Shown here: piece by piece, positions 1 to 55,178 of the stretch
How the letters are laid out: every line of letters starts with the position of its first letter
Numbering within the stretch: the first letter of the stretch is position 1
Assembly: GCA_028716845.1 (NCBI GenBank)
Contig: JAQUPF010000015.1
Location: forward strand, 1 to 55,178
Direction: 5' to 3'
Source: a bacterium
Lineage (GTDB): Bacteria > Auribacterota > Tritonobacteria > UBA1439
DNA length: 55,178 nucleotides
Position numbers and translations under genes: made by a program
Notes under the pieces: model-generated
Seen by the model: only the letters and a program-made list of their open reading frames with translations
Databases searched by the model: none
Told to the model about the DNA's origin: nothing

Positions 1-8
1 CCCCGCCC

Positions 9-28
9 GCGCGCCGCTTCGGCCGCGC
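9..28. other. GC-rich hairpin downstream of the response regulator gene
   Basis: An imperfect GC stem (about seven pairs with one bulge) lies just past the stop codon of the minus-strand response regulator. There is no T tract on the minus strand, so it is only a weak terminator or RNA-end-protection candidate. Confidence 0.2.
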
Positions 29-49
29 GCGCCGATAGCCCGTCGGGGT

Positions 50-817
50 CTAGCCGGTCAGCTTCCTGAAGCGCCGGGTGAACGACTCCGCGTTCTCGTA
101 GCCCAGCCGGTCCGAGATCTGCTGGATCGTGCAGCCCGATTCCGCCAGGAGCTCCTTCGCCCGCTCCATCCGCAGCCGCGTCCGGTAGTCGGAGAAGCGC
201 ACGCCGACCTGCTCCCTGAAGACGCGGCTCAGGTATTTCGGGCTCAGGCCGACGAGGCGGCCCGCGTCCGCGAGGCCGACCCGCCGCAGGCAGTTCCGCA
301 TGACGAACCGCTGCACCCGGGCGATCCTCCCGCGGAGGTCGTCGTCGGCGACGTCGATCCCGTCCCGCCGCCGCTCGAGATGGCGCTGGATGATCCTCCG
401 TGTCGCCTCGATGTCGAACGGCTTCTCGATGTAGTCGTCCGCCGCGGCGCGGAGGGCCCGGATCACCGTCTCCTTCGTGCCGTGGCCGGTGACGATGATG
501 ACGCCCGCGCCGGGCGCGGCGTCCCTGACCCCCGCGAGCGCCTGGATGCCGTCCATTCCCCGCATCCGGACGTCGAGGACGACGAGGTCGATCTCGTGGG
601 GCCTCCGGAGGATCGCGAGGGCCTCCTCGGCGCGCGAGGCCTCGATGAACCGGTACTCCCCGAAGCATTCCATGAACTCGCGCCGGAAGAGGGGGTCGTC
701 GTCCACGACGAGTATCGTCTCGCGGCGCGTGGGGCGCGCCGCGGGCGGGGGCGTTCCGGGTCTCACCGTGCGTCGCTTCATGCCGTTGCCGGCCGCGGCG
801 GCGGCCGCCCGTGTCAT
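50..817 (-). CDS. Response regulator with AraC-type DNA-binding output domain
   Basis: A cytoplasmic two-component transcription regulator of 255 residues. The receiver spans about residues 33-150: the acidic pocket is D39-D41, the phospho-acceptor is D82 (VVLDVRMRG), and the conserved T110 and K132 (IEKP) are present. An AraC-type double helix-turn-helix occupies about residues 160-255 (LSPKYLSRVF, then TIQQISDRLGYENAESFTRRF). The ATG at 817 is preferred because it overlaps the stop of the upstream cupin gene as ATGA, which suggests translational coupling. A start at residue 13 is possible. No histidine kinase is visible nearby, so the regulator is an orphan here and its targets are unknown. 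It is the last gene of the minus-strand glyS operon. Confidence 0.9.
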   Translation of the reverse strand: MTRAAAAAAGNGMKRRTVRPGTPPPAARPTRRETILVVDDDPLFRREFMECFGEYRFIEASRAEEALAILRRPHEIDLVVLDVRMRGMDGIQALAGVRDAAPGAGVIIVTGHGTKETVIRALRAAADDYIEKPFDIEATRRIIQRHLERRRDGIDVADDDLRGRIARVQRFVMRNCLRRVGLADAGRLVGLSPKYLSRVFREQVGVRFSDYRTRLRMERAKELLAESGCTIQQISDRLGYENAESFTRRFRKLTG

Positions 818-1080
818 CCGAACGAGTATTTCTTCCGCACCCGCTCGACCACCGTCCAGGTGCAGGCGAGGCCCTCGGGGAACCGGACGAGGTCGCCCGG
901 GCCGAAGGTCACCTCCCCCGACGGGGTCCGGACCCGCGCCCTCCCCTCGAGGATGTAGCAGGTCTCCGGGGCGTCGTACGACCAGTCGAAGACGGACGGC
1001 TCGCACTCCCACGTCTCCCAGCCGTCCACGCCGAGGGCACGCAGCGCCTCCCTGTCCGGCTTCTCGATCCTGATCTCCAT
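814..1080 (-). CDS. Small single-domain cupin protein
   Basis: An 88-residue protein that fits one cupin beta-barrel. It has a short N-terminal strand, then YILEGRARVRTPSGEVTFGPGDLVRFPEG, written here as two cupin blocks (YILEGRARV and FGPGDLVRFPEG), and ends in KKYSFG. Sequences like this belong to the DUF861/EutQ-like cupin group. The usual metal-binding histidines are not evident, so it may bind a small ligand rather than catalyse. The start at 1080 has a strong AGGAGG Shine-Dalgarno sequence. Its stop overlaps the start of the response regulator, so the two are probably made together. That makes a ligand-sensing accessory role possible, but this is inference. Confidence 0.8.
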   Translation of the reverse strand: MEIRIEKPDREALRALGVDGWETWECEPSVFDWSYDAPETCYILEGRARVRTPSGEVTFGPGDLVRFPEGLACTWTVVERVRKKYSFG

Positions 1081-1093
1081 CACGAACCTCCTC

Positions 1094-1435
1094 TCACGCC
1101 GTTTCCCGGCCGGGGAAGGCGCCTCCCGTCCCGTCCGGCCCGCAGGCCGGGCACAGCGCATCCGCGCCAGGATAGCGCCACAGCCGGGGGAACGTCCGGC
1201 ACTGGAGCGGCTTGACCGGGTGGACGCCGCAGTCGTTCCCGTCGAGGAAGACGCACTCCCCGCTCACCCGCTCGGCGAGCTCGAGGCCGTGGCGGTTGCC
1301 GGCGAGGCGCGTGTACCGGTCGATGCAGTCGTCATCCGCGATCCCCAGGAACGCGGCGATGCGCCCGATCTCCTCCCCGGTCACGCGCACGAATCCCCGG
1401 AGGCGGCAGCACTCGCCGCAGCGCGCGCAGGTCAT
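1094..1435 (-). CDS. YkgJ-family CxxCxxCC cysteine-cluster protein
   Basis: A 113-residue protein with the family signature at its N-terminus (CARCGECC, residues 3-10), further cysteines at 37, 61, 69 and 79 ([13 protein letters not shown]), and a C-terminal CPAC. The VHPxKPxxCRxFP block is typical of the YkgJ/Fliw-like zinc- or iron-cluster family, whose biochemical role is not settled. The ATG at 1435 overlaps the glyS stop as ATGA, so it is translationally coupled to glyS. The cupin gene follows 13 bases later. Family assignment is firm; function is unknown. Confidence 0.88.
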
Positions 1436-2727
1436 GATCCGGAGAGGCGCCGCTCGAGCAGCGCCGGCAGGTCGTCGATCTTCACCCGCTCCTGCGCCAT
1501 CGTGTCCCGGTCGCGCACGGTGACCGTCCCGTCCGCGAGCGTCTGCGAGTCCACGGTGACCCCGAACGGCGTCCCCGCCTCGTCCTGGCGGCGGTAGCGC
1601 CTGCCGATCGAGCCGGACTCGTCGTAGAAGACGGTCATGCGGGGCCGGAGCAGGTGCTCGACCCGGCGGGCGAGCTCGGGCAGCCCGTCGCGCTTCACGA
1701 GGGGGAAGACGCCGGCCTTCATCGGCGCGATCCGGGGGTGGAGCCGCAGGACGACCCGCTTCTCGCCGCGGACCTCCTCCTCCCGGTAGGCGTCCACGAG
1801 GCAGGTGAGGAGCGTCCGGTCCACGCCCGCCGAGGTCTCGATGATGAACGGGATGTACCGCTCGCCGGTCTCCCCGTCGAAGTAGGAGAGGTCCTTCCCG
1901 GCGTGCCGCCCGTGGCGGGAGAGGTCGTAGTCGGTCCGGTTGTGGATCCCCTCGAGCTCCTTCCAGCCGAAGGGGAACTCGTACTCGATGTCGTAGGCGT
2001 CCTTCGCGTAGTGGGCGAGCTCCTTGTTCGGGTGCCGGTGGAGGCGGAGCCGCTCCGGGCGCAGGCCGAGCTCGGCGTACCAGGCGAGCCGCTCCGCCTT
2101 CCAGCGCTCGAGCCACTCCCCGTCCGTCCCCGGCCTGACGAAGAACTGCATCTCCATCTGCTCGAACTCCCGCGTTCGGAAGATGAAGTTGCCGGGGGAG
2201 ATCTCGTTGCGGAAGGCCTTCCCGATCTGGGCGATGCCGAACGGCACCTTCCGGCGGGAGGGGGTGAGGACGTTGAGGAAGTTGACGTAGATCCCCTGGG
2301 CCGTCTCGGGGCGGAGGTAGACGATCGCGCCCTCCTCCTCCACCGGCCCCATGAACGTCTTGAACATGAGGTTGAACTGGCGCGGCGCGGTGATCTCGCG
2401 GGAGCCGCAGCGGGGGCATTTCCCCTCCGCGGCCTCGTCGCCCCGGACGCGCGTCCCGCACGACCGGCAGTCCACGAGCGGGTCGGTGAACTGCTCGACG
2501 TGCCCCGAGGCGACCCAGACGGCGGGGTGCATGAGGATGGCGGCGTCGAGGCCGACGATGTCGTCCCGGAGCTGCGTCATCGAGCGCCACCAGAACCGCT
2601 TGATGTTGTTCTTCAGCTCCACGCCGAGCGGGCCGTAGTCCCAGCAGCTGTTGAGGCCGCCGTATATCTCGCTCGACTGGAAGATGAACCCCCTCCGCTT
2701 GCAGAGGGAGACGAGCGTGTCCATCAT
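1432..2727 (-). CDS. glyS: Glycine--tRNA ligase, alpha2 (single-chain) type
   Basis: A class II aminoacyl-tRNA synthetase that charges tRNA-Gly in the cytoplasm; 431 residues. It is the dimeric single-polypeptide form (as in archaea, eukaryotes and many bacterial phyla), not the alpha2beta2 GlyQ/GlyS form of E. coli. Visible are the N-terminal [14 protein letters not shown] block, a zinc-type insertion (CRSCG and CPRCG), [12 protein letters not shown], the class II motif 2 region ([19 protein letters not shown]), and a C-terminal anticodon-binding domain with [17 protein letters not shown]. The start at 2727 overlaps the stop of the phosphatase gene as ATGA and has a GGAGGA Shine-Dalgarno sequence. 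A second ATG follows at 2724. It is part of a coupled minus-strand operon. Confidence 0.95.
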
Positions 2728-3206
2728 GTGCGTTCCTCCTCCGCCGCCCCCCGCTCCCGGCGGGAGCGCTCCCACTCGCGGACGCGCTCCTCCTGGGCGC
2801 TGTTCTCGATCGCGCGGGGCGACCGCCGCCGGACCTCCCGCATCGCCTCCGGCGCGGTGTAGCCGAGGTGGACGAGGTAGCAGGCGAACATCGTCCCCGT
2901 CCTGCCGAGGCCCGCGCCGCAGTGGACGAGGATCCGCTTCCCCCCGCTCAGGCCGTAGTTGACGTAGGCGACGAACGATTCGATCTGCGGGAGCGTCGGG
3001 GCGGTCCCGTCGGGGACCGGGATGTGGAAGAGCTCGAGGCCGTTCGCCTCGGGAGGCAGGAGGAGCGGCTCGACGGTGAGCGAGATGACGATCCCGATCC
3101 CCTGGCGCCCGAGGAAGGCGAGGTCCTCCTCGATGGGCCGGACGCTCCCCGGCCGCTCCATCCCCGCGATGCGGCGGTCGGTCAGCCAGAAGAAGTTCGT
3201 GGGCAT
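2724..3206 (-). CDS. Dual-specificity (tyrosine-like) protein phosphatase
   Basis: A 160-residue cysteine-dependent phosphatase of the small atypical dual-specificity type (DUSP23-like). The active-site loop [11 protein letters not shown] carries the catalytic cysteine and arginine of the HCx5R signature. The upstream [12 protein letters not shown] block supplies the general-acid aspartate region. The N-terminus ([13 protein letters not shown]) matches the family entry strand. The C-terminus is charged and low complexity (about residues 130-160). It is the first gene of the minus-strand operon and overlaps glyS by four bases. The substrate is unknown, and coupling to a tRNA synthetase is unusual. 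A candidate promoter sits so close upstream that the mRNA may be almost leaderless. Confidence 0.9.
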
Positions 3207-3215
3207 TGCGGCCGT

Positions 3216-3244
3216 AGTGTAGCATCAGCCCCGCCGCCGCACAA
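3216..3244 (-). promoter_or_regulatory. Candidate sigma70-type promoter of the phosphatase-glyS operon
   Basis: Read on the minus strand: TTGTGC at 3244-3239, a 17-base spacer, then TACACT at 3221-3216 preceded by TG (extended -10). The -10 lies only about nine bases before the ATG at 3206, so transcripts would be leaderless or nearly so. Confidence 0.35.
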
Positions 3245-3284
3245 GCCGCCGGGGGGAACGCCAAGGGGAACGATGAACTACGAG

Positions 3285-3371
3285 CCACGGATTCACGCGG
3301 ATCATTGCGGATCTACACGGATTCTTCTCTGTCCATCCGTGGTGATCCGTAATGATCCGTGAAATCCGAGG
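3285..3371. repeat. Long imperfect palindrome of CACGGATT-type dispersed repeat
   Basis: The left arm at 3285-3313 pairs with the right arm at 3344-3371. Both are built from repeats of the word CGGAT with short spacers. Related single arms occur at 6784-6815 and 50281-50321. The element fills the gap between two minus-strand genes (3207-3397), where no other gene is seen. Such palindromic CGGATT units behave like non-coding dispersed repeats; origin unknown. Confidence 0.6.
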
Positions 3372-3397
3372 TGGATTGGTTCTTCAAGGCGGCGGGG

Positions 3398-4042
3398 TCA
3401 GCGGACCTCGTGCGTGAGGATGTCGTTCCTGAAGTAGAGATCGACGCGGCCCTCGCCCGGCCGCCGGTAGGTCCAGCGGTCGGTGGTCCCGTCGACGCCG
3501 CCGACCGGGTGCGTCTGTTCGGGCCAGCCCCAGGCGGCCCGCACCTCCCGCTGCGTCATGCCGGGGATGACCTGCCTCCGGGCGATCGCCGTCTTGACCT
3601 CCTGCCGCCAGGTGATGCGCTCGCGGACGGCGTCGAGGGGCGTCGGGGCGGGGGCGGTGGTGACCGGCGCCGGCCGGAGGAGCGGCCTGAGCAGGGGGGC
3701 GGGGGAGGGGGTGGCGCGCGGCGGCGCGGGCGGGCCCTCCGTCGTCGGGGCGGCGAGCGGCTCCCGCTCCCTCGCCCGCCTCGCCTCCGTCGCGTAGCGG
3801 CTCCGCAGGCCCTCCCAGCGCGCCTCGAGCGCGGCGTTCTCCTCCGCCGTCTCTCGCTCGACGGAGGAGAGCATCGAGCGGGGGACCTCGACCCGCTGGC
3901 CGTGGATGCTGACCGTCACCGACCGTTCCGATTCTCCGAGGACGACGCACCTAACCGCCCTGCCGTCGCCGTAATGGAGGATGTCGCCGCGCGCGAGGCC
4001 GCAGGAGATCGCGATCGCCGCCGCCGCCGTGACCGTCCGCAT
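3398..4042 (-). CDS. Secreted protein with proline-rich linker and SmpA/BamE-like C-terminal domain
   Basis: A 214-residue protein. The start at 4042 gives a Sec-type signal peptide (MRTVTAAAAIAISCGLARG). It is followed by a small beta-rich domain (DILHYGDGRAVRCVVLGES, then RVEVPRSMLSSVERE), an alanine/arginine-rich helix, a proline-rich linker at about residues 95-130, and a C-terminal domain at about residues 150-214. The C-terminal domain (IPGMTQREVRAAWGWPE, then YRRPG and LYFRNDIL) resembles the SmpA/OmlA/BamE fold used by small envelope proteins. No lipobox is seen. Function is unknown; location is probably the periplasm or outer membrane. Confidence 0.72.
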   Translation of the reverse strand: MRTVTAAAAIAISCGLARGDILHYGDGRAVRCVVLGESERSVTVSIHGQRVEVPRSMLSSVERETAEENAALEARWEGLRSRYATEARRAREREPLAAPTTEGPPAPPRATPSPAPLLRPLLRPAPVTTAPAPTPLDAVRERITWRQEVKTAIARRQVIPGMTQREVRAAWGWPEQTHPVGGVDGTTDRWTYRRPGEGRVDLYFRNDILTHEVR

Positions 4043-4150
4043 GGTGTCGAGGATATCAGATGCCGCCCCTCCCGGCAACCTCCGCCGGCCCGGACTTTCC
4101 CCCGTTCCCGGAACAGCAGCTTCAATGGTTGCCACGGAGATCACAGAGCA

Positions 4151-4264
4151 GCCACAGAGGCCACAGAGAGCCCCCCCATCATGTGCCCGCAGCGTAGGAT
4201 ACCCGGTGCCGCCTGGGGCAAACGCCGTTGCTTCCTTCTCCGCGGTCTCTGTGCCCTCTGTGGC
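4151..4264. repeat. Inverted repeat of CCACAGAGG-type units
   Basis: The 19-base arms 4151-4169 and 4246-4264 pair with a single mismatch, around a 76-base loop. The arms consist of repeated CACAGAG words. The element fills most of the gap 4043-4278 between two minus-strand genes, and nothing else is seen there. It is a second repeat family, distinct in sequence from the CGGATT palindromes. Confidence 0.65.
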
Positions 4265-4278
4265 ACAAGGCGCCGGCG

Positions 4279-6690
4279 TCAGTCGGGCTCATTCACCGTT
4301 GCCGGTTCCGGTCGATTCCGGCCGGCCGCCCCGGGCAGCGCGATCGCCGCCGCGGCGTAGATGGCCGCCGCGGCGAGGAGCACCGCGCTGAACCCGACGG
4401 CGAGGGCGGCCGCGACGGCCGCGACGGATCCGAGGACGGAGGCGGAGCCGTTGACCGCCCATCCCCAGGGGACGAGGACGTCGTCGAGGCGGTGCGCCGC
4501 CCGGATCCCCGCCGGGAAGGCGGTCCCCATGAAGAGGGCGGGCGCCCCGGCCGCGCAGGCGGCGACGAGCACCTTCGGCGGGAGCGGCAGGCCGATGAGG
4601 CCGTCGAGGGCGCGGGAGAGGACGGCGGCCTCGGCGGCGAGGAGGAGGGCGGCGAGGAGGAGGGCGGCGCGCGGCGGCAGGCGCCCCGAGAGGAGGCTCC
4701 CCGCCCCGGCGAGGAGGAGGATCGCGGCGAGGACGACGCTCATCGCGTACACGGGGTGACCGAGGAAGAGGACGAGTTTCTGCATGAGGCAGATCTCGAC
4801 GGCGATGAAGGCGATGCCGATGGCGAAGAAGAAGAGGATCAGCCGCGCCCCCGCGACGCCCGCGCGCGCCCGGCGCCGGACGACGAGGAGCGGCGCGAGG
4901 AGGAGGCAGCCGGCGGCGACCGCCGCCTGGAGGAGCGCCCCGAGGAGGACGATCTCCCCCCATTCGGCGAACGGCAGCCAGTCCTTCCCCATCCCCCGGA
5001 TGAGGAAGGGGAGCGCCCGCAGCCGCAGCGAGTGGTGGAAGAACGGCCGGTCGTCGGTCGGCGGCCGCAGGTCGAAGATGTAGTCGCGGAGGAGGCGTTC
5101 CCTGCCCGACGGATCGGCCATCTGCGCGGCGAGACGGAAGTAGAGGTCGTCGTCGAGGCGGACATGGCGGTTCGCGTCCTCCGGCGCGATGCCGGGGAAG
5201 AAGATCGGGTCGAAACCCATCTCGTCGCAGAACGCCCTCGCCGCCTCGACGCAGGAAGGGGTGAACGGGTCGGGGGAGAGGAGGAGCGCGGTCGTCGACC
5301 AGCTCCGCATGAGCATGAGGTGGTCGACGGGGGACGGGGCGCCCCGCGCGGCGAGCGCCTCGAGCGCGATGGCGAAGAGGCGGAGGGAGTCGCGCGGCGG
5401 GTGCCTGATCCAGCGGGTGATGCAGAGGACGCCGCCGGGCCCGAGCCGCTCGAGGCAGTCGCGGAACGCCTCGACGGTGTACAGGTACGTCTCGCTGAAG
5501 CCGTGCACGCCGGCGCTCGCGGCGGCGATCGAGTCGAAGAGCGGAATCTGGATGACGTCGTACGACCCCTCCCGGCCCCTGAGGAGGCTCCTCCCCTCGC
5601 CGCGCATGATCCGCACCCGGGGATCGGCGGCGAGGCCGCAGGAGAAGCCGGCGAAGCGGCGGGCGAGGAGGTCGATCATGTCCGGGTTGATCTCGGCGGC
5701 GTCCACCCGCCGCGCCCCGCCGGCGAGGGCGGTGAGGATGTCGAGGCCGCCGCCCGGGCCGATGACGAGGACGCTCCCCGTCCTCCCGAGGCGGTAGGGG
5801 AGCGCGCCGAGGGCCGCGCGGGCGAAGCCGAGCCGGACGGGGTCGCCGCAGTAGTTCGTGACGGGGGAGGGGGAATCCGCGTCGAAGACGACGGCGAGCT
5901 GCGGCGGGATCTCGGCCGTGCTCCGGAGGCTCGTCCCCGCCGGCGGCAGCCGGATGGCGCCGGCCGAGAGGACGTCGAGGCGGCAGATCGCGTTCCACCG
6001 CGTCTCGACGACGCGCGCGCCGGGGAGGGAGAGGATGCCGCTCAGCGCCTTGAACTGCGAGACGCGCAGCTCGAACGGGGCCGGCAGGAGGAGGAGCAGG
6101 GCCGCGCAGAGCGCCGCCCCCCCCGCCGCGGCGAGGGGCGTCCGCCTGCCCCCGGCGAACAGGCCGGCCGCCGCGACCCCCGCCGCCGCGCAGAGGAAGA
6201 CGATCTCGACGCCGCCGAACGGCCCGAAGAGGACGTGGACCGAGGCGCAGCCCGCGGCGGACCCGCAGAGGCTCGACGCGTAGACCGGGCCGGGCCGGGC
6301 CGCCTCGAGCCAGATCGAGCCGCCGATGGCGAGCCCCGCGAAGAAGAACGGGACGGCGAAGAGGGCGTAGAAGGCGCCGAAGAGGGCGAGCTGCCGGACC
6401 TCCCAGGAGAAGAGCACCTCCTCGAAACCGATCCGGTTCGTGGCGGCGACCGCCGCGGGGGCGGCGAGGGCGAAGAGCGCCGCGGCGGCGGCCGGAACGT
6501 CCGCCCCGCGTCGCGCGAGGAGGGGGCCCATGGCGGAGAGGGCGAGGCCGCTCGCCGCGAAGCCGAGGAGCGCCGTGCTGATGACGAGAAACGCGAAATG
6601 GTGCCAGTGCGAGACGGAGAGGAGACGCGCGCAGGATATCTCCAGGAGCAGGGTGGCGGCCGAGATGAGGGCGACGGCGGCGGCGCGCAT
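4279..6690 (-). CDS. Membrane protein with spermidine-synthase-like methyltransferase fold
   Basis: An 803-residue polytopic inner-membrane protein. Residues 1 to about 205 contain several membrane helices (LISAATLLLEISCARLLSV, then LALFGAFYALFAVPFFFAG). A soluble Rossmann domain at about residues 300-480 has the AdoMet-binding loop VLVIGPGGGLD and acidic strands (AAEINPDMIDLL and YDVIQIPLFDS). A second helical bundle follows at about residues 600-790. This layout is typical of the fused 'spermine/spermidine synthase domain' membrane proteins common in environmental bacteria. A real polyamine product is unproven. The start at 6690 has AGAGG close upstream. The gene stands alone, divergent from hisG. 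Confidence 0.85.
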   Translation of the reverse strand: MRAAAVALISAATLLLEISCARLLSVSHWHHFAFLVISTALLGFAASGLALSAMGPLLARRGADVPAAAAALFALAAPAAVAATNRIGFEEVLFSWEVRQLALFGAFYALFAVPFFFAGLAIGGSIWLEAARPGPVYASSLCGSAAGCASVHVLFGPFGGVEIVFLCAAAGVAAAGLFAGGRRTPLAAAGGAALCAALLLLLPAPFELRVSQFKALSGILSLPGARVVETRWNAICRLDVLSAGAIRLPPAGTSLRSTAEIPPQLAVVFDADSPSPVTNYCGDPVRLGFARAALGALPYRLGRTGSVLVIGPGGGLDILTALAGGARRVDAAEINPDMIDLLARRFAGFSCGLAADPRVRIMRGEGRSLLRGREGSYDVIQIPLFDSIAAASAGVHGFSETYLYTVEAFRDCLERLGPGGVLCITRWIRHPPRDSLRLFAIALEALAARGAPSPVDHLMLMRSWSTTALLLSPDPFTPSCVEAARAFCDEMGFDPIFFPGIAPEDANRHVRLDDDLYFRLAAQMADPSGRERLLRDYIFDLRPPTDDRPFFHHSLRLRALPFLIRGMGKDWLPFAEWGEIVLLGALLQAAVAAGCLLLAPLLVVRRRARAGVAGARLILFFFAIGIAFIAVEICLMQKLVLFLGHPVYAMSVVLAAILLLAGAGSLLSGRLPPRAALLLAALLLAAEAAVLSRALDGLIGLPLPPKVLVAACAAGAPALFMGTAFPAGIRAAHRLDDVLVPWGWAVNGSASVLGSVAAVAAALAVGFSAVLLAAAAIYAAAAIALPGAAGRNRPEPATVNEPD

Positions 6691-6783
6691 GGTACCTCTA
6701 TGATAGCGATCGCCGCCGCGGATTGCCGCATATATTCGGCGCCCGAAATTGCAGGCTGAAGGCCGAAAAGCAAAGAAAGAATC

Positions 6784-6815
6784 GACCGCGGATTCGCGCG
6801 GATGATTACGGATTC
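6784..6815. repeat. Single-arm fragment of the CGGATT dispersed repeat
   Basis: It matches the left arm of the 3285-3371 palindrome (CGCGGATTCGCGCGGAT and onward). It lies in the divergent 6691-6921 gap between the membrane methyltransferase gene and hisG. The gap otherwise holds only candidate promoter sequence. Confidence 0.5.
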
Positions 6816-6857
6816 ACTTGCCGCTTCTATCTGCCGGATTGCGCCGCCGGATTGCGA

Positions 6858-6887
6858 TTGCGCCGGCCGGGCGCGCCGTGATAGCAT
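6858..6887 (+). promoter_or_regulatory. Candidate hisG promoter
   Basis: TTGCGC at 6858-6863, an 18-base spacer, then TAGCAT at 6882-6887 preceded by TG at 6879-6880 (extended -10). The in-frame ATG at 6886 would lie inside the -10 box, which favours the GTG at 6922 as the hisG start. Confidence 0.35.
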
Positions 6888-6921
6888 GAAGCCGATAGGG
6901 AATCATCGGGGGCGGGCGGAC

Positions 6922-7791
6922 GTGAAACTGAGAATCGGTTTGCCGAAGGGGAGTCTCCAGGAGGCGACCTTCGATCTCTTCGGGAAGGCGGGCTTCAGGG
7001 TGGGGGTGAGCGGGCGATCGTACCTCCCGCGCATCGACGACGATGAGCTCGAGGGCGTTCTCATCCGCGCCCAGGAGATATCGCGCTACGTCGAGGAGGG
7101 GGTGCTCGACGCCGGCGTCACGGGCCTCGACTGGATCACCGAGAGCGGCTCGGATGTCGAGGAGGTGGCGGACCTCGTGTACGGGAAGCAGGGCTTCCGG
7201 CCGGTCCGGTGGGTGCTCGCCGTCCCGGCCGATTCCCCGATCTCCTCCCCCGCCGACCTCGAGGGGAGGCGGATCGCCACGGAGGTCGTGAACCTCACGC
7301 GGGCGTACCTCCGCCGGAACGGCGTCACCGCCCACGTCGAGTTCTCCTGGGGCGCGACCGAGGTGAAGGTCCCGGGGCTCGTCGACGCGATCGTGGAACT
7401 GACGGAGACGGGCGGCTCGCTGAGGGCGCACAACCTGCGGATCGTGGACACGGTGCTCGAATCCACCACGCGGTTCGTCGCGAACAGGGAGGCGCTCCGC
7501 GACGGCTGGAAGCGGGCGAAGATCGACCAGATCGCCGTGCTGCTGAAGGGGGCGCTCGCGGCCGAGGCGAAGGTGGGGGTGAAGATGAACGTTCCCGCCG
7601 CGGCGCTCGACGCGGTCTCGGCGCTCCTCCCCGCGCTCCGGCGTCCCACGGTCTCCGCCCTGAGCGAGAGCGGCTGGTACGCCGTCGAGACGGTCCTCGA
7701 CGAGCGCATGTTCCGGACACTCGTCCCCAGGCTGAAGGAGGCGGGGGCGGAAGGGATCATCGAGTACCCGCTCAACAAGGTGATTCCCTGA
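6922..7791 (+). CDS. hisG: ATP phosphoribosyltransferase, long form
   Basis: The first enzyme of histidine biosynthesis. It joins ATP and phosphoribosyl pyrophosphate to make phosphoribosyl-ATP. At 289 residues from the GTG, it is the long HisG form with a C-terminal ACT-like regulatory domain ([19 protein letters not shown] to the end), which normally binds histidine for feedback inhibition, so no HisZ partner is needed. The N-terminal catalytic part shows [18 protein letters not shown], the [20 protein letters not shown] block and the PRPP-loop region [19 protein letters not shown]. An alternative ATG at 6886 is disfavoured by the promoter match. No other his gene lies in the window. Confidence 0.95.
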
Positions 7792-7816
7792 GGGCGTGGC
7801 AAGGGAGGGATGACGC

Positions 7817-7912
7817 ATGCCGTGCGGGAAGAAGAGACGGAAGAAGAAGATCGCCAAGCACAAGCGCAGGAAGCGGATGCGGAAGGACAGGCACAAGAAG
7901 AAAAGGAGGTAG
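7817..7912 (+). CDS. AURKAIP1/COX24-domain ribosomal mini-protein (mS38-like)
   Basis: A 31-residue, extremely basic protein starting MPCGKKRRKKKIAKHKRRKR and ending KDRHKKKRR. This matches the AURKAIP1/COX24 domain, known from mitochondrial ribosomal protein mS38 and from tiny proteins in FCB/PVC-type bacteria that bind the small ribosomal subunit near the decoding site. The whole protein is essentially the domain. It is preceded by GGGAGGGATG. Its last codons supply the AAGGAGG Shine-Dalgarno sequence of the downstream TPR gene, which starts five bases after its stop. The call rests on sequence pattern and length. Confidence 0.85.
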   Translation: MPCGKKRRKKKIAKHKRRKRMRKDRHKKKRR

Positions 7913-7916
7913 CCTC

Positions 7917-9485
7917 ATGGGAGGGCGGTCCGACCGGCGGGCGGCCGTCGCCGCGTGCCTGGTCTGCGTCGCGGCGGCCGGCTGCGCCGCCGGGCGGTCC
8001 CCCGCGGCGGGCGCGGCCCCCGCGGCGGCCGCGCCGGCGGACAGGCCGCGCGCCTACCTGCACTACTGCCTCGGCGTCTTCAACGAGGGGGAGGGGGACC
8101 TCGACGCGGCGGCGGAGGAGTACGCGACCGCCCTCTCCTTCGACCCCGCCGCCGCCCCCATCCACCTCCGGCTCGCCCGGATCCACCTCCGCCGGCAGGA
8201 GTTCGCCAGGGCGATCGAGGAGGGGCGCCAGGCGGTCGCGAAGGGACCGGAGGTCGTGGAGGCGCGGCTCCTCCTCGGGAAGGCGTACTACGCGAGCGGC
8301 GAGGTCGAGGAGGCGGTCGCCCAGTTCGAGGAGGCGGCGCGCCTCGCCCCGGACCGCGAGGACGTCTACTCCTCCCTCGGGCAGATCCATTTCACCGAGG
8401 GGAGGCGGAAGGACGCGATCGAGGCGTTCGAGCGGGGCGTCCGCGCGTGTCCCGACGCCTGGCTGCTCTGGTTCAAGCTCGGCCTCCTCCACTGCGGCGA
8501 GGACGACGTCTCGCCGGCGGTCGCGGCGCTCAGGCGCGCCGCCGAACTCGCGCCGAACGCGTTCGAGATCCGCTACAAGCTCGCCCAGGTGTACGATCTC
8601 CTCGACCTGCGGGAGGCGGCGATCGAGGAGTACGAGAACGCGCTCAAGATCCAGCCGCTCAAGCTGGAGATCTACGGCCTCCTCGGCAACCTCTACCGGC
8701 GGATGGGGGACCTCGACAAGGCGGAGGGTCGCTTCCGCCTTCTCGTCGAGCTCACCCCCGGGGAGGTCCGCCACTACCTCTCGCTCGCGCAGGTCTACCT
8801 GATGCAGGACCGGAAGGAGGAGGCCGTCGCCCTCCTCGAAGAGGCGGTCGCCCGCGGGCTCGAATCCGCCGCGCTCCATTTCTACATCGGCCTCGCGCGG
8901 AGCTCCATGCAGGCGTACGACGCCGCGCTCGAGTCGTTCCAACGGGCGCTGGAGCTCGGGATCGAGGGGGCGGGCATCCACTTCCAGATGGGCGCGGCCC
9001 ACGAACGGCTCGGCCGGTACGACAGGGCGGAGGCGGCGTTCAGGAAATCGATCGAGCTCAACCCGAACAACGCCGAGGCGTACAACTACCTCGGCTACAT
9101 GTTCGCCGAGCGCGGCGTCAACCTCGACGAGGCCGAGACGCTCATCGGGAAGGCGCTCGAGATGGACCCCGACAACGGGGCCTACATCGACAGCATGGGG
9201 TGGGTCTATTTCCGGAAGGGGCTCTTCGACGAGGCGCTCGCCGCCCTCCAGCGGGCCGCCTCCATCATCGGCGACGATCCGGTCGTCCTCGAGCACCTCG
9301 GCGACGCCTACGCGGAGAAGAAGATGCCGAAGGAGGCGCTCGAGGCCTGGAGCAGGTCGCTGGAGCTGGATCCGAAGAACGAGGCCCTCCGCCTGAAGGT
9401 CGACCGGATCCGGCGCAGGGTGGAGGTCGGCTGCGACGACCGGGGCGCCGGGGAGGGCCCGAAGACCGAGGTCGTGCGGGAATAG
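7917..9485 (+). CDS. TPR-repeat lipoprotein
   Basis: A 522-residue protein with a lipoprotein signal: a hydrophobic stretch ending AAAGC (cysteine at about residue 24), then an Ala/Pro-rich spacer. About thirteen tandem tetratricopeptide repeats follow, from residue 45 to about 490. Repeats such as AEAYNYLGYMFAERGVNLDE and PDREDVYSSLGQIHFTEGR show the W/L-G-Y-A-P spacing. It is probably an envelope scaffold for protein-protein contacts, anchored to a membrane. The Shine-Dalgarno sequence lies in the end of the COX24-like gene, so the two are cotranscribed. The partner is not identified. Confidence 0.88.
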   Translation: MGGRSDRRAAVAACLVCVAAAGCAAGRSPAAGAAPAAAAPADRPRAYLHYCLGVFNEGEGDLDAAAEEYATALSFDPAAAPIHLRLARIHLRRQEFARAIEEGRQAVAKGPEVVEARLLLGKAYYASGEVEEAVAQFEEAARLAPDREDVYSSLGQIHFTEGRRKDAIEAFERGVRACPDAWLLWFKLGLLHCGEDDVSPAVAALRRAAELAPNAFEIRYKLAQVYDLLDLREAAIEEYENALKIQPLKLEIYGLLGNLYRRMGDLDKAEGRFRLLVELTPGEVRHYLSLAQVYLMQDRKEEAVALLEEAVARGLESAALHFYIGLARSSMQAYDAALESFQRALELGIEGAGIHFQMGAAHERLGRYDRAEAAFRKSIELNPNNAEAYNYLGYMFAERGVNLDEAETLIGKALEMDPDNGAYIDSMGWVYFRKGLFDEALAALQRAASIIGDDPVVLEHLGDAYAEKKMPKEALEAWSRSLELDPKNEALRLKVDRIRRRVEVGCDDRGAGEGPKTEVVRE

Positions 9486-9498
9486 CCCGCCCCCCCGC

Positions 9499-10476
9499 AT
9501 GCAGACCGATCCCGCCGCCGGTCCGGGCGGCAATCGCGATGAGGCACCCGTCCCCGAGCGCGGCTCCGCGCCCGGAAATGACGTCGCCTCCCCCCGCCCT
9601 TCCGCGCCGGCCGTCCTCCCCGTCTTCTGCCCGGCGAAGATCAATCTCCATCTGGAGATTGTCGGGCGGCGGCTCGACGGCTACCACGAGGTCCGCACCG
9701 TCATGCAGGCGATCGATCTCCGCGACGAGCTGCGGCTCGACGAGGCGGGGGGGGGGATCGACCTCCGCTGCGATCCGCCGACGGTTCCGGCGGATCCCGG
9801 CAATCTCTGCTGGAAGGCGGCGGAGGCGATGCGGCGCCGTGCGGGAGGCGACAGGGGGGTGCGGATCCTCCTCATGAAATCGGTCCCGGTCGCGGCCGGC
9901 CTCGGCGGCGGCAGCAGCGACGCCGCCGGCGTTCTCCGCGGACTCAACATCCTCTGGGGAAAGGGGTTGTCGAACGCCGCCCTCGAAGATATCGGCGCCG
10001 GCATCGGGTCTGATGTCCCGTTCTTCATCGGCGCCGGCACCGCCCTGTGCACCGGACGGGGGGAGATGGTGCGCCGGATCGAGGGCGCCCCCTCGCTCCC
10101 GTATGTGCTCGTGACCCCGCCTGTTCGCGTCTCGACGGCCGACGTGTATGCCTCCCTCGATTCGTCCCCGGGCTTCGCACCGGTGGGCGAGGATGATCTG
10201 CTCCGGGCGATCGCCGCCGGGGATCCCGGCCGCATCGGCGAATGCCTCTTCAACCGGCTCGAGACGGCGGGGGGGGCGCACATGCCCCTCGTCGCGGAGA
10301 TCAAATCGCTCCTTCTCGACGCGGGCGGTGTCGGCGCCTCGATGAGCGGGAGCGGGCCGAGCGTGTTCTGCCTCGCGCCTGGTGCCGGGGAGGCGAGGAC
10401 AATCGCGGAGCGGGTCGCCCGGCGCCTCGGGGAGGGGCATTTCGTCCATTGGGGGATGACAAACAGTGGAGTATGA
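9499..10476 (+). CDS. ispE: 4-diphosphocytidyl-2-C-methyl-D-erythritol kinase
   Basis: A GHMP-family kinase of the MEP isoprenoid pathway. It phosphorylates CDP-methylerythritol at the 2-hydroxyl. The protein is 325 residues from the ATG at 9499. The substrate motif FCPAKINLHLEI is at about residues 43-54 and includes the catalytic-site lysine. The ATP loop VAAGLGGGSSDAA is at about residues 131-143. The third GHMP motif is GASMSGSGPSVF near the C-terminus. The first 40 or so residues are low complexity and exceed the family norm, and no good Shine-Dalgarno sequence precedes 9499, so the true start is uncertain. It follows the TPR gene by 13 bases. Confidence 0.93.
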   Translation: MQTDPAAGPGGNRDEAPVPERGSAPGNDVASPRPSAPAVLPVFCPAKINLHLEIVGRRLDGYHEVRTVMQAIDLRDELRLDEAGGGIDLRCDPPTVPADPGNLCWKAAEAMRRRAGGDRGVRILLMKSVPVAAGLGGGSSDAAGVLRGLNILWGKGLSNAALEDIGAGIGSDVPFFIGAGTALCTGRGEMVRRIEGAPSLPYVLVTPPVRVSTADVYASLDSSPGFAPVGEDDLLRAIAAGDPGRIGECLFNRLETAGGAHMPLVAEIKSLLLDAGGVGASMSGSGPSVFCLAPGAGEARTIAERVARRLGEGHFVHWGMTNSGV

Positions 10477-10647
10477 ATCATGAATGGAGGTGCCCCGAAA
10501 GGAAGCGGTATCGGGCGAGACCATTTTCCTGGAACCATATTTAAAGCATATCCAATGCCTTATTCTGTGTAATACAATGCAGTCGAGGAAGTTAAGGAAT
10601 GCGCCGAAAAAAATCGAAATATATCGCCGTTTTTTTCAAATATACCC

Positions 10648-10677
10648 TTGACACCTCGCAAGGCCGAGGAATAGAAT
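10648..10677 (+). promoter_or_regulatory. Strong candidate promoter for the tRNA-Thr/tuf transcription unit
   Basis: TTGACA at 10648-10653, an 18-base spacer and TAGAAT at 10672-10677, in an AT-rich island within GC-rich DNA. It lies 143 bases before tRNA-Thr and is the best consensus promoter in the window. The -35 box overlaps one arm of an inverted repeat (10650-10662 with 10722-10736). Confidence 0.6.
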
Positions 10678-10736
10678 AACCCCGCAAAATAGGCATGGTA
10701 CGCCAATATCTTGATTGTTGACTTGCGAGGTTGTCG
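10650..10736. repeat. Inverted repeat flanking the leader start
   Basis: GACACCTCGCAAG at 10650-10662 is complementary, with a one-base bulge, to CTTGCGAGGTTGTC at 10723-10736. The promoter -10 box lies between the arms. It may be a protein-binding or recombination relic; as RNA only the right arm would be transcribed. Confidence 0.45.
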
Positions 10737-10746
10737 AGCAACCATC

Positions 10747-10779
10747 GCAGGCGCAAAGGTATTTTTGCGCCTGCTTTTT
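10747..10779 (+). terminator. Rho-independent terminator-like hairpin before tRNA-Thr
   Basis: A perfect 11-base-pair stem (10747-10757 with 10764-10774) with a six-base loop, followed by five T. It lies between the candidate promoter at 10648 and the tRNA at 10820. It either terminates read-through from ispE or acts as an attenuator of the tRNA/tuf unit. The rest of 10477-10819 contains no gene that I can support. Confidence 0.6.
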
Positions 10780-10819
10780 GTCTGTGGAATGTTTCATGCT
10801 GTCTTTTCGGCGACATGAC

Positions 10820-10895
10820 GCCCACGTAGCTCAGTCGGCAGAGCACGTCCTTGGTAAGGACGAGGTCACCGGTTCGACCCCGGTCGTGGGCTCCA
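10820..10895 (+). tRNA. tRNA-Thr (anticodon GGT)
   Basis: A 76-base cloverleaf with an encoded CCA end. The acceptor stem is GCCCACG with CGTGGGC, the D arm is AGCTCAGTCGGCAGAGC-like, and the anticodon stem CGTCC/GGACG frames the loop TTGGTAA with anticodon GGT. The T loop is GGTTCGACCCC-like. It decodes ACC/ACU. It stands directly before tuf, as tRNA genes do in many bacterial rpoBC-region operons. Confidence 0.96.
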
Positions 10896-10925
10896 GTGAA
10901 GCGGGGATTGGGGATAAGGGATAAG

Positions 10926-12192
<1,267 letters not shown>

Positions 12193-12207
12193 CGCAGGGC
12201 GGTATAT

Positions 12208-12360
12208 ATGGTACGCGAGATCATCACCCTGGCGTGCACCGAGTGCAAGCGGCGCACCTACACGAGCACAAAGGACCCGAAGAAGCACCCGGGACGGCTC
12301 GAGCTGAAGAAATACTGCCGGTTCGACAGGAAGCATACGCTGCACAAGGAAACGAAGTGA
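12208..12360 (+). CDS. rpmG: 50S ribosomal protein L33
   Basis: A 50-residue large-subunit protein beginning [20 protein letters not shown]. The typical L33 C-terminus (LELKKYC, then RKHTLHKE) is present. The zinc ribbon has a first CxxC pair (C10, C13), but the second pair reads CRFD instead of CxxC, so the fourth metal ligand is missing or replaced by aspartate. It sits between tuf and tRNA-Trp, the canonical place before secE. The start at 12208 fits the family length exactly. Confidence 0.95.
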
Positions 12361-12366
12361 CTTCGT

Positions 12367-12402
12367 CCGCCGCCCATCGTGATTCCGTGCGACGGGCGGC
12401 GG
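12367..12402 (+). other. GC hairpin between rpmG and tRNA-Trp
   Basis: A nine-base-pair stem, CCGCCGCCC (12367-12375) with GGGCGGCGG (12394-12402), around an 18-base loop. There is no following T tract, so it is more likely an RNA-processing or stability element than a terminator. Confidence 0.4.
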
Positions 12403-12416
12403 GCGCATGAAGGAAC

Positions 12417-12493
12417 AGGCGGGTAGCTCAATCAGGTAGAGCACCGGTCTCCAAAACCGGCGGTTGCAGGTTCGATTCCTGTCCCGCCTGCCA
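12417..12493 (+). tRNA. tRNA-Trp (anticodon CCA)
   Basis: A 77-base cloverleaf with an encoded CCA end. The acceptor stem is AGGCGGG with CCCGCCT, with discriminator G. The anticodon stem CCGGT/ACCGG frames the loop CTCCAAA with anticodon CCA. The T arm is GGTTCGATTCC-like. Its place between rpmG and secE is the standard one. Confidence 0.96.
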
Positions 12494-12555
12494 GAGACAG
12501 GGAGCGCGGAGAGGGGCCCCGCCGGGGGGCGCGGCGGGCGGACGAGGGGTGCCGC

Positions 12556-12774
12556 ATGTTCGGAAAGGCGCGGACGTTCATCGCCGAGGTGGTCGCCGAG
12601 ATGAGCAAGGTCTCGTGGCCGATCAAGCGGGGGAAGGACATCAAGCCGGCGGAGCGGTACCGGGAGCTCTCCGACTCGACGATCATGGTGATCGTCTCGT
12701 CGGTCGCCCTCGCCGCCTACGTCGGCGCGGCCGACCTCGTCCTCTCCTCGCTCATGCGTGTCCTCATCGGATGA
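12556..12774 (+). CDS. secE: Preprotein translocase subunit SecE
   Basis: A 72-residue single-span inner-membrane subunit that clamps SecY in the Sec translocon. The conserved amphipathic stretch [11 protein letters not shown] precedes the transmembrane helix at about residues 42-66 ([20 protein letters not shown]). Length is typical of the short bacterial form. It is followed 10 bases later by nusG. Its partner secY is at 36486. Confidence 0.95.
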
Positions 12775-12784
12775 CGGGTGGCGT

Positions 12785-13354
12785 ATGGCCGACGAGCAGG
12801 TGCGGGAGACGGGGGCGGAGGGGGCGCCGGAGCGGCAGTGGTTCGTCGTCCACACGCTCTCCGGCCAGGAGTACCGGGTCAAGGAGATGATCGAGAGCAG
12901 GGCGAAGAGCCACGAGATGGAGGACAAGATCTTCCAGGTCCTCATCCCCTCGGAGAAGGTCGCCGAGGTGAAGGCCGGGAAGAAGACGATCACGGCCCGG
13001 AAATTCTTCCCCGGCTACCTGCTCGTCGAGATGATCCGCACGGACGATTCCTACTACCTCGTCCGGCAGACGCCGGGGGTCATCGGATTCATCGGGGCGG
13101 GCTCGCCGATCCCGCTCAGGGAGCACGAGGTCTCGGACGTCCTCTCGCAGATCGAGGTGAAGCGGGAGCGGGTGAAGCCGAAGGTGCTCTTCGAGGTCGG
13201 CGAGACGGTGAAGGTCACGGACGGGCCGTTCGTCAACTTCAACGGCGTCATCGACGAGGTGAACCCGGACCGGGGCAAGCTCAAGGTGCTCGTCTCCATC
13301 TTCGGCAGATCCACGCCGGTGGAGCTTGAATACTGGCAGGTCGAGAAGGGTTGA
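12785..13354 (+). CDS. nusG: Transcription termination/antitermination factor NusG
   Basis: An RNA-polymerase-binding factor of 189 residues that links transcription, Rho and the ribosome. The N-terminal NGN domain has [19 protein letters not shown] and [10 protein letters not shown]. The C-terminal KOW domain has [20 protein letters not shown]. The start at 12785 is chosen because the protein then begins shortly before WFVVH and has a GGGTGG-like Shine-Dalgarno sequence. An upstream in-frame codon at 12758 would overlap secE. Confidence 0.96.
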
Positions 13355-13393
13355 GGCGCGGCCCCCCGGGGCCGGAGCGGGGCGGGACGTTCA

Positions 13394-13822
13394 ATGGCGA
13401 AAGAGATCGCGGCGATGGTGAAGTTGCAGATCCCCGCGGGGCAGGCGAACCCGGCCCCGCCCGTCGGGCCCGCCCTCGGCCAGCACGGCGTGAACATCAT
13501 GGAGTTCTGCAAGGCGTTCAACGCGGCGACGAAGGACAAGGGCGGCATCACCGTCCCGGTCGTCATCAGCGTCTACCGGGACCGCTCCTTCTCCTTCGTG
13601 CTGAAATCGCCCCCGGCGGCGGCGCTCCTCAAGAAGGCGGCGGGGCTCGCGGTCGGCTCGCCCTCACCCGGCAAGGAGAAGGTCGGGAAGGTGACGCGCG
13701 GGCAGGTCCGCGACATCGCCCGGCAGAAGAAGGCGGACCTCACCGCGGGGGGCGAGGAGGCGGCGATGCGGATTGTCGAGGGGACCGCGAGGAGCATGGG
13801 GATCGACATCGTCGAGGAGTGA
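13394..13822 (+). CDS. rplK: 50S ribosomal protein L11
   Basis: A 142-residue protein of the GTPase-associated centre; binds 23S rRNA and the L10-L12 stalk base. It has the proline-rich N-terminal motif [20 protein letters not shown] and the C-terminal RNA-binding part ending [13 protein letters not shown]. Length and order (nusG-rplK-rplA) are canonical. Translation stops 20 bases before the rplA start. Confidence 0.97.
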
Positions 13823-13842
13823 GCCCGCGGGAGGCGGCATCG

Positions 13843-14541
13843 GTGAAGCGGCAGAGCAAGCGGTACAGGCAGGCGAGGGAGCGCGCGGGCGGCCCGGGCG
13901 TGCGCCCGCTCGGCGAGGCGATCGCCCTCCTCCAGGAGCTGCCGCCGGCCCGGTTCGACGAGACGGTGGAGATGGTCTTCTTCCTGGGGATCGACCCGAA
14001 GCAGACCGACCAGCTCGTCCGGGGGACGGTCGCCCTCCCGCACGGCACCGGGAAGAAGGTGCGGATCGCCGTCTTCGCCAGGGGGAGCGGCGCGGACGAG
14101 GCGCGGGCGGCCGGCGCCGAGATCGTGGGCCACGAGGACCTCATCAAGAAGGTGAGCGAGGGCTGGACGGATTTCGACACGGCCGTCACGACCCCCGATC
14201 TGATGAAGGAGGTCGGGCGGCTCGGGAAGATCCTCGGCCCCCGCGGCCTCATGCCGAGCCCGAAGACCGGGACCGTGACGCGGGAGATCGGCAAGACCGT
14301 CCGGGAGCTCATGGCGGGCAGGATCGAGTTCAGGACGGACAAGGGCGCGAACGTCCACGTCCCGATCGGGAAGCGGTCGTTCGCCGCCCGCGCCCTCGCG
14401 GAGAACGCCGAGGCGATCATCGAGGCCCTCCTGAAGGCGAAGCCCGCGGGGGTGAAGGGGTCGTTCGTGAGGAAGTGCGTCGTGTCGACGACGATGGGGC
14501 CGGGCGTCGGGGTGGACCTCCGGCAGTACGTGACGCCCTGA
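13843..14541 (+). CDS. rplA: 50S ribosomal protein L1
   Basis: A 232-residue L1-stalk protein. The GTG at 13843 is preceded by GGAGG, 8 bases away, and gives the normal length. Conserved blocks are FDETVEMVFFLGIDPKQTDQ, GTGKKVRIAVFA, GRLGKILGPRGLMPSPKTGT and GSFVRKCVVSTTMGPGV. In other bacteria L1 represses its own operon by binding the mRNA leader; no such site could be confirmed here. Confidence 0.97.
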   Translation: MKRQSKRYRQARERAGGPGVRPLGEAIALLQELPPARFDETVEMVFFLGIDPKQTDQLVRGTVALPHGTGKKVRIAVFARGSGADEARAAGAEIVGHEDLIKKVSEGWTDFDTAVTTPDLMKEVGRLGKILGPRGLMPSPKTGTVTREIGKTVRELMAGRIEFRTDKGANVHVPIGKRSFAARALAENAEAIIEALLKAKPAGVKGSFVRKCVVSTTMGPGVGVDLRQYVTP

Positions 14542-14557
14542 GGGCGCGGAGCGCGGC

Positions 14558-15076
14558 ATGAGAGCGGAGAAGAAGGGCATCGTCGAGGCGATCCGGGGGG
14601 CGCTCGACCGCAGCGCGATGCTCATCCTGACCGACCACACCGGCCTCTCCGCGACGGGGATGAGCGAGCTCCGTGCCGTCCTCGCCAGGAGCGGCGCCCG
14701 CTACATGGTGGTGAAGAACACGCTGCTCCGGCGGGCGCTCGACGACGCCTCGCTCGCGGCCCTCGAGGGGGGGCTCGCCGGGCCGACGGCGATCGCCGTC
14801 ACGAGCGGCGACTGCGCCGCCCTGTCGAAGATCATCGTCGCATTCGCGAAGGAGAACGGGGCCCCGAAGGTGAAGGTTGGGCTCCTCGGCGGGAGCGCCC
14901 TCGCCGCGGCGCAGATCGGCGCGCTCGCGGCGCTGCCCCCCCGCGAGGTGCTGCTCGCCCGCCTTGTCGGCGGCCTCGCGGCGCCGCTCTCGGGGCTGCT
15001 CCGCTGCATGGCGGACGCGCCGCGGCGGTTTGCCTGCGTGCTGAACGAGCTGGCCCGGAAGGCCGGCGGCGGTTGA
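14558..15076 (+). CDS. rplJ: 50S ribosomal protein L10
   Basis: A 172-residue stalk-base protein that anchors L7/L12 dimers through its C-terminal helix. The N-terminal block ([18 protein letters not shown], then [13 protein letters not shown]) is typical. The gap from rplA is only 16 bases, so the long L10 leader that mediates autoregulation in E. coli cannot be present. The C-terminal helix ends [14 protein letters not shown]. Confidence 0.96.
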
Positions 15077-15111
15077 ACCGGCCTCGGCCGGGATCGGAGG
15101 AGGAGACCACA

Positions 15112-15603
15112 ATGACCGATGAGACGGGGAAGGCGGAGTCGAAGGCGGAAGGGAAGGCCGCGGCGGACCTCTCCGCCGAGGTGAAGGCGATCCTGAAGAA
15201 GATCGGCGATCTCAGCCCGGCCGACCGCAAGGCGCTCGGGCTCGAGGTGGTCAAGGGCCTGACGGTGATCGAGCTCTCCGAGTGGGTGAAGTCCATGGAG
15301 GACGAGTTCGGCGTCTCCGCGGCGCTCCCCGTCGCCGCCGTCGGCGTCGCCGCGGCGGCGCCGGGCGCGGGCGGCGAGGCGGCCGAGGAGAAGACCTCGT
15401 TCAACGTCGTCCTCACGTCGGCCGGCGACAAGAAGATCCAGGTGATCAAGGAGGTCCGCGCGATCACGAGCCTCGGGCTCAAGGAGGCCAAGGACCTCGT
15501 CGAGGGCGCCCCGAAGGCGGTGAAGGAGGGCGTGACGAAGGAAGAGGCGGAGGAGATCAGGAAGAAGCTCGTCGCGGCGGGCGCCGCGGTCGAGATCAAG
15601 TAG
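15112..15603 (+). CDS. rplL: 50S ribosomal protein L7/L12 with N-terminal extension
   Basis: The stalk protein that recruits translational GTPases. The C-terminal domain is regular ([20 protein letters not shown], then [19 protein letters not shown]). The dimerisation segment [19 protein letters not shown] begins near residue 50 instead of near residue 10, so the protein is 163 residues, not about 125. The extra part has a Lys/Glu-rich head and a helix ([20 protein letters not shown]). The start at 15112 has a strong GGAGGAGG Shine-Dalgarno sequence. An internal GTG at 15247 would remove the extension but has no such site. Confidence 0.95.
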
Positions 15604-15637
15604 GGGAAGGCCGGCACGAGAGGCGCGCGAGGCTGCC

Positions 15638-18600
15638 ATGTCGTCGAAGAAGGACATCACCGATTACTCCCGGGCGCGGGAGATCGTCCAGATCCCCAAC
15701 CTGGTGGAGGTGCAGACGAGATCCTACGAGGATTTCCTGCAACCGAACGCCCTCCCCACGAAGCGGCGGCTCAAGGGGCTCCAGGAGGTGTTCAGGGAGG
15801 TCTTCCCGATCAAGAGCTACGACGAGACCTGCGCGCTCGAGTTCGTGGGCTACTCGCTCGGCGTGCCGAAATACGACATCATCGAGTGCCACCGGCGCGG
15901 GCTGACCTACTCGGCCCCGCTCCGGGTGACGCTCCGGCTCCGGGAGAACGGCAATATCAAGGAGGAGACGGTCTACTTCGGCAGCATCCCCCTCATGACC
16001 GAGCAGGGGACCTTCATCATCAACGGCGCCGAGCGGGTCATCGTGAGCCAGCTCCACCGCTCCCCGGGCGTCTGTTACGAGCGGGCGGCGCACCCCCGCG
16101 GCGTGCCGAGCTACTGGTTCAGGATCATCCCCTACCGCGGCTCCTGGCTCGAGGGCGAGCTCGACCCGAACGACGTCATCCATCTCTACATCGACCGGCG
16201 CCGGCGCCGGCGGAAGATCTTCGCGACGACGTTCCTCAGGGCGATCGGCTACGCCACGGACGGGGAAATCCTCGAGGCGCTCCTCGGACGGGAGGAGGTC
16301 TCCCTCGGCGGGCCGGACGACAAGGCGCTCGCGAACCGGATCGTCCTCCAGCCGGTCGCCGACCCCCGGACCGGCGCGCCGATGGTCTCCCCGGGCGAGC
16401 GGCTCACCGCGCAGCGCCTCGGCGAGCTCCGGAAGGCGGGCGTCGGGTCGCTCGCGGTCGCCGCCTCCACGTTGGGGGAGAAGGGCATCCTCCAGATGAT
16501 CGAGAAGGACCGGCAGAAGCAGCTCGACGCCCAGGACGAGGCGCTCAAGGAGATCTACAAGCGCCTCCGCCCCGGCGACCCCGCCAACATCTCGAGCGCG
16601 CGGAGCATGCTCAAGCGGATCTTCTTCGACCCCCGCCACTATGATCTCGGGAGGGTGGGGCGGTTCAAGCTGAACAGGAAGCTCGGCTTCGAGGTGACCG
16701 AGCGCACGCTGCGGGTCGGCATCCTCCGCAAGGAGGACGTCGCCGAGGCGTGTCGCTACCTGCTCAGGCTGCGGCACGGCGAGGGCGGCACCCTGGACGA
16801 CATCGACCACCTCGGCAACCGCCGTGTCCGTTCCGTCGGCGAGCTGCTCCAGAACCAGTGCCGCATCGGCCTCGCCCGGATGGAGCGGCTCACGAAGGAG
16901 CGGATGAACCTCTACGACATGAGCGCCGAGACCGTGACGCCGCACCGGCTGATCAACCCGAAGGCGTTCACGAGCGTCATTCGCGACTTCTTCGGCAGGA
17001 GCCAGCTCTCCCAGTTCATGGACCAGACGAACCCGCTCGCCGAGCTCACCCACAAGCGGCGGCTCTCCGCCCTCGGCCCCGGCGGCCTCTCGCGGGAGCG
17101 CGCGGGCTTCGAGGTGCGCGACGTCCACACGAGCCACTACGGGCGCATCTGCCCGATCGAGACGCCGGAGGGCCCGAACATCGGCCTCATCTCCTCGCTG
17201 AGCACCTACGCGCGGGTCAACGAGTTCGGCTTCCTGGAGACCATCTACCGCAAGGTGGTCGACGGGCGGGTGACCGACGAGGTCGTCTGGATGAGCGCCG
17301 ACGAGGAGGAGGAGTGCGTCATCGCGCAGGCGAACGCCCCGACCGACGAGCGCGGCCACCTCGCGGGGGAGAAGGTATCGGCGCGCTTCCGGGGGGATTT
17401 TGTCTACGTGCCGGCGCGGGAGATCCAGTACATGGACGTCTCCCCGAAGCAGCTCGTGAGCGTGGCGGCCGGGCTCATCCCCTTCCTCGAGCACAACGAC
17501 GCCAACCGCGCCCTCATGGGATCGAACATGCAGCGCCAGGCGGTCCCGCTCCTCACCACCGAGGCGCCCATCATCATGACCGGCCTCGAGCGGCAGGTGG
17601 CCCGCGATTCCGGCGTCATGGTCCTCGCGCAGGCCCCGGGCGAGGTGGAGTACGTGGACAGCACGAGGATCGTGGCCGGCGGCAGGACCTACCGGCTCAT
17701 CAAGAACTTCCGCTCCAACGCCGGGACCTGCATCAACCAGCGCCCGACGGTGGCGGTCGGCGACCGCGTGCGGAAGGGGGACGTGCTCGCCGACGGCCCC
17801 GCGACGAGGGAGGGGTGCCTCGCCCTCGGGCGCAACGTGCTCGTCGCCTTCATGCCCTGGGGGGGGCACAACTTCGAGGACGCGATCCTCATCAGCGAAC
17901 GGCTCGTGCGGGACGACAGCTTCACCTCCATCCACATCGAGGAGTTCGAGATCGGGGCCCGCGACACGAAGCTCGGCAAGGAGGAGATCACCCGCGACAT
18001 CCCGAACGTCGGCGAGGAGTCCCTGAAGGACCTCGCCGAGGACGGCATCGTGAGGCTCGGGGCGGAGGTGAAGCCCGGCGACATCCTCGTCGGGAAGATC
18101 ACCCCGAAAACCGAGACCGAGCTCTCCCCCGAGGAGCGGCTCCTCCGGGCGATCTTCGGCGAAAAGGCGGCGGATGTCCGCGACGCCTCCCTCATCGTCC
18201 CCTCCGGCACCGAGGGGATCGTCATGGACGTGAAGGTCTTCTCCCGCAAGGACGCCGCCCAGACCGACGACGAGCGGCTCGAGGAGAAGCGGAAGATCCG
18301 CGAGATCACCGAGGAGTTCCGGAAGCGGATCGCGAAGATCCGGTCGCGGCGGGAGGAGCGCCTCACCGACCTCCTCTCGGGGAAGGTCGCGGAGGCGGAG
18401 GTGATCAATCTCCAGACCGGGGAGGTGATCATTTCGGCGGGCAAGAAGATCGGCACAACGCACATCGAGAAGCTCCAGGAGGTCGATTTCAGCGACATCG
18501 AGACCGACGACGAGTCGATGGGGAACGAGATCAAGGGCGTGCTCATGGAGTACGGCCACGCCATCGAGGAGGCGGAGACGGCGGAGAACCGCGCCATCGA

Positions 18601-19369
18601 CAAGTTCAAGCGCGGCGACGAGCTCGACCCCGGCCTCATCAAGCAGGTGAAGGTGTACGTGGCGAGCAAGCGGAAGCTCCAGGTCGGCGACAAGATGGCG
18701 GGGAGGCACGGGAACAAGGGCGTCATCGCGAAGATCCTCCCCGAGGAGGACATGCCGTTTCTCGAGGACGGCACCCCCGTCGACATGGTGCTCAACCCGC
18801 TCGGCGTCCCCTCCCGGATGAACGTGGGGCAGCTCCTCGAGACGCACCTCGGGTGGGCGGCGAGGATACTCGGCATGCGGCTGGAGACCCCGGTCTTCAA
18901 CGGCATCAGGGAAGAGACGATCAAGGGGCTCATGGAGCGGGCGTGCCTCCCCCGGAGCGGCAAGGCGGTGCTCCACGACGGCCGGACCGGGGAGCGCTTC
19001 CGGCAGGAGGTCACCGTCGGGCACCTCTACATGATGAAGCTCTCGCACCTCGTCTCCGACAAGATCCACGCGCGCGCCACCGGCCCCTACTCGCTCGTCA
19101 CCCAGCAGCCGCTCGGCGGGAAGGCCCAGTTCGGCGGCCAGCGGTTCGGGGAGATGGAGGTCTGGGCGCTCGAGGCGTACGGCGCCGCCTACGCCCTCCA
19201 GGAGCTCCTCACCGTCAAGAGCGACGACGTGGCGGGGAGGACCAAGATCTACGAGTCGATCGTCAAGGGGCAGAACTCGCTCGAGGCGGGGACGCCCGAG
19301 TCGTTCAACGTGCTCATCAAGGAGATGCGGAGCCTCTGCCTCGACGTCCGGACGGAGAAGGCCTCATGA
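15638..19369 (+). CDS. rpoB: DNA-directed RNA polymerase subunit beta
   Basis: The 1243-residue beta subunit of RNA polymerase. The rifampicin-pocket region is intact and wild-type in look ([20 protein letters not shown], then [19 protein letters not shown]). The active-centre blocks [20 protein letters not shown] and [19 protein letters not shown], and the C-terminal [20 protein letters not shown] that meets beta-prime, are all present. Length is normal for a form with short lineage insertions. It starts at ATG 15638 and is followed 60 bases later by rpoC. Confidence 0.98.
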
Positions 19370-19429
19370 GACCGACCGCCCGTCCGCAGCCCGGCTCGAC
19401 GGCGGGATTTCCGAAGGGGGGACGCCACG

Positions 19430-23662
<4,233 letters not shown>

Positions 23663-23672
23663 GGGGGATCTG

Positions 23673-24044
23673 ATGCCGACGATCAACCAGCTCCTGCGAA
23701 AGGGCAGGCGGAGGCCGCGGAGGAAGACGAAGGCCCCCGCGCTCGAGGCGTGCCCCCAGCGCCGGGGGGTGTGCCTCCTGGTGAAGACGCAGACGCCGAA
23801 GAAGCCGAACTCCGCCCTGCGGAAGGTGGCGCGGGTGCGGCTCACGAACGGGGTCGAGGTCACCGCCTACATCCCGGGCGAGGGGCACAACCTCCAGGAG
23901 CACTCCATCGTCATGGTACGCGGCGGGAGGGTGAAGGACCTCCCGGGCGTCCGCTACCACATCGTGCGGGGGACGCTCGACGCGACCGGCGTCGACGGCC
24001 GCAGGCGGAGCCGCTCCAAGTACGGCGCGAAGACGCCGAAGTGA
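23673..24044 (+). CDS. rpsL: 30S ribosomal protein S12
   Basis: A 123-residue decoding-centre protein. It shows [12 protein letters not shown], the streptomycin-relevant loop [18 protein letters not shown], a second loop ([13 protein letters not shown], then [14 protein letters not shown]) and the C-terminal [11 protein letters not shown]. The lysines of both loops are wild-type in look. It opens the str cluster (rpsL-rpsG-fusA-tuf) and follows rpoC directly. Confidence 0.98.
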
Positions 24045-24090
24045 CGGGCGCATCGGGCGGGGAGAGTCCACGAGGGAGACGAGGATCATC

Positions 24091-24564
24091 ATGGCGCGTC
24101 GTCGACGGGTGATACGGAAGCGGGTGGTCATCGACGAGCGGTACGGGAGTCCCCTCGTCGCGAAGATCATCAGGTACATGATGCGGGAGGGGAAGAAGAG
24201 CGTCGCCCAGCGGATCGTCTACTCGACGATGGACCTGATCGGGCGGCGGGTGCCGGATGCGCAGCCGCTCGCGGTCGTCGAGAAGGCGGTCGATCGCGTC
24301 CGGCCGATCCTCGAGGTCAAGTCGAGGCGGGTCGGCGGCGCCACCTACCAGGTCCCCGTGGAGGTGCGCTCCGACCGGCAGGTCGCCCTCGCCCTCCGCT
24401 GGATCCTCTCGTACGCGCGGGCGCGCAAGGGCAAGCCGATGGAGGAGCGCCTCGCCGCGGAGCTCCTCGACGCCTACAAGGGCGAGGGGGCGGCGATCAA
24501 GAAGCGCGAGGACACGCACAAGATGGCCGAGGCGAACAAGGCGTTCGCCCACTACCGCTGGTAG
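24091..24564 (+). CDS. rpsG: 30S ribosomal protein S7
   Basis: A 157-residue protein that nucleates 30S head assembly on 16S rRNA. The N-terminus [11 protein letters not shown] is followed by FxNxxM-like [20 protein letters not shown]. The conserved [18 protein letters not shown] and [20 protein letters not shown] confirm it. Standard length and position, between rpsL and fusA. Confidence 0.98.
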
Positions 24565-24638
24565 GCCGGCGGGGCGCGGGCCGGAGAGTCGGGACGATGC
24601 CGCTGAATGTCGTCGCACAGGGGAAGAGGCACGGGATC

Positions 24639-26723
24639 ATGGAGACGCACGCGTCCCTCGACACGATCAGGAACATCGGCATCATGGCGCACATCGATGC
24701 CGGCAAGACGACCGCCACCGAGCGGATCCTCTACTACACGGGGAAGACGTACAAGATCGGCGAGGTGGACGAGGGCACGGCGACGATGGACTGGATGGCC
24801 GAGGAGCAGAAGCGCGGCATCACCATCACCTCCGCCGCCACGACCTGCATCTGGCGCGGCCACCGGATCAACATCATCGACACCCCGGGGCACGTGGATT
24901 TCACCGTCGAGGTGGAGCGCAGCCTCCGGGTGCTCGACGGCGCCGTCGCCATCTTCTGCGGCGTCGAGGGGGTGGAGCCGCAGTCCGAGACGGTCTGGCG
25001 CCAGGCGGAGCGGTACCGCGTGCCGCGGCTCGCCTTCGTCAACAAGATGGACCGCGTCGGCGCCGACTTCGACTGGGCGGTGCGCCGGATGCGGGAGCGG
25101 CTCGCGGCGAACGCCGTGCCGATCCAGCTCCCGCTCGGCGCCGAGGCGGCGTTCAGCGGGATCGTGGACCTCGTGACCATGCGGGCGGTCGTCCACGACG
25201 AGGAGACGCGCGGGGCCTCCTTCAGGGAGGAGGAGATCCCCCCCGCCCTGCGCGACCGGGCGTCCGCCGCGCGCGACCGGATGCTCGAGGCGGTGGCGAG
25301 CGAGGACGAGGCCTTCTTCGATCTCTACGCCGCGGGGAGGAGCCCCACGGAGGGCGACATCAGGACGGCCCTGCGCCGACTCGTCCTCGCCAACCGCGTC
25401 GTGCCGGTCCTCTGCGGGTCGGCGCTGCGCAACAAGGGGATCCAGCCGCTGCTCGACGCGGTGGTCGACTACCTGCCGTCGCCGGAGGAGATGCCGCCGG
25501 TGACGGGCACGCACCCGAAGACGCAGGAGGCCGTCGAGCGGCGGGCCGACGCGGCGGGGCCGCTCGCCGCCCTCGCCTTCAAGGTGGTCACGGACGGGTT
25601 CGTGGGCAAGCTCGTCTACCTGCGGGTCTACTCCGGGACGCTGCGGAAGGGGGCGCAGGCCTACAACCCCGCCGTCCGGAAGCGGCAGCGCGTCGGCCGG
25701 CTCCTGCGCATGCACGCCAACCGCAGGGAGGACGTGAACGAGGCGACCGCCGGCGAGATCGTCGCGGCCGTCGGGCTCGAGCGGACGGTGACCGGGCACA
25801 CCCTCTGCGACGAGCGGCACCCGATCGTCCTCGAGTCGATGCACTTCCCGGAGCCGGTGATCTCGATGGCGATCGAGCCGCGCACGAAGGCGGACCGGGA
25901 GAAGCTGCTCGACGTCCTCCACCGCCTCGCCGAGGAGGATCCGACCTTCAAGACGAAGATGAACGAGGAGACCGGGCAGCTCATCATCTCCGGGATGGGG
26001 GAGCTGCACCTCGAGATCCTCAAGGACCGGATGCTCCGCGAGTTCAGGCTCTCCGCGAAGGTGGGGAGGCCCGAGGTGGCGTACCGCGAGACGATCACCG
26101 CCCCCTGCAGCGGCGAGGGGCGGTTCATCCGCCAGACCGGCGGGCGGGGGCAGTACGGCCACGTCTGCGTCGACCTCGTCCCCGGCGAGCGGGGATCGGG
26201 GATCGTCGTGGAGGACGCCGTCAAGGGGGGCGCGATCCCGAGGGAGTTCATCAAGGACGCCGCCGAGGGGGTCCGGGAGGCCTGCCTCGCCGGGCCGCTC
26301 GCCGGCTACTCGATGGTGGACCTGAAGGCGGTCATCACGGACGGCTCGTACCACGAGGTGGATTCCTCGGATGTCGCCTTCAGGCACGCCGGCGCCATGG
26401 CCGTCAGGGACGCGATCCGGCGCGGCGCCCCGGCGCTGCTCGAGCCGATCATGGACGTGGAGATCACGACGCCGACGGACTACCTCGGCGACATCATCAG
26501 CGACGTCAGCTCGCGGCGCGGGAAGGTCCGGGAGATGGAGGCGCGGAGCCACGCCCACATCATCCGGGCGTTCGTCCCCCTCGCCGAGATGTTCGGCTAC
26601 GCGACGGCGATCCGCTCGCTCACGCGGGGACGGGCCTCCTATTCCATGGAGCCGTCCTGCTTCGAGAAGATCCCGAGGCAGGCGGAGGAGCAGCTGCTCG
26701 ACGGGACCAGGCCGCAGAGATAG
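24639..26723 (+). CDS. fusA: Elongation factor G
   Basis: The translocase GTPase. The ATG at 24639 gives 694 residues and about ten residues before [15 protein letters not shown], as in the family, with GGGGAAGAGG upstream. An earlier in-frame ATG at 24597 would add 14 residues. The G motifs are [29 protein letters not shown] and NKMDRVG. Domain IV carries [20 protein letters not shown], and the C-terminal domain ends in the [20 protein letters not shown] region. Codon use is CTC/GTC-rich like other neighbours and unlike the adjoining tuf. Confidence 0.97.
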
Positions 26724-26730
26724 GGGATAC

Positions 26731-28004
<1,274 letters not shown>

Positions 28005-28016
28005 AAGGGATCGGGA

Positions 28017-28325
28017 ATGGCGAAGCAGAGAATACGGATCAGGCTCAGGGCGTACGACCACCGGGTCCTCGATCAGTCCACCGGGGAGATCGTGGAGACG
28101 GCGAAGCGGACGGGCGCGAAGGTCTGCGGCCCGATCCCGCTGCCGACGGAGATCGAGCGCTACACGGTGCTGCGGTCGCCGCACGTCGACAAGAAGTCGC
28201 GGGAGCAGTTCGAGATCCGGACGCACAAGCGGCTCCTCGACATCCTCGACCCGACGGCGCGGACGATCGACGAGCTCAGGAAGCTCAACCTGCCCGCGGG
28301 CGTGGACATCAGGATCAGGCTCTAG
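28017..28325 (+). CDS. rpsJ: 30S ribosomal protein S10
   Basis: A 102-residue 30S head protein, also a NusG/NusB partner in transcription. It shows [40 protein letters not shown] and the [13 protein letters not shown] block. It opens the S10 operon. The next gene, 20 bases downstream, is rplD, not the expected rplC. Confidence 0.98.
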
Positions 28326-28345
28326 GCCCGGCGAGGACGGCCCCG

Positions 28346-28969
28346 ATGCGGATGCTCACGGTGGTGAACGGGAACGGAGAGGCGGTCGGCGAGGTCAGGG
28401 TGTCCGACCGGCTGGAGGGGGCCGCCGCCGATCGGCAGCTCGTCCGGGACGTCATCGTCGGCTACATGCGGAACAGGCGCCGGGGCACCGCCTCGACCCT
28501 CACGAAGGGGGAGGTGCGCGCCTCCGGCAGGAAGCCGTACCGGCAGAAGGGCACCGGCAGGGCCCGGGTCGGAACGATCGCCTCGCCGATCCGGCGGGGG
28601 GGCGGCGCCGCCTTCGGGCCGAGGCCGAGGGGGTATGCGCGGCCGATCCCGAAGGATCTCCGCAGGAGGGCGCTCGTCGCCGCCCTCGCGGCGAAGCTCC
28701 GGGAGGGCGACCTCGTGGTCGTCGACACCACCGACCGCGTCGGGTCGAAGACGAGGGAGATCGCCCGGTGGCTCGCGCGGATCGGCGCGGGCGCGCGGCC
28801 GCTCATCGTCGTGTCGGGGGAGGACCAGGGCGTCATCCGGGCGTCGCGGAACATACCGGGGGCGGCGGTCGTCCGCCGCGGCTCCCTGAACGCCCTGGTG
28901 CTCATGGCCCACGGGAAGGTGGTCATGGCGAGGGGCGATCTCGAATCGCTGCAGGAGCGGCTGGCATGA
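28346..28969 (+). CDS. rplD: 50S ribosomal protein L4
   Basis: A 207-residue exit-tunnel protein. The extended loop [20 protein letters not shown] is diagnostic, as is [20 protein letters not shown] and the terminal [13 protein letters not shown]. It directly follows rpsJ, so L3 is skipped. Its stop overlaps the start of rplW as ATGA. In E. coli L4 regulates the S10 operon; no leader for this was recognised here. Confidence 0.97.
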
Positions 28970-29250
28970 AGGCGGGCGGCGGCGTCATCAGGAAGCCGAT
29001 CATCACCGAGAAGGCGACCGGCGGGTCGGAGGCGCATCGGAAGTACTGCTTCATGGTGGACCGCCGGGCGAACAAGATCGACATCAAGCGGGCGGTGGAG
29101 GCCGCGTTCAACGTGACGGTGACGAAGGTGAACACCTCCCGCGTCCGGGGGAAGCTCAAGCGCGTCCGCTGGCAGGTCGGCCGGACCTCCGACTGGAAGA
29201 AGGCCGTCGTCACCCTGCGGGAGGGGGACAAGATCGAGTACGCGACCTAG
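28966..29250 (+). CDS. rplW: 50S ribosomal protein L23
   Basis: A 94-residue protein at the tunnel exit that docks trigger factor and SRP. The start at 28966 overlaps the rplD stop as ATGA and gives the usual length. It shows [40 protein letters not shown] and the [19 protein letters not shown] loop. Confidence 0.97.
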
Positions 29251-29277
29251 CGGGACGGTCGAGGGACGGGGCAGGCG

Positions 29278-30117
29278 ATGGGATTGAAACGGTATAAACC
29301 GACGACGCCGAGCAGGCGCTGGATCACGGGGAGCGACTTCAGCGAGATCACCAGGCGCGCCCCCGAGCGGCGCCTGACGACGGCCCTCCGCCGGAAGGCG
29401 GGCCGGAATTTCACGGGGAGGATCACCGTCCGCCGCCGCGGCGGCGGACACCGGCGCCGCTACCGGATCGTCGATTTCAGGCGGGACAAGAGCGGCATCC
29501 CGGCGCGGGTCGCCGCCATCGAGTACGACCCGATCCGCTCGGCCCGGATCGCCCTCCTCCACTACGTGGACGGCGAGAAGCGGTACATCCTCGCGCCCGC
29601 GGGGCTCTCCGTCGGCGACCCGGTCGTCGCCGGCGACGGCGTCGAGCCGAGGGTGGGCAACTGCATGCCGCTCGCCCGGATCCCCCTCGGCACGCTCGTC
29701 CATAATGTCGAGCTCGCCGCCGGGAGGGGGGGGGTCCTCGTCCGGAGCGCGGGATCCGCCGCCGAACTGATGGCGCGCGAGGGCGGGTACGCCCACCTGC
29801 GGCTCCCCTCGGGCGAGGTGCGGCGCGTGAGCGAGCGGTGCGCGGCGACGATCGGGCAGATCGGCAACCCCGAGCACGAGGCGATGAGCCTCGGCAAGGC
29901 GGGCCGGTCGAGGTGGCTCGGGCGCCGGCCGAGGGTGCGCGGCGTCGCGATGAACCCCGTGGACCACCCGATGGGCGGCGGCGAGGGGAGGTCGAGCGGC
30001 GGCCGGCACCCGTGCTCGCCGACGGGGGTGCCCGCGAAGGGCGGCAAGACGCGGTCGCGGAGGAAGCCGTCGCGCGCCGTCGTCAGCCCGCGGGCGCGGA
30101 AGCGGCGGCGGAGGTAG
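29278..30117 (+). CDS. rplB: 50S ribosomal protein L2
   Basis: A 279-residue protein close to the peptidyl-transferase centre. It begins [15 protein letters not shown] and contains [20 protein letters not shown]. The C-terminal [20 protein letters not shown] carries the essential histidine region. The tail is rich in Arg/Lys. Standard length and place. Confidence 0.98.
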
Positions 30118-30132
30118 GGGTCGAGGGGGTGA

Positions 30133-30420
30133 ATGATGGGTCGATCGCTCAGGAAGGGACCGTACGTGGACGAGAAGCTGCTCGCGAGGATCGAGCGGAT
30201 GAACCGCCTCAACGAGCGGCGGCCGGTCAAGACGTGGGCCCGCAGGAGCACCATCGTGCCGGACTTCGTCGGCCACACCTTCACCGTCCACAACGGCAAG
30301 AAGTTCATACCGGTCTTCGTGACCGAGGCCATGGTCGGGCACAAGCTCGGGGAGTTCTCCCCGACGAGGACGTTCAGGAAGCACAGCGCCCACACCGAGA
30401 AATCGACGGCGGCGAAGTAG
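30133..30420 (+). CDS. rpsS: 30S ribosomal protein S19
   Basis: A 95-residue 30S head protein. Two ATG codons in a row (30133 and 30136) precede [15 protein letters not shown]; most family members start at the second. It contains [19 protein letters not shown] and [16 protein letters not shown]. Standard order between rplB and rplV. Confidence 0.97.
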
Positions 30421-30451
30421 GCCGGCCGGGCGCAACGGGAAGAGGGGCAGC

Positions 30452-30847
30452 ATGAAGGAGAGCCGTGCGGTGGGGAATTACGTCCGGGTCGCGCCGCGGA
30501 AGGCGCGGCTCGTCGTGGATCTCATCCGCGGGCGCGCCGCGGACGACGCGCTCGCCGCGCTCGCCCTCAGCCGCAAGCGGGCCGCGCACCCGGTCGGGAA
30601 GATCCTCCGCTCCGCGCTCGCGAACCTCCAGGCCTCCAAGCGCCCGGAGACGACCGTCGTCCACCGCGCCTTCGTGGACGAGGGGCCGATGCTGAAGCGG
30701 TACATGGCGCGGGCGATGGGCAGGGCGACGATGATCAGGCGGCGGACGAGCCGCATCACGATCGTGCTCCGGGAGCGGGAGGCGCCGGCGTCCGGGGGCC
30801 TCGCGGCGCGGGCCGCGGGCACGGGAACGCGGAGAGCGAGGAGGTAG
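30452..30847 (+). CDS. rplV: 50S ribosomal protein L22
   Basis: A 131-residue exit-tunnel protein. It shows VRVAPRKARLVVDLIRGRAA, the SALANLQ region and the beta-hairpin MARAMGRATMIRRRTSRITI. A Gly/Ala/Arg-rich tail of about 20 residues is added at the C-terminus. Its final codons provide the GAGGAGG Shine-Dalgarno sequence of rpsC. Confidence 0.96.
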   Translation: MKESRAVGNYVRVAPRKARLVVDLIRGRAADDALAALALSRKRAAHPVGKILRSALANLQASKRPETTVVHRAFVDEGPMLKRYMARAMGRATMIRRRTSRITIVLREREAPASGGLAARAAGTGTRRARR

Positions 30848-30850
30848 GCC

Positions 30851-31513
30851 GTGGGGCAGAAGGTGAATCCGATCGGCTTTCGGCTGGCGGTCAGCCAGGA
30901 CTGGCGGTCCAAATGGTACGCCGGGAAGGCCGACTACGGCGCCCTCCTCAACGAGGACGTGCGGATCAGGGACCATATCAAGGGGCGGCTCCAGTTCGCC
31001 GGCGTGTCGCGCATCGGCATCGAGCGGACCGGCACGAAGGTGCGCATCAACATCTGGAGCGCCCGCCCCGGCATCGTCATCGGGCGCAAGGGCTCGGAGA
31101 TCGACCGGCTCCGCGACGACCTTGCGGAGATGACCGGGCGCGAGATCATCATCGACGTCACGGAGGTCAAGCGGCCGGAGATCGAGTCGCAGCTCGTGGC
31201 GGAGAACGTGGCGACCCAGCTCGAGAAGCGGGTCTCGTTCCGACGGGCGATGAAGCGCGCCGTCTCCACGACGATGGATGCGGGGGCCCAGGGGGTCAAG
31301 ATCCAGTGCGCGGGCCGGCTCGGCGGGGGGGAGATCGCCCGGTCGGAGAGTTACCGGGAGGGAAAGATCCCCCTCCACACGCTGCGGGCGGACATCGACT
31401 ACGGCTTCGCCGAGGCCCGGACGACGTACGGGCGGATCGGCGTGAAGGTCTGGATCTACAAGGGGGAGCGGATGACGGCGGGGGAGGCGGGCGGCCATGG
31501 CGCTCCAGCCTAA
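30851..31513 (+). CDS. rpsC: 30S ribosomal protein S3
   Basis: A 220-residue mRNA-entry protein with a GTG start. It begins [20 protein letters not shown]. The KH domain has [20 protein letters not shown], and the C-terminal domain has [20 protein letters not shown] and [20 protein letters not shown]. It overlaps rplP by 17 bases, a coupling seen in this operon generally. Confidence 0.97.
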
Positions 31514-31916
31514 GAAGACGAAGTTCAGGAAGGCGCAGCGCGGCTCCATGAAGGGGGCCGAGACGCGGGGGACGACGATCGCCTTCGGCGAGTACGGCCT
31601 CCAATCCCTCGACACCGCATGGGTGACGACGACGCAGATCGAGGCGGCGCGCGTCGCCCTCACGCGGCACATGAAGCGGCACGGCAAGGTCTGGATCAGG
31701 GTGTTCCCGGACAAGCCGGTGACGAAGAAGCCCGCCGAGACGCGTATGGGAAAGGGGAAGGGGGCGCCGGAGACGTGGGTCGCCGTCGTCCGGAGGGGGA
31801 GGATCCTCTTCGAGATCGACGGGATCACCCTCCCCATGGCGCAGGAGGCGATGAGCAGGGCCGCGTCGAAGCTGTCGGTGCGGACGCGCTTCGTGTCGCG
31901 GGAGACGCCGGCATGA
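31497..31916 (+). CDS. rplP: 50S ribosomal protein L16
   Basis: A 139-residue protein near the A-site tRNA. It starts [20 protein letters not shown]. It contains [36 protein letters not shown] and the terminal [15 protein letters not shown]. The arginine in the MGKGKGAPE region, hydroxylated in some bacteria, is positioned normally. Confidence 0.97.
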
Positions 31917-31932
31917 CGCGACGGAGGACGGC

Positions 31933-32154
31933 GTGAAGGCGAAGGAGATGCGGGAGAAGGACCCCGAGGAGCTCCGGGCGCTCGTCGCCGGCTGGCGGGA
32001 GGAGCTGTTCAAGCTCGGCGTGCAATCGATGACGGGGCAGATCGAGCAGTACAGCAGGATGCGGGAGATGCGGAGGAACATCGCGCGCGCCCTCACGGTG
32101 CTCGGGCGCCCGCCCGCCCCCGCCGCTGCCGCCGGGAAGAGGGGGACGAGATGA
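31933..32154 (+). CDS. rpmC: 50S ribosomal protein L29
   Basis: A 73-residue helical protein at the tunnel exit, with a GTG start preceded by GGAGG. It shows [20 protein letters not shown] and the [16 protein letters not shown] helix. The C-terminus has a short Ala/Pro tail. Its stop overlaps the rpsQ start as ATGA. Confidence 0.94.
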
Positions 32155-32534
32155 CGGCGCGGGGCGCGAGGAAGCGGAGGACCGGAACGGTCGTGTCCGA
32201 CCGGATGCAGAAGACGATCGCCGTGGACGTCGAGCGCGTCTACCGCCACCCGAGGTACGGGAAGGTGATCCGCGCGGCCACCCGGTACTACGCGCACGAC
32301 GAGAAGGGGGAGGCGCGCGCGGGGGACACCGTCCGCATCGCGGAGTGCAGGCCGATGAGCCGTCTGAAGCGGTGGCGGCTCGAGGCGATCCTCAGGCGCG
32401 GCGGCGGCGCCCCCGTCCCCGGGGCGGGGGAGGCCGAGGTCCGGGCCCTCGAGGAGTCGATCCGGGGCGGGGCGGAGGCGCAGGCGGCGTCCGGTGCCGC
32501 CGGGGCCGGCGGGGAGGCGGAGGCGGCGACATGA
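32151..32534 (+). CDS. rpsQ: 30S ribosomal protein S17 with C-terminal extension
   Basis: A 16S rRNA-binding OB-fold protein. The core runs to about residue 85, with [28 protein letters not shown] and [13 protein letters not shown]. The whole is 127 residues, so about 40 residues of Gly/Ala/Glu-rich extension follow. Such tails occur in several high-GC lineages. It overlaps rpmC and rplN by four bases each. Confidence 0.95.
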
Positions 32535-32899
32535 TCCAGCTCCGCACGCGGCTCGAGGTCGCCGACAACACCGGCGCGAGGCGCATCTCCTGCATCAAGG
32601 TCCTCGGGGGGACCGGCAGGCGGTACGCCCATATCGGCGACGTCATCATCGCGTCGGTCAAGGAGGCCGCCCCCGACGGCATCATCAAGAAGGGGGAGGT
32701 CGTCCGCGGCGTCGTCGTGCGGACGCGGCAGCCGATCCGCAGGGGGGACGGCTCCCTCCTCCGGTTCGACACGAACGCGGCCGTCATCATCGACAATCAG
32801 AACAACCCGAAGGGGACGCGGATATTCGGCCCGGTCGCGAGGGAGCTCCGCGAGCGGAACTTCATGAAGATCGTCTCCCTCGCCCCCGAGGTCCTCTAG
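32531..32899 (+). CDS. rplN: 50S ribosomal protein L14
   Basis: A 122-residue protein at the subunit interface and the RsfS binding site. It begins [20 protein letters not shown]. It contains [40 protein letters not shown] and [20 protein letters not shown]. Length is exact for the family. The start overlaps the rpsQ stop as ATGA. Confidence 0.98.
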
Positions 32900-32934
32900 G
32901 AGATGCGCCGCGCGGCGCGCGGCACGTGGCGACC

Positions 32935-33264
32935 ATGAAAATGCTCATCAGGAAGGACGACATCGTCATCGCCGTCGCGGGGAAGGAGCGGTTCTCCGGG
33001 AAGACGGGGAAGGTGCTGAAGGTCTTCCCCGGCACGGGACGGGCCATCGTCGAGGGCTTCAACCTGTCGAAGCGGCACATGCGGCCGACGCAGAAGAACC
33101 CGAAGGGCGGCATCATCCAGAAGGAGCGGTCGATCCACCTCTCCAACGTCATGCCCTACTGCGCGAAGTGCCAGCGGGGGGTGCGCGTCGGCAGGCGGCT
33201 CCTCGCCGACGGGACGAGGCACCGGTACTGCCGGAAGTGCGGCGAGGTGATCGGGAGAGGGTGA
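32935..33264 (+). CDS. rplX: 50S ribosomal protein L24
   Basis: A 109-residue assembly-initiator protein. The KOW motif is in [20 protein letters not shown]. It contains the conserved [18 protein letters not shown] and a C-terminal zinc-ribbon-like pair (YCAKC, YCRKCG). No clear Shine-Dalgarno sequence precedes 32935; a GTG at 32926 would add three residues. Confidence 0.95.
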
Positions 33265-33265
33265 G

Positions 33266-33901
33266 ATGAGCGCGGAACGGAGCGACATGAAACCCCCGGC
33301 GCGGCAGGCGCCGCCGCGGGCGGACAGGCCCGGGAAGGGGGCGGCGCCGCCGGCCGTCCCGGCGAGGCTCCTCGAGCGGTACCGGAGCGAGATCGTGCCG
33401 GCCATGATGGAGCGGTTCGGCTACCGGAACAGGCTCCAGGTCCCGCGGATCGAGAAGATCGTCGTGAACATGGGCGTCGGCGAGGCCACGCAGGACGTGA
33501 AGGTCCTCGAGGACGCGGCGGCCGACCTCGCCCTCATCACCGGCCAGCGGCCGGCGCTCACGCGGTCGCGGAAGAGCATATCGAACTTCAAGCTCCGGGC
33601 GGGGGCGAAGGTGGGCTGCAAGGTGACCCTGCGGGGGAGGATGATGTACGAGTTCCTGGACCGGCTCGTGAGCGTGGCCCTTCCTCGGATCAGGGACTTC
33701 CGCGGACTCCCCTCCGCCGCGTTCGACGGGAGGGGCGGCTACAGCTTCGGCCTCGCCGAGCAGACCATGTTCCCCGAGATCGACCTGGACAAGATGAAGC
33801 GGAGCCAGGGGATGGACGTCGCGATCGTGACGAGCTCGGCGACGGACGAGGAGGCGATGGCGCTCCTCGCCTCGTTCGGCGTTCCGTTCGCGAAGAAGTA
33901 G
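33266..33901 (+). CDS. rplE: 50S ribosomal protein L5 with N-terminal extension
   Basis: A 211-residue 5S rRNA-binding protein in the central protuberance. The first 30 or so residues are a Pro/Ala/Arg-rich extension absent from most L5 proteins; a second ATG at residue 8 is possible. The core has [47 protein letters not shown] and [20 protein letters not shown]. Confidence 0.96.
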
Positions 33902-33921
33902 GCCAACGCGAAGAGGACGGT

Positions 33922-34107
33922 ATGGCGAAGACATGTCTCATCGTGAAATCGCAGCGGGCGCCGAAGTTCGGCGTCCGCCGGTACCACCGCTGCAAGCGGT
34001 GCGGGCGGGCGCGGGGCTACCTGCGCAAGTTCCAGATGTGCCGGATCTGTTTCCGGGAGCTCGCGTCCCGGGGGGAGGTCCCCGGCGTGGTGAAGGCGAG
34101 CTGGTAG
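33922..34107 (+). CDS. rpsN: 30S ribosomal protein S14, zinc-binding type
   Basis: A 61-residue S14 of the short C+ type. The zinc ligands are in [20 protein letters not shown], and it ends with the conserved [18 protein letters not shown]. Only this form is seen, in the normal spc-operon place between rplE and rpsH. Confidence 0.97.
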
Positions 34108-34138
34108 CCGGCGCCGGGGGAGGAAGGGGATACGATTC

Positions 34139-34537
34139 ATGACGATGACTGACCCGATCGCGGACATGCTGACGAGGATACGGAACGCGAACAGGGCGCG
34201 GAAGGAGAGCGTCGACATCCCGGCCTCGAAGCTCAAGCTCGCGATCACCCGGGTGCTCAAGAGCGAGGGCTACATCGACGATTTCAAGGTCGTGGAGATG
34301 GAGCCCCGGGGATTCGTGCGGATCTTCCTGAAATACGCTCGCGGGGGCGAGCCGGTGTTGCGCGGTCTCCGCCGGGTGAGCAGCCCGGGCCGCCGGACCT
34401 ACGTCGGGGTGGGGAGGATCCCGCGGCCGTACCGCGGCCTCGGCGTGGCCCTGCTCTCCACGCCCCGCGGCATCATGACGGACAGGCAGGCGAGGGCCGA
34501 GCGGGCGGGCGGCGAGGTCATCTGCTGGGTGTGGTGA
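34139..34537 (+). CDS. rpsH: 30S ribosomal protein S8
   Basis: A 132-residue central-domain 16S rRNA-binding protein. It has MTDPIADMLTRIRNANRARK, the LKSEGYIDDF block, RRVSSPGRRTYVG and the C-terminal GLGVALLSTPRGIMTDRQAR with GGEVICWVW. In E. coli S8 represses the spc operon at the L5 gene; no such mRNA site was confirmed. Confidence 0.97.
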   Translation: MTMTDPIADMLTRIRNANRARKESVDIPASKLKLAITRVLKSEGYIDDFKVVEMEPRGFVRIFLKYARGGEPVLRGLRRVSSPGRRTYVGVGRIPRPYRGLGVALLSTPRGIMTDRQARAERAGGEVICWVW

Positions 34538-34550
34538 GGCGGGGGGAGCG

Positions 34551-35096
34551 ATGTCGAGGATAGGGAAGAAGCCGATTGCGGTCGCCGCCGGCGTCCGGGT
34601 GGCGATCGACGGGCGGGCGGTCGAGGTGAAGGGGGCGAAGGGGACGCTCGGCCTGCGCCTGCCGGAGGGGATCTCCGTCCGGCAGGAGGGCGGGCAGCTC
34701 GCCGTGACGTGCGCCCCGGGGCTGAAGAAGGGGGGCGCGCTCCACGGGACCATGCGGACGCTCATCGCCAACATGGTGCGGGGCGTCTCGGAGGGGTACG
34801 AGAAGACGCTCCAGGTCGTCGGCGTCGGCTACAAGATCAAGGTGGAGGGGGACACGCTCACCCTCCAGCTCGGCTACTCGCACCCGATCGAGTTCCCGAT
34901 CCCCGCGGGGATCTCCATCGTCCCGGGCAAGGAGAACACCCTCACCGTCTCGGGGTGCGACAAGCAGGCCGTCGGGCAGGTCGCCGCCACGATCCGCGGC
35001 TTCGCGCCCCCCGAGCCGTACAAGGGGAAGGGGATCCGCTACAGGGACGAGCGGGTGCGCCGCAAGGCGGGCAAGGCGGTGGCCGCCGCCTCGTGA
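34551..35096 (+). CDS. rplF: 50S ribosomal protein L6
   Basis: A 181-residue two-domain protein near the factor-binding site. It begins MSRIGKKPIAVAAGV. It contains GTMRTLIANMVRGVSEGYEK, the GVGYK strand, LGYSHPIEFPIPAGI and the terminal EPYKGKGIRYRDERVRRKAG. Standard length and place. Confidence 0.98.
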   Translation: MSRIGKKPIAVAAGVRVAIDGRAVEVKGAKGTLGLRLPEGISVRQEGGQLAVTCAPGLKKGGALHGTMRTLIANMVRGVSEGYEKTLQVVGVGYKIKVEGDTLTLQLGYSHPIEFPIPAGISIVPGKENTLTVSGCDKQAVGQVAATIRGFAPPEPYKGKGIRYRDERVRRKAGKAVAAAS

Positions 35097-35123
35097 CCGG
35101 CGGGCGGATGAGGATGCGATGCC

Positions 35124-35483
35124 ATGAAACGAAAGGCGATGACACGGTGGCGGCGGAAGATGCGGGTGCGCGCGAAGATCGCGGGCACGGCGGAGCGGCC
35201 GCGGCTGACCGTCTCGAGGAGCTCCTCCCACATCTACGCGCAGCTGGTCGACGACCGGGCCGGCAGGACGATCGCGGCGGTCTCGTCGCTGTCGCCGTCG
35301 TGCAGGGAACGGCTCCGGGCGCTCGGGAAGACGGACGCCGCGCGGGAGGTCGGGGGCCTCATCGCGGAGATCGCGAAGGGGAAGGGGATCGGGGCGGTCG
35401 TATTCGACCGGGGGTCGTACCGTTACCACGGGCGGGTGCGCGCCCTCGCGGAGGGTGCGCGGGGCGGCGGGCTCCGGTTCTGA
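35124..35483 (+). CDS. rplR: 50S ribosomal protein L18
   Basis: A 119-residue 5S rRNA-binding protein. It has [40 protein letters not shown] and the C-terminal [20 protein letters not shown]. The N-terminus is rich in Arg/Lys, as expected. Confidence 0.97.
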
Positions 35484-35525
35484 CCGCGCCGGCGGGGGCC
35501 GGACACCATCGCAAAGGAGGGTCGG

Positions 35526-36011
35526 GTGGCGGAGAGACGGGGGACGATCACGACGGACGCCGACGAGAAGGTCGTCAGCATCAACCGGTGCGCCAAGGTC
35601 GTCAAGGGCGGGCGCCGCTTCAGCTTCAGCGCGCTCGTCGTGTACGGCGACCGGAACGGGAGGGTGGGCTACGGCTTCGGCAAGGCGAAGGAGATCGCCG
35701 AGGCGATCCGGAAGGCCTCCGAGGCGGCGCGAAAGCAGTCGTTGTACGTGCCCCGGCACGGCACGACCATCCCGCACGAGACGGTCGGCACCTACGGGGG
35801 CGCCCGCGTCCTGCTGAAGCCCGCGTCGCCCGGCACCGGCATCATCGCCGGCGCGGGGATGCGGATCGTGCTGAGCCTCGCGGGGGTCAAGGACGTGCTC
35901 GCGAAATCGATCCGATCCCGGAACCCGATCAACGTCGTCAAGGCCACCTTCGACGCGCTCGGCCGGCTGCGGACGCGGGAGCATATCATGCAGATGCGGG
36001 GGCTCGAGTAA
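35526..36011 (+). CDS. rpsE: 30S ribosomal protein S5
   Basis: A 161-residue decoding-fidelity protein with a GTG start preceded by AAAGGAGGGTC. It shows [40 protein letters not shown] and [14 protein letters not shown]. It is followed after one base by rplO; the usual rpmD (L30) between them is absent. Confidence 0.97.
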
Positions 36012-36012
36012 G

Positions 36013-36489
36013 GTGAGACTCCATCGGCTGGGGACGAACCCGGGCGCGCGAAAGAGGCGGAAGCGCGTCGGGCGCGGGCCCGGTTCCGGGCACGGCAAGA
36101 CGAGCTGCCGGGGCCACAAGGGGCAGAAGGCCCGCTCCGGCGGGGGGGTCCGGCCCGGTTTCGAGGGCGGCCAGATGCCGCTCGTCCGGCGGATCCCGAA
36201 GCGGGGCTTCCGCGGGCCCCGCCGGGTGCGGCCGGAGCCGGTCAACGTGGGCGCCCTCAACCGCTTCGATGAGGGGAGCGTCGTGGACCGGGCAGCGCTC
36301 CGCGCCCGCGGGCTCATACGGAAGAGCGACGCGGCCGTCAAGGTCCTCGGCGAGGGGGAGCTCGGGAGGCGGCTCGAGGTCGTCGCGGACGCCTTCAGCG
36401 CCTCGGCGAGGAGGAAGATCGAGGGCGCCGGGGGCACGGCCAGGCTCGCCGGCGCGCCGGAGGGACGGGGCGAGGGGCGCACGGAATGA
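36013..36489 (+). CDS. rplO: 50S ribosomal protein L15
   Basis: A 158-residue 23S rRNA-binding protein with a GTG start one base after the rpsE stop. It has the glycine/arginine-rich N-terminus (KRVGRGPGSGHGKTSCRGHK, then GFEGGQMPLVRRIPKRGF) and the C-terminal helix and strand. Its stop overlaps the secY start as ATGA. Confidence 0.97.
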   Translation: MRLHRLGTNPGARKRRKRVGRGPGSGHGKTSCRGHKGQKARSGGGVRPGFEGGQMPLVRRIPKRGFRGPRRVRPEPVNVGALNRFDEGSVVDRAALRARGLIRKSDAAVKVLGEGELGRRLEVVADAFSASARRKIEGAGGTARLAGAPEGRGEGRTE

Positions 36490-37814
36490 TCAGCGCGTTC
36501 AGGAACATCTTCAAGATCGGCGAGCTCAGGAGCCGCATCCTGTTCACGCTCGCGCTCCTCATCGTCTACCGCCTCGGCACCTACGTCCCGACGCCCGGCG
36601 TCGACGCGCGGGAGCTCAGCGACTTCTTCCGGACGCTCACGCAGGACACCGGGGCCAACCTCTTCGGCCTCATGAACATGTTTTCGGGCGGGGCGCTGAG
36701 CCAGTGCACCATCTTCGCCCTCGGCATCATGCCCTACATCAGCGCCTCGATCATCCTCCAGCTCCTCACCGCCGTCGTCCCCACGCTCGAGCGGCTCGCG
36801 AAGGAGGGGGAGACGGGCCGCCGGAAGATCAACCAGTACACCAGGTACGGCACCGTCCTCCTCTGCCTCTTCCAGGCCGGCATGATCACGCGGTTCCTCG
36901 AGAACCCGGCGAACTTCCAGGGGCGGGTCATCATCCCGAACCCGGGCTGGGGGACGCGCCTCCTGGTCATGATCACCATCACGGCCGGGACGGTGTTCAT
37001 CATGTGGCTCGGCGAGCAGATCACCGAGAACGGGATCGGGAACGGGATCTCCCTCATCATCACGGCGGGAATCATCTCGCGGCTGCCGAGCGCCGGCTAC
37101 GAGGTGTACGAGCGCGTCCGGATGGGGGACATGCGGCCCTACGCCGTCGCGGGGATGGCGATCCTCATGGCGCTCGTGATCGCCGCCGTGGTGCTCGTGA
37201 CCGAGGGGCAGCGCCGCATCCCGATCCAGCGGCCGAAGCAGATCCGCGGCAGGAAGATCTACAGTGCCCAGAGCACGTATATCCCGCTCCGGGTGAACCA
37301 GGCGGGGGTCATCCCGATCATCTTCGCCTCCTCCATCCTCCTCTTCCCCGCCACCATCGGCGGCTTCGTCCAGGCGGAGTGGCTCCGCGCGCTCATGGGC
37401 ATGCTCACGCCGGGCGCCGCCCTCTACATCCTCCTCGAGGTCATCCTCATCATCTTCTTCTGCTACTTCTACACGGCGATCACCTTCAACCCGATCGACC
37501 TCGCGGAGAACATGAAGAAGAGCGGGGCGTTCGTTCCCGGCATCAGGCCGGGCAGGCCGACCGCCGACTTCTTCGAGCGGGTGATGAACCGGATCACGCT
37601 CCCCGGGGCGATCTTCCTGGCGGCGATCGCCGTGACGCCCAGCGTCATCGCGAGCTACATGAACGTGAGCTACACGATCTCGCAGTTCTTCGGCGGCACC
37701 GGCCTGCTCATCATCGTCGGGGTCATGCTCGACACGATGCGGCAGGTCGAGTCGCATCTCGTCATGCGGCACTACGAGGGATTCATGCGGAAGGGGAGGG
37801 TGCGGGGGCGCTAG
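36486..37814 (+). CDS. secY: Preprotein translocase subunit SecY
   Basis: A 442-residue polytopic inner-membrane protein that forms the Sec channel; about ten membrane helices. It has RILFTLALLIVYRLGTYVPT, the plug region GGALSQCTIFALGIMPYISA, QITENGIGNGISLIITAGII, and the cytosolic loop YIPLRVNQAGVIPIIFASSI. It is coupled to rplO by ATGA. SecE is encoded at 12556; SecG is not in the window. Confidence 0.98.
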   Translation: MISAFRNIFKIGELRSRILFTLALLIVYRLGTYVPTPGVDARELSDFFRTLTQDTGANLFGLMNMFSGGALSQCTIFALGIMPYISASIILQLLTAVVPTLERLAKEGETGRRKINQYTRYGTVLLCLFQAGMITRFLENPANFQGRVIIPNPGWGTRLLVMITITAGTVFIMWLGEQITENGIGNGISLIITAGIISRLPSAGYEVYERVRMGDMRPYAVAGMAILMALVIAAVVLVTEGQRRIPIQRPKQIRGRKIYSAQSTYIPLRVNQAGVIPIIFASSILLFPATIGGFVQAEWLRALMGMLTPGAALYILLEVILIIFFCYFYTAITFNPIDLAENMKKSGAFVPGIRPGRPTADFFERVMNRITLPGAIFLAAIAVTPSVIASYMNVSYTISQFFGGTGLLIIVGVMLDTMRQVESHLVMRHYEGFMRKGRVRGR

Positions 37815-37835
37815 GTCGGGCCGGCCGCGGACGGC

Positions 37836-38486
37836 ATGCGATTGATACTGCTCGGGCCGCCGGGTGCGGGCAAGGGCTCGCAGGCGAAGGTGCTGAAGGA
37901 GAGGTTCGGCGTGCCGCACATCTCGACGGGGGACATGTTCCGGGACGCCGCCGCGCGCGGCACCGAGCTCGGAAGGACCGCCCACGACCTCTACTGGGGC
38001 CGGGGCAGGCTCGTCCCCGACGACGTGACGGTGGGGCTCGTCCGGGAACGGCTCGCGCGCGACGACTGCCGCGCGGGGTTCATCCTGGACGGGTTCCCGA
38101 GGACGCACCGCCAGGCGGAGATGCTCGACACGCTCCTCGCCGAGCGGGGGCAGCCGCTCGACAGGGTCATCTACATGAAGACGTCGCGGGAGGTGATCCT
38201 CCAGCGGCTGGGCGGGCGGCGGGTGTGCCGGTCCTGCGGGGCGAACTACCACGTCGTCAACATGGCGCCCCGGGTCGAGGGGACGTGCGACGCCTGCGGC
38301 GGCGCCCTCGAGCGCCGGCCGGACGACGCCGACGAGACGATCCTCGAGCGGCTGCGCGTCTACGAGGAGCAGACGGCGCCGCTCGTGGCGTACTACGGGG
38401 AGCGGGGCCTCCTCTCGACCGTCGACAGCGACACCCCCGTGGAGGGGACCCACGCCCAGGTCATGCGGGCGCTCGGGGAGCGATGA
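37836..38486 (+). CDS. adk: Adenylate kinase
   Basis: A 216-residue nucleoside monophosphate kinase (ATP + AMP to 2 ADP). The P loop is [16 protein letters not shown], the AMP site is [11 protein letters not shown], and [16 protein letters not shown] is present. The lid domain is the long zinc form (CRSCGANYH, then CDACGG). Its stop overlaps the map start as ATGA. Standard secY-adk-map order. Confidence 0.97.
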
Positions 38487-39244
38487 TCATCATCAAGTCG
38501 GCGCGCGAGATCGAGAAGATGCGCGAGAGCTGCCGGATCGCCGCGGAGGTCATGGAGGCGCTCGAGCGGATGGTCGCCCCGGGTCTCGAGACCGGCGCGC
38601 TCGACCGCGCCGCCGCCGATCTCATCAGCCGCCGGGGGGGGCGGTCGGCGTTCAAGGGGTACCGGGGCTACCCCGCGCACATCTGCGTCTCGGTCAACGA
38701 GGCGGTCGTCCACGGGATCCCCGGCGGGCGGGCGCTCGCGGAGGGAGACATCGTGAGCATCGACGTCGGCGTCGAGCGCGACGGCTACTACGGCGACATG
38801 GCGCGCACGATCCCGGTCGGCGGGACGAACGGCGAGCGGGCGCGCCTCATCGAGGTGACCCGCCTCGCGCTCGAGGAGTCGGTCGCGATGGCGCGCGCCG
38901 GCGGCCGGCTCTCCGACATCTCGCACGCGATCGAGCGCCGGGCGACCGCGGGCGGCTACGCCGTCGTCCGGGAGTACGTGGGGCACGGGATCGGGTCGCG
39001 GCTGCACGAGGATCCGCAGATCCCGAACTACGGCCCCCCGCACACCGGCCCGCGCCTGAAGGCGGGGATGACGCTCGCCGTCGAGGCGATGGTGAACATG
39101 GGGGGCGCCGCCGTGCGGCTCCTGTCGGACGGCTGGACGGTCGTCACGCGGGACCGGGCGGCCTCGGCGCACTTCGAGGACACGGTCGCCGTCACGGAGG
39201 ACGGCCCCGAGATACTGACATGCCCAAGAAGGAAGATGCGATAA
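38483..39244 (+). CDS. map: Methionine aminopeptidase, type I
   Basis: A 253-residue metallopeptidase that removes the N-terminal methionine. The start at 38483 overlaps adk as ATGA. Metal and substrate residues appear in [55 protein letters not shown], the glutamate of [13 protein letters not shown], and the terminal [17 protein letters not shown]. It overlaps infA by 25 bases. Confidence 0.97.
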
Positions 39245-39441
39245 GAATCGAGGGGGTCGTGGCGGAGGTCCTGCCCAACACCATGTTCCGGGTGGACCTC
39301 CGGAACGGGCACCGTGTGCTCGCGCACATATCAGGGAGGATGCGGATGCACTTCATCAGGATCCTCCCGGGCGACAAGGTGCTCATCGAGATGTCGCCGT
39401 ACGACCTCACGAAGGCAAGGATCGTGTACCGCGTGAAGTGA
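39220..39441 (+). CDS. infA: Translation initiation factor IF-1
   Basis: A 73-residue OB-fold protein that binds the 30S A site. It has [40 protein letters not shown] and [20 protein letters not shown]. It starts inside the end of map, an overlap of 25 bases. Confidence 0.97.
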
Positions 39442-39472
39442 GCGGTGCGCGCGGAGGGGGGCCGGTCTGACG

Positions 39473-39586
39473 ATGAAGGTGAGAGCGTCGGTCAAGCGGG
39501 TATGCGAGAAGTGCAAGATCGTGCGCCGCAAGGGGGTCGTGCGCGTCATCTGCGTCAACCTGCGGCACAAGCAGCGGCAGGGCTGA
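39473..39586 (+). CDS. rpmJ: 50S ribosomal protein L36
   Basis: A 37-residue protein of the zinc-binding L36 form. It reads [20 protein letters not shown] and ends with a third cysteine and a histidine ([13 protein letters not shown]), the usual CxxC, C and H ligands. Canonical place between infA and rpsM. Confidence 0.96.
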
Positions 39587-39622
39587 CGGCGGGCGCTCGT
39601 TTCCCATGAGAGGGGTCCGGAT

Positions 39623-40018
39623 ATGCCGAGGATAGTCGGGGTGGATGTGCCGAAGGACAAGCGGATCGGGGTCGCGCTCACGTACATCTACGGGATCGGT
39701 CCGTCCGTCTCGGCGAGGATCCTCGCCGCGGCGGGCATCAGCCCCGCGACGAGGGCGAAGGACCTCACCGAGGAGGAGATCGCGAAGATCACCTCGGTGA
39801 TCCAGGCCGGCCACCGGGTGGAGGGGGATCTCCGCCGGGAGGTCTCGCAGAACATCAAGCGGCTCATGACGATCGGCTCCTACCGCGGCATCCGCCACCG
39901 GCGCGGGCTGCCGGTGCGCGGCCAGCGGACGAGCACGAACGCCCGCACGCGGAAGGGCCCGCGGCGGACGGTCGGGGTCAGGCGGAAGGCGGCGGTCAAG
40001 AAGCAGGGCGCTGCGTGA
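39623..40018 (+). CDS. rpsM: 30S ribosomal protein S13
   Basis: A 131-residue 30S head protein contacting the P-site tRNA. It has [26 protein letters not shown], and the C-terminal basic part [20 protein letters not shown]. Standard length and place. Confidence 0.97.
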
Positions 40019-40051
40019 CGCCGTCCTGCGTGACCTGAGAGGGAACGGACG

Positions 40052-40459
<408 letters not shown>

Positions 40460-40478
40460 GAGGGAGGCGGGAAACAGC

Positions 40479-41105
40479 ATGGCGCGATACACGGGTCCGG
40501 TGTGCCGGCTCTGCCGGCAGGAGGGGATGAAGCTGTTCCTGAAGGGGAACAGGTGCGAGACGGCCCGCTGCGCGATCGACCGCGGCCGGCCGATCCCCGG
40601 CGCGCACGGCACGAGGCGCCGGAAGATATCGCCGTACGCGGAGCAGCTCCGGGAGAAGCAGCGGCTGCGCCGCCTCTACGGCCTCATGGAGCGCCAGTTC
40701 CGCATCACCTTCCTGCGGGCGCAGCGGCGGAAGGGGATCACCGGGGACAACCTCCTCAAGCTGCTCGAGACGAGGCTCGACAACGTCGTCTTCCGCCTCG
40801 GCTTCGGCGCCTCGCGGGCCCAGGCCCGCCAGATGGTGCAGCACGGGCACTTCTCGATCGGCGCCCGGCCGGTCGACCGGCCGTCATACCAGGTGCGGGC
40901 GGGACAGGTGATCCGGGTGAAGGCAAAGGAGCGGTGCCGGGCCGCCGCGACGAGGAATCTCGAGATGACCGTCAAGCGCGAGATCCCCGCCTGGCTCTCC
41001 CTCGACCGGCAGGAGTTGAAGGGGCAGGTCGTCCGGCTGCCGGAGCGGGCGGACATCACCATCCCGGTGAACGAGCAGCTCGTGGTGGAGCTCTATTCCA
41101 AGTGA
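40479..41105 (+). CDS. rpsD: 30S ribosomal protein S4
   Basis: A 208-residue 16S rRNA assembly protein. The N-terminal zinc-type cysteines are C9, C12, C26 and C31 (CRLCRQ, then CETARC). The core has YGLMERQFRITFLRAQRRKG, NLLKLLETRLDNVVFRLGFG and SRAQARQMVQHGHF. In E. coli S4 represses the alpha operon; no site was confirmed here. Confidence 0.97.
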   Translation: MARYTGPVCRLCRQEGMKLFLKGNRCETARCAIDRGRPIPGAHGTRRRKISPYAEQLREKQRLRRLYGLMERQFRITFLRAQRRKGITGDNLLKLLETRLDNVVFRLGFGASRAQARQMVQHGHFSIGARPVDRPSYQVRAGQVIRVKAKERCRAAATRNLEMTVKREIPAWLSLDRQELKGQVVRLPERADITIPVNEQLVVELYSK

Positions 41106-41160
41106 CGGTGCCCCCCGGAGCGGGGGCGCGCGAAGAGGCCGATCAAGCGAGGTGAGCGCC

Positions 41161-42159
41161 ATGGTGATACGCATGGGGAAGTTCGAGATGCCGAAGCGGT
41201 TGCTGCGGGCGGATGAGCCGGAGAGCGACACGTACGCGAAGTTCATCGCGGAGCCGTTCGAGCGGGGGTACGGGCACACGCTCGGCAACGCCCTGCGGCG
41301 GGTCCTCCTCTCCTCCCTGGAGGGGGCGGCGGTCACCTCGCTGCGGATCGGGGGGGTGCTGCACGAGTTCGACACGATCGACGGGGTGGTCGAGGACGTG
41401 ACGGAGATCATCCTCAACATCAAGAAGATCCTCTTCATCTCCCACAGCAGGGAGCCGAAGAAGGTGGCGCTCAAGGTGAAGCGGAAGGGGGAGGTCACCG
41501 CCGGCGACATCACCACCGACGGCACGGTCGAGGTCGTCAACCCCGACCACCACATCGCGCTCCTCAACAAGGAGACCGAGCTCGACATGGAGATGGAGGT
41601 CGAGATCGGCAGGGGCTACCGCCCCGCGGAGGGGAACAAGCGGGAGGGGCAGCCGATCGGGATCATCCCCGTCGACTCCGTCTTCACCCCGGTGACGCGG
41701 GTCGCGTACCGCGTCGAGGAAACGCGCGTGGGGCGCATCACCGACTACGACCGGCTGCTGCTCGAGGTGTGGACGGACGGCAGGATCAAGCCGGAGGACG
41801 CGCTCATCCAGTCCTCCCTCATCCTCCGCGAGCACCTGAACGTCTTCGTGGACTACGAGAAGCACTCGATCAGGCTCGACGAGCAGGAGAAGGCCGCGGA
41901 GGAGATCCAGCGGGAGCGCGATCTCGAGCGCATCCTCGCCACCTCGATCGACGAGATCGAGTTCTCCGTCCGCGCCTCCAACGTCATCAAGGCGGCCGGC
42001 ATCGGGACGATCGGCGACCTGGTGGTGAAGTCCGAGGCCGAGATGCTGAAGTACAGGAACTTCGGCAAGAAGTCGCTCGACGAGATCAGGCAGAAGCTCG
42101 CCGGCTACGGCCTGACGCTCGGCATGACGCTCCCGGCGATCCGGGCGGAACTGGAGTAG
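41161..42159 (+). CDS. rpoA: DNA-directed RNA polymerase subunit alpha
   Basis: A 332-residue assembly platform of RNA polymerase. The ATG at 41161 has GAGGTG at the right distance; a GTG at 41152 would add three residues. The N-terminal dimerisation domain has FIAEPFERGYGHTLGNALRR and VLLSSLEGAAVTSLRI. The C-terminal domain, which binds UP elements and activators, has IGTIGDLVVKSEAEMLKYRN and FGKKSLDEIRQKL. Confidence 0.97.
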   Translation: MVIRMGKFEMPKRLLRADEPESDTYAKFIAEPFERGYGHTLGNALRRVLLSSLEGAAVTSLRIGGVLHEFDTIDGVVEDVTEIILNIKKILFISHSREPKKVALKVKRKGEVTAGDITTDGTVEVVNPDHHIALLNKETELDMEMEVEIGRGYRPAEGNKREGQPIGIIPVDSVFTPVTRVAYRVEETRVGRITDYDRLLLEVWTDGRIKPEDALIQSSLILREHLNVFVDYEKHSIRLDEQEKAAEEIQRERDLERILATSIDEIEFSVRASNVIKAAGIGTIGDLVVKSEAEMLKYRNFGKKSLDEIRQKLAGYGLTLGMTLPAIRAELE

Positions 42160-42188
42160 GCCCCCGGGGGGAAGGGACGAGGGAAGGC

Positions 42189-42602
42189 ATGAGGCACAGG
42201 AAACGGACGCTCAAGCTCAACAGGAAGCCGGCGCACCTCCGCGCGATGCTCGCGAACGCCGTCTCGAGTCTCGTGAAGGCGGAGCGGATCCGGACCACGG
42301 AGGGGCGCGCGCGCGCCGTCTGCCGGATGGCGGAGCGGATGGTCACCCTCGCCAAGCGGGGCGACCTCCACGGCAGGCGGCTCGCCCTCGCCGAGCTGCG
42401 CGACCGGGAGGCCGTCGCGCGCCTCTTCGGCGTCCTGGGGCCGCGCTACGCGGAGCGGGCGGGCGGCTACACCCGCATCATCAAGGCCGATTTCCGGAAG
42501 GGCGACGGCGCGCCGATGGCCGTCTGCGAAATGGTCGACACGCCGGTCCCGGTGCGGGTGCGGAAGCGGAAGAAGGACGAGGACAGGAAGAAGAGGGCCT
42601 GA
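42189..42602 (+). CDS. rplQ: 50S ribosomal protein L17
   Basis: A 137-residue protein at the tunnel exit and the last gene of the alpha operon. It has MRHRKRTLKLNRKPAHLRAM, LANAVSSLVKAERIRTT, GGYTRIIKADFRKGDGAPMA and MVDTPV. No terminator is visible in the 41 bases before moaC, so read-through is likely. Confidence 0.97.
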   Translation: MRHRKRTLKLNRKPAHLRAMLANAVSSLVKAERIRTTEGRARAVCRMAERMVTLAKRGDLHGRRLALAELRDREAVARLFGVLGPRYAERAGGYTRIIKADFRKGDGAPMAVCEMVDTPVPVRVRKRKKDEDRKKRA

Positions 42603-42643
42603 CGACTCCCGGCGGCCGACGGGACACGCGGGGAAGGAATCCC

Positions 42644-43168
42644 GTGGCGAGAACGGTACCGCGCCAAGGCGCAAGGGGCCCCGCGCGCCGGCATCTGACG
42701 CACATCGACGGCGCCGGCCGGGCGCGCATGGTCGACGTGAGCCGCAAGCCGGAAACCCTCCGGCGGGCGGTGGCGCGGGGACGTGTCACCCTTCGCCCGC
42801 GCACCCTCGAACTCATCGCCCGCCGCGCCATCGCCAAGGGCGACGTGTTCAGCGCGGCGAGGATCGCCGGCATCATGGCCGCCAAGGGCGTCGGCACCAC
42901 CATCCCCCTCTGCCATCCGCTCTGCCTCGCGCACGCCGAAGTCGATTTCATTCCCCGCCCGGCCGGGCGCCGCGCCCGGATCGACATCGAGGCGAGCGCC
43001 TCAGTCGTCGGGAGAACGGGCGTCGAGATGGAGGCCCTCGCCGCCGTGGCGGCGGCGGCGCTGACGATCTACGACATGTGCAAGGCGGTGGACGACTCGA
43101 TGCGCATCACCGGCATACGGCTCGTCCGGAAGACGTCGGCCGCCGCGGGGGAGGCATCCGGCGCATGA
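42644..43168 (+). CDS. moaC: Cyclic pyranopterin monophosphate synthase
   Basis: Converts the 3',8-cyclo-GTP product of MoaA to cyclic pyranopterin monophosphate in molybdenum cofactor synthesis; 174 residues. The GTG start is preceded by GGAAGGA. Diagnostic blocks are HIDGAGRARMVDVSRKPETL, AKGDVFSAARIAGIMAAKGV, the active-site TTIPLCHPL, and EMEALAAVAAAALTIYDMCK with the catalytic lysine and KAVDDSMRI. It overlaps the next gene as ATGA. MoaA is not in the window. Confidence 0.96.
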   Translation: MARTVPRQGARGPARRHLTHIDGAGRARMVDVSRKPETLRRAVARGRVTLRPRTLELIARRAIAKGDVFSAARIAGIMAAKGVGTTIPLCHPLCLAHAEVDFIPRPAGRRARIDIEASASVVGRTGVEMEALAAVAAAALTIYDMCKAVDDSMRITGIRLVRKTSAAAGEASGA

Positions 43169-43641
43169 AGGGGCGATCGTCCGCGCGTCCCGCCGGCAGG
43201 GTCCGGTCCGTCAACGCGAGCGGGGGGAAAGGGGTGCCGAAGCGCCCGGTCCCGGCGGGGAGGCTCATCGCCGGGTGGGGACTCGCCGGGGACGCCCACG
43301 CGGGGCCGGGGCGGAAGCAGGTGAGCCTCCTCGCCTGGGAGCGCGCGCTCGAGATGCGCGCCCGCGGCGCGGGGGTGGAGTGCGGCTCGTTCGGCGAGAA
43401 CATCACCACGGAGGGGATCGACCTGGGGCGCCTCCGGGTCGGGGACCGGCTCCTCGTCGGCAGCGGCCCCGTCCTCGAGGTGCTGGAGATCGGGAAGAGC
43501 TGCCCGAGGCCGTGCGGCATCGCGCGCGCCGTCGGCTTCTGCATCATGCCGGAGGAGGGGGTCTTCTGCTCGGTGGTGGAGGGGGGCCCGGTCCGTGCCG
43601 GCGATCCGATTCGCCCCGCCGGCGGGGAGCGGCGCCGGTGA
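43165..43641 (+). CDS. MOSC-domain protein
   Basis: A 158-residue stand-alone MOSC domain, a fold associated with molybdenum-cofactor sulfuration or transfer. It has LAGDAHAGPGRKQVSLLAWE, the signature GSFGENITTEGID, LRVGDRLLVG, and the conserved cysteine in IGKSCPRPCGIARAVG. The start at 43165 overlaps moaC as ATGA, and the stop overlaps the next gene as GTGA, so the three genes are translationally coupled. The exact donor or acceptor is unknown. Confidence 0.9.
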   Translation: MKGRSSARPAGRVRSVNASGGKGVPKRPVPAGRLIAGWGLAGDAHAGPGRKQVSLLAWERALEMRARGAGVECGSFGENITTEGIDLGRLRVGDRLLVGSGPVLEVLEIGKSCPRPCGIARAVGFCIMPEEGVFCSVVEGGPVRAGDPIRPAGGERRR

Positions 43642-44168
43642 GGAGGGTCACGGTCGGCGTCGTCGTGGTGAGCGACCGCGCGGCGGCCGGCGTGCGCGAG
43701 GACGCCTGCGCGGCCGCCGTGGCCGGCGCGCTCCCCCGGCGGGCGGCGGCGGTCGTCGCGACGGCGATCGTCCCCGACGAGATCGCGGCGATCCGTCGGG
43801 CGGTGCGGGCGATGGCGGACCGGAAGGGCGTCGACGTCATCCTCACCGCGGGAGGCACCGGCATCGGGCCGCGGGACGTCACCCCGGAGGCGATCGGGCC
43901 GCTCCTCGACCGGCTGCTCCCGGGGATCGGGGAGTGCATGCGGATGCGGAGCGTCCGGTCCGTGCCGACGGCCGTCCTCTCGCGGGCGCTCGCCGGGACG
44001 AGGGGGGGGTCGATCGTCGTCGCCCTCCCCGGCAGCCCCCGCGGCGCGGCGGCGTGCCTTTCGCACGTCTGGCCGGCGCTCCCGCACGCCGTGGAGATCC
44101 TGCGGGGGCGGGCGGTCGAGTGCGCCGCCCGCGCGGCGCGGCGGCCGGCCGGCCGTCGGCGCCGGTGA
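43638..44168 (+). CDS. mog: MogA/MoaB-family molybdopterin adenylyltransferase
   Basis: A 176-residue protein from a GTG that overlaps the MOSC stop. It would activate molybdopterin by adenylation before metal insertion. Visible are VGVVVVSDRAAAGVREDACA, the strongly conserved ILTAGGTGIGPRDVTPEAI, and VVALPGSPRGAAACL. The ancestor is shared by MogA and MoaB, and sequence alone does not decide between them. The C-terminus is Ala/Arg-rich. Confidence 0.88.
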   Translation: MRRVTVGVVVVSDRAAAGVREDACAAAVAGALPRRAAAVVATAIVPDEIAAIRRAVRAMADRKGVDVILTAGGTGIGPRDVTPEAIGPLLDRLLPGIGECMRMRSVRSVPTAVLSRALAGTRGGSIVVALPGSPRGAAACLSHVWPALPHAVEILRGRAVECAARAARRPAGRRRR

Positions 44169-44186
44169 GCTGATCGGGAAGGTGCC

Positions 44187-44717
44187 ATGGTCAACGTGGC
44201 GATGAACAGGGCGGTGCACCTCGCGCAGCGGGACGCGCACTACCGGCTCTGCATCGAGCTCCTCGAGCGGCGGCACGAGGAGTCGTCGATCGCGCGGCGG
44301 CGGGAGCGGATCGAGCGGGTCCTGCGCCACATCGGCGAGGCCCGCACCGAGGCGGTCTTCGCGCTCCGCGGCCGCCGCGGCACGCGCGCCGAGCATCTGT
44401 TCGTCAAGTTCCTCGACCTCATCCACGACGCCGCGAAGGCCGCGCAGGTCATGGCCCACCACGAGGCGCTCCTGAAGGAGGACAAGAGCTTCCTTAAGCG
44501 ATTTCTCGGGACGGGGATCGTGCGACTTGCCCAGTTCGAGGAACGGAGCAGGGGGATGGAGGGGGAACTGCTCGACAAGCTCGCGGAGCTCATCCTCTAC
44601 GCGAGCGCGGCCTACAGCGATCTGAAGCGGTCCAACATCGACCTGCTCGACCCCCCCGAACGGGCGCGCTACCAGATCGCCTACGCCGCGCTCATCCCCC
44701 AGGCGGCGCGGCAGTGA
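44187..44717 (+). CDS. Conserved helical protein of unknown function
   Basis: A 176-residue soluble protein. It is rich in helix-forming and charged residues throughout (LAQRDAHYRLCIELLERRHE, SFLKRFLGTGIVRLAQFEER, LLDKLAELILYASAAYSDLK). No signal peptide, membrane segment or catalytic motif is recognised. The start at 44187 has GGGAAGG. Its stop overlaps the GTG of the Minf_1886-type gene, so the two are coupled. Function unknown; I do not recognise the family. Confidence 0.75.
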   Translation: MVNVAMNRAVHLAQRDAHYRLCIELLERRHEESSIARRRERIERVLRHIGEARTEAVFALRGRRGTRAEHLFVKFLDLIHDAAKAAQVMAHHEALLKEDKSFLKRFLGTGIVRLAQFEERSRGMEGELLDKLAELILYASAAYSDLKRSNIDLLDPPERARYQIAYAALIPQAARQ

Positions 44718-45097
44718 AGCGGAAACGGACCGTCGAGGAGGTGATCGGCCGGCTCGTCGAGCGCGACGGCCGGTACGGGGCGGACGCGTACGAGTTCGTC
44801 CTGGAGGCCCTCGACTGCACCTACCGGATGCTCGGCGAGCGGCGGCACGTGCGCGGCGGGGAGCTCCTGGAGGGGGCGCGGCGGCACGCCCTCGACCGGT
44901 ACGGCCCGATGTCCAGGACCGTGCTCGAGCACTGGGGCATCCGCCGGTGCGAGGACATCGGCGAGATCGTCTTCAACCTCGTCGACGGCGGCGTCCTCAA
45001 CGCGACGGAGGGCGACAGCAGGGACGATTTCAAGGGGGGATACGATTTCCGGCAGGCGTTCGACGACGCGTTCGGGGGGCGGGACGCCGGCGGCTAG
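44714..45097 (+). CDS. Minf_1886-family conserved protein
   Basis: A 127-residue protein with the layout of the Minf_1886 family, common in PVC bacteria and neighbours. It shows VIGRLVERDGRYGADAYEFV, LEALDCTYRMLGERRHVRGG, a MSRTVLEHWGIRRCEDIGEI block, and FNLVDGGVLNATEGDSRDDF. The family function is unknown. The GTG start overlaps the previous stop by four bases. A DUF1844 gene follows 17 bases later. Confidence 0.85.
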   Translation: MKRKRTVEEVIGRLVERDGRYGADAYEFVLEALDCTYRMLGERRHVRGGELLEGARRHALDRYGPMSRTVLEHWGIRRCEDIGEIVFNLVDGGVLNATEGDSRDDFKGGYDFRQAFDDAFGGRDAGG

Positions 45098-45114
45098 TTC
45101 GGAGGAGGTGGGCG

Positions 45115-45435
45115 ATGGACGATGATCCGGCGAGGATCCACGAGGCGCGATTCCTCTCGCTCGTCGTGAGCCTCTACAACGCGGCGTGGGTCGCGCTCGG
45201 GAAGGTCGCGAGCCCCGTGACGGGGAAGGTGGAGCGGGACCTGGAGGCGGCCCGGGGCAGCATCGACCTCCTCGAGACGCTCCAGGCGAAGACGCACGGG
45301 AACCTCTCCGCGGAGGAGGGGAAGGTGCTCGCCAATTGCCTGAGCGCGCTCCGGCTCAACTTCGTCGAGGAGCGCGCGCGCGCGGACGCCGGTGCGGCGG
45401 GCGGGGGGGGCGCGCCGGAGGCGGGGGGGGGCTGA
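45115..45435 (+). CDS. DUF1844-family protein
   Basis: A 106-residue protein. The pattern FLSLVVSLYNAAWVALGKVA, then RGSIDLLETLQAKTHGNLSA and LSALRLNFVEE, is that of DUF1844, a small helical family of unknown role often found near translation or envelope genes. The start at 45115 is preceded by GGAGGAGG. The Gly/Ala tail (last 18 residues or so) is low complexity. Confidence 0.85.
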   Translation: MDDDPARIHEARFLSLVVSLYNAAWVALGKVASPVTGKVERDLEAARGSIDLLETLQAKTHGNLSAEEGKVLANCLSALRLNFVEERARADAGAAGGGGAPEAGGG

Positions 45436-45441
45436 GGCGCC

Positions 45442-45957
45442 ATGGCCGCGGAGTGGAGCGTCCTCAAGCGCGCCCGGCGCTGCCTCGCGTGCGGGACCCC
45501 GTTCGCCGACGGCGACGGCTACAGCTCCGTCCTTCTGGAGGGGGGGGAGGAGCTGGCGCGGGAGGACTACTGCGCGGCCTGCTGGGGAGGCCTCGCGGCG
45601 GGGAAGCGGGACGGCTGCCTCTCCTGCTGGCGGGGGCGGTTCAGGGAGGAGCCCGCGAAGGCGCGGGAGGAGGCGATCGGCGGGACGGCGGCCGAGCGCC
45701 TCCTGCGGAGGTACGCGGAGTCGGCGGAGCCGGCGCACGTGAACCTCCGCTACATCCTCGCCGTCATGCTGGAGCGCAGGAAGAAGCTCATCCCCCGCGA
45801 CACGATCGTCGAGGGGGGAGGCGGCAGGCGGATCATCGTCTACGAGTTCGCCGGGAGCGGCGAGTCGATCCTCGTCGAGGATCCCGGCATCGGGCTCTCG
45901 CAGGCGCGAGAGGTGCAGGAGCAGATACGCTCCCTCCTCGACGCGGAAGGCGTCTGA
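45442..45957 (+). CDS. Zinc-ribbon-containing conserved protein
   Basis: A 171-residue protein with three Cys pairs in the first 65 residues (CLACG, CAACW and CLSCW), a treble-clef or zinc-ribbon pattern. A helical middle follows (HVNLRYILAVMLERRKKLIP), then a C-terminal stretch of strands (IIVYEFAGSGESILVEDPGI). This arrangement recurs, as far as I recall, in uncultivated PVC-type genomes beside DUF1844. Function unknown. Confidence 0.75.
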   Translation: MAAEWSVLKRARRCLACGTPFADGDGYSSVLLEGGEELAREDYCAACWGGLAAGKRDGCLSCWRGRFREEPAKAREEAIGGTAAERLLRRYAESAEPAHVNLRYILAVMLERRKKLIPRDTIVEGGGGRRIIVYEFAGSGESILVEDPGIGLSQAREVQEQIRSLLDAEGV

Positions 45958-45990
45958 GGCGGGGGGGCCTTCGGAAGGGGGCCGCTCGAC

Positions 45991-47736
45991 ATGGCGGCGC
46001 GCACGACGCTCTACGCGGAATATTACGGCCTGAAGGAGCAGCCGTTCAGCCTCACCCCCGACTCCCATTTCCTCTTCATGAGCCGGCAGCACCGCGAGGC
46101 CCTCGGCCATCTTCTCTACGGGATCAGGGAGCGCAAGGGGTTCATGCTCGTCAGCGGCGAGGTCGGGACGGGCAAAACCACGCTCTGCCGGTCGCTCATC
46201 CGGGAGATCGAGGGGGACGCGGAGGTCGGCTTCATCCTCAACAGCTTCCTCTCGGCGAAGGAGCTCCTCCGCGCGATCAGCGAGGACCTCGGCTGCCACG
46301 CCGGCGCCCGGACGAAGAAGGAGCTCATCGACGAGATCAACGGCTTCCTCCTCGCCCAGCACGCGAGGGGCAGGACCGTCGTCGTCATCGTCGACGAGAG
46401 CCAGAACCTCGCCCTCCCCGTCCTCGAGCAGATCCGGATGCTCTCCAATCTTGAAACGGAGAAGGAGAAGCTCCTCCAGATCGTCCTCGTGGGACAGCCG
46501 GAGATCGTGGAGAAGCTCGAGCGGGAGGGGCTGCGGCAGCTCGCCCAGCGGATCAGCGTCTCCTACCACCTCAAGCCGCTCAACTTTCGGGAGACGGTCA
46601 ACTACGTCCGGCACCGCCTCCGGGTCGCGGGCGGGGGCGCCGCCGAGGAGCCGCGCTTCAGCCGCGCGGCGTTGAGAAGAATCCACCTCTACTCCGACGG
46701 CGTGCCGCGGAAGATCAACATCGTCTGCGACCGGGCCCTGCTCGTCGGCTACGTGCGCGGGCAGCGACGGATAGGCGACGCGGTCGTCCGCGGCGCGCTC
46801 GAGGAGATCCGCCGGCACCCGCGGGCGGCGCGCGGGCGGCGGCGCCGGCGCCGGCGCCCGGCGCTGCTCGTCGCGGCATGCGCGGCCGCCGCGCTCGCCG
46901 CGGTGCTCATCGGGCGGAGGGCGTATGAGTCGGGGCCGGGCCGTGCCCCCGCGGCGGACGAGGCGCGGCCGGTCGACCCGGCCGCGTCCGCGGAGCCGCC
47001 GGCCGCCGTCGCCGCCGCGCTCGGGGAGGCCCCGGCGGCCGTCGCCGCCGCGGATGAGCCGGCCGCGGGAGAATCCGCCGCGCCGGAGTCGCCGCCCGCG
47101 CCCGACCCTGTTCCCCCGCTCGATCCGCGGGCGGCGGCGGCGGGTCGTCTCGCGGCGGCATGGGGGCGGGGCGGCGAACTCCCGGCCCACCTCCGCGGCG
47201 GGGGCGACCTCGCGTCCCTCGCGGCCGGCCTCGGCATGGAGGCGGCCGGCTGCTGGGCCGACGCGGCCTTCATCCTGACGGCGAACATGCCGTGCCTCGT
47301 CGAGCTGGCGGTGGAGGGACGCGGGGACCCCGTGCCCGCCGTGATCCAATCGGCGGGCGGCGGCATGGTGCGCCTCGTCACCGGCGACGGGAGCGAATGG
47401 ACGCTCTCCGCCGCCGAGCTCGACCGGCGGATGGTCGGGCGGGCCGTCTTCTTCCTGCCGCCGGGGGCGCCCGTGCAGGGCGTGCTCGCCCCGGGGATGT
47501 CGGGCGCCGCCGTCGAGCACCTTCAGGAGATGCTGCGGGAATCGTCGTGGCTCGGGGCGGACGAGGGCGGCTACGGTCCGGAGACGACGGAGGCGGTCAG
47601 GCGGTTCCAGGCGGGGCACGGCCTGCCGGTGGACGGCGTCGCGGGCAGCAATGAGCTCATCCTGCTCCGCAGCCTCGGCGCCGGGGCGTCGTACCCGCGC
47701 CTTGACCGGGGCGTCGGCGAGGGCGGTTCGGCGTGA
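45991..47736 (+). CDS. ExeA/GspA-type AAA+ ATPase with peptidoglycan-binding domain
   Basis: A 581-residue inner-membrane protein. Residues 1-280 form a cytoplasmic AAA+ domain: YYGLKEQPFSLTPDSHFLFM, Walker A GEVGTGKTTL near residue 56, Walker B VVVIVDESQNL near residue 131, and sensor-like QIVLVGQPEI. After an arginine-rich stop, a single membrane helix lies at about residues 291-310, then an Ala/Pro-rich periplasmic linker. The C-terminal peptidoglycan-binding domain is at about residues 500-555 (MSGAAVEHLQEML, then YGPETTEAVRRFQAGHGLPV). In Aeromonas, ExeA with ExeB places the type II secretin in the wall. The GspB-like gene overlaps its stop. Confidence 0.9.
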   Translation: MAARTTLYAEYYGLKEQPFSLTPDSHFLFMSRQHREALGHLLYGIRERKGFMLVSGEVGTGKTTLCRSLIREIEGDAEVGFILNSFLSAKELLRAISEDLGCHAGARTKKELIDEINGFLLAQHARGRTVVVIVDESQNLALPVLEQIRMLSNLETEKEKLLQIVLVGQPEIVEKLEREGLRQLAQRISVSYHLKPLNFRETVNYVRHRLRVAGGGAAEEPRFSRAALRRIHLYSDGVPRKINIVCDRALLVGYVRGQRRIGDAVVRGALEEIRRHPRAARGRRRRRRRPALLVAACAAAALAAVLIGRRAYESGPGRAPAADEARPVDPAASAEPPAAVAAALGEAPAAVAAADEPAAGESAAPESPPAPDPVPPLDPRAAAAGRLAAAWGRGGELPAHLRGGGDLASLAAGLGMEAAGCWADAAFILTANMPCLVELAVEGRGDPVPAVIQSAGGGMVRLVTGDGSEWTLSAAELDRRMVGRAVFFLPPGAPVQGVLAPGMSGAAVEHLQEMLRESSWLGADEGGYGPETTEAVRRFQAGHGLPVDGVAGSNELILLRSLGAGASYPRLDRGVGEGGSA

Positions 47737-48116
47737 GCACGATCCTGAAGGCGCTCGAGAAGGCGCAGGGCGTCGGCGCCGCCCTTCCGCCCCCCCCCGC
47801 CGGCGCGCCCGGCGGCCCCTCCCCCTCCCGCCGGCTGCTGCGGGCGATCCTCATCGCCGCCGGGCTGGTCGCGGCCTCCTCGATCGCCGGCGGGCTCGCG
47901 CTGCGGTCGCTCCGCCGACCGGCGCGGACCGCCCCCCCGCCGCCCGTCCTCCGGCTCGACGGCGTGATCTGGGACGAGTCCATTCCGCTCGCGATCATCG
48001 AGGGGAGGACGGTGAAGCGGGGGGACGAGGTCGGGGGCGCCACGGTCATGGAGATCGGGCGCGACGGCGTCCGGGTCCGCTACCTTGAGCGGGAATATGA
48101 GATCGGCGTCCGGTAG
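47733..48116 (+). CDS. GspB-like general secretion pathway protein
   Basis: A 127-residue bitopic membrane protein that begins MSTILKALEKAQ, the usual opening of GspB/ExeB proteins. It has one membrane helix at about residues 35-60 (LLRAILIAAGLVAASSIAGG). A short periplasmic domain (LRLDGVIWDESIPLAIIEG, then VKRGDEVGGATVMEIGRDGV) matches the PilP/GspC-like C-terminal fold. Its GTG overlaps the ATPase stop as GTGA. It probably acts with that ATPase in secretin or pilus assembly. Confidence 0.82.
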   Translation: MSTILKALEKAQGVGAALPPPPAGAPGGPSPSRRLLRAILIAAGLVAASSIAGGLALRSLRRPARTAPPPPVLRLDGVIWDESIPLAIIEGRTVKRGDEVGGATVMEIGRDGVRVRYLEREYEIGVR

Positions 48117-48420
48117 ACGGCGCGGCGTGGAGATCGGAGCGGCCGGGACGCTCATCCTCCTCTCCTGCCGCCTCGCGACCGGCGTGCCGGCGCCGGCGCG
48201 GGGCGGGGCGGCCGCCGCCGCCGGGGCGGAGCTGCGGGCGCGGGCGGCGATCGACTCCATGACGGAGGGGATCCGCCTCTTCCGCGAGGGGCGCCCCAGA
48301 GGCGCGGCGGCCCAGTTCGAGAAGGTCCTCCGGCTCGATCCGTCGAACCGCTCCGCGGCCGAGTACATGGAGCGCTGCCGGCGATCGATCGCGCCGGCCG
48401 GCGCGGGAGGCGGGGAGTGA
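48097..48420 (+). CDS. Small TPR-containing secreted or anchored protein
   Basis: A 107-residue protein with an N-terminal hydrophobic segment (VEIGAAGTLILLSCRLATGV) and about one tetratricopeptide repeat (AIDSMTEGIRLFREGRPRGA to DPSNRSAAEYM). The ATG at 48097 overlaps the previous gene by 20 bases; a GTG at 48127 is an alternative start. It is coupled to the larger TPR gene downstream. It probably works in the envelope with its neighbours. Confidence 0.65.
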   Translation: MRSASGRRRGVEIGAAGTLILLSCRLATGVPAPARGGAAAAAGAELRARAAIDSMTEGIRLFREGRPRGAAAQFEKVLRLDPSNRSAAEYMERCRRSIAPAGAGGGE

Positions 48421-49604
48421 TGAGGGGGCGCCGCCGCATCATCGCCGCCGCGCTGTCGGCGTTCGCCGCCGGGGCGATGCCGATCGGCGCGGAGGAGAAC
48501 GCCGAGTTCTACCTCCGGCTCGGCGCCTCGTTCCTCGAGGGGGGGCAGTGCGAGCGGGCGCTCGCGATGTTCCACAAGGCGCGCGAGCTCTCCCCGGACG
48601 CCGACGTCGGCGGGAGCCTCGCGGCGGCCCACCGCTGCCTCGGCGACGCCGCGGCGGCGCGGGGGGAGTGGCGCGTCGCCGCGGAGCAGTACGAGACGGC
48701 CCTCCGGGGCGGCCCGGACCCGGACCTGGCGCCGAAGATCGAGGATGCCCACCGGCGCTCCGCCGCCCTGATGCTCGCATCGGGCGACGCGGACGGCGCC
48801 ATCAGGGCCGCGGAGAAGGCGCTCGCCATCGGGCCGTCGAACCCCGAAACGCAGCGGCTCAGGGCGGAGGCGCTGCTCAGGAAGGGGGATCTCGAGGGGG
48901 CGCTCGCCGCGTTCACCGCGGCGTCCGCGGGGCTCCCCGACGACCCGGAGCTCGCGATGCGGATCGGGCTCCTGCACGAGAAATTGGGGAGGGGAGACGA
49001 GGCGGCCAAACGCTACGGCGGGATCATCGAGCGGCACCCCCGCTTCATCCCCGCCTACACGGCGCTCGCCGAGCACCACGAGCGGCGGGGGAACTATGCC
49101 CGCGCCGCCGAGGTCTACCGGAGCGGCATCGAGAAGGCGCCGGCGGACCCGTCGCTCCGAACGGGCCTCGCCTGGACGAGGATCAGGGAGGAGGAGTACC
49201 TGGAGGCCTACCGGGAGTGCGTGACGGCGCTCGACCTCGACCCCGACAACCCCTACGCCCACAATTACCTCGGCCTGATCTACACCCGCATCAACCGCTT
49301 TCCCGACGCGCAGGAGTCGTTCGCGAGGGCCCTCGCGCTCATGCCGGACTACGCCGGGGCGCGGCTCAACCTCGCGTTCCTCTACGGCATCATGGGGCGG
49401 ATCGAGGACGCGATCCGGGAGTACAAGGCGGTCCTCAAGCGGGAGCCGGACAACGCCGAGGCGCACTACAACATCGGGATCAGCTACAAGAAGGCGGGTC
49501 GATACGTCCTCGCCCGGTACCACCTCGAGCGGGCGGCGAGACTGTACGGCTACGACTCAGCGCTCGGCAGGCGGGCGCTCGACCGGCTGGAGCGGGACGA
49601 ATGA
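48420..49604 (+). CDS. Exported TPR-repeat protein
   Basis: A 394-residue protein with a signal peptide (RIIAAALSAFAAGAMPIGAE). About ten tetratricopeptide repeats follow to the end, such as NPYAHNYLGLIYTRINRFPD and PDNAEAHYNIGISYKKAGRY. It is probably periplasmic. The ATG at 48420 overlaps the previous stop; a GTG directly before it is also possible. It ends 17 bases from the convergent bactofilin gene. It is the last gene of the ATPase-GspB-TPR row. Confidence 0.88.
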   Translation: MRGRRRIIAAALSAFAAGAMPIGAEENAEFYLRLGASFLEGGQCERALAMFHKARELSPDADVGGSLAAAHRCLGDAAAARGEWRVAAEQYETALRGGPDPDLAPKIEDAHRRSAALMLASGDADGAIRAAEKALAIGPSNPETQRLRAEALLRKGDLEGALAAFTAASAGLPDDPELAMRIGLLHEKLGRGDEAAKRYGGIIERHPRFIPAYTALAEHHERRGNYARAAEVYRSGIEKAPADPSLRTGLAWTRIREEEYLEAYRECVTALDLDPDNPYAHNYLGLIYTRINRFPDAQESFARALALMPDYAGARLNLAFLYGIMGRIEDAIREYKAVLKREPDNAEAHYNIGISYKKAGRYVLARYHLERAARLYGYDSALGRRALDRLERDE

Positions 49605-49621
49605 GGCGGCGGAGGGTGCCG

Positions 49622-50173
49622 TCACTCCGACGGCACGGAGGCCCCCGGCCGCTCGGCGGGCTTCTCCTCCTTCCCCTTCCGGAAGTCGGGGCGCGGCCCG
49701 CGGTCGGTCCGCGCCGCCTCGGCCTGGCGCTGGGACGTCACTGAGCATTTCCCGACGATGCTCACCCCCTCGGCGATGGTCAGCCGGGCGGCCTGGATGT
49801 CGCCGAACATCTTCGCCGTGGAGCGGAGCTCCACCTTGTCGTCGCAGGTGACGTTCCCCTCGACCTTCCCCTCGACGACGATGTTGCCGACGTGGATCTC
49901 GGCCTTGACGAGGCCGGTCTTGCCGACGAAGAGCGTCCCCTGGGAATCGATCTCGCCGTCGAAGCCGCCGTCGATCCGGAGGGAATCCTTGAACTTGAGC
50001 GCCCCCTTGAACTCGGCGTCGGGGCTGATGACCGTCTCCTTGAGTTCGCCGTGGGATATCGGCTGCTGCAGCTTGTCCTGGATGACCATCTTCTGCCCCT
50101 CCTCCCTGGCCGGGTAGTTCGGGATCCCCGATCCCGCGCCCTCGGCCCCGAGTCTCCGCAATATGTTGCTCAT
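49622..50173 (-). CDS. Bactofilin (polymer-forming cytoskeletal protein)
   Basis: A 183-residue protein. The central beta-helix domain at about residues 45-145 has the repeating short strands of bactofilins (VISPDAEFKGALKFKDSLRI, DGGFDGEIDSQGTLFVGKTG, EIHVGNIVVEGKVEGNVTCD). The flanking tails are polar and disordered. Bactofilins self-assemble without nucleotide and guide wall synthesis, cell shape, or placement of pili. The start at 50173 has GAGGAGG. The gene is convergent with the TPR gene and has its own candidate promoter. Confidence 0.93.
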   Translation of the reverse strand: MSNILRRLGAEGAGSGIPNYPAREEGQKMVIQDKLQQPISHGELKETVISPDAEFKGALKFKDSLRIDGGFDGEIDSQGTLFVGKTGLVKAEIHVGNIVVEGKVEGNVTCDDKVELRSTAKMFGDIQAARLTIAEGVSIVGKCSVTSQRQAEAARTDRGPRPDFRKGKEEKPAERPGASVPSE

Positions 50174-50215
50174 CGGCCCGCCTCCTCTCGCGCAGCGGAC
50201 TCCAACCCGCCCCGC

Positions 50216-50244
50216 ATTGAAGCATATCGCCCCGGCACCGTCAA
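50216..50244 (-). promoter_or_regulatory. Candidate bactofilin promoter
   Basis: On the minus strand: TTGACG at 50244-50239, a 17-base spacer, then TTCAAT at 50221-50216 preceded by TG (extended -10). It lies 43 bases before the ATG. Confidence 0.5.
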
Positions 50245-50280
50245 GCCGAATTCCCCCGCCGCGGGAACAGGGAACACATC

Positions 50281-50321
50281 GACCACGGATCGGCGCGGAT
50301 GCGTACTGATCTTCACGGATC
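50281..50321. repeat. CGGAT-type dispersed repeat arm
   Basis: A stretch of ACCACGGAT, GCGCGGATG and CACGGATC words, related to the palindrome at 3285-3371. It lies at the border between the GC-rich chromosome and the AT-richer RHS array. The gap 50245-50412 holds this repeat and the short inverted pair GTCCCT/AGGGAC (50322-50327 and 50341-50346), nothing else. Confidence 0.45.
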
Positions 50322-50412
50322 GTCCCTATGACATGTGATCAGGGACACAAATGGTCCTGGTGAAGAATTCACTTGTCGCGGCCCGTCGTGGATGGTATGA
50401 AATCGGGTGATC

Positions 50413-50763
50413 CGGCACGCCGGCAATGTACCCGGGCGGATGTCACACCGGGGATTATTTCTACCACTATAATCATCGCGGGGACGTGGTTTCCGTGACG
50501 GACTCGACCGGGAGCGAGGTCGCGCGGTATCGCTATGACGCGTTCGGGAATGTGGCGGAGAAAGCCGGCACATTCGACAGCCCGTATCAGTTCAGCACGA
50601 AGGAATATGATGATGCTGCAGGGCTCATCTATTATGGGTATCGGTATTACGATCCTGCGCACGGCGTCTGGCTGAGCAAGGATCCGATCGGTTACTACGA
50701 TGGACTGAATCTGTACGCGTTTGTCACCAATAATCCGGTAAACTGGGTGGATCCATATGGATT
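50413..50763. repeat. RHS core direct repeat, copy 1
   Basis: Nearly identical to 53197-53547 at the DNA level (offset 2784) and clearly related to copy 2 (about 51540-51965). Homology starts abruptly at 50413. Upstream DNA is unrelated, and an in-frame TGA sits at 50408-50410. This is therefore a displaced 3' module. Confidence 0.85.
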
Positions 50764-51064
50764 GGTATGGTGGTGGGTACCTGGTGTAGTTATTGGTGGC
50801 GGCATTGGTGGCGGAGGGTATTTGGTCAGCACTCCCTATTCCGAGTGGACATGGGGTGGCTTCTGGATTAATACTGGCTATAGAGCAGCGACAGGAGTCT
50901 TAATATCCACAGTTGGAATGGGAGCAATTGCGGGTAGTGGAGGTTTCGTTGCATATTACTTATATTCGAAAGAAGATTGGAGGTGGGGGGAACTTCTATA
51001 TAATGCGGCTTTGGGCGCAGGTCTAGGAGCGGGCGCGACTTCCCTAGGTAATATGTGCAAGTAG
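50426..51064 (+). CDS. Truncated RHS core module 1 with hydrophobic glycine-rich tip (tip A)
   Basis: A 212-residue open frame lacking the N-terminal RHS shell. Residues 1 to about 113 are the RHS-associated core (DYFYHYNHRGDVVSVTDSTG, YRYDAFGNVAEKAG, the signature GLIYYGYRYYDP and GVWLSKDPIGYYDGLNLYAF, ending VDPYGL). The tip follows at about residues 114-212: VWWWVPGVVIGGGIGGGGYL, GVLISTVGMGAIAGSGG and NAALGAGLGAGAT, ending NMCK. It looks membrane-active. The tip is AT-rich compared with the core. It may be silent as it stands, serving as a recombination cassette, or start at ATG 50426. A small membrane gene follows. Confidence 0.75.
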   Translation: MYPGGCHTGDYFYHYNHRGDVVSVTDSTGSEVARYRYDAFGNVAEKAGTFDSPYQFSTKEYDDAAGLIYYGYRYYDPAHGVWLSKDPIGYYDGLNLYAFVTNNPVNWVDPYGLVWWWVPGVVIGGGIGGGGYLVSTPYSEWTWGGFWINTGYRAATGVLISTVGMGAIAGSGGFVAYYLYSKEDWRWGELLYNAALGAGLGAGATSLGNMCK

Positions 51065-51089
51065 AACCATCAATGGAGATATTAGATAA

Positions 51090-51296
51090 ATGCCCTCTAA
51101 CATTACAACAACACGGGAAATTGGCCTGGTAGCGTCTGCCTTAATTCTCTCTGTTATTTATTACTTTGTATTTAGACGTGCCAATGAAGATCCAATCATA
51201 ACAATATTCAAAGCATGGCTGGTAGTTACGATTTTAACTATTGGATTTCATTGGGGCAATGTACTGCTAAGAATCATCAAGAGGGGAACGCTTTAG
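51090..51296 (+). CDS. Small two-span membrane protein 1, candidate immunity or partner of tip A
   Basis: A 68-residue protein, mostly two hydrophobic helices (IGLVASALILSVIYYFVF and IFKAWLVVTILTIGFHWGNV) joined by a short charged loop (RRANEDP). Paralogues are at 51347 and 53896. All share a leading I/R-E segment, YYF or FYF, the FKAW motif and a basic end (IIKRG or IKK). It begins 25 bases after the tip A stop, with GGAG upstream. Its position and size fit an immunity protein against a membrane-acting tip; that role is inference. Confidence 0.65.
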   Translation: MPSNITTTREIGLVASALILSVIYYFVFRRANEDPIITIFKAWLVVTILTIGFHWGNVLLRIIKRGTL

Positions 51297-51346
51297 CCTG
51301 ATCTATTCACTGAGTTGAGAGAATAGTCCGATTGTCAGGGGCCAAG

Positions 51347-51532
51347 GTGACTTCGATAAAGGAAACAGCGGTAGTTATAGTCGCTATCATTGTAACGATC
51401 GTCTATTACTTCATATTTAGAAAAGATAATGTACATCCATTTTTAACGGTTTTTAAAGCATGGCAAACAGGTGCAATGATTGCCATTACACTTTATGCCG
51501 CTAATGTATTTTTAAAGTTTATTAAGAAGTAA
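51347..51532 (+). CDS. Small two-span membrane protein 2 (orphan paralogue)
   Basis: 61 residues from the GTG at 51347, chosen because VTSIKETAVV then aligns with the MTTIKETALV start of the copy at 53896. An in-frame TTG at 51332 would add five residues. It has TIVYYFIFRKDNVHPFLTVF and KAWQTGAMIAITLYAANVFL, ending KFIKK. No tip gene precedes it: it follows another copy of the same family after about 50 bases. The RHS core copy 2 homology begins within about 10 bases of its stop and in the same frame. Confidence 0.6.
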   Translation: MTSIKETAVVIVAIIVTIVYYFIFRKDNVHPFLTVFKAWQTGAMIAITLYAANVFLKFIKK

Positions 51533-52246
51533 GTTTCTCTCGATGAGTTCGTTTCCTGCTACACGCGCGGGTCGAGCATGGGCGGAGGGATCAGCGGGAT
51601 AATCTCGATGCACCGCAACGGCACTCCCGAGGTGTATCCGAATGGCTTTGAGACGGGAGATTACTCTTACCACTTTAATCACCGGGGTGACGTGGTCAGT
51701 GTGACCGATTCCGCCGGCGTGGAGGTCGCCCACTATCGCTATGATGCGTTTGGAAAGGTGGCGGAGAAAGCCGGCACATTCGACAGCCCGTATCAGTTCA
51801 GCACGAAGGAATATGATGATGCATCAGGGCTCATCTATTATGGGTAGCGGTATTATGACCCTGCGCAAGGCGTCTGGCTGAGCAAGGATCCGGTCGGTTA
51901 CTACGACGGACTGAATCTGTACGCGTATGTAACCAATAATCCGGTCAATTGGATTGACCCTTTAGGACTCACAGATCGACCTTGGCCTGCAAATGGTGTA
52001 GTTGTCAATTATTCGAGCGGAACCGTTCAGGCGGTAGATATAGACAATCGGGAAGTGATTTATGTCTTTGGGGGAGGATTACGGTCCCCGATGTGGAGGG
52101 ATTATGATTTCGTAAAGGTACACGGGAAGTGGTACAAGATCGGCCCTTGGACTTATATCATTAATGAGAGTGGTACGCCGGCCTCTGGCTTTAGGGAAGC
52201 TACTAAAGATGAGCTCAATCAGATTAATGGAATCTTATGCAAGTGA
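51533..52246 (+). pseudogene. RHS core module 2 with a different tip (tip B), interrupted by TAG
   Basis: The frame opens right after the stop of the small membrane gene. It shows DEFVSCYTRGSSMGGGISGI, HRNGTPEVYPNGFETGDYSY and the usual core. At 51845-51847 a TAG replaces the TAT of the other copies, inside the GLIYYGYRYYDP signature. The same frame then continues with RYYDPAQGVWLSKDPVGYYD, NPVNWIDPLGL and a new tip of about 85 residues (VNYSSGTVQAVDIDNREVIY, GGGLRSPMWRDYDFVKVHGK, WYKIGPWTYIINESG), ending GILCK. Tip B is soluble-looking and unrelated to tip A. An internal ATG at 52055 could still express its last 63 residues. Confidence 0.75.
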
Positions 52247-52566
52247 AAAAGAAAATATTATTGATTTCGATTCCGACCCTAATCTGCTTCGCACTGTTCT
52301 TTAGTTCGCTAGTATCCTATCTGTTGGCGAATTTCCAATATGAAAGGTTGATCAGAATCAACCCTTCCGATAAAGCAGAACTGGAATGCTGCTTGTTTCT
52401 TTATTCAACGCGTATTATAGATATAAATAACTCTCTTTGGGGTACGAGATTGAGACTGCAAAATGGTGAATATTGCCAGAGCTATCGTATACTAGGTATA
52501 GAACCTATAGACGTAATTTATGATTCGAATAATAGAGTTAAAGAAATACTGCCATCTTTTGAATAG
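52237..52566 (+). CDS. Small signal-anchored protein, candidate partner of tip B
   Basis: A 109-residue protein that starts inside the last codons of tip B (10-base overlap). It has a short basic start, one strong membrane helix at about residues 6-30 (KILLISIPTLICFALFFSSL), then a polar domain with two adjacent cysteines (ELECCLFLYSTRIIDINNSL, RILGIEPIDVIYDSNNRVKE). It is unrelated to the FKAW family. The overlap with the tip and very AT-rich codon use fit a toxin/immunity pair; function unproven. Confidence 0.6.
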   Translation: MQVKKKILLISIPTLICFALFFSSLVSYLLANFQYERLIRINPSDKAELECCLFLYSTRIIDINNSLWGTRLRLQNGEYCQSYRILGIEPIDVIYDSNNRVKEILPSFE

Positions 52567-52648
52567 AAATACTGCAAACATTTAGCTTGGGTAATCTAAC
52601 ACGCCTGATGGGAGAGTCAGAACCTCGATATTCTCCCGAGACAACCAG

Positions 52649-53848
52649 ATGATCGGTAGTACTATGGGCGCGTTGGTGGATATAATCGGGAAGGCGGAGA
52701 ACGGTGACTGGCAGGTGAAGGTCAACGGCAATGATGCCATTGTTGAGAGTGACGGGACATTCATTTACGAAGGGCTTGATCTCACTCCGGGGCAGCACAG
52801 CGTGACGGCATCAGGGCTCAATCCTTCCACGCAGGAGACAGCTACGGATACCGTATCGATCGTCAAGCTCCCCGCGGAAGACATAAGCTACTCCTATGAT
52901 GCCCGCGGGAACATGACATCCCGGACGGGTGCCACGGGGACGACCATCTATACCTGGGACCAGCTGAACCGGCTGCTGGGGATAAGCCTCCCCGACGGGA
53001 CGAGGCAGCAGCATCACTATGACGCCGCGGGACGGAGACTGAAGAGTATCGAGAACGGCGTGGAGAGAAGGTTCGTGTACGACGGATGGAATGTGATCGG
53101 AGAAAGGCGCGCCGGGAGTGATGATTTCGTCTCCTACTACACGCGGGGGATTGATCTCGGGGGCGGGATCGGGGGCATCATCGCGGTCCATAGAAACGGC
53201 ACGCCGGCAATGTACCCGGGCGGATGTCACACCGGGGATTATTTCTACCACTATAATCATCGCGGGGACGTGGTTTCCGTGACGGACTCGAGCGGGAGCG
53301 AGGTCGCGCGGTATCGCTATGACGCGTTCGGGAATGTGGCGGAGAAAACCGGCACATTCGAGAGCCCGTACGGTTTCAGCACGAAGGAATATGATGATGC
53401 ATCAGGGCTCATCTATTATGGGTATCGGTATTACGATCCTGCGCAAGGCGTCTGGCTGAGCAAGGATCCGATCGGTTACTACGACGGATTGAATCTGTAT
53501 AGTTTCGTCACCAATAATCCTGTTAATATGGTAGATCCTCACGGGTTGGTGTGGTGGTGGGTTCCTGGTGTTGTTATTGGCGGTGCTGTAGGGGGGATAG
53601 GATATTCAATTACTACTCCACCTTCAGATTGGAGTTTAGTAGAGTTTATAGCTAATACTGGTGCAGGTGCAGTTACCGGAGTTTTAATATCCACATATGG
53701 AGCTGCTGCTCTTGTAGGAAGTGGGATAGGGCTTGGGTCACATTTGCTTACTAGTGATGAACCAAATGTTGGCGGAGCTATACTCAATGCTGCATTAGGT
53801 GCGGGCCTTGGGGCTGGTTCTACTTATGTAATAAACATGTGTAAATAA
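52649..53848 (+). CDS. Truncated RHS module 3 with YD repeats, core and glycine-rich tip (tip A')
   Basis: A 399-residue frame, open back to about 52595, so the ATG at 52649 is nominal and the 5' part is missing. Residues 1-78 resemble a small beta-sandwich or linker (DWQVKVNGNDAIVESDGTFI). YD/RHS repeats follow at 79-150 (YSYDARGNMTSRTGATGTTI, YTWDQLNRLLGI, HHYDAAGRRLKSI). The core is at about 150-295, with GLIYYGYRYYDPAQGVWLSK. The tip is homologous to tip A (VWWWVPGVVIGGAVGGIGYS, TGVLISTYGAAALVGSG, NAALGAGLGAGST, ending NMCK), but its DNA has diverged far more than the core. A small membrane gene follows 47 bases later. Confidence 0.78.
   Translation: MIGSTMGALVDIIGKAENGDWQVKVNGNDAIVESDGTFIYEGLDLTPGQHSVTASGLNPSTQETATDTVSIVKLPAEDISYSYDARGNMTSRTGATGTTIYTWDQLNRLLGISLPDGTRQQHHYDAAGRRLKSIENGVERRFVYDGWNVIGERRAGSDDFVSYYTRGIDLGGGIGGIIAVHRNGTPAMYPGGCHTGDYFYHYNHRGDVVSVTDSSGSEVARYRYDAFGNVAEKTGTFESPYGFSTKEYDDASGLIYYGYRYYDPAQGVWLSKDPIGYYDGLNLYSFVTNNPVNMVDPHGLVWWWVPGVVIGGAVGGIGYSITTPPSDWSLVEFIANTGAGAVTGVLISTYGAAALVGSGIGLGSHLLTSDEPNVGGAILNAALGAGLGAGSTYVINMCK
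53197..53547. repeat. RHS core direct repeat, copy 3
   Basis: Near-identical to 50413-50763. High core identity next to diverged tips indicates recent duplication or gene conversion of the core. Confidence 0.85.
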
Positions 53849-53895
53849 AATCTCATTAATCACAGGTAATAATCACAGGAGAGATGTTACCCCAT

Positions 53896-54081
53896 ATGAC
53901 AACTATCAAGGAAACTGCATTAGTTGCACTTTATTTGGCCGGGTCGGTATTGTTTTATTTTATTTTAAAAAGGGGGAATACACACCCATTAATAAACATT
54001 TTTAAAGCTTGGTTAATAGTTGCAATATTGGCAATTGGGTTATATTACGGGAATATAATTATCAAAATTATCAAAAAGTAA
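53896..54081 (+). CDS. Small two-span membrane protein 3, candidate partner of tip A'
   Basis: 61 residues from ATG 53896 (an in-frame ATG at 53884 would add four). It reads MTTIKETALVALYLAGSVLF, then YFILKRGNTHPLINIFKAWL and a second helix ending IIKIIKK. It is homologous to the proteins at 51090 and 51347, with the same FKAW motif and basic tail. It follows tip A' just as the first copy follows tip A. Candidate immunity protein; very AT-rich. 54082-54236 downstream shows no gene. Confidence 0.65.
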   Translation: MTTIKETALVALYLAGSVLFYFILKRGNTHPLINIFKAWLIVAILAIGLYYGNIIIKIIKK

Positions 54082-54236
54082 AAATTGTTGTCACCGGTCA
54101 CATCAAAACCAGCTAGTGAGTGATCGGATAATCAGGTAGGGTCCATACTATTTCGCACTTTGTATCGGAGCAGGTATTCTCTCTAGTCAGTGAGTTCCAT
54201 AAGCTAGCAATATCCCCTTTTCGTCCGGAATATAAT

Positions 54237-54541
54237 CTACGGACCGACGGTCATCATCCTCGCGGCCAAGGTTATGATGTTTTCAGTCCCCAGGTTCAGT
54301 TCTGCGGGCCTGCTGACCGGAGGCATCCTTCCTGCATCCACGATGACGAGGTAGAACCACGTCGCCCCCTGCATCCCCGCGGGGCACGGCAGGTTTTCCA
54401 GCACCGTCGCCTCGAAGGGGGCCTCGATCCTCGGAACATTCCTCGCGATCGGCCGGATCCCGCCCACGATCCGCCCGTCGAGCATGAGGGTGAAGATCCC
54501 CAGCGGCGTGTCGAGAGGAAGCACGGCGTCTATCAGGATCG
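54237..54541 (-). pseudogene. C-terminal fragment of a secreted surface protein
   Basis: About 100 residues on the minus strand: DAVLPLDTPLGIFTLMLDGR, IVGGIRPIARNVPRIEAPFE, VLENLPCPAGMQGATWFYLV, ending ARMMTVGP. The composition and the GATWFYLVIVDAG pattern suggest the last beta-sandwich of a larger exported protein. The 5' part is cut off near 54541, where a transposase fragment in the opposite orientation begins. No start or signal remains, so it is debris. Confidence 0.55.
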
Positions 54542-54542
54542 G

Positions 54543-54950
54543 TTGGTGAAGGAGATGCGGCTGGAGGGGATCAGGACGAGGGAAAAAGGGAATGCGTTTC
54601 TGGAGAGGGGCTTTCTGAAAGACCTCAACGAGCGGTTCACGGTGGCTCCTCGGAGCGATGTTGATCTGCATCGCCCCGTACCTGAGGGACTGGATCTGAG
54701 GACTGTCTTCTGCTTCGAGGAGGATCGGGGGATAGACAATGACTGGACGGTGCGGTGGCACAACCGCATCTTCCAGATCAGAAAAGAGAACAGAGTGCTG
54801 CCTCCGGCGCGGAAGAAAGTGAAGGTGCAGGAGTGGCTTGATGGGAGCATCCACATCTTCTACAAGGGGGAAGAGGTCTCGTATGAGGAACTTGCTGAGA
54901 AACCAGTGAGGGCGAAGAAACAGATTGAAGCTACGGTGGCGACGAGAAGA
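54543..54950 (+). pseudogene. C-terminal fragment of an ISNCY-type transposase
   Basis: About 135 residues resembling the C-terminal part of ISNCY-group transposases: a block with DVDLHRPVPEGLDLRTVFCF, then NDWTVRWHNRIFQIRKEN and VKVQEWLDGSIHIFYKGEEV. The N-terminal helix-turn-helix and most of the catalytic core are absent. Homology seems to fade after about 54930; the frame runs on to 55025 with unrelated-looking residues. A relic of an insertion event at the edge of the RHS array. Confidence 0.65.
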
Positions 54951-55136
54951 TCCTGTACGCCAGCGCCGGATCACCCCTGGCGACGGTATCCCATAACGTC
55001 CATGGTGGCAGCCTCACCACGGTGAGATCGCTCGCTGTAGGCCATTTGAGAGGGTGGGTCTAATCGATGTTCACGCACAACGCGGGTTTTCCCCGCACAG
55101 CGGCTGTCTCAGTGAGGGGAAGGACATCTCTTCTAT

Positions 55137-55167
<31 letters not shown>

Positions 55168-55178
55168 ATTTTGGGGGG

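What the first reader, a model, noticed from the sequence alone, without database searches (positions are those of the whole stretch)
50413..54081. Array of displaced RHS core/tip modules, each followed by tiny membrane proteins: a candidate polymorphic toxin-immunity cassette bank
Three RHS cores lie in tandem, all lacking the large N-terminal shell. Two of them (copies 1 and 3) are nearly identical in DNA, yet their tips have diverged strongly; copy 2 carries an unrelated tip. Every tip is followed at once by a small membrane-protein gene. Seen: order, repeats, abrupt homology borders, AT-rich tips and partners. Known: RHS-CT systems keep orphan tip/immunity cassettes that recombine into a full-length rhs gene. 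Inferred: this is such a bank, with new tip and partner families.
Basis: partly seen in the sequence, partly recalled or inferred. Interest (0 to 1): 0.8.

Follow-up and report, generated by a model that had tools for sequence, protein, structure and literature searches.

The report
Orphan RHS toxin-tip and immunity modules
Next to each other in an uncultured bacterium lie several broken-off ends of large toxin-carrying (RHS) proteins, each followed by a small membrane protein that probably protects against it; the arrangement is a known kind of toxin-and-immunity store, but these tips and partners belong to families not seen before, and the full-length gene they should recombine with was not found in this genome.

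Summary
Three 5'-truncated RHS cores stand in tandem (copies 1 and 3 are 96% identical over 300 nt), with diverged or unrelated tips and a membrane-protein gene right behind each tip. Corrections: copy 2's core has an in-frame stop; copy 1 is followed by two paralogous partners; copy 2's partner is larger (109 aa, one hydrophobic segment). A fourth module (new tip plus an M50-like membrane protein) sits at the end of another contig that shares the window's terminal sequence, so the bank probably continues there. Between copies 1 and 3 the cores are young (dS 0.22), while tips and partners are saturated at synonymous sites, equally diverged in protein (dN 0.37 each) and under purifying selection. 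This fits displaced tip/partner cassettes recombining at the core border. Across the phylum, 6 of 7 pairs of homologous tips also have homologous partners. No full-length rhs parent and no type VI sheath gene was found in this genome. Tip 1/3 and partner families were found nowhere else. Best reading: an orphan RHS-CT/immunity island, a known kind, with new families. A membrane-pore mechanism for tips 1/3 (like Tse5-CT/Tsi5) is plausible but unproven.

The parts
50413..50764 (+). Module 1: 5'-truncated RHS core (no convincing start signal; only an internal ATG at 50426)
   Evidence: TIGR03696 E 4.8e-26; 5' homology border at 50413
50765..51064 (+). Module 1 tip: 99-aa glycine-rich hydrophobic C-terminus (VWWWVPGVV...NMCK)
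   Evidence: 56% identical to tip 3; no family in Pfam or NCBIfam
51090..51296 (+). Partner 1: 68-aa protein with two hydrophobic segments
51347..51532 (+). Partner 1b: paralogue of partners 1 and 3 without a tip of its own (listed as 51332-51532 with TTG; GTG 51347 with AGGGG upstream fits better)
   Evidence: 37% identical to partner 1; sequence read
51542..51970 (+). Module 2: 5'-truncated RHS core, most divergent copy, interrupted by TAG at 51845-51847
   Evidence: TIGR03696 E 1.2e-27 read across one TAG; core dS 0.6-0.9 to the others
51971..52243 (+). Module 2 tip: about 90-aa C-terminus, unrelated to tips 1/3
   Evidence: Only in this genome among 44 of the phylum
52237..52566 (+). Partner 2: 109 aa, one N-terminal hydrophobic segment, start overlaps the end of tip 2
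   Evidence: only in this genome
52649..53548 (+). Module 3: part of a beta-domain (weak Glucodextran_B match), YD repeats and RHS core
   Evidence: Four RHS_repeat stretches, TIGR03696 E 6.1e-26
53549..53848 (+). Module 3 tip: 99 aa, homologue of tip 1
53884..54081 (+). Partner 3: 65-aa protein with two hydrophobic segments, homologue of partner 1, AGGAG just upstream
   Evidence: sequence
54089..54134 (+). Scar matching the end of the IS21-like element that follows module 4 on contig C21
   Evidence: 25/25 and 92.5% over 40 nt to C21; 0 expected by chance
54543..55025 (+). ISNCY-family transposase, C-terminal fragment
   Evidence: NF033594 E 4.2e-26, profile positions 250-366 of 368
55069..55178 (+). 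Contig end shared with the end of contig C21 (91% over 110 nt; first 69 nt identical), running into a poly-C assembly artefact; links to module 4

Best explanation
This is an island of orphan RHS C-terminal toxin/immunity modules. Each module is a piece of RHS core (the recombination homology), a variable tip (the toxin) and a partner gene (the immunity protein). The tips are silent as they stand: the cores lack start signals or, in copy 2, carry a stop. They would be deployed only after homologous recombination through the conserved core into a full-length, secreted rhs gene. The partner genes have their own start signals, or are coupled to the tip end, and could be expressed now to protect against kin that carry the matching toxin. 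For tips 1 and 3 the most likely mode of action is insertion of glycine-rich helices into the target's inner membrane, countered by the two-helix membrane partner. The module order, borders, divergence pattern and linkage are shown; silence, recombination, toxicity, immunity and the membrane mode of action are inferred (the last at about 0.35).
For: Four truncated cores with three unrelated tip families and a partner behind each. Cores of copies 1 and 3 have dS 0.22, while tips (pS 0.75) and partners (pS 0.82) are saturated, Fisher P about 1e-11, so core and cassette have different histories. Tips and partners have the same dN (0.371 and 0.373) and pN well below pS (P below 1e-9), i.e. they diverged together under purifying selection. 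Tip-partner linkage in the phylum: 6 of 7 homologous tip pairs have homologous partners and no partner pair lacks a tip pair, P 1.5e-15. The island is absent beside bactofilin in the four relatives that have this neighbourhood. Salmonella orphan rhs-CT fragments have the same anatomy: displaced, usually without translation start, 522 bp at 95% identity to the main gene, with evidence of recombination (PMC3967940). Tse5-CT, an RHS tip, forms membrane pores, and its immunity protein Tsi5 has two predicted transmembrane regions (PMC9637101).
Against: No full-length rhs in the assembly, so the recombination partner is hypothetical here. The tip 1-3 and partner families have no homologue outside this genome in what was searched. 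Glycine-zipper motifs exceed composition in tip 3 (P 0.02) but not in tip 1 (P 0.43). Structure models are of low confidence (pLDDT 49 and 48).
Confidence: 0.82

Rival explanations
1. A graveyard: remnants of once full-length rhs loci broken up by insertion sequences, with no remaining function as a store. The parent has been lost and the modules are decaying. (This shares the anatomy of the best explanation and denies only that it still works.)
For: No parent in the genome; nonsense codon in copy 2; IS21-like and ISNCY remnants between modules; copy 1 has no start signal.
Against: All three tips and all four partners are still open, and tips/partners 1 and 3 show strong purifying selection, although that may date from before displacement. 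Young core divergence argues for recent core exchange or duplication.
Confidence: 0.4
2. An immunity archive: the partners, not the tips, are what selection keeps. Partners with their own ribosome-binding sites protect against kin or neighbours that carry the matching RHS toxins; the tips are passengers.
For: Partner 1b stands without a tip; an 87-aa two-helix ORF upstream of module 4 has no core; AGGAG/AGGGG before partners 3 and 1b. Orphan immunity proteins are proposed to protect against non-self effectors in Serratia (abstract of PMC10539506).
Against: Tips remain open and conserved too; no promoter excess in the region (6 found, 7.3 expected).
Confidence: 0.3
3. Copy 3 is itself an expressed, short RHS protein with its own toxin.
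For: 399-aa intact frame with YD repeats and a partner gene.
Against: No signal peptide and too few YD repeats to form a closed shell; it begins inside a beta-domain. The full-length phylum members read here are 1484 aa or longer with signal-like N-termini.
Confidence: 0.08

Closest known systems
Orphan rhs-CT/rhsI modules of Salmonella and other Enterobacteriaceae (Koskiniemi 2014, PMC3967940; C-terminal displacement, Jackson 2009, PMC2935791)
   Same: Displaced core fragment without start, tip after DPxGL, linked small immunity gene, several in a row, high core identity with divergent tips
   Different: No main rhs gene found in this assembly; other phylum; tip and partner families unrelated to any described in the libraries searched; no T6SS sheath gene
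Tse5-CT/Tsi5 of Pseudomonas aeruginosa (PMC9637101)
   Same: RHS C-terminal tip that is hydrophobic and alpha-helical by prediction, with an immunity protein of two predicted membrane segments
   Different: No sequence match of tip or partner to any solved structure; only core residues match Tse5; pore activity untested here
Glycine-zipper membrane-depolarising toxins (EsxX/ExiCD, TelE, TspA/TsaI; PMC12744356)
   Same: Glycine-rich membrane-active C-terminus, membrane-bound immunity proteins
   Different: T7SS-secreted carriers, not RHS; zipper motif is weak in tip 1

Membership tests
Orphan RHS-CT/immunity module | RHS-associated core domain followed by a variable tip after DPxGL | tested here: met
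   TIGR03696 in all copies; tips diverge right after DPxGL
Orphan RHS-CT/immunity module | Truncated: lacks the N-terminal shell and export/translation signals | tested here: met
   5, 33 and 205 aa open upstream of the core; copy 2 has a stop
Orphan RHS-CT/immunity module | Linked immunity gene directly downstream | tested here: met
   Partner ORF within -10 to +35 nt of each tip; linkage across the phylum. Immunity activity itself not tested
Orphan RHS-CT/immunity module | Full-length parent rhs in the same genome with matching core (usual, the source of the name; not needed for a module to be called displaced) | tested here: inconclusive
   No other core or YD repeat in the 2.68-Mb, 95% complete draft; a missing contig cannot be excluded
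Orphan RHS-CT/immunity module | Recombination of orphan tip into parent | not testable with these tools
   Needs strains or long reads; the dS contrast is indirect support
T6SS RHS effector (Tse5 type) | T6SS apparatus in the genome | tested here: not met
   VipB/TssC absent from this genome; 1 of 44 genomes of the phylum has it
Pore-forming RHS tip with membrane immunity (Tse5-CT/Tsi5 type) | Membrane-inserting tip and inner-membrane immunity protein | tested here: inconclusive
   Hydropathy compatible; structure models of low confidence; no sequence homology

The most novel reading that the evidence does not exclude
A parentless RHS bank in an uncultured phylum nearly without T6SS, whose tips (a glycine-rich membrane-active family paired with two-helix partners, and a short tip paired with an M50-protease-like membrane protein) are new toxin/immunity families, kept mainly as an immunity archive or a shared store that recombines with Sec-exported rhs genes of kin.
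Probability: 0.25. Interest if true: 0.5.

Novelty: new member of a known kind. Interest (0 to 1): 0.36.

Why it matters
It extends orphan RHS toxin/immunity banks, best studied in T6SS-bearing Proteobacteria, to a phylum whose RHS proteins seem to leave by a signal peptide. The core/tip contrast in synonymous divergence gives clean evidence of cassette exchange. The partners offer new candidate immunity proteins, one of them M50-protease-like, that can be tested directly.

Tried and rejected
A scan of 84,980 species' genomes for tip 1/3 returned one Subtercola locus; reading it showed a frame lying antisense to another ORF and with no RHS context, so it was rejected as chance. Viral contigs and plasmids gave nothing. 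Structure prediction of tip 3 and tip 2 gave unusable confidence, so no fold search was run. Contig C21's genes were not found beside bactofilin in the relatives, so synteny neither confirms nor refutes the C15-C21 join. The promoter scan was at chance. The shared C-terminal Cys (NMCK, ILCK, NICET) was considered as a motif; in copies 2 and 4 it overlaps the start codon of the partner, so it may follow from gene overlap.

Full report
Setting. The window is the whole contig C15 of a 2.68-Mb, 36-contig draft genome, 95% complete, from a phylum of which 44 genomes are held. The organism could not be named with the tools at hand. The finding lies at the right end of the contig.

What is there. The 300-nt repeat at 50413, 51619 and 53197 is the end of an RHS core; all three copies match TIGR03696. 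Module 1 begins abruptly at 50413 and has only an internal ATG. Module 2 begins near 51542 and carries TAG at 51845 in the conserved YYGYRYYDP motif. Module 3 keeps more: part of a beta-domain, YD repeats, then the core. After DPxGL the tips diverge: tips 1 and 3 are 99 aa, rich in Gly and hydrophobic residues, 56% identical; tip 2 is an unrelated piece of about 90 aa. Partners 1, 1b and 3 are paralogues with two hydrophobic segments. Partner 2 is 109 aa with one.

More of the same. A fourth core lies on contig C21, 1.2 kb from that contig's end, with a third kind of tip (78 aa, ending NICET). It is followed, with an 11-nt overlap, by a 313-aa membrane protein of the peptidase M50 family (PF02163, E 2.7e-10), and then by an IS21-like element (named from the two adjoining transposase-like ORFs, by eye). 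The ends of C15 and C21 share 69 identical nt that occur in full nowhere else in the genome, 91% over 110 nt. The two contigs are therefore probably neighbours, with module 4 about 2.3 kb downstream of partner 3 on the same strand. Between them lie an ISNCY transposase fragment and an 87-aa two-helix ORF overlapping a 65-aa ORF that may be a coreless tip remnant. A scar of the IS21-like end also sits 8 nt behind partner 3.

History. Between copies 1 and 3 the core has dS 0.22 and dN 0.05. The tip has pS 0.75 (saturated) and dN 0.371; the partner has pS 0.82 and dN 0.373. Core versus tip and core versus partner differ at synonymous sites with P about 1e-11, and nonsynonymous change is strongly depressed in both tip and partner. 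So the cassettes are old, coding and co-inherited, while the cores were exchanged or duplicated recently. That is the pattern of C-terminal displacement described for rhs genes (PMC2935791, listed; PMC3967940).

Relatives. RHS cores occur in 29 of 59 genomes searched, the own genome included; 44 of the 59 are of the phylum. Many are rows of truncated modules, some are full length. Of 54 modules with a tip, 50 have a downstream ORF in the expected place. Of 7 pairs of homologous tips, 6 have homologous partners, and there is no partner pair without a tip pair (P 1.5e-15; this includes tips 1/3 of the window). The downstream ORF was chosen mechanically, so the 39 of 50 with a hydrophobic segment is not a controlled figure, and related pairs are not independent, so the P value is a guide only. 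The window's own tip and partner families were found nowhere else in the phylum; tip 4 has only a marginal match. Four relatives with the same bactofilin neighbourhood lack the island there.

Parent and delivery. No other YD repeat or core exists in the assembly, so no full-length parent is known. This genome lacks the T6SS sheath gene. The full-length relatives read here (L070, L071, L072, L073) start with signal-peptide-like stretches (judged by eye), suggesting Sec export.

Mechanism. By analogy with Salmonella orphans, silent tips become weapons after recombination through the core into a full-length gene (PMC3967940). For tips 1/3 the closest functional parallel is Tse5-CT, a pore-forming RHS tip whose immunity protein Tsi5 has two predicted transmembrane regions (PMC9637101). 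This is likeness only: there is no sequence match, the zipper motif is weak and the models are poor.

Verdict. A real locus of a known kind in an unusual host: an orphan RHS tip/immunity island with new tip and partner families. Whether it is a working store, an immunity archive or a graveyard is open.

Noticed in passing
L003 336-1274 (-), contig C21 about 28975-29913: The partner of the fourth RHS tip is a peptidase M50-like membrane protein whose HExxH-like site reads HGFGH, an unusual candidate immunity protein.
   Followed up: partly
L003 2084-2541 (-): An 87-aa two-helix ORF overlapping a 65-aa Gly/Trp-rich ORF: possible coreless tip and partner remnant upstream of module 4.
   Followed up: no
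window 55140-55178: Long poly-C run then TCATTTTGGGGGG at the contig end: an assembly or sequencing artefact in a dispersed C-rich repeat, other partial copies of which lie on C11 and C19.
   Followed up: partly
window 54089-54134: IS21-like end scar just behind partner 3, matching the element just behind module 4: insertion sequences may move or fix the modules.
   Followed up: partly
L066, L068 and L069 (G009): A relative carries three homologous charged tips, each followed by a homologous 2-4-helix membrane partner: a second clear tip/partner family.
   Followed up: partly
L070 4857-5489, L062, L058: By eye, tips of other RHS genes of the phylum resemble phospholipase A2 (CEAHDHCY), an alpha/beta hydrolase (GHSHGG) and a caspase-like protease (YYGHA...LDSCYSG).
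   Followed up: no
window C-termini at 51064, 52243, 53848 and L003 1267: All tips end in a near-terminal Cys (NMCK, ILCK, NMCK, NICET), in two cases overlapping the partner's start codon.
   Followed up: partly
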